Shown here one piece after another: positions 1 to 29,136 of a stretch of DNA of 29,136 nt (the stretch's first letter is position 1; each line of letters begins with the position of its first letter). The stretch spans positions 1-29,136 of the forward strand of contig JASHVB010000203.1 in assembly GCA_030039695.1 (NCBI GenBank), given 5' to 3'. The translations under genes were made by a program, and so were the position numbers. The notes under the pieces were generated by a model, which saw only the letters and a list, made by a program, of their open reading frames with translations, did no database searches and was not told the origin of the DNA. Origin of the DNA: Acetobacteraceae bacterium (GTDB taxonomy: Bacteria; Pseudomonadota; Alphaproteobacteria; Acetobacterales; Acetobacteraceae).

Positions 1-81
1 GTACTTGCTAAGATACTCCGCGAGCATCCTACGGAGATCAGGCTCGTCATCGACGACAATCACGCGAACCGCATCCGCCAT
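1..81 (-). CDS. Response regulator receiver domain, N-terminal 27 residues (partial)
   Basis: Reading the minus strand from the ATG at 81 gives 27 codons running off the left edge of the window. The protein opens with a short hydrophobic beta strand followed by two adjacent aspartates (D11, D12) in VIVVDDEPDLRRML. This is the acidic Mg-binding pocket and first helix of a CheY-like receiver domain. The phosphoacceptor Asp and any output domain lie outside the window, so class (OmpR, NarL, NtrC or other) cannot be told. A purine-rich CGGGGGAT lies just before the start. No partner kinase is visible. Confidence 0.75.
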   Translation of the reverse strand, partial: MADAVRVIVVDDEPDLRRMLAEYLSKY

Positions 82-308
82 GGCATGATCCCCCGCGCGA
101 CCAGGAAGGTCATTCAGTGTCTTCCTCCCGGTCCGCGCTGCATAGCGTCCTCCCAAATCGCGGCTATCGCGCACCGCCCAGATCGCGTAACGCGTCATCA
201 GGGCCGGCCACGCTCTCGCGCATAGTGGCAAACGCGTAGCACAGCGTTGAGTCATCCTGAAGCGAGACAAACCAGGAATAATTGAGACACTGCTCGCTGC
301 CCGGCGCA

Positions 309-546
309 ATGATGCCCAACATGATCCGGCGGGGCTTTCGCGCGGTGCGCGACGGCGAAGAACTCGGCTACCCCATCCTTCGGCTACCCCATCCTGAAGA
401 ATGGCGCGGCCTTGCCGACCCACAGCCACGATCGGCTCGTGGCAGGCATCCTACCGGCTGCGACTCCAGACGCGGACCGGAAGTTGATCCGCGCGGTCGC
501 GCGAAACGTGATCGCCGACACGTTGAATCCCGGCCTGTCGGCCTGA
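309..546 (+). pseudogene. Unrecognised small reading frame split by a 16-bp tandem duplication
   Basis: From the ATG at 309 (an upstream ATG at 282 is in the same frame) the frame reads to GEELGYPIL, where a 16-bp unit occurs twice in a row (365-380 and 381-396). The second copy shifts the frame by one. Reading on in the shifted frame gives GYPILKNGAALPTH and then a clean frame to TGA at 544-546, with mostly G/C third positions. Removing one copy would restore one reading frame of about 73 residues from the ATG at 309. I do not recognise the family. The downstream half looks like a genuine protein C-terminus (LIRAVARNVIADTLNPGLSA then stop). Either a broken gene or the decayed end of a larger one. 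Confidence 0.4.
365..396 (+). repeat. 16-bp tandem direct duplication
   Basis: The unit cggctaccccatcctt at 365-380 is followed immediately by cggctaccccatcctg at 381-396, so 15 of 16 positions are identical. Because 16 is not a multiple of three, the duplication shifts the reading frame of the small plus-strand frame around it. It looks like a slippage or templated duplication event. Confidence 0.85.
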
Positions 547-859
547 TCGGACACCGCGCCACCGCCTGCGAACGGCGCGGATGTGGTGGCGCCTGACTGA
601 CCCATTGATACGCGGCGCGTTGCGCCGGGACGATCACACCGGCGGCGTCGCGCGCACAAGTTGCTCCGGATTGACCGGAGTCGCGCTAACCTTGAGATCG
701 GAAGCAGCCAACGCGTCGCCGTCACACCGCGGTCTGGAGTGACAATTTGCTGGGTTCCGCGCTCGAGCTGCATTTTGAAATGATAATTTCAGCACGGCGG
801 AGTTTCTCAATAACACGGCGGCGCACGTGGACTTCCCGCGCCAATGCCCCCACTGCGCG

Positions 860-987
860 GAACGCGTGAGGGGTGAGATTGACCGCCGCCAGTTGAGCGT
901 CGGTCACGTTGACCCCTTTGGGATATTTGGCTTCGTCCAGGAGAGGCGGCGCGCGAAGACTACGTTCACCGCAGATCGGGACGTGAC
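860..987 (-). pseudogene. Possible transposase C-terminal remnant (ISAzo13-like)
   Basis: The minus-strand frame gives CGERSLRAPPLLDEAKYPKG and then VNVTDAQLAAVNLTPHAF before the resemblance ends. From memory, the order CGE..., then a P-K-G-V-x-V-[ST]-D-x-Q-x-x-x-[IV]-N-L stretch, resembles the C-terminal end of ISAzo13-type transposases. Those normally continue into F-H-x-x-W-N-Y-T-I, which is missing here. No N-terminal catalytic part is visible. The family assignment rests on recollection of a motif only. Confidence 0.3.
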
Positions 988-1373
988 TTGCGTTTTCGCA
1001 CGCTCTTGGCTCTCTTGATGCAAGGGCTTCGCCGCGGCGACGGGTCGAGCTGCTCCTTGTAGCGCGGATTGTTCTGCGCTTTCGGCGCCTGCAGCGTCAC
1101 CACGTCCTTCGGGCATTCCGCTGTGGACTTGCTGACATCGCCTCCGCCTTGATTCGCTCCGATTGGCTCCGTGCGGCCGCGGAAGCCTATCCGAGCGGCC
1201 AAGTGATGGTCCTGCGTTGTGTATCGATGCCTACGGGAACGGCAGTTGGTCAGTTTTCACCGGGCTCCCATAAAACGCCGCTGACACGTCTTGCCTATGA
1301 ATCGCTCGTAAAGCCTATATACTGTGCAAATTGAGGCCAAACAGATCATTGGCGAACCCTGATCCAAAAGATA

Positions 1374-1392
1374 TCGCCTAGTTTATAGGCGA
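1374..1392. promoter_or_regulatory. Inverted repeat upstream of the ABC importer operon
   Basis: A perfect 7-bp inverted repeat, TCGCCTA - GTTTA - TAGGCGA, lies about 150 bp before the substrate-binding-protein start. Size and position suit an operator for a dimeric regulator; the AT-rich centre could overlap a promoter. Which regulator binds is unknown. A MarR-type remnant exists further down (7833-8085). Confidence 0.4.
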
Positions 1393-1540
1393 ATCGCCCA
1401 ACACCATTTGCCAATCCACCGGTCTAAACTCCTGATCCCAAACAAGATCGCACAAAATTCAGGCAAGGCCAGCGAGCTCTGGCACGGAGGTTGCTGCGCT
1501 TCCCGCAATTCCGAACAAACAAGACGACAGGGGCTTCATC

Positions 1541-3076
1541 ATGCGCAACGCGTCGCTGCGCCGCCCAACACTCACACGCCGGAGCGCAATGGCCGCCGGC
1601 GGTATCGCCGCCATCGCCGCCGCGACACCCCCGGCGCGCAGCGCCGAGGCAACTGTCATCCGTGTTGCCTTCCCCGCCGCCATCGCCACCCTCGATCCGG
1701 CGAAAATGCGGATCGGCGGCCTCGACTACAATTACGCCAATTCTGTGTTCAGTCGCCTGACCAGGCAGGTCGCCCTGGCGGAAGTGCTTCCGGATCTGGC
1801 GACAAGCTGGAAACCTTCCGAAGACCTGAAAACCTGGACCTTCCACCTCCGGCCGGGCGTGAAGTTCCATAACGGCAAACCGCTCGAGGCCGCCGATGTG
1901 GTCTTCACCTACAAACGGCTGCTGGACCCATCGGTAGGCTCCGTCCTGCGTGCGTCGCTGAGCGCGATCAGCAAGATCGAGGCGGTCGATCCGCTAACCG
2001 TCAAATTCACGTTGTCCATTCCTTATACCGACATCCCCGCGGTCGCCGCGGGCTATCAGGCGACGATCGTCAGCGAGTCCATGATGGACACGCTGACTAC
2101 CAAGCCGGTCGGCACCGGTCCGTTCCGTTTTGTCAGCTACCAGCCGGGCGACCAGATGGTACTTGAGAAGAACCCGGATTATTACATGCCCGGGCAGCCC
2201 AAGATCGACCGCGCCATCCTCCGCATCATTCCGGAATACACCACCGCGGTCGCCGGGCTGCAGAGCGGCGCCATCGACATCGTCTACGACCTGCCGCCCG
2301 AGCAGCAGGATCTGCTGAAGACGAGCCATACCTGCCACGTGGACGCGGTACCCTCCGGCCACTGGCAAGGCATCATCTTCAACAACGCCTTCAAGCCATT
2401 CGACGATCCGCGGGTGCGCGAGGCGTTCATCAAGCTAATCGACAAGCAGAAATTCACCGACGTCGCAACGTTCGGTTACGCCTCCCCCACCGTGTCGCCA
2501 ATTCCGCCGACGCATCCCTATTTTCGCAAGGACCTACTGGTGCCGGCCGATATTCCTGGGGCCAAGAAGCTGCTGGCCGAGGCTGGACTGGGCAACGGGT
2601 TCCCGATCCTGATGTACGTTCCGGGCAGTAGTCCAAACCTGGAGCGCCTCGCCAACACCTTCCGCGACGTGGCAAAGGAAGTGGGCATCGCCGTATCGCT
2701 TCAGATGGTGCCGCCGGACAAGTTCTTCGCCGAAATGGAGGGCAAGGTGCCGTTCAGCGTCGATGGATTCTTTGGCCGCGCCACCCCGGATTTAATGACC
2801 TATGCCTGGTACCACACCGGGGGATCGTGGAACGATACGCTATGGCACTACAGCAATCCGCAGGTGGACAAAGCCCTGGATACGGCACGCACCACGATCG
2901 ACAAGACGGTGCAAGCCAAGATGTACGGGATCTTGCAGGAGACTGTCGCCAAGAATGGGCCAGGCTGCGTCATCTACGTGGAGAACTTCGCCTGCGGCGT
3001 AAGCAACAAGGTTCAGGGCTTCAAGAGTTCGCCCCTGATGTGGGTGGATCTGCGAAACGCATCGATCAGCGCCTAA
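1541..3076 (+). CDS. ABC importer substrate-binding protein, family 5 (peptide/nickel type), Tat-type leader
   Basis: A 511-residue periplasmic solute-binding protein of the SBP_bac_5 family, which captures peptides, nickel chelates, opines or other small organics for ABC import. The N-terminus has twin arginines (R13-R14 in LTRRSAMAAGG), an alanine-rich core and a likely cleavage site after ARSA (residue 35), suggesting Tat export. The mature part has the family opening (LDPA, then LPDLATSWKPSEDLKTWTFH, then FHNGKPLEAADVVFTYKRL). AGGGG sits 7 nt before the ATG. It is the first gene of the operon; the first permease starts 18 nt after its stop. Adjacent CMD/AhpD-like and acyl-CoA-dehydrogenase-like genes recall loci with KPN_01854-type binding proteins (TIGRFAM name from memory). 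The ligand cannot be read from sequence. Confidence 0.92.
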   Translation: MRNASLRRPTLTRRSAMAAGGIAAIAAATPPARSAEATVIRVAFPAAIATLDPAKMRIGGLDYNYANSVFSRLTRQVALAEVLPDLATSWKPSEDLKTWTFHLRPGVKFHNGKPLEAADVVFTYKRLLDPSVGSVLRASLSAISKIEAVDPLTVKFTLSIPYTDIPAVAAGYQATIVSESMMDTLTTKPVGTGPFRFVSYQPGDQMVLEKNPDYYMPGQPKIDRAILRIIPEYTTAVAGLQSGAIDIVYDLPPEQQDLLKTSHTCHVDAVPSGHWQGIIFNNAFKPFDDPRVREAFIKLIDKQKFTDVATFGYASPTVSPIPPTHPYFRKDLLVPADIPGAKKLLAEAGLGNGFPILMYVPGSSPNLERLANTFRDVAKEVGIAVSLQMVPPDKFFAEMEGKVPFSVDGFFGRATPDLMTYAWYHTGGSWNDTLWHYSNPQVDKALDTARTTIDKTVQAKMYGILQETVAKNGPGCVIYVENFACGVSNKVQGFKSSPLMWVDLRNASISA

Positions 3077-3094
3077 CGCGGGAGACGCCGCGCG

Positions 3095-4051
3095 ATGGCC
3101 GGCTACGCGCTGCGACGCCTCGGCACGGTGCTGCTGCTTCTGGTGGCGATGTCGCTGCTGGTCTTCCTCTCCACCCATGCGCTGCCTTCCAACACGGCGG
3201 AGTTGATCCTCGGACAATATTCCACGCCGGCAACGCGTGCGGCGCTCGAACACAAGCTCGGCCTCGACCAGCCGCTGCCGGTGCAATACTGGCGCTGGGC
3301 AAGTGCGATGCTGCATGGCGACATGGGCCAGTCCCTGGTGATGGAACGTCCGATCGCGCCGATGCTGTGGTTCGCTTTCAGCAACTCCGCGATCCTCGCG
3401 ATCTGCGCCATGACGGTGGTTGCGACACTTGGCGTCGCAATGGGCGTCGCAGCGGCGGTGTGGCACGCGCGCTGGCCGGATTACACGATTTCGATCTTCA
3501 CCTATCTCGGCATCTCGGTGCCAGAGTTCTACTGGGGCCTGGTGCTGATCCTGGTGGTGGGCAGCGTCTTCCATCTGCTGCCCACCTCTGGCGTGGGCAA
3601 CATCAGTAACGGGTTGCTCAGCTACGCCTCGTTCTTGGTGCTTCCAGTCATCACGTTGACGCTGACATTGCTCGCGCACGTCTCGCGGCTGACCCGGTCC
3701 AGCATGGCCGAGGAATTAGACAGTGTGTACGTGAAGGTCGCCCGTGCGCGCGGACTGCCGGAGCATCTGGTGGTCCTGCGCCACGCGCTACGCAACGCGC
3801 TGCTGCCGACAATCACCGTGCTGGCGCAGGATTTCGGCTTCCTGATCGGCGGGATCGTCGCAGTGGAAACGATCTTTGCCTATCCCGGCCTGGGGCAGTT
3901 GCTGATCTTCGCCATGCAGCGCCAGGACCTGCCACTGATGCAGGCGGCGATCCTGGTGCTGACGGCAGTCTTTTGTCTCGCAAACCTCGCCGCCGATTTG
4001 TTGTACGGCGTGATGAACCCGCGCATCCGTTACGGTGCGGCAGTTGAGTAA
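3095..4051 (+). CDS. ABC importer permease, DppB/OppB type
   Basis: A 318-residue inner-membrane permease of the binding-protein-dependent transport family. The N-terminal helix (residues 8-28) is followed by the typical periplasmic stretch (ALEHKLGLDQPLPVQYWRW) and a membrane core. An EAA-type cytoplasmic loop (about 209-238, VKVARARGLPEHLVVLRHAL) docks the ATPase. Length and order match DppB/OppB. GGGAG lies 10 nt before the ATG. The next gene begins inside its last codons, so the two permeases are translationally coupled. It would form the heterodimeric pore with the following product. Confidence 0.93.
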   Translation: MAGYALRRLGTVLLLLVAMSLLVFLSTHALPSNTAELILGQYSTPATRAALEHKLGLDQPLPVQYWRWASAMLHGDMGQSLVMERPIAPMLWFAFSNSAILAICAMTVVATLGVAMGVAAAVWHARWPDYTISIFTYLGISVPEFYWGLVLILVVGSVFHLLPTSGVGNISNGLLSYASFLVLPVITLTLTLLAHVSRLTRSSMAEELDSVYVKVARARGLPEHLVVLRHALRNALLPTITVLAQDFGFLIGGIVAVETIFAYPGLGQLLIFAMQRQDLPLMQAAILVLTAVFCLANLAADLLYGVMNPRIRYGAAVE

Positions 4052-4910
4052 CGCACCGCCCGCCGCGGTGTTGACGGAGGCGGTGCCGCGGCGTCGGCGC
4101 CTGCCGCCTGCCTTGCTGACCGGCACCGCCATCGTGCTTGTGCTGCTGGTTACCGCGGCGCTGGCACAGGTGCTGGCGCCCTATCCGTTCGACCAAATGC
4201 ACATCCGCGATCGGTTTTCCCCGCCCAGCCTGCACTATCTCGCTGGCGCCGATGAGTATGGCCGGGACGTGTTTAGCCGGGTACTGCTTGGCTCGCAGCT
4301 CTCGCTGTTGCTCGGTGTCACCGCGACACTGATCAGCATGGCGTTCGGCGTCTCGCTCGGCCTGCTCGCTGGCTACCGCAGGGGTCTGCTCGACGAAGCG
4401 ATCATGCGCACCTTCGATTTGATGCTAGCCTTCCCGCCGATCTTGCTGGTGCTGCTGGTACTGGCGATCACACCGCCCAGCCTGATGAAGACCGCCCTCG
4501 CCATCGGTGTCTTGTCCGCTCCGCCGATCGGACGCGTCACCCGCAGCGTCACGCTCAACCTGATGAGCGGCGAATTCATGGAAGCCGCCCGCGCCCGTGG
4601 CGAGCGCCCATGGTACATGCTGTGGCGCGAGCTGCTGCCGAATGTCTGGCCCGTACTGATGGTAGAAGCGAGCCTGCGCGTGGTGTTCGCAGTTCTGCTG
4701 GGTTCGGTGCTGAGCTTCCTTGGTTTCGGCGTGCAGCCGCCGGCCGCCGACTGGGGCCTGATGATCAGCGAGGGGCGCGCCTTCGTCGAGATAGCACCGT
4801 GGATTTCGCTGGCTCCCGGCATTGCCATGGGCATCACCGTGATCGGCATCAGCTTGTTGGGCGATGGCTTGCGCGAGGTGCTCGATCCGCGCCTGGGCGG
4901 GCGGCGATGA
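4035..4910 (+). CDS. ABC importer permease, DppC/OppC type
   Basis: A 291-residue partner permease. It starts at GTG 4035, overlapping the previous gene by 17 bp, and has no strong ribosome site of its own, so coupling is likely. The family signature before the membrane core is clear (GADEYGRDVFSRVLLGSQLS, residues 71-90), and an EAA loop occurs at about 182-205 (MEAARARGERPWYMLWREL). An N-terminal helix spans about 28-48. The stop overlaps the ATPase start as ATGA, which fixes operon membership. Confidence 0.93.
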   Translation: MRQLSNAPPAAVLTEAVPRRRRLPPALLTGTAIVLVLLVTAALAQVLAPYPFDQMHIRDRFSPPSLHYLAGADEYGRDVFSRVLLGSQLSLLLGVTATLISMAFGVSLGLLAGYRRGLLDEAIMRTFDLMLAFPPILLVLLVLAITPPSLMKTALAIGVLSAPPIGRVTRSVTLNLMSGEFMEAARARGERPWYMLWRELLPNVWPVLMVEASLRVVFAVLLGSVLSFLGFGVQPPAADWGLMISEGRAFVEIAPWISLAPGIAMGITVIGISLLGDGLREVLDPRLGGRR

Positions 4911-6979
4911 GCAGTGCGCCATTGCTGTGGGTCCAAGACCTGACGGTGCGCTATGACAGCGACGCTGCGCAGAGTGCCGCGGTGCGCGATATTTCATTTC
5001 AGTTGCAGCCCGGCGAGGCGCTGGGCATCGTCGGTGAATCGGGCTCCGGTAAGAGCAGCATTGCCGGCGCGATTTTGGATTTCCTTGGCCCGGCCGCTCG
5101 GATCATGGGAAACATCCTGTTCGAGGGGCAGGACCTCACGCAGTTGTCGCATGCGCAGCGCCGCGCTGTGTTGGGCCGCCGGATCGGTGCGGTGTTCCAG
5201 GACCCGTTCACCGCGCTCAATCCGGCGCTGCGCGTCGGCCGGCAGATTGCCGAACCAATGGTGCAGCATCTCGGCATGAAGCAGGCCGAAGCGCTGCGCC
5301 GCGCCGTCTCCCTGCTCGCGGAAATGGGCATCCAACATCCGGACGACGTGGCGCGGGCGTTCCCCCACCAGCTCAGCGGAGGGATGAAGCAGCGGGCGCT
5401 GATAGCTGCGGCGCTGGCCTGCGAGCCGCCGCTCTTGATCCTGGACGAGCCCACGACCGCGCTCGACGTCACCGTTGAAGCACAGATCCTGCGCCTGCTC
5501 GCACGCCTGCGCCAACAGAAACGTGTCAGCCTGCTGTTCATCAGCCACAATCTCGGCGTTGTTCGGCGGCTCTGCGACCGCGTCGCGGTGATGTACGCGA
5601 GCCAGTTCGTCGAAGTCGGCACGGTGCGCGCGGTGCTGGAAAAACCCGCTCACCCGTATAGCAAGGGCCTGCTGGCGTCGCGGCCACCGTTGGAGGCAGC
5701 GCGGTCGCGCGGCGCTCGCCTGCGGGCGATCCTGGGACAGATGCCCAGCGGGCCCCGCCCGGAGGCAGGCTGCGTGTTCGAGCCGCGCTGCCCATTTGCC
5801 GAGCCGCGCTGCACCGAGGGACCGCAGCCGCTGGCTGCGGCCTCGGCCGGCCATCAGGCACGATGCTGGCAGGCGAACGCGCTGGGAGCCTGGCCAGGCC
5901 ACGCCGTAGAGGCGGTCCCGCAGCCGCCATTCCGTCGCGGCGATGCCCTGGTCAACGTCACGAAGCTTCGCAAGACCTTTGTGACGCGGGGCGGTCTGGC
6001 GGCCTGGCGCCTCTCTCTCGCGCGGCCCGGTCCGGTGCTGCGCTATCGACCCGTGCAGACCGCGGCCGTGGATGGCGTGTCGCTGTCGATTTCGCCCGGC
6101 GAGGTGCTGGGTCTGGTCGGCGAAAGCGGCTGCGGCAAGTCGACCATGGGCCGCCTGGTGTTGCAGTTGCTGCACCAGAGCGACGGCAGCGTCGAGTTCG
6201 ACGGCGCCGATGTTGGCCGCTTGCCACGCCCGGAACTGCGCGGCTTTCGCAAGCAGGCGCAGATCGTGTTCCAGAACGTCGGCTCGTCGCTCAATCCGAG
6301 ATTGTCGGTCGGAGAGGCGCTGGAACGGCCGCTGGCATTGTTCGGCCTGGCGAAGCGGGGCGCACGGCGCCAGCGCGTTGAGGAACTGCTGGAGATGGTG
6401 CGGCTACCGCCGTCTTATCGGACGCGCTATCCGCACCAGTTGAGCGGCGGCGAACGCCAGCGCGTCGCGATTGCGCGGGCGCTGGCTACCGAACCACGCT
6501 TCATCGTTTGCGACGAGCCAGTGTCCGCGCTCGATGTTTCAGTGCAAGCGGTGATTGTCAATCTGCTGGCCGACCTGCGTGATCAGTTCGGCCTGGCGTA
6601 TTTGTTCATCTCGCATGACCTGTCGATCGTGGCCCAGGTCTCCGATCGGATCGCCGTGATGTATCGCGGCCGGATCTGCGAAACCGGCACGCCGGCCGAT
6701 CTGCTGACCGCGCCGCGTCATCCTTACACACGCATACTGCTGGACGCGGTGGCCGACCAGCCGGACCCAGAACCAGACGCGCCGACGCGGCCAGCCGCCG
6801 CGGGCCCCGGCTGCGTGTTCGCTGCACGTTGCCCGCACTGTCTGCCATCGGTGTGCGAGACAGTGACGCCCGAGCTTCGTCCCGTCAGCGAGTCCCATCA
6901 GGTCGCCTGCCATGTGGACTGCAGAGCCCCCACCGTCGTGGCCGGGTCTGATCCGGCCTTGAGGAAGGTATCGAGCTAG
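4907..6979 (+). CDS. Fused double ABC ATPase, DppD-DppF type
   Basis: A 690-residue protein with two complete ATP-binding domains, doing the job of separate DppD and DppF subunits. Domain 1: Walker A GESGSGKSS (43-51), Q-loop VFQDP (96-100), signature LSGGMKQR (156-163), Walker B LLILDEP (176-182), H-loop FISH (211-214). Domain 2: Walker A GESGCGKST (405-413), signature LSGGERQR (512-519), Walker B FIVCDEP (532-538), H-loop FISH (567-570). Both halves end in an oligo_HPY-like tail with clustered cysteines (289, 295, 302, 320 and 636, 642, 645, 650, 668), a region that can carry an iron-sulfur cluster in some relatives. I chose the ATG at 4907 because it overlaps the permease stop (ATGA); an open extension upstream is antisense-free but lies wholly within the permease gene. 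Confidence 0.93.
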   Translation: MSSAPLLWVQDLTVRYDSDAAQSAAVRDISFQLQPGEALGIVGESGSGKSSIAGAILDFLGPAARIMGNILFEGQDLTQLSHAQRRAVLGRRIGAVFQDPFTALNPALRVGRQIAEPMVQHLGMKQAEALRRAVSLLAEMGIQHPDDVARAFPHQLSGGMKQRALIAAALACEPPLLILDEPTTALDVTVEAQILRLLARLRQQKRVSLLFISHNLGVVRRLCDRVAVMYASQFVEVGTVRAVLEKPAHPYSKGLLASRPPLEAARSRGARLRAILGQMPSGPRPEAGCVFEPRCPFAEPRCTEGPQPLAAASAGHQARCWQANALGAWPGHAVEAVPQPPFRRGDALVNVTKLRKTFVTRGGLAAWRLSLARPGPVLRYRPVQTAAVDGVSLSISPGEVLGLVGESGCGKSTMGRLVLQLLHQSDGSVEFDGADVGRLPRPELRGFRKQAQIVFQNVGSSLNPRLSVGEALERPLALFGLAKRGARRQRVEELLEMVRLPPSYRTRYPHQLSGGERQRVAIARALATEPRFIVCDEPVSALDVSVQAVIVNLLADLRDQFGLAYLFISHDLSIVAQVSDRIAVMYRGRICETGTPADLLTAPRHPYTRILLDAVADQPDPEPDAPTRPAAAGPGCVFAARCPHCLPSVCETVTPELRPVSESHQVACHVDCRAPTVVAGSDPALRKVSS

Positions 6980-7832
6980 CACTTCGCTGCCGCAAACACC
7001 CGTATCAAGCTGAAGAGGTCGTACCCCGTATTATGAACGACTTGGGGCATGACGGCCATTTTGGCCATTGACCGGTATTTGCGACGTGCTGATTGACAGT
7101 CAGCGCGACACCCTATGGAAGTGCAGACCGACGAGGCGCGAGAGCAGTATCGCGGGAAAGAGCTGGCCGATTATAGTTTCGAGATCGGCGAGGCTGGGTG
7201 CGAATGGCGATTGCCAACTCGTCCGGCCGTCGCCGATCGTCGCCAGCGTCGTGAAGCTGATGGATCAGGTCGACGAAATGCGGCCGGCCGCCTTCGAGCG
7301 GAATTTTCAGCGCATCGTGATCCACGATCGCAATTCCAGCATAAGCGAGCGAGAGCAGCAACGCGACGTTGAGATCGATGAACACGGCGCCAGCAATGCG
7401 ATGATCAATGACACCGCCCGGTCGGACCACCGCCCGCGCCATCGCGATCACCACCGGCTTCCAGGCGTAGCAGACCCCGGGGCGGCATACGCCCGGATTC
7501 TCGGTTCACTCGATTGGCCAAGACGGTCCGCCGTCGAGCCTTGGCCGGCCAAGCTACCCCACCACCCAATGCAGCTTCTTGCTCCCGGCGGGGAGGGTAG
7601 CCCTCTCGCTTTCAAGTCTCACAATTGCTGCAAATTTGAGACCCATTCGGCGCACATTCTCGACTTTCATGCAGCCGCACGTGAGATTCGCGACGAGTCG
7701 CGGACTTCCATTCAGCGTGACAGTTGTCGCACAATTGAGAAATCCAAGCCAGGATTTCTCCAAACGGCAGTACCGCCGCTGATTCCCACTTTTCGCCATC
7801 CAAACGGCCACGTGACAACCGGCTCTGTCACT
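6980..7832. other. Gene-poor region after the importer operon, about 850 bp
   Basis: No intact gene is convincing. A weak inverted repeat (GGCCA-TTT-TGGCC, 7054-7066) lies about 75 bp after the ATPase stop but has no T-run. On the minus strand a frame at about 7113-7454 contains a plausible hydrophobic stretch (FIDLNVALLLSLAYAGIAIV), and another at 7554-7811 has several Cys residues. I recognise neither, and both look like eroded or non-coding DNA. Confidence 0.4.
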
Positions 7833-8085
7833 TCAGCGAACTGGCTTCGAGAGACCTTTCTTGAATGCGGCTGCGAAGTCCTCCGATATCAGGAAGCGCA
7901 GAGCCTCGCGTAGGGACTCCGACGCGGCGCGACCGAAGGCAGCCTCGAAATCACGCTGCGCGTTCGCCCAGAGGGCATCGGTTTGCGCGAGTTTTCGGCG
8001 ACCGCACCGCGTAAGGGTTATTAGCCGATTGCGCCGATCCTCCGGATCGGGGCCCACGGTCGGCCGCGTACTTGCAGCGAGATTA
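7833..8085 (-). pseudogene. MarR-family regulator, C-terminal fragment only
   Basis: The minus-strand frame encodes DPEDRRNRLITLTRCGRRKL followed by a long amphipathic helix with a W-x-x-A-Q-x-x-F-x-x-A-F-G pattern. This is the wing (D-x-x-D-R-R-x-R-L-I-x-L-T-x-x-G) and C-terminal dimerisation helix of MarR proteins. About 80 residues with the N-terminal dimer helices and recognition helix are absent: the frame runs into the 3' end of the acyl-CoA-dehydrogenase-like gene and meets a stop. A GTG at 8057 could start a 74-residue peptide, but it would lack DNA-binding ability. The join suggests a deletion that removed the regulator's front half; it may once have controlled the neighbouring genes. 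Confidence 0.7.
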
Positions 8086-8088
8086 TGG

Positions 8089-9294
8089 TTACCGTCGCCG
8101 TTCCGCCTCTAGCGTCGCCCGACCGATCATGCCCAACGCCAGATCATCCTGCGGCGGCTGGAACAAGCCGCCGCGCGCATCGCGAAAATAGCGCTCCAGC
8201 GGCAGGTCGCGAGTCATACTGAACCCGCCCGCGACGCGCAGCGCGGTTTCCGTCACGCGACACGCGGCGTTGGTACAGAGATACTTCGCCGCCGCGATCG
8301 ATGTGGCGAGTTCCGCCGGCGATGCGCTGTGTTCGACCCAGGCACGCGCGGTATCGTGCAGTACGGTGCGCGCGGCGCGCAGACTCAGGTCTATCTCACC
8401 GATCCACTGCTGAATATGCGACTGCCCGGCGATCGAAGCGCCGAGCGCGACCGGCACACGATTGTTCGCATAGTGACACGCCGCGTCGCATGCGGCCTGG
8501 CCCACGCCGAGGTACACTGCCGCAAGCGGCAGGTTCCACCCGGACGTACCGGGGCGCTTGCGCTCGCCGCCGATGATCACGCGTTCGACGACGCGCGCAT
8601 CGGGCACGAATACGTTATCGTAGTTGACCGCGTAGTTGCCGCAGCTCCGGAGCCCGAGAGCGCCGTTCCAGGTGTCCTCGATTGTCAGGCCGGGAGAACT
8701 GCCGTCAACTATCGCGCTGACCAGCTCACCATGGGGGGCGGTGTCGCTTGCCGGCAGCATCACGGCGGTGGCGAGGAAGCGCAGAACAGGAGCGCCCGTT
8801 ACAAAGATCTTGCGGCCGCTGATGCGCCAGCCGCCGTCGGCGCGAGTGCCGGACATGGAAGGCAAGCCTCCACGGGAAATGCTGCCAAGTCCGGCTTCTG
8901 TCACGCAGTTGTTGATCGCGCCGCCGTCACGGGCCAGCGTCGTGCAGATGTCAGCCAGCACGTCACGCGGCCACGCCTGAGAGTCCATGACGCGCCCCAG
9001 CAGGGACAGGTTCATGCCCGTGACCAGCGCAGTGGAGGCATCGCCGCGGGCAAGGATTTCCTGCGCGAGTACCATGTCGAACACGTCGGCGCCCCGCCCA
9101 CCGAATTCGCACGGCAACGCGAGGCGCAGATAGCCGCTCGCGTGCAAATCCTGGTAATTCTCCAGGGGAAACCGTGATTGCGCGTCGTTTTCCGCGGCTC
9201 GTTCCTGCAATTCCGCGGCGAGTTTTCCGGCGAGTTGCATGATCTGTTGTTGCCGCGCTGTGGGATTGCGCAGCCCCGGCATGTGTGGGGTCAT
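8089..9294 (-). CDS. Acyl-CoA dehydrogenase-like flavoprotein
   Basis: A 401-residue protein of the acyl-CoA dehydrogenase fold. The N-terminal helical domain (LPCEFGGRGAD near residue 80) is followed by the flavin-binding beta domain (NNCVTEAGLGS..., then GRKIFVTGAP) and a C-terminal helical domain (ALRVAGGFSMTRDLPLERYF). The end of the chain reads ERYFRDARGGLFQPPQDD rather than the Y-E-G-T stretch that carries the catalytic glutamate in many true dehydrogenases. This is closer to DszC/SfnB-like flavin oxygenases, so a monooxygenase or desaturase role is possible. The start ATG overlaps the stop of the upstream AhpD-like gene (ATGA). It is the last intact gene of a three-gene operon next to a peptide-type importer. 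Confidence 0.85.
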   Translation of the reverse strand: MTPHMPGLRNPTARQQQIMQLAGKLAAELQERAAENDAQSRFPLENYQDLHASGYLRLALPCEFGGRGADVFDMVLAQEILARGDASTALVTGMNLSLLGRVMDSQAWPRDVLADICTTLARDGGAINNCVTEAGLGSISRGGLPSMSGTRADGGWRISGRKIFVTGAPVLRFLATAVMLPASDTAPHGELVSAIVDGSSPGLTIEDTWNGALGLRSCGNYAVNYDNVFVPDARVVERVIIGGERKRPGTSGWNLPLAAVYLGVGQAACDAACHYANNRVPVALGASIAGQSHIQQWIGEIDLSLRAARTVLHDTARAWVEHSASPAELATSIAAAKYLCTNAACRVTETALRVAGGFSMTRDLPLERYFRDARGGLFQPPQDDLALGMIGRATLEAERRR

Positions 9295-9857
9295 GCCGTC
9301 TCCACCGGCTCACCAAGCGTCTGCATCAGCCGGTTGGCGTTGGCAAACATCGCTACAGCGTTGGTCAGATCGTGGATCTCCAAGTCGTCCATGCCCACGT
9401 CGCGCAGCGGCCTCAGATCGGCGACAGTCATTGTGGCCGGCACGCGCGTAAGTTTCGTAGTGTAGTCGACAATCGCGCGTTGTCGCGGCGGCAGCGTTGT
9501 ATCCAAACCCTGCTCGTAGAGCGCGCGGATGATCTCCGGCTGCTTGGTCAACTCGACGAAGCGGCGGGCGTGCACCGACGAACAATAGACGCAACCGTTG
9601 ATGATGGAGACGACGACGGCGGCGAGCTCACGGTCGGCGCGCTTCAGTCCGCGCGACACGTACATCACCGAATGGAACAGCGGAGACCGCTCCGCGAGAG
9701 ACGCCACATCATGCGCGAGGGTACGAAAATACGCAGAAGTGGCCTGCGGGCTTGCGTCGAGCGCCGCGCGCTGCTGCCGCGTCGCGGTGGCAGCATCGAC
9801 CGGCGGCATCCACGCCTCCCAGTCCACGGCTTCCAGCGTGAAATGCCTTGCCTTCAT
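9291..9857 (-). CDS. AhpD-like alkylhydroperoxidase (CMD family)
   Basis: A 188-residue carboxymuconolactone-decarboxylase-type protein. The AhpD redox motif is present: E77 in the helix before GCVYCSSVHARRF, with C89, C92 and H96 forming C-x-x-C-x-x-x-H. Such proteins reduce peroxides through the cysteine pair. The opening (FTLEAVDWEAWMPPV) and length recall the Avi_7169 group of peroxidase-related proteins (family name from memory), which travels with an Avi_7170-type partner, and exactly such a gene lies upstream. Both ends overlap neighbours by ATGA, so all three genes are translationally coupled. It may detoxify peroxide formed by the neighbouring flavoenzyme. Confidence 0.88.
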   Translation of the reverse strand: MKARHFTLEAVDWEAWMPPVDAATATRQQRAALDASPQATSAYFRTLAHDVASLAERSPLFHSVMYVSRGLKRADRELAAVVVSIINGCVYCSSVHARRFVELTKQPEIIRALYEQGLDTTLPPRQRAIVDYTTKLTRVPATMTVADLRPLRDVGMDDLEIHDLTNAVAMFANANRLMQTLGEPVETA

Positions 9858-10321
9858 GGCGCCAGCTCCCGCGCCAGCAACCCAAGGCCAACCGCCGCAC
9901 GCGCCTGATAGCTGACAAACGCGACGATCTGCGTCAGCGCAACAATGTCCCGCGGACTGAGGCCGACGCGGTGCAGTGCTGCGATATTGGACTGTGTGGC
10001 GCCGCGCGGATTTCTCGTGACCAGGGTTACGTGATCCTGGATCGTTTCCAGTCGCGCGCTCGGCGTTGGGCTGCCGCGCTGTGTCGCCAGATCACGGTAA
10101 TGCGCAGCCAACGCGGCATGACCCGACAACTCCGCTGTGCGCAGTGCAATCGTTGCGCGCTCGAACTCAGACAACCCACCAGGATCTGGCGGATACAGCA
10201 GCACGTCGTAGCTGCCCTGCGTGTGCCGAACGATGTCAGGCCGCAACGCGCGCAACCTAGCGAGCGACGAATCCGTTTCGACACCAATGATCGCTTCCAG
10301 TAAATCGGACGACTGGCTCAT
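9854..10321 (-). CDS. CMD-domain protein, probably Avi_7170-like
   Basis: A 155-residue alpha-helical protein with the general CMD pattern (LSEFERATIALRTAELSGHAAL... then GLSPRDIVALTQIVAFVSYQ) but no cysteine pair, so it cannot do AhpD-type thiol chemistry. It heads the three-gene minus-strand operon; its TGA overlaps the ATG of the AhpD-like gene. Pairing of a Cys-less CMD protein with a Cys-containing one beside an ABC importer fits the Avi_7170/Avi_7169 pair as I remember it. The pair may form a mixed assembly. Substrate unknown. Confidence 0.8.
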   Translation of the reverse strand: MSQSSDLLEAIIGVETDSSLARLRALRPDIVRHTQGSYDVLLYPPDPGGLSEFERATIALRTAELSGHAALAAHYRDLATQRGSPTPSARLETIQDHVTLVTRNPRGATQSNIAALHRVGLSPRDIVALTQIVAFVSYQARAAVGLGLLARELAP

Positions 10322-10418
10322 GATATGCCCCGTGGGTCGCTTCCGCAGAGCATCGCGGGGTGGCTGCCACGGTCAAGCCCATGTACCATCCCTCACGCCC
10401 ACTGGGACTTTCCCGCCG
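10322..10418. promoter_or_regulatory. Divergent promoter region
   Basis: These 97 bp separate the starts of the minus-strand CMD operon and the plus-strand monooxygenase-like gene, so both promoters must lie here or reach into the genes. I see no confident -35/-10 pair and no strong palindrome. Divergent arrangement suggests shared control. Confidence 0.45.
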
Positions 10419-11858
10419 ATGCAGCCTGTCAACGCCGCCCTTCAGGCCCTTTCGCGCCGCGTGCATGAAGAGCTGTCCTTGTTCGAGTACCCGACCAAGG
10501 ACTGGGTCACACCAGTGCGCAATCCGGGCGGTGGCAGCGTCGCCAACGTCGTCATCGTCGGTGCTGGGCAGACCGGTCTTGGCATCGCTTTCGGCCTGCA
10601 GCGCGAGCGCATCGGCGACGTGGTCGTGCTGGATGCCAATCCGCCCGGGCTGGAAGGCCCATGGATGACCCATGCGCGGATGCTCACGCTGCGGACGCTG
10701 AAATCCCTGACGGGACCCGACCTGGGGCTGCCCAGCCTGACATTCCGGGCCTGGCACGAAGCGCAGTACGGCAAGCAGTCCTGGCAAGATCTGGTGCGCA
10801 TCCCGAAGGACGAATGGATGCGCTATCTCGTGTGGTTCCGTGACACGCTGCGCATCCCGGTGCGCAACGGCGTGATGCTGGAACGCGTCGAACCACAAGG
10901 CGAGCGCCTGGCGCTGCATGTGCGCGGTGACGGCAAGGTGGAGACCATCCTGACGCGCAAGCTGGTGCTGGCAACCGGCATCGAGGGCGGCGGCCAACGC
11001 CGGATTCCAACGTTCGTGCGTGACAAGCTGCCCCGCGCAACCTGGGCACACACGTCGGACGGGATCGATTTTGCCGCGCTGACCGGCCGGCGCGTTGCGG
11101 TGATGGGCGGCGGCTCCTCGGCCTTCGACAACGCAGCAACGGCACTGGAAAGCGGCGCCGTGCAGGTGGACCTCTTCATCCGCCGGCCGGAACTGCCGGT
11201 GGTGAACTCCTACCGCGCGTTGGAATCGTCGGGATTCTGGCGCAATTTCGGAGACATGCCGGATGCGGACCGTTGGCGGTTCATGTGCCACCTGCTGTCG
11301 CTCTCAATGCCGCCGCCACAGGACACAGTGGAACGCACGAAGCGGCATGACAATGTGGCGTTGCATTTTTCTTCACCAATCACCGATGCGGTCACGCGAT
11401 CGGACGGGATTGCGCTGCTGACGCCGAAAGGATGGTACGCGGCGGACTTCCTGATCCTCGGCACCGGCTTTGGCGTCGATTTGCGGCTGCGGCCAGAACT
11501 CGCCGGTTTGGCCGATCATGTCGCGCTGTGGGGCGACCGCTATACGCCGCCGTCTCGAGAGCAGGATCCCGTGGCCGCGCAGTATCCTTATGTCGGGCCG
11601 CATTTCGAGCTGCTCGAGAAGCACCCGGGCAGTCTGCCCGCGCTGCGCAACGTCCATCTGTTCAATGCCGGCTCGTTGGTCAGCATGGGACCGGTTGCCG
11701 GCGGGCTGAACGGTATGCCGTTCGGAATTCCGCGGTTGATCGCCGGACTGTCGCACGATTTGTTCCGCGCGGAAATTGCTTCGCTGTACTATGAATTTAT
11801 TCATTTCAACGACCCAGACGCGTGGGAGGCGGTCAGGGCGCGCGGCGCCGCGGACTAG
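10419..11858 (+). CDS. FAD/NAD(P)H-dependent monooxygenase-like protein
   Basis: A 479-residue flavoprotein of the FMO/ornithine-hydroxylase/Baeyer-Villiger type fold. A first dinucleotide site GAGQTGLG (48-55) binds FAD, and a second, MGGGSSAFDNA (229-239), would bind NADPH. Between them is the L-x-x-A-T-G-type motif (LVLATGIEGGG, 182-192). The start is the ATG at 10419; the open frame extends upstream to 10221, but that part overlaps the divergent CMD gene and lacks family features. It is transcribed away from the CMD/AhpD/acyl-CoA-dehydrogenase operon and probably belongs to the same oxidative pathway. Substrate not predictable. Confidence 0.85.
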   Translation: MQPVNAALQALSRRVHEELSLFEYPTKDWVTPVRNPGGGSVANVVIVGAGQTGLGIAFGLQRERIGDVVVLDANPPGLEGPWMTHARMLTLRTLKSLTGPDLGLPSLTFRAWHEAQYGKQSWQDLVRIPKDEWMRYLVWFRDTLRIPVRNGVMLERVEPQGERLALHVRGDGKVETILTRKLVLATGIEGGGQRRIPTFVRDKLPRATWAHTSDGIDFAALTGRRVAVMGGGSSAFDNAATALESGAVQVDLFIRRPELPVVNSYRALESSGFWRNFGDMPDADRWRFMCHLLSLSMPPPQDTVERTKRHDNVALHFSSPITDAVTRSDGIALLTPKGWYAADFLILGTGFGVDLRLRPELAGLADHVALWGDRYTPPSREQDPVAAQYPYVGPHFELLEKHPGSLPALRNVHLFNAGSLVSMGPVAGGLNGMPFGIPRLIAGLSHDLFRAEIASLYYEFIHFNDPDAWEAVRARGAAD

Positions 11859-12251
11859 GCGCGTCCGGCCGCAGCGCCGAAGGCGCCGGAGCTACCGTCA
11901 GCACAATGTCGAGACACAGATCCCGGCAGATCACCAACACGGCCGCCAGTTCGCTGGTTGGTTCGACAAACGCCGCGCGGTGCAGCGCTGCATCAGGCCC
12001 GAGGGCGCCTGTCAAAGTGCGGCATAGCCAGCGTGACGCACGACAGGGGCAGTACCGCACGCACTAGGAAACGCGCTACCGGTTCGAAATGCGGGCAAAA
12101 CCGGCACATTTTGAGGGTGAACAGGTTGATCGTCACAGCGATTTTCTGCCAGTGCGCCCAGTCGAACACATCACTGCTCAGATGGCGCAAAGCTGCTACG
12201 CCGGGGCCTGGTGCGGAACGCACGGATACGTCCTGAAAGAGCGGAGACGCC
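11859..12251. other. Converging intergenic region with eroded minus-strand frames
   Basis: A small GC-rich hairpin (GCGCC-GAA-GGCGC, 11874-11886) follows the monooxygenase stop but has no T-run, so it is only a weak terminator candidate. Minus-strand frames at 11993-12223 (containing MCRFCPHFEPVARF) and 11833-12060 (containing ELAAVLVICRDLCLDIVL) have coding-like codon use and could be pieces of one shifted reading frame. I recognise neither. Possibly a decayed gene downstream of the cytochrome operon. Confidence 0.35.
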
Positions 12252-13043
12252 TCATCGGCGGTTCGCGAAGTAATGCGTCGCGCTATCGATTTCCTGCTGC
12301 GTCATTTCGCGCGCAACATTGCGCATCTGCTGGTCGATATCGTTGTGCCGGGCGCCGGAAGCGAAGCCCTCGAGCTGTGCACGCAGGTAAACCGCCGGTT
12401 GCCCCTCCAGCCACGACGCGCCGGCCTTCGCACTGAGCTCACCGTGACACGCGCCGCAAGGCGCGATACCACGCATTGGCGCTCCATCGGCGATGATACG
12501 CGGTGTCTCGCCGGACGAAGGTAGATCGACACGCTCGCGCGGCAGGTAGGCGTAATAAACCGCGAGATCGCGCATATCCGCGTCGCTCAAGTCGGCCACC
12601 AGCGGCTGCATGATGGCACTGGTGCGGGCGCCTGTCTTGAAGTCGACCAATTCTTTGTAGATAGCCGTCGCATATTGCCCGGCGAGGTTCGGTGTATCGG
12701 CCCGGCTTAAGCCACGCGCGCCGTGACACATGCTGCAACGCAATGCCAGCGTTGCGCCCCGCCCGATCGAATCGGCGCTTGCATGGCGCAACATGCCCGG
12801 CACGATTTCGACACGCGTCGTTGCATAGGCCGGCTCGACGACCTGCTCGTGGATCGGGGGCACCCGGATCACCCCGGCAGCGCTACAAATCTCATACCAA
12901 ACGCCGAGCACGCCACCGCCAGCTTGCGCCAAGGGCAGCCATATGAAGCCGACTGCAATGCTGATAATGGCAATCCCCGCGGTAAGCGCGACGCTGTAAG
13001 TGAACCACTTGTTGCGGAGGGAGACGATCCGTTCGGGGTTCAT
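12252..13043 (-). CDS. Dihaem cytochrome c, membrane-anchored
   Basis: A 263-residue protein with one N-terminal membrane helix (about residues 15-37) and two c-type haem motifs, CSMCH (103-107) and CGACH (196-200), each starting a cytochrome c domain of c4/c553 type. Likely axial methionines are available (for example M145 in TSAIMQPL and M235/M240-type positions near the end). Domains would face the periplasm. The ATG overlaps the subunit I stop (ATGA), making it the last gene of the operon, and it probably delivers electrons to the CuA site. A longer open frame upstream lies inside subunit I and was not used. Confidence 0.9.
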   Translation of the reverse strand: MNPERIVSLRNKWFTYSVALTAGIAIISIAVGFIWLPLAQAGGGVLGVWYEICSAAGVIRVPPIHEQVVEPAYATTRVEIVPGMLRHASADSIGRGATLALRCSMCHGARGLSRADTPNLAGQYATAIYKELVDFKTGARTSAIMQPLVADLSDADMRDLAVYYAYLPRERVDLPSSGETPRIIADGAPMRGIAPCGACHGELSAKAGASWLEGQPAVYLRAQLEGFASGARHNDIDQQMRNVAREMTQQEIDSATHYFANRR

Positions 13044-14665
13044 CGGCTCGCTCCGACCATCACCGCGGGCACCGCAGTGCCCGGCGTTGCCAGAAGGTTG
13101 GCGATCGGAAATCCGTAATTCACGATGGTTAGCGCCACCATCAGGCCGAGCCACAGCCCGAAACCGTTCAGCGCGGCGGGCAAGTGGCGCGGCGGGTGCG
13201 CGGCGACGCTGAATCGATAGGTGCCCGGCTCGACGCGCGATGCCATTTGCCCGCGCACGAGCACCACAAAAAAAAGAATGGCCGACACCACCACCATTGC
13301 GCCGCCGAAGACCGACACCGTCACCCATGGCGCCTGCGCCGCGAGCGCTGGGTTGCTGTAGTCGTAGAATGCCATGCGACGCGGCATGCCCAGGATGCCG
13401 ACATAGTGCCAGGGAAATGTCAGCACCGTCATGCCAATGAACCAGAGCCAGAGTTGCGCCCGCATCAGGCGGAGACTGTCCAGCGCGCGGCCGGTCAAAT
13501 GCGGCCAGACATCATAGGCAATGATGAAATACATGATGACGATGGCACCGGCGAATATCAGGTGGAAATGTCCCGTGATCCATTGCGTGTTATGAACCGT
13601 TGTGTTCAGTTGATAGCTCATGTTGATCAGGCCGCCGGCGCCGCCGAAGCCCAGCATGATGAATGCCAACGCCGTGCCGAGCATAACCGGATTGCGCCAC
13701 GGCAGGGCTGTGAGCCATCCCACCAGGCCTTTGCCCCCGCGCAACCGTCCGGCAATCTCAACCGATGCGCAAATCGTGAACACCGTCAGGAGCGTGGGCA
13801 CAGCGACGACCGCCGTGAACGACGAATGCAGGAATTTAAAGCCGGCCCCCACCTCGGGGTCCTCGAACGTGTGATGGGCACCGATCGGCATGGCGACGAC
13901 CAGGAACAAAATGAAGGAAATACGGCCCATCTGGTCGCTGAACAGCCGGCCGCCGATCGCGCGCGGCACGATAGTGTAGAAGGCGATATAGGCGGGCATT
14001 AGCCAGAAATAGACGATAGCGTGGAGCGTCCAGGAGAACAGCACGCGCGCCAGGCCCGCATCGATTGTGCTGCGCAGTCCGAGTGCGACCGGGATGATCA
14101 GGAACAGGAGCTCAAGAGCGGCCCCGACCGAAGTCCAGGCCCAGAGATAGGCGCCCGCGACCGTCGCGAACATCGGGAACGGCACGGGAGCGCCGGGGTT
14201 CTGCCGCTTCCAAGCGTAGAGGTTCGCCGACATGAGCGCGACCCAGACCCACGATCCGATCACTGCCAGGACGATGCCGATGTAATAGAACGGGCTGCCG
14301 GTCAGCGGCGGATAGAAGGTGTACAGCACCGTGCTCAGACCCAGCGCGACCGGCACGATCGCCGTCACCGTTCCGACGGCCACAAGCGCCAAGCCAGCCC
14401 ACGCCCAGTGACGTCCGATCAGGGGACGATCCAGCGAGGCCTCGGTCACCATGTAGCCATATCCCATGGCAATCAGTGTGGGGAACACATAGGCCATGGT
14501 GGTGCCATGGGCAGTTACCGAGCGATAGTACAGCTCGGGGTCGCCGATCCAGGCATGCAGCGGGCTGCGGACGAACATCTGCCACTCGCCCAGCAGCAGT
14601 GCCGCACCAAAGCTAGCAAACGCGAACCAGAAATGCGCAAGGACCAGCCGCCGGCTATTTAACAC
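13040..14665 (-). CDS. Haem-copper oxidase subunit I, B-type (ba3-like)
   Basis: A 541-residue polytopic subunit that reduces O2 to water. Ligands are all present: H53 (AHGTTMAY) and H368 for the low-spin haem, H366 for the oxygen-binding haem (THE motif TGHFH), and H215, H264, H265 for CuB. Y219 in HAIVYFWLMPAY sits where the His-Tyr crosslink forms. That HAIVYFW motif and the reduced set of acidic residues mark the B-type rather than the A-type family. It begins at GTG 14665, preceded at 7 nt by AAGGAGG, overlapping subunit II by 11 bp. B-type enzymes often work at low oxygen. No subunit III or assembly gene is in the window. Confidence 0.94.
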   Translation of the reverse strand: MLNSRRLVLAHFWFAFASFGAALLLGEWQMFVRSPLHAWIGDPELYYRSVTAHGTTMAYVFPTLIAMGYGYMVTEASLDRPLIGRHWAWAGLALVAVGTVTAIVPVALGLSTVLYTFYPPLTGSPFYYIGIVLAVIGSWVWVALMSANLYAWKRQNPGAPVPFPMFATVAGAYLWAWTSVGAALELLFLIIPVALGLRSTIDAGLARVLFSWTLHAIVYFWLMPAYIAFYTIVPRAIGGRLFSDQMGRISFILFLVVAMPIGAHHTFEDPEVGAGFKFLHSSFTAVVAVPTLLTVFTICASVEIAGRLRGGKGLVGWLTALPWRNPVMLGTALAFIMLGFGGAGGLINMSYQLNTTVHNTQWITGHFHLIFAGAIVIMYFIIAYDVWPHLTGRALDSLRLMRAQLWLWFIGMTVLTFPWHYVGILGMPRRMAFYDYSNPALAAQAPWVTVSVFGGAMVVVSAILFFVVLVRGQMASRVEPGTYRFSVAAHPPRHLPAALNGFGLWLGLMVALTIVNYGFPIANLLATPGTAVPAVMVGASR

Positions 14666-15227
14666 AGCTCAGCCTCCTTGCTGTGGCCGCCATCCGCATG
14701 AAGGTGGCCTTGTCGATCACCTTGACTCCGGCCCACATCCCTTCGTGTCCCAGGCCGCAGAATTCGTGGCAGGGCATGTGGCGGTCGCCAGGCGATTGGA
14801 ACCGTGCCGGAAGGCTGGAAACGTAGCCCGGCACCAACATCAGGTTGATGGTTGTCCCCTCGATCATGAACCCGTGGACCACGTCGGCGCTGGTGGCGCG
14901 GAAGGTGATCGGCGTGTCGGTCGGCACCAGCAGGCATTGCGGTGTGAACGAGTATTGCTGGCCGACCAGACGGACGGTGACGGACCCGTCCGGCTCGACT
15001 GCGCTGCCCAGGTTGCTTTCGATGAACTCGCCTCGCAGATGCAGCGTGCTCGGATCGACAGTCTGCAGCTGGGCTTGCGGCAAGGTGGCGTGCTGCAGCG
15101 CGGCGAAGACCACCATCGCGGTCAGCAGTACCATGAGGGCGGCCGCGACCGCGGCCCAGCGCCGTTCGACGCGTTCGCTTTGCGCGGCGCCGTCGTCCGG
15201 TGTCGCCGGCGATACGTGCTCGCTCAT
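14655..15227 (-). CDS. Cytochrome c oxidase subunit II with CuA site
   Basis: A 190-residue subunit with a single N-terminal membrane helix (about residues 24-44), as in ba3-type enzymes, then a cupredoxin domain facing the periplasm. All CuA ligands can be read: H118 (VVHGF), C153, E155 (backbone), C157, H161 and M164 in CHEFCGLGHEGM. It accepts electrons from cytochrome c and passes them to subunit I. Its ATG overlaps the stop of the small upstream subunit (ATGA), and subunit I starts within its 3' end. Confidence 0.94.
   Translation of the reverse strand: MSEHVSPATPDDGAAQSERVERRWAAVAAALMVLLTAMVVFAALQHATLPQAQLQTVDPSTLHLRGEFIESNLGSAVEPDGSVTVRLVGQQYSFTPQCLLVPTDTPITFRATSADVVHGFMIEGTTINLMLVPGYVSSLPARFQSPGDRHMPCHEFCGLGHEGMWAGVKVIDKATFMRMAATARRLSCVK
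14673..14679 (-). promoter_or_regulatory. Strong ribosome binding site for oxidase subunit I
   Basis: AAGGAGG on the minus strand lies 7 nt before GTG 14665 and inside the subunit II coding region. It decides the non-ATG start of subunit I. Confidence 0.75.
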
Positions 15228-15403
15228 GGCGCGCCCGCACGCGGCAAGAATACCAGAAAGTAGAACGCGTACCAGATCGCGATGACGATCGCGGTCGCCA
15301 GCCCTGCGACCAGCACCGCACCAATCGCACCGGATTTTAGAATCGCATGAACCTCAGCGTCCTGTGACGTGGCGTCTTCCGGGATAGGATCAGAATTCAG
15401 CAT
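15224..15403 (-). CDS. Small single-helix oxidase subunit (subunit IIa-like)
   Basis: A 59-residue protein with an acidic N-terminus and one membrane helix (about residues 28-50, VLVAGLATAIVIAIWYAFYFLV). Position directly before subunit II, with an ATGA overlap, and size match the small helix-only subunits of ba3-type oxidases. The start is ATG 15403, 7 bp after the stop of the trihaem cytochrome gene; an upstream in-frame start would overlap that gene. Function is by context only. Confidence 0.7.
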   Translation of the reverse strand: MLNSDPIPEDATSQDAEVHAILKSGAIGAVLVAGLATAIVIAIWYAFYFLVFLPRAGAP

Positions 15404-15410
15404 GGTGGGA

Positions 15411-16643
15411 TCAGTCCAATGGTGCGGTGCGCAGCGCATTCGCCTGGAGCGACGATACTGCGGCGCCACGATTGCCCCACGCGGCGCGAATATAGGTCAC
15501 CACGGCAGCAACTTCGTCATCGGAAAGAGTCTGGGCAAACGGCGGCATGCCATAGGGCCGTGGGTTGCCTTGCGTGCCAGGCGGGTAGCCGCCGTTCAGC
15601 ACCATGCGGATAGGATTCACCGCCGACTCCATTTGAATCGATGGATTGCCGGCGAGCGGCGGATATTGCGGCGGCATGCCGCGCCCGTCCGACTGATGAC
15701 AGCTTGCGCAGTGTGCCTCGTAGACCGTCTGGCCAAAATGCAGCAGCAGACTGCTTTCGGGCGCCGGGATCTCGGTAACCTCCGCGTTCGGTGGCGGGCC
15801 CTGGCCCAGGCTTTTCAGATAAACCGCCATTGCGCGCACGTCGGCATCGTTCAGGTATTGCAGGCTGTCGTGCGTCACCTCCGCCATCGGCCCGTAGACC
15901 GCGCCACGCGGGGATATCCCAGTCCGCAGCAGGTCGACGATATCGTCAAGGCTCCAGTCCCCAAGCCCGGCTTCCTTGTTGGAGGTAAGAGATGGTGCGT
16001 ACCAGTTCTGCATTGGGATCAGCCCGCCCTGGAACGCCTGTGATGCCGTATTGCCACCCAGGGCGTTGATCGGCGTGTGGCACATCCCGCAATGGCCGAG
16101 GCCCTCCACGAGGTAGGCACCGCGGTTCCATTCGGCTGATTTGGCGGGGTTCGGCTGATACTCACCTTCGTTGAAGAACAAGGTGCGCCAGCCCAGAATC
16201 AGCGACCGGTTGTTGTACGGAAAGCGCAAGTCGTTCGGCGTGTTCGGTTGATGCACGGGGGGTACCGACTGCAGATAGGCGAAGATCGCGTCGGAATCCG
16301 CGCGCGTGACATACGTGTAGGAACCGAACGGCATTGCCGGATACATCAGACCACCATCCGGAAAGCGGCCTTTATGCAATGCAGCGTAAAACTGATCACC
16401 GTTCCAGGTTCCGATACCGGTCTCACGATCGGGCGTGATGTTCGACGAGTATAATGTGCCGAACGGCGTCGGCATTGCCAGACCACCGGCGAACAACGCT
16501 CCTCCGGGATTGGTGTGGCAGGCGATGCAATCTCCGGCACGGGCGAGGTATTCGCCTCTGGCAATCGTCGACTGGTCATCAGCGCGCGCCGTGGCAAAGC
16601 CGGCAACAAGCAAAAGCAGTGATACTGTCTGGCGGAGTTGCAC
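15411..16643 (-). CDS. Trihaem cytochrome c, AdhB/gluconate-dehydrogenase type
   Basis: A 410-residue exported cytochrome with a signal peptide (residues 1-21, ending ATARA) and three haem motifs: CIACH (39-43), CGMCH (185-189) and CASCH (312-316). Domain order and phrases such as GEYLARAGDCIACHT and GLGHCGMCHTP match the cytochrome c subunits of membrane alcohol, gluconate and sorbitol dehydrogenases. No dehydrogenase gene is nearby. Here it sits inside an oxidase operon, so it may relay electrons from an unlinked dehydrogenase or from quinol to the oxidase. The start is GTG 16643, with GGAGG 5 nt upstream and a 13-nt gap to the previous gene. Confidence 0.9.
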   Translation of the reverse strand: MQLRQTVSLLLLVAGFATARADDQSTIARGEYLARAGDCIACHTNPGGALFAGGLAMPTPFGTLYSSNITPDRETGIGTWNGDQFYAALHKGRFPDGGLMYPAMPFGSYTYVTRADSDAIFAYLQSVPPVHQPNTPNDLRFPYNNRSLILGWRTLFFNEGEYQPNPAKSAEWNRGAYLVEGLGHCGMCHTPINALGGNTASQAFQGGLIPMQNWYAPSLTSNKEAGLGDWSLDDIVDLLRTGISPRGAVYGPMAEVTHDSLQYLNDADVRAMAVYLKSLGQGPPPNAEVTEIPAPESSLLLHFGQTVYEAHCASCHQSDGRGMPPQYPPLAGNPSIQMESAVNPIRMVLNGGYPPGTQGNPRPYGMPPFAQTLSDDEVAAVVTYIRAAWGNRGAAVSSLQANALRTAPLD

Positions 16644-16656
16644 AGCGTCCTCCCCG

Positions 16657-17361
16657 TCAGTTAGGTTCGCTGCCGCAGGCGAGCGGCATTGCCAGCGTGC
16701 CGTGCGGGACGGGCGACAGGTTGCGTGGTACCGGCTGCGATGCCAGCCAGGCGGCAACCGCGGCCACGTCAGCTTCGGTCAGGCTCGCGGCGACGAGTTG
16801 CATGCAATCCGGTGCGGCAGCCGTACGCGTGCCGTAGCGGAAGGCACCGAGCTGCGCGCTGACGTAACTTGACCGCAGACCCACGAGGCCCGGAATGGCT
16901 GGCTCCATGCCGGTCAACTTAGGGCCATGGCACCCAGAGCAAGCAGGGGTGCCGCGCGTCGGGTCGCCTTTGGCCACCAGCGTCTGGCCACGCGCCAGAA
17001 CAGCGTCGCTGACCGTGGGCGGTGTTGGCGGCGTGGGAGGCGGCCTCAGGGCGCTGAAATAGTCTGCCAACGTGTGCAGGTAATCGTTCGACTGATATTG
17101 CAGCAGGTAGTTCATCGGCGGATACCTCCGCCGGCCCTCCTTGAAGGCGAGAAGCTGGTTGAACAGATAGCCGGCCGGCTTGCCGGCTAGCCGCGGGAAA
17201 TAATCGTTGTCGGTACCCTGGCCTTCCTCACCATGGCACGCGGCGCAGGCCTGCGTTCTGGCGGCGATTGTGTCGGGCGGGTGTTCGGCAGCCTGTGCCA
17301 AATGAACACGGCCAGCCACAACCAATCCTAGGACAGCTATGACGCCCGCCGGCCAATGCAC
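16657..17361 (-). CDS. Dihaem cytochrome c4-like protein
   Basis: A 234-residue exported cytochrome, first gene of the oxidase operon. Signal peptide residues 1-25 (AVLGLVVAGRVHLAQAAE) is followed by CAACH (39-43) and CSGCH (141-145), with a proline-rich linker (PPPTPPTPPT, about 107-116) between domains. I chose GTG 17361 because GGGGGAGG precedes it by 9 nt and the signal peptide begins there; a TTG 66 nt upstream is open but would put 22 polar residues before the leader. Probable soluble or loosely bound electron carrier to the oxidase. Confidence 0.88.
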   Translation of the reverse strand: MHWPAGVIAVLGLVVAGRVHLAQAAEHPPDTIAARTQACAACHGEEGQGTDNDYFPRLAGKPAGYLFNQLLAFKEGRRRYPPMNYLLQYQSNDYLHTLADYFSALRPPPTPPTPPTVSDAVLARGQTLVAKGDPTRGTPACSGCHGPKLTGMEPAIPGLVGLRSSYVSAQLGAFRYGTRTAAAPDCMQLVAASLTEADVAAVAAWLASQPVPRNLSPVPHGTLAMPLACGSEPN

Positions 17362-17370
17362 TGGATCCAG

Positions 17371-17378
17371 CCTCCCCC
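17371..17378 (-). promoter_or_regulatory. Ribosome binding site for the first cytochrome gene
   Basis: GGGGGAGG on the minus strand, 9 nt before GTG 17361. It decides the start of the first gene of the oxidase operon. Confidence 0.65.
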
Positions 17379-17795
17379 GCACGAGCGACCATATGGGACC
17401 TACATTCCGTTGGATAGTCTTGGACAAAGCTGTCGCGATTGGTGGATTTGTATACGCCGACGGGGAGACCGTCCACGGGCTTGGGTCATGCCACGCGCCG
17501 AACAGCCGACGCTGCAGCCGCTCACATCATGCCCCGGCTACGTACCAAACAACACCAGAGGGGTCATTGATAAAGCCGATCGTCGACCCCTTAGGTTGAA
17601 TGGCTGGTTTGATCCGAGGATTAGTCCCGAACTTTTCTCTCGCCGTGGCAGAAGCATGATCCTGTCACCAAGCATCACGAGCGGCGACGAGTACCTACTC
17701 TACGGCACAACAGACTCCCATGCAGCTGGATGGGCCGCCTTATCTCGCCGGTGGTCGCCGGCCAAACACTAGGCGGGTTTGCGGTAGAGTGACGA
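17379..17795. other. Upstream region of the oxidase operon, no gene seen
   Basis: About 420 bp must contain the operon promoter on the minus strand. I find no convincing sigma-70 pair or FNR-type palindrome by eye. Open frames on the plus strand have no recognisable content. The left end of a degraded insertion element may lie at about 17760-17800. Confidence 0.4.
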
Positions 17796-18116
17796 TTAGC
17801 CCCGCGAGGTCGGGGGTTTGGCGCTCACTCGGTCGAGATTGATCAAGTTGTCGGCGATCACCCCGAGGCCGACCCAGCGCTTCATACCGTCCCCGCCGTG
17901 GTATCGGCAGCGGTCGAGGCCGTGGCGGCGTTTGGCGACGCTGATACGCCCTCGCATCCGGCGCACCATCGCCGACTGTCGCCGAACCATCGCTTCTTCT
18001 GCTCGCGTGTGCGCGCAGCACTCTTCGAGGCACCTCTTGAACCGGCGGTCGATCGCGCCACGAGCGCGTGCTCGTCTCGGTCGCCTTCCATTCTTACAAC
18101 GCACCCGCCCGCACAA
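17796..18116 (-). pseudogene. Transposase remnant, C-terminal part (probably ISNCY-like)
   Basis: The minus-strand frame contains MRGRISVAKRRHGLDRCRYH then GMKRWVGLGVIADNLINL, the last catalytic-domain block (E/R-G-R-I-S-x-x-K-R-R-x-G-L-x-R-C-R-Y-x-G, G-x-x-R-W-V-G-x-G-V-I-A-x-N-L) of a DDE transposase. From memory this pattern is common in ISNCY-type elements. The rest of the protein is scattered over different frames further upstream (18094-18393 and 17882-18259), none intact. No terminal inverted repeats were found by eye. A dead insertion element between the oxidase operon and the caspase-like gene. Confidence 0.65.
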
Positions 18117-18337
18117 GGCAGCCGTGTGCCTTGAGCCTGACGCACCCCGCCGCAGCGGAAGCAGGCCTCGACCCCTCCGGCCGGTCGCGAACGAAGTCGG
18201 CCACCGGCGCTCCGGTCAGTGAAGCGCGTCCCATCGACCGAAAGGGGACAACGGCACAATCGCAGCGCAGGACCCAGCGGCCGACCCGGTCGGGAGTGCG
18301 GGCACTACCGGTGCCATGAGGAATTGCGCGAGCTCGC

Positions 18338-19873
18338 TTAGAACAGCCGCCGGAATACGTTTGCGAGCACTCGTACCGGCAGCAGGAACCCACCGCGGGA
18401 CCGATCGGGGGGATTGCAATGCCAGTATCCTGCTGAATCTCGACTCATGGACGAGCCGGTAATGCCACGACATTCGTTGATGCTAACGATGCAAGACTGG
18501 CCTGCACCAAGGCGTACTCCAGCTGCACACTTGCCGTCTGGTGTCCTCTTCATGATGAGAAATCTTACGACCTTTGGTTCATTGCGTGCTTCTCGGGAAA
18601 GCGTCCGTGTCGGGGTATGAGACGGCAACCGTACGGAAAGCGTGGCAAGCGTCGGAGCCCGTTTGATCGCCGGCACGGCGAGATCCGCAATGCGCCGACG
18701 CGCAAGTGTGGCGAAGCGCCCGTTTGGAAATTGCTTGAGATAAGTCCGGTAATCCTCGGCGTTCCCGCTGTTGAGTATAGACTCCCAGAACAGCGCGTCC
18801 GTATCCAGGTTGGGTGGGGCCGGCCGGATTGTCACCGGTGCATTGAATACGACCGGCCCGGCAAAATAGAATTCACCGGAAATGGGCGATGAGGCGACCC
18901 AAGGCTGTTGCTCCCCGCCGGTTGCCTCCTGAACCCCCAAGCCCACCTGATTGAAGACGCGGAAAATATCCAGTCCCGGTTGCTCCATCGCCTTGGCAAG
19001 GGCAGCGGTGAAAGGGCTGTTGGTCCCGCTGCCGTCCTGGGCAACGCTACCAGGCTGCGTCGCATAGGAGATCACCGTGCCTACCGGCGCCGTCATCTGC
19101 GCCAGCCCGCCACCTGTGGCGCGCAGGCCACGTGAGCCAAATGGATTGTTACGGCAGGCATCAAGAATCATGATGTTCAAGCGTGTGCCGGCATCCCGCA
19201 TCTGACGCAGGATAAGATCGGCGCTCATCATTTGAAAATCCAAGTCTTGCAGCCGTGTCGGATTGGCGTCGACCGGGACGAGCCAGTTCACACCTTGAAC
19301 CTGCAGGCCGTGGCCTGAGTAATAGAACAGCGCCACGTCTGCTCCTATGATCGCTCGGCCAAACTCCCGCACCGATCTGTCGAATGCCGATTTCTGCAAA
19401 TTGAGCTGCGGGCCCCCGCCGACGATGGAAAAGCCAAGACGTGCCAGCGTCTGTGCCATGAGCCGGGCATCGTTCCTCGGATTGTCCAAACGAGCAACGC
19501 TTTGGTAATCCGCGTTACCGACGACCAGCGCGACCCGTCGCCCTCCGTCAGCCGCAGCGATCTGTGCTGTTGCCAGCCACAGCATCGAGACGACAAGCAA
19601 GCGGCAGACCGCTACAAGCACTGACCGGCCGACCAGAGGCGTTCGATGGTTGCACGGCAACGCGAACTCAAAACACGAGCTCATACGTATATTCCGGTCG
19701 CGCAGTGACCGTCTCGTGTCATTCAGCACCCTGCCGAAACCCGAACCATCGGATCCGGCTGACGGTGGGTCATTCAAAACAGCTAAAGCTGGACCAGGCA
19801 ATAAAGCCGCCGCAAGGGTGACAGCACAACAAATCAACGCGTTCATCACGATCGAGGTAAAGGTTCTGATCAT
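18338..19873 (-). CDS. Exported caspase-like protein (peptidase C14) with two hydrophobic leaders
   Basis: A 511-residue protein with a caspase p20-like domain from about residue 112 (RRVALVVGNADYQ). The catalytic dyad is visible: H188 in YYSGHG and C240 in LDACRNNPF. After the domain comes a short segment typical of bacterial caspase-like proteins (LFWESILNSGNAEDYRTYLK) and a Cys-containing tail (CAAGVRLGAGQSCIVSINEC). Start: ATG 19873 has GGAGG at 6 nt and encodes a signal peptide (residues 1-31, ending PALA). A second in-frame ATG at 19684 (residue 64) begins another leader-like hydrophobic stretch (about 84-106). Known bacterial relatives act in stress responses, cell death or regulated proteolysis; its role here is unknown. 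No effector gene is adjacent, only divergent lipoproteins. Confidence 0.85.
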   Translation of the reverse strand: MIRTFTSIVMNALICCAVTLAAALLPGPALAVLNDPPSAGSDGSGFGRVLNDTRRSLRDRNIRMSSCFEFALPCNHRTPLVGRSVLVAVCRLLVVSMLWLATAQIAAADGGRRVALVVGNADYQSVARLDNPRNDARLMAQTLARLGFSIVGGGPQLNLQKSAFDRSVREFGRAIIGADVALFYYSGHGLQVQGVNWLVPVDANPTRLQDLDFQMMSADLILRQMRDAGTRLNIMILDACRNNPFGSRGLRATGGGLAQMTAPVGTVISYATQPGSVAQDGSGTNSPFTAALAKAMEQPGLDIFRVFNQVGLGVQEATGGEQQPWVASSPISGEFYFAGPVVFNAPVTIRPAPPNLDTDALFWESILNSGNAEDYRTYLKQFPNGRFATLARRRIADLAVPAIKRAPTLATLSVRLPSHTPTRTLSREARNEPKVVRFLIMKRTPDGKCAAGVRLGAGQSCIVSINECRGITGSSMSRDSAGYWHCNPPDRSRGGFLLPVRVLANVFRRLF

Positions 19874-19879
19874 TTTGAA

Positions 19880-19884
19880 CCTCC
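19880..19884 (-). promoter_or_regulatory. Ribosome binding site deciding the long caspase start
   Basis: GGAGG on the minus strand with a 6-nt spacer to ATG 19873. The internal ATG at 19684 has no comparable site, so the longer protein is probably the one made. Confidence 0.7.
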
Positions 19885-20135
19885 GGATGGAGTGGAGTTA
19901 ACCTCACCACTGTAATAATGGTGGGACTGCGTTCACTGAAATGCTTCACAGCAGGCGACACCAGGCAGGATTTCAGCGAGGTGCGCGGCAGGGTGATGCT
20001 AAGCTTTTGCCTGTGAGCTGGGTCACACAATCATGCTCCCGTCCGGTCCGGAAACAGACGGTTGACTTTATCCGTTAGTCGGTCATGTCGACATGCCATT
20101 GCGGCACCATGCGTCACATGCCGCCCGGATAGGCC
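19885..20135. promoter_or_regulatory. Divergent intergenic region with a hairpin and a palindrome
   Basis: This stretch lies between the caspase-like gene (minus) and the first lipoprotein (plus). An imperfect hairpin lies at about 19901-19924 (CACCA ... TGGTG with flanking pairs). A perfect 12-bp palindrome CATGTCGACATG occurs at 20084-20095, with TTGACT at 20062-20067 as a possible -35 box upstream. These could be operators or promoters for either gene. Confidence 0.35.
20084..20095. promoter_or_regulatory. 12-bp perfect palindrome, possible operator
   Basis: CATGTCGACATG reads the same on both strands. It lies about 90 bp before the first lipoprotein start and 16 bp after a TTGACT box. 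It could be a binding site for a dimeric regulator; chance occurrence cannot be excluded. Confidence 0.3.
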
Positions 20136-20185
20136 ACGCGCCGGGGTCTTGCCAAACGCTGCAGAGAGCCAAAGTAAGTATCGAC

Positions 20186-20407
20186 ATGAAGAAGGTCTGT
20201 TCACGTGTGTGCCGCTGGTTGCCGTTGTTCGCGTTGCTGACCGCCGCGGGCGGCACGCTGACGTCGTGCGACACTCCAGTCGGCGTGTCGCCTGCCCTGA
20301 AGGGAACCTATTGGGAGCACGCGCTCGTCACCAACCCGGACGGCGGCGGCCCCATGGTGGTGCGCTGGGGACCGCCAGAGCCCTACGTCCCTCCGGGACC
20401 TTTATAA
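20186..20407 (+). CDS. Small lipoprotein, tandem copy 1
   Basis: A 73-residue predicted lipoprotein. Basic N-terminus (MKKVCSRVCRW), hydrophobic core (LPLFALLTAAGG) and lipobox LTSC place the lipidated cysteine at residue 28; Asp at +2 (CDTPVG) would favour inner-membrane retention if Lol rules of enterics apply. The mature part is about 45 residues: GVSPALKGTYWEHALVTNP, a glycine stretch and VVRWGPPEPY. I recognise no family. The start is fixed by alignment with copy 2. In the region it is divergent from the caspase-like gene. Weak ribosome site. Confidence 0.75.
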   Translation: MKKVCSRVCRWLPLFALLTAAGGTLTSCDTPVGVSPALKGTYWEHALVTNPDGGGPMVVRWGPPEPYVPPGPL

Positions 20408-20512
20408 ACTAATCGTCTCGAGCTACAGGGTACGCGGGGGTGTACCGCCGAGATAAGCACGCGCCGGGGCCTTGCCAAACGCCGCGACCAGCCGCAGGGA
20501 GTAAGTGCAGCC

Positions 20513-20737
20513 ATGAAGAAAATCTGTTCGCGCCTGGGCCGCCGGTTGCCGTGGTTCGCGTTGTTGACCGCCGCGGGCGGCCTGCTCGCGTCGTGCGACA
20601 CCCCGGTCGGCGTGTCGCCTGCCCAGCAAGGGACATATTGGGAGCACGCGCTGGTCACCAACCCGGCCGGCGGCGGCCCACAGGTGGTGCGCTGGGGGCC
20701 GCCGCAGAACTACAACCCTGGGGCACAAGACCAGTGA
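20513..20737 (+). CDS. Small lipoprotein, tandem copy 2
   Basis: A 74-residue paralogue of the previous gene; 53 of the first 64 residues are identical, including the lipobox region (LLASC, Cys28), the CDTPVGVSPA start of the mature part and GTYWEHALVTNP. GGGAG lies about 10 nt before the ATG, a better site than in copy 1. The two C-termini differ (YVPPGPL against YNPGAQDQ). Conservation of the protein over the DNA, with Trp, Tyr and Gly-rich parts kept, argues that both copies are or were translated. Function unknown. Confidence 0.8.
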   Translation: MKKICSRLGRRLPWFALLTAAGGLLASCDTPVGVSPAQQGTYWEHALVTNPAGGGPQVVRWGPPQNYNPGAQDQ

Positions 20738-21073
20738 TGCGCTCTCGCGGTACAGGCGTCATCGACTAGGCTTCGCTGCGCCGCATAGCGGGTCTTCCAT
20801 GACGGCGTTCGCGAAGACAATAGCCTGTCACTAGGTTTCCAAGCCCGAAATGGCGACGCGGTGGGGCGCAACGGCTAGTCGCGATACCAGGCGCCGGCTC
20901 GATTGACGTCTCTGCACCGGGAGGGTTGGCCCGACGGTTCCACACGCAGGCCACGCCATGAGGTCGCTGCTGCCCTCGAGTCGCGGCGCCTCGACAGCCA
21001 GGGGACGACTGTCCGGGTGGTCAGCGCCATGCCGCGCGAGTAGGCTGGCCCATGGACCGCGCCGGAGAGCAGC
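20738..21073. other. Intergenic region, 336 bp
   Basis: No gene, terminator hairpin with T-run, or repeat is evident. Minus-strand open frames here are antisense extensions from the next gene. The promoter of the following small protein should lie at its right end. Confidence 0.4.
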
Positions 21074-21424
21074 ATGCCGATAGGAACGCGTTACCTGTTC
21101 ATCGTGAGTATGGATGTCGAGCCCGAGAAAGAGGCGCTGTTCAATGAGGTGTACGACACCGAGCACGTGCCGAATCTGTTGAACGTGCCGGGCGTGCGCG
21201 CAGTGACACGGCTCCGCACTGCGCCCGCGCATTTCGTGCTAGGCGGGCAGGTGAAAGAGCTGACGGGTGAAGGCGCGCCAAAATATGTAGCGGTCTACGA
21301 GATTGACAGCCCTGCCGTACTGGAAAGTGCGGCTTGGGCGGAGGCCTCGGAGAAGGGCCGCTGGCCCACGGAGGTCCGACCCCACACCCGGAACAGGCAC
21401 CATATCGTGCGGGCGGTGCTGTAG
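21074..21424 (+). CDS. Small EthD/DUF4286-like protein
   Basis: A 116-residue protein whose opening (YLFIVSMDVEPEKEALFNEV, then YDTEHVPNLLNVPGVRAVTR) fits the ferredoxin-like dimeric alpha-beta barrel family DUF4286/EthD. There a hydrophobic strand is followed by a helix with Glu/Phe and an Asp-x-Glu-His-x-P motif (D36-T-E-H-V-P). Such proteins often accompany degradative oxygenase pathways, but catalysis is not established. GGAGAG lies 4 nt before the ATG. It stands alone between non-coding stretches. Confidence 0.75.
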   Translation: MPIGTRYLFIVSMDVEPEKEALFNEVYDTEHVPNLLNVPGVRAVTRLRTAPAHFVLGGQVKELTGEGAPKYVAVYEIDSPAVLESAAWAEASEKGRWPTEVRPHTRNRHHIVRAVL

Positions 21425-21811
21425 CGCCCATCGACGGTTCGGCGGCTCAACCGTTGGGCTATGCAGCGTTTCCCCCGACGCAGTGGCCGCAGGGGCGCGA
21501 AGGGGGACGGCCCATCTCGCGGTTGATAACGCGCGTCATGGCAAATTGGTCGTTGCCGAAACTTGGCTAACCTTGCTTCTCTCGCCGCTTGGTCTTTAAG
21601 ACAACTCGTAGTTATACGCCGTGCTTACTGTGCTTACTGGAGCCCAAGCCTGCCGTAGCTTCAAGGACAACTCATATTCTGGGAGTGCAACGTCCGGGAC
21701 AAGCAATGCGGCCAGTTCCAGGTCGGACGTCGCGGGCCGTTCCTCGGCCCTGTCGTTGGAGCGGAACCAGCAACCGTAGGGTTTTGGCCCGTGGCCGTGA
21801 GGGTAGGCAGT
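21425..21811. other. Intergenic region, 387 bp
   Basis: Between convergent genes. It holds a 9-bp direct tandem repeat (GTGCTTACT twice, 21621-21638). No terminator with a T-run and no convincing reading frame were seen. Lower local GC around 21590-21680 than in the flanking genes. Confidence 0.4.
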
Positions 21812-22540
21812 CTATCGCGATCTACGGCAAAGCAAAAGAAGGTCATCAACGTGATCCGACGCCATGACTCCATTATGAAGCCTCAGCGGCTTTTGGCGCC
21901 TAATGGCCAGCGGTAGTAGAAGGTTGTTGTAGCACCAGAACCCTTGAACAGGGTGTCGCGCCAAGAGGTCCATGGCGACGCTCGCCAATGATGACGAGCG
22001 AGGACGCATACCAAATGGGGCGCTCCGCTCGATCACAAAACCATACCGCTGCAGCTGCTCGGCCAATAGTATCGGATCGTAGCGCCTGTAGTGCCCGACG
22101 ATATCATCGAAACGGCTCCACCGTGAGGGATGCAATGGCACAGAAAGCAGCATAGTGCTTCCTGGCTTGGCTAACCGGGCAAGTTCAGAGAAACATGCGT
22201 CGTCGTCCTCGACATGCTCGACAATATCAAACGCGCACATCAAATCAAAAGTGACATCTGGAAATGGCATAGCGGTGACAGGTGCAAGTGCGACGTAGCC
22301 ACCCCTGTCCCGCAATTGCGAGAGCGCCTCTGCGCTGATGTCGACAAAGAACGTGTCGGTAATCGGCAATCGCGGACGTAGCCCAGGCCCAATCTCCAGC
22401 CTGCGTCCCCCCTCGCCAAGAAGGGCCTGGACGACTGGCCAGGTATTGAAGCACTCAGGGCCTACCAGTCGGCAGTTACGCCACAGCGCGTCAAAGAACC
22501 TGGTATTCACCGTCTGGAGGTCCGGCGCTTGCCCCGTCAC
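21812..22540 (-). CDS. Class I SAM-dependent methyltransferase
   Basis: A 242-residue Rossmann-type methyltransferase. Motif I is RRLEIGPGLRP (46-56); an acidic residue after the second strand (FFVDIS) would bind the ribose, followed by PFPDVTFDLMCAFDIVEHVE (motifs III-IV, with the frequent D-x-V-E-H) and LLSVPLHPSRWSRFDD. This pattern fits Methyltransf_11 proteins acting on small molecules, lipids or sugars. The start is GTG 22540, without a clear ribosome site; the next Val codons downstream are alternatives. It lies beside the remains of an aryl-polyene-like cluster but on the opposite strand, so membership is uncertain. Confidence 0.85.
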   Translation of the reverse strand: MTGQAPDLQTVNTRFFDALWRNCRLVGPECFNTWPVVQALLGEGGRRLEIGPGLRPRLPITDTFFVDISAEALSQLRDRGGYVALAPVTAMPFPDVTFDLMCAFDIVEHVEDDDACFSELARLAKPGSTMLLSVPLHPSRWSRFDDIVGHYRRYDPILLAEQLQRYGFVIERSAPFGMRPRSSSLASVAMDLLARHPVQGFWCYNNLLLPLAIRRQKPLRLHNGVMASDHVDDLLLLCRRSR

Positions 22541-22927
22541 CGTTGCGAGATTGCGTGCTGGCCGGTTGATAGTCGTTTACTCCCTAAGCCCGGAGAAGCG
22601 GTTGGCCGCACGGTATGGCAGGCCCTGCGGCTGGTGCCAACCTGACAGTGAATGCGTTGCGGTTCTTTGCGTCCTGCTATCGCCTGTGCGTGCTGACAAA
22701 GCGGCGCGAATCAGGGACCTGCCGGCCGTTGCCGTACCGCCAAACCTGAAGACCGCTCGCGGAACGAAGCTGCGATACCGCCGCCGGTTTGGGATTCTCC
22801 GTGGCCCATCCTGCCCAAATCGTCACCATGGTGCCAGCGACGCACATGTGCGCTTTCGAGACCACGGCGCTGCTGCCGCTGCGAGTTCCGCCTTCAACGT
22901 GGTGTGGTTGAGGCTGGTGTCCCCATG
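22541..22927. other. Intergenic region, probably eroded coding DNA
   Basis: No intact gene. It precedes the C-terminal piece of an acyl-AMP ligase on the plus strand and may be the decayed remainder of that gene, but I could not follow a ligase motif in any frame here. Confidence 0.4.
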
Positions 22928-23056
22928 ATGTCGCCGCCCGCCTCTGGTCCATCGCCGGGCCGCATGGTGCTCGTCGATCGTCTGCCGCGCCGTGAGACGG
23001 GCAAGCCGACGGAAGCCGCGATCGGGGCGTTGCGAAGAGATCGGCCGGACCTATAG
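22928..23056 (+). pseudogene. Acyl-AMP ligase, C-terminal fragment
   Basis: The plus-strand frame ending at TAG 23054 reads VLVDRLPRRETGKPTEAAIG near its end. This is the C-terminal A10-like motif of AMP-dependent acyl or aryl synthetases (x-x-V-D-x-L-P-R-x-x-T-G-K), including the catalytic lysine. Nothing upstream in this frame resembles the roughly 400-residue N-terminal domain, so only the tail survives. In aryl-polyene clusters a stand-alone AMP ligase often lies near the LolA-like and MMPL genes, which is exactly what follows here. Confidence 0.6.
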
Positions 23057-23093
23057 TGCCGCGCTCGGCGGCGCGGTCGCACCGGTACGCCCA

Positions 23094-23762
23094 ATGATGC
23101 ATTCCATGAAAGCGCCACACATCTTCACCACCGGCCTCGATCATCCCGCCCTGCCCGCTGGGACGCTCACCTCGAATCACCACCCGCGCCGCACTCTGCT
23201 CCGCTGCGCCATGCTGTGCGCCCTGTGGCTGCCGGCACGGGCAGCAGACGGCGCTCCGTCAGCAATTGATGAGCTGATGCAGGCGCTCGCCCGCGTGACC
23301 GCGCGTCGAGCGAACTTCACGGAGATCAAGTCGATTGCCGCCTTGTCCGAACCCATCAGGACCAGCGGGATGCTGATCTATCGGCGCCCCGACTACCTGG
23401 CGAAGATCACGCGCTCCCCGCATTCAGAGCAATTGGTGGTCGATGGCAACCAGCTCAGCCTGGCCGAGGGGACCCAGGCACCACACATCATCGCCCTGGA
23501 CAGTCATCCGCACCTGCACGCGCTCGTGGACGCGATCCGCGGTACGCTGTCCGGCAATCTCGCCTTGCTGCGCCAGTGGTACGAGGTAACCATGACGGGT
23601 AGCATCGCGGCCTGGCGCCTGGGCCTGACCCCAATCGATGCCGGGCCTGCATCACTGATCCGGTTCATCGCCATCGAAGGCAGAGGGACGGCGCTGCGCG
23701 CCGTGCAAACGGTCGAGGCAAATGGCGACGAGAGCCGCATGGCGATCAATCCCGAGCCGTGA
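23094..23762 (+). CDS. LolA-like outer-membrane carrier protein (aryl-polyene-cluster type)
   Basis: A 222-residue exported protein. A signal-like core (LLRCAMLCALWLPARAADG) ends around residue 49. The mature part has the LolA-type pattern: LMQALARVTARRANFTEIKS, then LIYRRPDYLAKIT and VDGNQLSLAEG, strands of an open barrel that binds acyl chains. It is predicted to ferry a hydrophobic product through the periplasm. The start is uncertain: ATGs at 23094, 23097 and 23106 are in frame, none with a clear ribosome site, and each leaves a long polar stretch before the leader. The stop overlaps the MMPL start (GTGA), a pairing known from aryl-polyene gene clusters. Confidence 0.75.
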   Translation: MMHSMKAPHIFTTGLDHPALPAGTLTSNHHPRRTLLRCAMLCALWLPARAADGAPSAIDELMQALARVTARRANFTEIKSIAALSEPIRTSGMLIYRRPDYLAKITRSPHSEQLVVDGNQLSLAEGTQAPHIIALDSHPHLHALVDAIRGTLSGNLALLRQWYEVTMTGSIAAWRLGLTPIDAGPASLIRFIAIEGRGTALRAVQTVEANGDESRMAINPEP

Positions 23763-26098
23763 CCGCATCGCGCCGCGCTAGCGGCCTGCCCATCCTCCTC
23801 GCGTTTGCCGGCGCGGTACTAGCCGCCGTCCTGGTGCTCTCTCGGGTCACCATCCGCACCGACATGACCGAGTTCCTGCCGCCCGGGCGCACGCTTGCCG
23901 CGCGACTGATGGTGCAGCAGTTCCGTTCCGGTGCTGGTACGAGCATAATTATGCTCGGCATCGAGGGCGCGCCGGCCGCAACGCTTGCCCGTGTCAGCCA
24001 CAGCATGACGACGGCGCTGGACCAGTCGCATCTCTTCTTGTTCGTCAACGACGGCGACGCATCCCTCTTCGGCAGTGAAACTGCGCAGATTTTGTTCCGG
24101 TACCGCTACTTCCTATCCCCCGCAGTCACGCCGCGGGTTTTCTCGACGGCGGGGCTGCACGCGGACATGATTCGACTGCTGCACGGACTGGAATCCTCAG
24201 CCGCGCCGCTGGTCTCGCAATTCGGCCTGGCGGACCCACCAGGCGCCTTCCTCGCCCTGTTGCAGCAGTGGATCGGCGCCAGCCAGGTACGCTCGGTGGA
24301 CGGCGTCTGGTTCGCGCCTCACCGTGATCGCGCGCTGATCGTTCTGCGCACGCGCGCCAGCAACATGGACCTGGAAAGTCAGCAGCGTGCCCAGGCGGCA
24401 ATCACGGCGGCCTTCGCCCACGCCGATCCTGGCAGCGCACGCTTGCTCGCGGCTGGCCCCGCGGTGTTTGCGCGCCAGGCCGCCGATACCATGCGCGCTG
24501 ACGTCACCATGCTCTCAGTGGCGTCGACGGTATTGCTGTCCGCGCTGCTGTTCTGGCGTTTCCGCTCCGTCTGGGTGCTGCTGCTGGTCGCCGTGCCCGT
24601 CACGCTCGGCATCGCCGCGGCTGCCCTCGCCGTGCAGGTCTTGTTCGGCTTCGTTCATGGCGTGGCGATCGGGTTTGGCGTCACCATGCTCGGTGTCTCG
24701 CTGGACTACCCGGTGCTGTTGGTAGGCCATCGCAAGCTAGCCGAGCCGGCGTCGGCCACACTGCGGCGCATCGGCCAGGCGTTCTACCTCGCGGTATGCT
24801 CCGCCGCTCTTGGCCTCACCGGCATGCTGTTCACCGGTGTCCCTGGCCTGTCCCAGCTTGGCTGTTTCTCGGTAGTTGGCCTGGTGGTGGCCGCAGCCGT
24901 GACCCGCTGGCTCCTGCCCCAGCTGATCGTGGCCGCTGATCTGGCCCCTGTCTCCGCTGGCGATCCCGCGCACCTCCTGCGGGTGGAACACCTCCGTGCC
25001 TGGCGCGGCTGGGCGGCGGCGCTGTGCGTCGCGGCGGTTGCCGGTCTCGCCTTCGCGGGCGGCCCGCGGTGGCAGACCAACCTTGCCGCGCTGAGTCCGA
25101 CCCCGCCCGCCGCCATGAAACTCGACGCCGCGTTGCGCCGAGACCTGGGTGCGCCCGACACGGTTCTGCTGGGCCTCGTCGAAGGGCGATCGGCCCAGGA
25201 GGTGCTGCAACAGGAGGAGCGACTGTTGCCAATCGTCGATTCGCTCGTCAGCCGCCGCGTCCTCGCTGGCGCCGATATGGCCGCCCGATACCTGCCCAGC
25301 GCCGCCACGCAACGCGCGCGCCGCGCCATTCTGCCGGATCCCGCCGCGCTGTCGGTCAGTGTCGCCCAGGCACAAGCCGGCCTGCCGTTCCGCCCGGACG
25401 CCTTTCAGCCATTCATCAACGCTGTCGCGGCCAGTCGCACACTGCGGCCGCTACTGCCCGCCGACATCGACGCACCCCTGTTCCGCGCCCGTCTCGATCC
25501 GCTGCTGTTTTTCAACGACGGTGTGTACTATGGCCTGATCACTCCGACCGATCTCCGCGATCCGGCAGCGTTCGCCACGGCCTTGCGCCAGAACGACGCC
25601 CATTACGTTGACATGATCAGCGAAATGAATCGCCTCGTCGCTGATTACACTGGCACCGCATGGCGCTGGTTCGCCATCGGCGGCGCCGGCGCTCTGGCGG
25701 TGATTGCCGCCGGCCTGCGTGCGCCTCGCCGCGTCTTGGCGGTAGCCGCCGCCGTCCTTGCCGCGTTGCTGGTAACCGTCGCAATCCTGACCGCGATCGG
25801 CACCAAGCTGTCGCTGATCCAGGTTGTCTCGCTGCAATTGGTCGCCGGCGTGGGGCTGGACTACGCGCTGTTCTTTGCCCGTCGCCAACTCGACCAGGAG
25901 GAACGGGCCCGCACATTACGCACGTTGGTCACGTGCAATGCCATGACAGTGCTCACATTCGGTGTGCTGGCCTTGTGTCGCACGCCTCTGCTCCGGCAGA
26001 TCGGCCTTACTGTGGTGATCGGCGCTGTCCTGGCGCTGGTGTTCGCCTTCGTGTTCGCCGGCGTCGTGCCGCGCGACAGCCAGGAGGAGTACGCCTGA
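23759..26098 (+). CDS. MMPL/RND-family exporter
   Basis: A 779-residue inner-membrane exporter with two repeats, each one helix, a large periplasmic domain and five more helices. Helix 1 is about residues 9-29. The first helix cluster (about 247-390) contains GVSLDYPVLLVGH, where the Asp is the usual proton-relay residue. The second cluster (about 630-770) contains VAGVGLDYALFFARR, the matching position. Length (about 780) and coupling to a LolA-like gene match exporters of aryl-polyene clusters; the hopanoid transporter HpnN is longer. It starts at GTG 23759 overlapping the previous stop. It looks intact though biosynthetic genes around it are broken. Confidence 0.88.
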   Translation: MTASRRASGLPILLAFAGAVLAAVLVLSRVTIRTDMTEFLPPGRTLAARLMVQQFRSGAGTSIIMLGIEGAPAATLARVSHSMTTALDQSHLFLFVNDGDASLFGSETAQILFRYRYFLSPAVTPRVFSTAGLHADMIRLLHGLESSAAPLVSQFGLADPPGAFLALLQQWIGASQVRSVDGVWFAPHRDRALIVLRTRASNMDLESQQRAQAAITAAFAHADPGSARLLAAGPAVFARQAADTMRADVTMLSVASTVLLSALLFWRFRSVWVLLLVAVPVTLGIAAAALAVQVLFGFVHGVAIGFGVTMLGVSLDYPVLLVGHRKLAEPASATLRRIGQAFYLAVCSAALGLTGMLFTGVPGLSQLGCFSVVGLVVAAAVTRWLLPQLIVAADLAPVSAGDPAHLLRVEHLRAWRGWAAALCVAAVAGLAFAGGPRWQTNLAALSPTPPAAMKLDAALRRDLGAPDTVLLGLVEGRSAQEVLQQEERLLPIVDSLVSRRVLAGADMAARYLPSAATQRARRAILPDPAALSVSVAQAQAGLPFRPDAFQPFINAVAASRTLRPLLPADIDAPLFRARLDPLLFFNDGVYYGLITPTDLRDPAAFATALRQNDAHYVDMISEMNRLVADYTGTAWRWFAIGGAGALAVIAAGLRAPRRVLAVAAAVLAALLVTVAILTAIGTKLSLIQVVSLQLVAGVGLDYALFFARRQLDQEERARTLRTLVTCNAMTVLTFGVLALCRTPLLRQIGLTVVIGAVLALVFAFVFAGVVPRDSQEEYA

Positions 26099-26338
26099 TC
26101 GCGACCGCCCGTCCTCCCACCGGCGCGGCCGCCTTCAACGCTATCGGCCGCGGCGCAGCACAGACGCTGGTAGCCTTGCACGATTGGCGCTGGACCGGCC
26201 GTGCGAATTCCGAGGTATCGCGACCGGCTACATCGGCGCGTGCCGGAGGAGGTCGCCGATCCGGCAGGGTTGTTGGTGTTGCCGCACGTCGCCTGCACCT
26301 CAGGCCGGACGATTCCGACCAACGGCGGGATGACCTGA
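26099..26338 (+). pseudogene. FabG-like ketoreductase, C-terminal fragment
   Basis: The frame ending at TGA 26336 reads RVPEEVADPAGLLVLPHVA then CTSGRTIPTNGGMT. This matches the last 35 residues of short-chain reductases such as FabG (P-E-E-V-A-x-x-x-x-x-L, then S/T-G-x-T-I-x-x-x-G-G-M). Upstream in the same frame only about 20 unrelated residues occur, and no Y-x-x-x-K or glycine-rich motif is found, so the gene is almost wholly lost. A FabG-like reductase downstream of the MMPL exporter is the usual order in aryl-polyene clusters. The recognisable part begins at about 26201. Confidence 0.55.
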
Positions 26339-26355
26339 CGCCTTTGCGAGTCCCG

Positions 26356-27189
26356 TTACATCCGAGCCGGCGGCGATTCCGCTTCGTGCCACCGCAGCCG
26401 GCAGCCGGTCAGGGAGCGCCAGAGCCCGATCGGGTCCATCCACATCCTGAGCAGCTTGCCCCCCACCATCAGCACGATACGGGTAATGTCCCTCACGGGC
26501 CGGAAGTGGCTGGCCCGCAGTCCGCTGCCATAGATCGCAGGTATGTCCACCGCGACGGTGTGCACGCCGATTCGTCCGGCCTCGACTAGCACCTCGCTTT
26601 CGAACGCGAAGCCGCTGGCCATGTCAGTGCGCAGCGCGACACGTCGCGCTATGTCCGCGGGGTAGACGCGAAAGCCGGACTGGCTGTCTTCGATCGGGTG
26701 GCGCGCCGCCCAGGATACCCAGAAATCAGCGACCCGGTTAGCAATGGCCCTGGCGCGCGGCGCGTCTGTTCCGGCGGCACGGCGGGAGCCGATGATGATC
26801 CGCCCGGGCCAGTCCCGGCAGCACGCGAGCAAGCGCGGCAGATCCTCGGGTTGGTGCTGGCCGTCGCCGTCTAGGGTGGCGATATGGTCCGCCCCGGCCG
26901 CGAGCGCGGCCCGTATGCCGTCGCGCAGGCTTGCCCCCTTTCCCTGGTTGATGTCATGGCGCAGCACCTGCGCGCCGGCCTCAGCCGCCAATCGTGCCGT
27001 CGCATCGCGCGAGCAGTCATCCACCACGAAGACCTGCGACACCTGGTTCAGCCGGTGGCAACGCCGGACCAAGGCCGCGATGGTGACCGCTTCCTCATAG
27101 GCAGGGATGATGACGGCAACCCGCGCCGCCGAGGCCCGGCTGCCCTGGTCGATCGGTTGCGTCATCGAGCCTGCCATGCTTCCGCTCAT
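26356..27189 (-). CDS. Family 2 glycosyltransferase
   Basis: A 277-residue GT-A-fold transferase. VAVIIPAYEEAVTIAALVRR (24-43) and VVDDCSRDAT (55-64) form the nucleotide-sugar site. D-x-D type metal binding is ATLDGDGQHQPEDL (104-117), followed by GSRRAAGTDAPRARAIANRV and SGFRVYP (dolichol-phosphate-mannose-synthase-like). No membrane helices are clear. ATG 27189 is used; ATGs at 27177 and 27165 are alternatives. It is convergent with the exporter-side genes. Glycosyltransferases of this type occur in aryl-polyene clusters, but the opposite strand leaves membership open. Confidence 0.85.
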   Translation of the reverse strand: MSGSMAGSMTQPIDQGSRASAARVAVIIPAYEEAVTIAALVRRCHRLNQVSQVFVVDDCSRDATARLAAEAGAQVLRHDINQGKGASLRDGIRAALAAGADHIATLDGDGQHQPEDLPRLLACCRDWPGRIIIGSRRAAGTDAPRARAIANRVADFWVSWAARHPIEDSQSGFRVYPADIARRVALRTDMASGFAFESEVLVEAGRIGVHTVAVDIPAIYGSGLRASHFRPVRDITRIVLMVGGKLLRMWMDPIGLWRSLTGCRLRWHEAESPPARM

Positions 27190-27588
27190 GGCACCGAGGG
27201 CCTGTCGTCCTCAAGTGCGTGCGGCGGAACATGTGGCGATGAAAAAGCCGGCCGTTGGCACAGAGGCCTGCGACGTGTTTTGGGGCAGCCCCGCATGCCC
27301 GGGCGGACGAGGCGGCCGAGTGGTGGCCGCTGGCGCGCCGCTCGGAGCGGCCGTTGCGCCGCGACATGGATCGGCCGGGCAGGCAGACCGACCGGATCAA
27401 CGACCCGATGGTTTGACGAATGCTGACGATGCCGAACAACATGTTGAGAATCCGCAACGGAATCGTATCGCTGTTCGCGGGCAATCTCGACGGGTGGATC
27501 GCACCGCACCGGCCATCGCTGGGGTTCAAGGGCGGTGACCATTCGGTGTCGCTGGTTGCAGGGCATGGCTTGCCTGTGGCTGAAACCG
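27190..27588. other. Intergenic region with short unassigned frames
   Basis: About 400 bp. A plus-strand frame ending at TGA 27413 has coding-like codon use (RADEAAEWWPLARRSERPLR). Another (27420-27596, 58 residues from ATG) contains LRIRNGIVSLFAGNLDGW. Neither belongs to a family I know. They may be remnants of cluster genes between the reductase fragment and the methyltransferase pseudogene. Confidence 0.35.
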
Positions 27589-28278
27589 CTAACTGATGCG
27601 TGCTGCCATGCGGCGGTTGCCGGTTAGTCGCGCGAAGTTGCGGCCGGTGACGTACCAGTGGATCAGCAGTGCCTCAAATACCATCAGCGGGATATGGCGC
27701 AGAGGAGGCCGCCGCGAACGCTCCGCCGCACAAGGAACGCGCCGGATCTCGAGTCCGGCCGCGAGGAGAGCGCTGCGCGCCAGATGAAACCGGCTCGTCA
27801 CCAGCACGGTCGGACCGGCATCGACGGCGAAACGCGCACGATAGAGCGTGAGGTTTTCCAGCGTGTGGCGGGACCGGTCTTCGAGCAGGATGGCGGCGGC
27901 AGGGACATTGTGGGCTTGCAAGAAGACCGCGCCGGCCGCGGCCTCGGACGGTTGGCCCGGCGTCGTCCTGCCGCCCAGGATGACGATCTGGGCCGCATCA
28001 TGTTTCGCGCGGAGGAGAGCGGCCCTCGCGAGCCTGGCACGATAATCGGGGCGAGGCTGACCAAGCCCGTCAAGCCGCATCCCAAGCACCAGGATTCGCT
28101 GGACGCTTGGCGGATCGCACCCGGTGCGGCAGGCGATCCACAACACGTAAAAGAGGCTCAGCAGCAACGTGGTGCCACACGACAAAACGACGATCACGGT
28201 GGATAGAGCCAGCATGGCGAAGCCGTCGGCACCAATGACCACTGGTTCAAGTGGCGGTTGCGGGTTGGAGGATGTCAT
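27589..28278 (-). CDS. YdcF/DUF218-family membrane protein
   Basis: A 229-residue protein. An N-terminal membrane helix (about 20-50) precedes a DUF218 domain: RILVLGMRLDGLGQPRPDYR, QIVILGGRTTPGQPSEAA, ILLEDRSRHTLENL and VLVTSRFHLARSALL. These are the standard motifs of this family, including the E-D-x-S-x-x-T-x-E-N block. Relatives include ElyC, which acts on envelope carrier-lipid metabolism, and SanA-like proteins. I prefer ATG 28278 (AGGA at 9 nt); a GTG at 28296 would add six residues. Flanked by broken cluster genes on the other strand. Confidence 0.85.
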   Translation of the reverse strand: MTSSNPQPPLEPVVIGADGFAMLALSTVIVVLSCGTTLLLSLFYVLWIACRTGCDPPSVQRILVLGMRLDGLGQPRPDYRARLARAALLRAKHDAAQIVILGGRTTPGQPSEAAAGAVFLQAHNVPAAAILLEDRSRHTLENLTLYRARFAVDAGPTVLVTSRFHLARSALLAAGLEIRRVPCAAERSRRPPLRHIPLMVFEALLIHWYVTGRNFARLTGNRRMAARIS

Positions 28279-28410
28279 GCCGGCTGATCCTGACACTGCC
28301 GGCGGCCTTTACGCGACTCCCGCTGCGGATTGGACAGGGAAGCCTGGCGTGGAGGGCCGGGGCCATCGCGCCCGGACGGTTGCGAATTCGCGCGTGCTCG
28401 CGCGGCCGGG

Positions 28411-28770
28411 CGTTATGGCGGCTGAAGCCGCTTTGTGCGCCGCCATGTCCGTTCCGAGCTCGGGCATGATTCGGTGCATCGCGACGTGCTGCGTCTGGCC
28501 GCGGCGGAGTCTTTTAACGCTGCGGTGGATATTGGTTGAGGGCGAGGCCAGCTGGCCGTTGCGCTGTTGCAGGCTCGCCTTTCCGGATCGGTGCTGGGTG
28601 TTGATTGTCAGGCCGTGCATCTCGCACAAGCCGAGTAGCAAGCGGTTGGTCTGGCATATCGATCAAGGCTGGTGGATTTGACGGATAGTCTCGAACCTCC
28701 GGTGGCCGACACGATACTGGCCGTGGTCGTGCTGTATCGGCTCGACGACGTCGTGCCGGGCGATGGGTAA
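28411..28770 (+). pseudogene. SAM methyltransferase broken by two in-frame stops and a frameshift
   Basis: The plus strand reads RALWRLKPL at 28410-28436. A one-base shift near 28432 then leads into FVRRHVRSELGHDSVHRDVL, AAVDIG, a TGA at 28537, GRGQLAVALLQARLSGSVLG, VDCQAVHLAQAE, a TAG at 28636, QAVGLAYRSRLVDLTDSLEP, ADTILAVVVLYRL and a final TAA at 28768. The TGA stands exactly where the cysteine of the motif I sequence D-[IV]-G-C-G-x-G-Q belongs (TGT/TGC to TGA). The order of motif I, an acidic strand end (LGVD) and ADT-hydrophobic-L-x-x-L fits a class I methyltransferase like those in aryl-polyene clusters. Clear decay, though sequencing error should be excluded for each lesion. Confidence 0.7.
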
Positions 28771-28872
28771 ATCCCTTGCGCGTGGCGCGAATCGCTGGCG
28801 TGCTGCGGTCAGGGGTCTACGATATCACCCTGACGCCATGCTGGCGCGATACGCCAAGTTCCAATGTACTGC

Positions 28873-29136
28873 TCATTGCCCGCCGACACCCGTTGCCGCA
28901 GAGCAATTGTCACAGGCTTGCTGGCGCAATGCCTGAAGCAGAGCATCGATGCTCTCACCATGATGATCTAGGAACGAGGCGTAGTCCGCGCGGATGGTGA
29001 TGCGCAGGCTGGTTCCCTCGGCGATGACATCGATGATCCGTGGATTGGCCGCATCGGTATTGACAACCCAGGTCACCTTGAACGGCGGCATACCGGGGCG
29101 CTGGATGACGGTCGGCACGTAAACGCTGTCCTCGCG
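28873..29136 (-). CDS. MlaC/Ttg2D/HpnM-type periplasmic protein, C-terminal 87 residues (partial)
   Basis: A minus-strand frame entering at the right edge and ending at a stop at 28873. It carries the C-terminal pattern of MlaC-type phospholipid-binding proteins: PFKVTWVVNTDAANPRIIDV, EGTSLRITIRADYASFL and GESIDALLQALRQQ (strand with D-V-I-x-E-G-x-S-L-x-x-x-x-R-x-x-[FY], then the final helix). These periplasmic carriers serve Mla lipid transport; HpnM relatives sit in hopanoid clusters. The last residues (ACDNCSAATGVGGQ) carry two extra cysteines. The start and the neighbouring genes lie beyond the window. Confidence 0.75.
   Translation of the reverse strand, partial: REDSVYVPTVIQRPGMPPFKVTWVVNTDAANPRIIDVIAEGTSLRITIRADYASFLDHHGESIDALLQALRQQACDNCSAATGVGGQ

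What the first reader, a model, noticed from the sequence alone, without database searches (positions are those of the whole stretch)
22928..28770. Wreck of an aryl-polyene-type cluster that kept its export pair
A LolA-like gene and an MMPL exporter are intact and overlap (GTGA). Around them lie only the C-terminus of an acyl-AMP ligase, the C-terminus of a FabG-like reductase and a methyltransferase with two stops and a frameshift. All five types belong together in aryl-polyene biosynthesis. Ketosynthases, dehydratases and acyl carriers are absent. Either the exporter pair is kept for another lipid or it is next to decay.
Basis: partly seen in the sequence, partly recalled or inferred. Interest (0 to 1): 0.7.

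Follow-up and report, generated by a model that had tools for sequence, protein, structure and literature searches.

The report
Pigment-gene wreck that kept its exporter
A bacterium of the vinegar-bacteria family lost the genes that make an aryl-polyene membrane pigment, but its lipid exporter and carrier, and two neighbouring envelope genes, stayed intact and appear to have been under selection since, so they probably now move some other lipid.

Summary
The window is collinear with intact aryl-polyene (xanthomonadin-type) clusters of Acetobacteraceae. Deletions, stops and frameshifts removed or gutted every polyene-making gene found there; LolA, MMPL, GT2 and DUF218 are whole. One deletion fused about 17 codons of the ApeI dehydratase to LolA. 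Two other metagenomic LolA proteins (82-83% identical) share that fusion, so it is not an assembly fault. The remnants evolve faster than their intact counterparts (74 window-only changes against 21, p=4e-8); the whole genes do not (85 against 104, p=0.19). So the exporter pair was most likely kept by selection after the pathway died, not merely next to decay. What it carries now is inferred: probably another envelope lipid, less likely a polyene made elsewhere in the genome. No whole genome is held for the window, so the second cannot be excluded. Among 397 family genomes drawn, 120 of the 124 with this MMPL also have the ketosynthase, so the uncoupling is unusual.

The parts
22717..22962 (+). 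AMP ligase (ApeH type) remnant, middle part, two in-frame stops; an internal deletion of about 190 aa follows
   Evidence: tblastn with L001 AMP ligase aa 157-238, 51%, E=3e-22; frame-tolerant alignment
22955..23056 (+). AMP ligase remnant, C-terminus to its stop
   Evidence: L001 aa 432-460, 76%, E=8e-11; stop read
23106..23156 (+). ApeI dehydratase N-terminus (about 17 codons) that now lies inside the start of the LolA frame
   Evidence: window MKAPHIFTTGLDHPALP against L001 ApeI MALPHVFTVGTDHPSLP; same leader in P0242 and P0243, absent from P0244 and P0245
23094..23762 (+). LolA_3 periplasmic lipid-carrier gene, intact, with the ApeI-derived leader
   Evidence: PF19574 E=2.8e-24; AlphaFold2 pLDDT above 90 for 161 of 222 residues, leader (residues 1-50) below 50; best PDB matches are LolA structures
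23759..26098 (+). MMPL/RND exporter gene, intact, 779 aa, overlaps LolA by GTGA
   Evidence: PF03176 E=9.9e-12; 54-90% identical proteins in the 120 listed of 536; both DY pairs (D316-Y317, D701-Y702) invariant in 29 aligned proteins
26119..26237 (+). ketosynthase N-terminal remnant in two frames
   Evidence: L001 KS aa 7-30 and 34-47, 58-64%, E=2.6e-8
26243..26335 (+). FabG C-terminal remnant (last 30 aa and end)
   Evidence: L002 FabG aa 400-429, 47%, E=8e-7
26356..27189 (-). family-2 glycosyltransferase gene, intact
   Evidence: PF00535 E=2.2e-20; 67% to L002 and 75% to L115 orthologues
27182..27593 (+). FAD oxidoreductase (halogenase-like) remnant: N-terminal and C-terminal pieces round a deletion of about 300 aa, one stop, one frameshift
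   Evidence: L115 protein aa 351-462, 46%, E=2e-24; aa 19-57, E=8e-5; stop and frameshift
27589..28296 (-). DUF218 (YdcF/ElyC-like) gene, intact
   Evidence: PF02698 E=3.5e-20; 63% to L002, 73% to L115 over 142 columns
28396..28886 (+). methyltransferase remnant: three stops and a deletion of about 45 aa with a frame change
   Evidence: L002 MT, 49% over aa 14-131, E=2e-29; aa 179-221, E=7e-10; lesions
28873..29136 (-). MlaC gene, runs off the window end
   Evidence: 61% over 82 residues to L002 MlaC (PF05494)

Best explanation
Shown: this is an aryl-polyene (xanthomonadin-type) gene cluster in which deletions, stops and frameshifts destroyed the polyene-making enzymes, while the LolA carrier, the MMPL exporter, a GT2 and a DUF218 gene stayed whole and did not speed up as the remnants did. 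Inferred: the kept proteins still work as an envelope-lipid export line. GT2 decorates a lipid in the inner membrane, MMPL lifts it out using the proton gradient, LolA carries it across the periplasm to the outer membrane, and DUF218 and MlaC act in the same envelope process. The cargo is then a lipid without the aryl polyene, probably the glycolipid or phospholipid scaffold to which the polyene was once attached.
For: Collinearity with intact clusters. In the remnants 74 changes are unique to the window against 21 unique to L001/L115 over 288 columns (p=4e-8); in MMPL, mature LolA, GT2 and DUF218 it is 85 against 104 over 1323 columns (p=0.19); divergence at codon positions 1 and 2 is 0.28 in remnants and 0.17 in the whole genes. 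Six in-frame stops fall in the remnants and none in the 1513 codons of the four whole genes. The ApeI-LolA fusion is shared by P0242 and P0243, which group with the window (ultrafast bootstrap 96), with LolA whole in all three. Changes unique to one of the three avoid family-invariant sites, 3 of 183 against 23 of 300 (p=0.003), and the fused leader changes faster than the mature domain, 9 of 66 against 26 of 483 (p=0.03). Random placement of the five deletions spares all four whole genes in 3 of 194,300 draws. LolA models as a confident LolA fold. ApeL, ApeM and ApeN are proposed as the export route to the outer membrane in E. coli (PMC8253772, passages).
Against: The window's genome is not held, so polyene genes elsewhere cannot be excluded. 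DNA of the closest relatives (P0001, P0242, P0243) was not available, so no post-loss dN/dS was computed. Not every remnant piece is faster: the second ketosynthase piece shows 2 against 2 changes, and the methyltransferase could not be tested for want of a close intact copy. Full-length LolA leans the other way (22 against 11, p=0.08). GT2 and DUF218 may have duties of their own. LolA carries an extra leader whose effect on secretion is unknown. No cargo is known.
Confidence: 0.6

Rival explanations
1. The exporter pair still carries an aryl polyene, made by biosynthetic genes that now lie elsewhere in the same genome (a split or replaced cluster).
For: In some family members MMPL and the ketosynthase lie apart: in G063, G312 and G372 both are on contig 1 about 0.5-2.2 Mb from each other, and in G396 they are on different contigs.
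Against: Nine relatives searched have a single ketosynthase copy at E<=1e-60, beside MMPL. Here the local copies are broken rather than moved, and the ApeI-LolA deletion is shared by three lineages.
Confidence: 0.22
2. LolA and MMPL are useless leftovers that have simply not been hit yet.
For: Everything around them that made the polyene is broken; bacterial genomes tend to delete idle genes piecemeal (recalled). For LolA alone the neutral model is weak: 21% of 500 runs stay stop-free at 0.12 changes per site.
Against: Unequal fate of remnants and whole genes. Six stops in about 453 remnant codons would predict about 13 in the 1001 codons of LolA plus MMPL, where there are none. A substitution-only neutral model at 0.12 changes per site (the excess of remnants over whole genes at codon positions 1 and 2) leaves MMPL free of stops in 0.8% of 500 runs. 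The fusion is shared by lineages that kept LolA whole, although only whole proteins would appear in that search.
Confidence: 0.13
3. Assembly artefact or chimera of metagenomic reads.
For: No whole genome is held for the window.
Against: The same fusion leader occurs in proteins of two other assemblies from different sources (lgn, jgi); the lesions are of several kinds; order is collinear with L002 and L115.
Confidence: 0.03

Closest known systems
Aryl-polyene cluster of E. coli CFT073 (ape genes)
   Same: Same kinds of parts: AMP ligase ApeH, dehydratase ApeI, LolA-like ApeL, RND exporter ApeM, ketosynthases, reductase ApeQ (PMC8253772, passages read).
   Different: Here the synthesis genes are wrecks; the Acetobacteraceae version also has a FAD/halogenase-like gene, DUF218 and MlaC.
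Xanthomonadin-dialkylresorcinol (arc) clusters of Azoarcus BH72
   Same: arcV to arcP list ACP, a hypothetical gene, AMP ligase, dehydratase, acyltransferase, LolA and exporter in the same order, with a halogenase and glycosyltransferase in the set (PMC3949708, passages read).
   Different: Pigment is made there; the synthesis genes are gutted here.
Intact clusters of Acetobacteraceae (L002; L001 with L115)
   Same: Collinear gene for gene, L001 with L115 as far as DUF218 where the contig ends. A survey reports such clusters in 19 of 43 acidophilic and 28 of 96 acetous strains (PMC8776678, passages).
   Different: These keep the biosynthetic genes.
Orphaned AcpT of E. coli K-12
   Same: A part whose cognate gene set was lost in a rearrangement (title seen in the reference list of PMC8253772).
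   Different: That is a carrier-protein activating enzyme, not an exporter; the paper itself was not read.
HpnN hopanoid RND transporter (PDB 5khn, 6wu0)
   Same: The only solved-structure relatives of this MMPL by sequence at E<=0.001 (E=2e-7, 3e-5).
   Different: Distant, and its cargo is hopanoid (recalled); the window MMPL scores 63.7 bits against a cut-off of 751.85 for HpnN.

Membership tests
Working aryl-polyene biosynthetic cluster | intact ketosynthase, AMP ligase, ACP, dehydratase and FabG | tested here: not met
   Broken or not found in the window
Working aryl-polyene biosynthetic cluster | dedicated export genes LolA-like and MMPL | tested here: met
Remnant of an Acetobacteraceae aryl-polyene cluster | same gene order and strand as intact clusters, with remnants in the expected places | tested here: met
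   Eleven genes or remnants in L002 order; a ketosynthase in the locus in 75 of 80 fetched MMPL loci
LolA family | LolA fold (open beta-barrel carrier) | tested here: met
   PF19574 above cut-off; AlphaFold2 model; the 32 best PDB rows are entries of LolA or LolA complexes
Classical lipoprotein chaperone LolA (TIGR00547) | score above curated cut-off | tested here: not met
   29.3 bits against 112
Flexirubin LolA2 (NF053544) | score above curated cut-off | tested here: not met
   43.2 bits against 125; best NCBIfam match
MMPL/RND lipid exporters | MMPL domain and proton-relay DY pairs | tested here: met
   PF03176 above cut-off; D316-Y317 and D701-Y702 invariant; that these are relay residues is recalled from MmpL3 work
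MMPL/RND lipid exporters | transports a lipid | not testable with these tools
   needs an assay

The most novel reading that the evidence does not exclude
LolA, MMPL, GT2, DUF218 and MlaC form a stand-alone envelope-glycolipid export module, perhaps the older core onto which polyene synthesis was added, and it has outlived the loss of the polyene in a whole clade; the cargo is the polyene-free scaffold lipid.
Probability: 0.3. Interest if true: 0.65.

Novelty: new variant of a known kind. Interest (0 to 1): 0.5.

Why it matters
How aryl-polyene lipids leave the inner membrane, and what they are hung on, was still an open question in the E. coli work read here (PMC8253772, passages). A lineage that kept the exporter and carrier while losing the polyene enzymes is a natural deletion experiment: it suggests the pair has a use without the polyene and gives a concrete lipid to look for.

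Tried and rejected
A single-sequence scan of genome contigs with the MMPL found no relative; the alignment-based scan returned 80 loci. MMPL searches of the family, genus and order draws gave nothing nearer than 74% identity.

I first thought the closest relative P0001 (contig 7793) must lack ketosynthase or LolA, because neither list shows that contig length; rejected, because the lists show only cluster representatives. P0001, P0003 and P0009 stay unsettled.

Orphaning elsewhere in the family: comparing the two lists by eye, 120 of 124 MMPL genomes (E<=1e-50) have the ketosynthase (E<=1e-60). Of the other four, G019 and G076 are cut by contig ends (G019 shows part of a ketosynthase). In G139 the MMPL lies beside a pseudouridine synthase, with no LolA found in the 6 kb read. 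In G094 no ketosynthase follows within about 2 kb, where the contig ends. These genomes may be incomplete, so the last two are leads only. L077 also has a lone MMPL.

The frame-tolerant alignment adds many small deletions in the AMP-ligase N-terminus and carries the ketosynthase alignment on into the FabG stretch; I rely on pieces that tblastn also finds. One search also listed weak matches in the wrong places, such as dehydratase at 28298-28363 (E=1.5e-4); its reference frames include untranslated extensions, and I treat these as chance. Full-length LolA shows an excess in the window (22 against 11, p=0.08) and was left out of the intact total, which uses the mature part (13 against 9). The methyltransferase was left out of the remnant total, having no close intact copy. 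The layout used for deletion placement was approximate L002 coordinates.

Papers: the searches listed no paper whose title or shown abstract describes a polyene cluster that lost synthesis but kept export; only listings, abstract openings and passages were seen.

Full report
What is there. LolA (23094-23762) and MMPL (23759-26098) are whole and share GTGA. Around them lie pieces of an AMP ligase, a ketosynthase, FabG, a FAD oxidoreductase and a methyltransferase, each found by tblastn with intact proteins of relatives. Two further whole genes lie on the other strand, a GT2 and a DUF218 gene, and then MlaC at the window edge.

Where it comes from. The nearest MMPL proteins (54-90% identity in the 120 listed of 536) are Acetobacteraceae where a source names the organism (P0005, P0069, P0107). 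Eighty MMPL loci were kept of 114 found. A ketosynthase lies in 75 of 80 of them. Of the five without, L015 ends just after MMPL, L022, L027 and L038 have a reversed FabG after MMPL, and L077 has a lone MMPL. LolA is found in 76 of 80. L002 has the window's order: ACP, AMP ligase, ApeI, acyltransferase, LolA, MMPL, ketosynthase, KS-like, dehydratase, FabG, GT2(-), FAD, DUF218(-), methyltransferase, MlaC(-). The nearest intact genome, G001, carries this set as far as DUF218 on two contigs (L001, with MMPL 74% identical, and L115).

How it broke. Compared with L001, L115 and L002: an internal deletion in the AMP ligase; a deletion from about codon 17 of ApeI to about codon 3 of LolA, taking the acyltransferase; a deletion from about residue 48 of the ketosynthase to the last 30 residues of FabG, taking the KS-like gene and the dehydratase; a deletion of about 300 residues in the FAD gene; and one of about 45 residues in the methyltransferase. 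In-frame stops: two in the AMP ligase, one in the FAD gene, three in the methyltransferase. No ACP was found.

The fusion is shared. The window's LolA frame opens MMHSMKAPHIFTTGLDHPALPAG; L001 ApeI opens MALPHVFTVGTDHPSLPG. P0242 and P0243 carry the same leader; P0244 and P0245 start at MTSG as L001 does. The tree puts the three fused proteins together (ultrafast bootstrap 96). All three keep LolA whole, though broken copies would not have shown in that protein search. Changes unique to one of the three spare family-invariant sites (3 of 183 against 23 of 300, p=0.003), and the leader changes faster than the carrier domain (9 of 66 against 26 of 483, p=0.03).

Kept or lagging. With L002 as outgroup, remnants show 74 window-only changes against 21 in the relative over 288 columns; the four whole genes show 85 against 104 over 1323. 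By piece, the AMP-ligase middle (20 against 7), FabG (9 against 1) and FAD (35 against 10) carry most of the excess; the second ketosynthase piece shows none (2 against 2). Divergence at codon positions 1 and 2 is 0.28 in remnants and 0.17 in whole genes; at position 3 it is 0.50 and 0.46. MMPL tip lengths of the window and P0001 are about equal (0.060, 0.055), and the two differ at 8 of 281 family-invariant but 68 of 498 variable columns (p=2e-7); whether P0001 also lost the pathway is not known, so this speaks for constraint in general. Random placement of the deletions spares all four whole genes in 3 of 194,300 draws, on approximate coordinates. Ten open frames upstream in the window each match a Pfam family, so the decay may be local; the scan does not cover the whole window.

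How unusual. Of 397 family genomes searched, drawn from a larger group, 124 have this MMPL and 136 the ketosynthase; 120 of the 124 have both. The four exceptions are two contig-end cases and two unclear ones. MMPL need not lie beside the ketosynthase: G063, G312, G372 and G396 have them apart. Nine relatives with MMPL and ketosynthase side by side have one ketosynthase copy each at E<=1e-60.

What it does now. LolA models as a LolA fold, confident from about residue 57 on, with a disordered leader; its best PDB matches are LolA chains. MMPL keeps both DY pairs, and its only solved relatives by sequence at E<=0.001 are HpnN-type transporters. E. coli work proposes ApeM with ApeL and ApeN as the route that takes the polyene lipid to the outer membrane, on a lipid anchor attached by an acyltransferase and a glycosyl/acyltransferase (PMC8253772, passages). 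Survival of exporter, carrier and glycosyltransferase together suggests that the anchor half of the product, or another lipid of that kind, is still made and moved. This last step is inference.

Limits. No own genome, no DNA for the fusion-clade relatives, no dN/dS after the loss, no cargo.

Noticed in passing
window 18338-19873 (-): Caspase-domain (PF00656, E=4e-38) protein of 511 aa about 3 kb from the first remnant, with about 110 residues before the domain.
   Followed up: partly
window 20093-20407 and 20513-20737 (+): Two neighbouring copies of a small lipoprotein-like open frame (shared SCDTPVGVSPA and GTYWEHALVTNP), seen in the ORF list.
   Followed up: no
window 21812-22540 (-): Intact SAM methyltransferase (PF08241, E=1e-10) just upstream of the AMP-ligase remnant, where L001 and L002 have the ACP; not the cluster methyltransferase.
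   Followed up: partly
L022, L027, L038, L103, L104, L105, L108: A variant layout in which MMPL is followed by FabG on the opposite strand; for L103, L104, L105 and L108 the ketosynthase lies elsewhere in the same genome.
   Followed up: partly
L119 (G139), L118 (G094), L077: MMPL relatives with no polyene genes found beside them; in G139 and G094 no ketosynthase was found in the held genome either. Possible further orphan exporters.
   Followed up: partly
L120 (G076), 6691-8741: About 2 kb separate LolA from the MMPL match, where other loci have them touching.
   Followed up: no
L115:1883-2625 (+): The GT2 of the nearest intact relative reads in two frames: frameshift or sequencing error.
   Followed up: no
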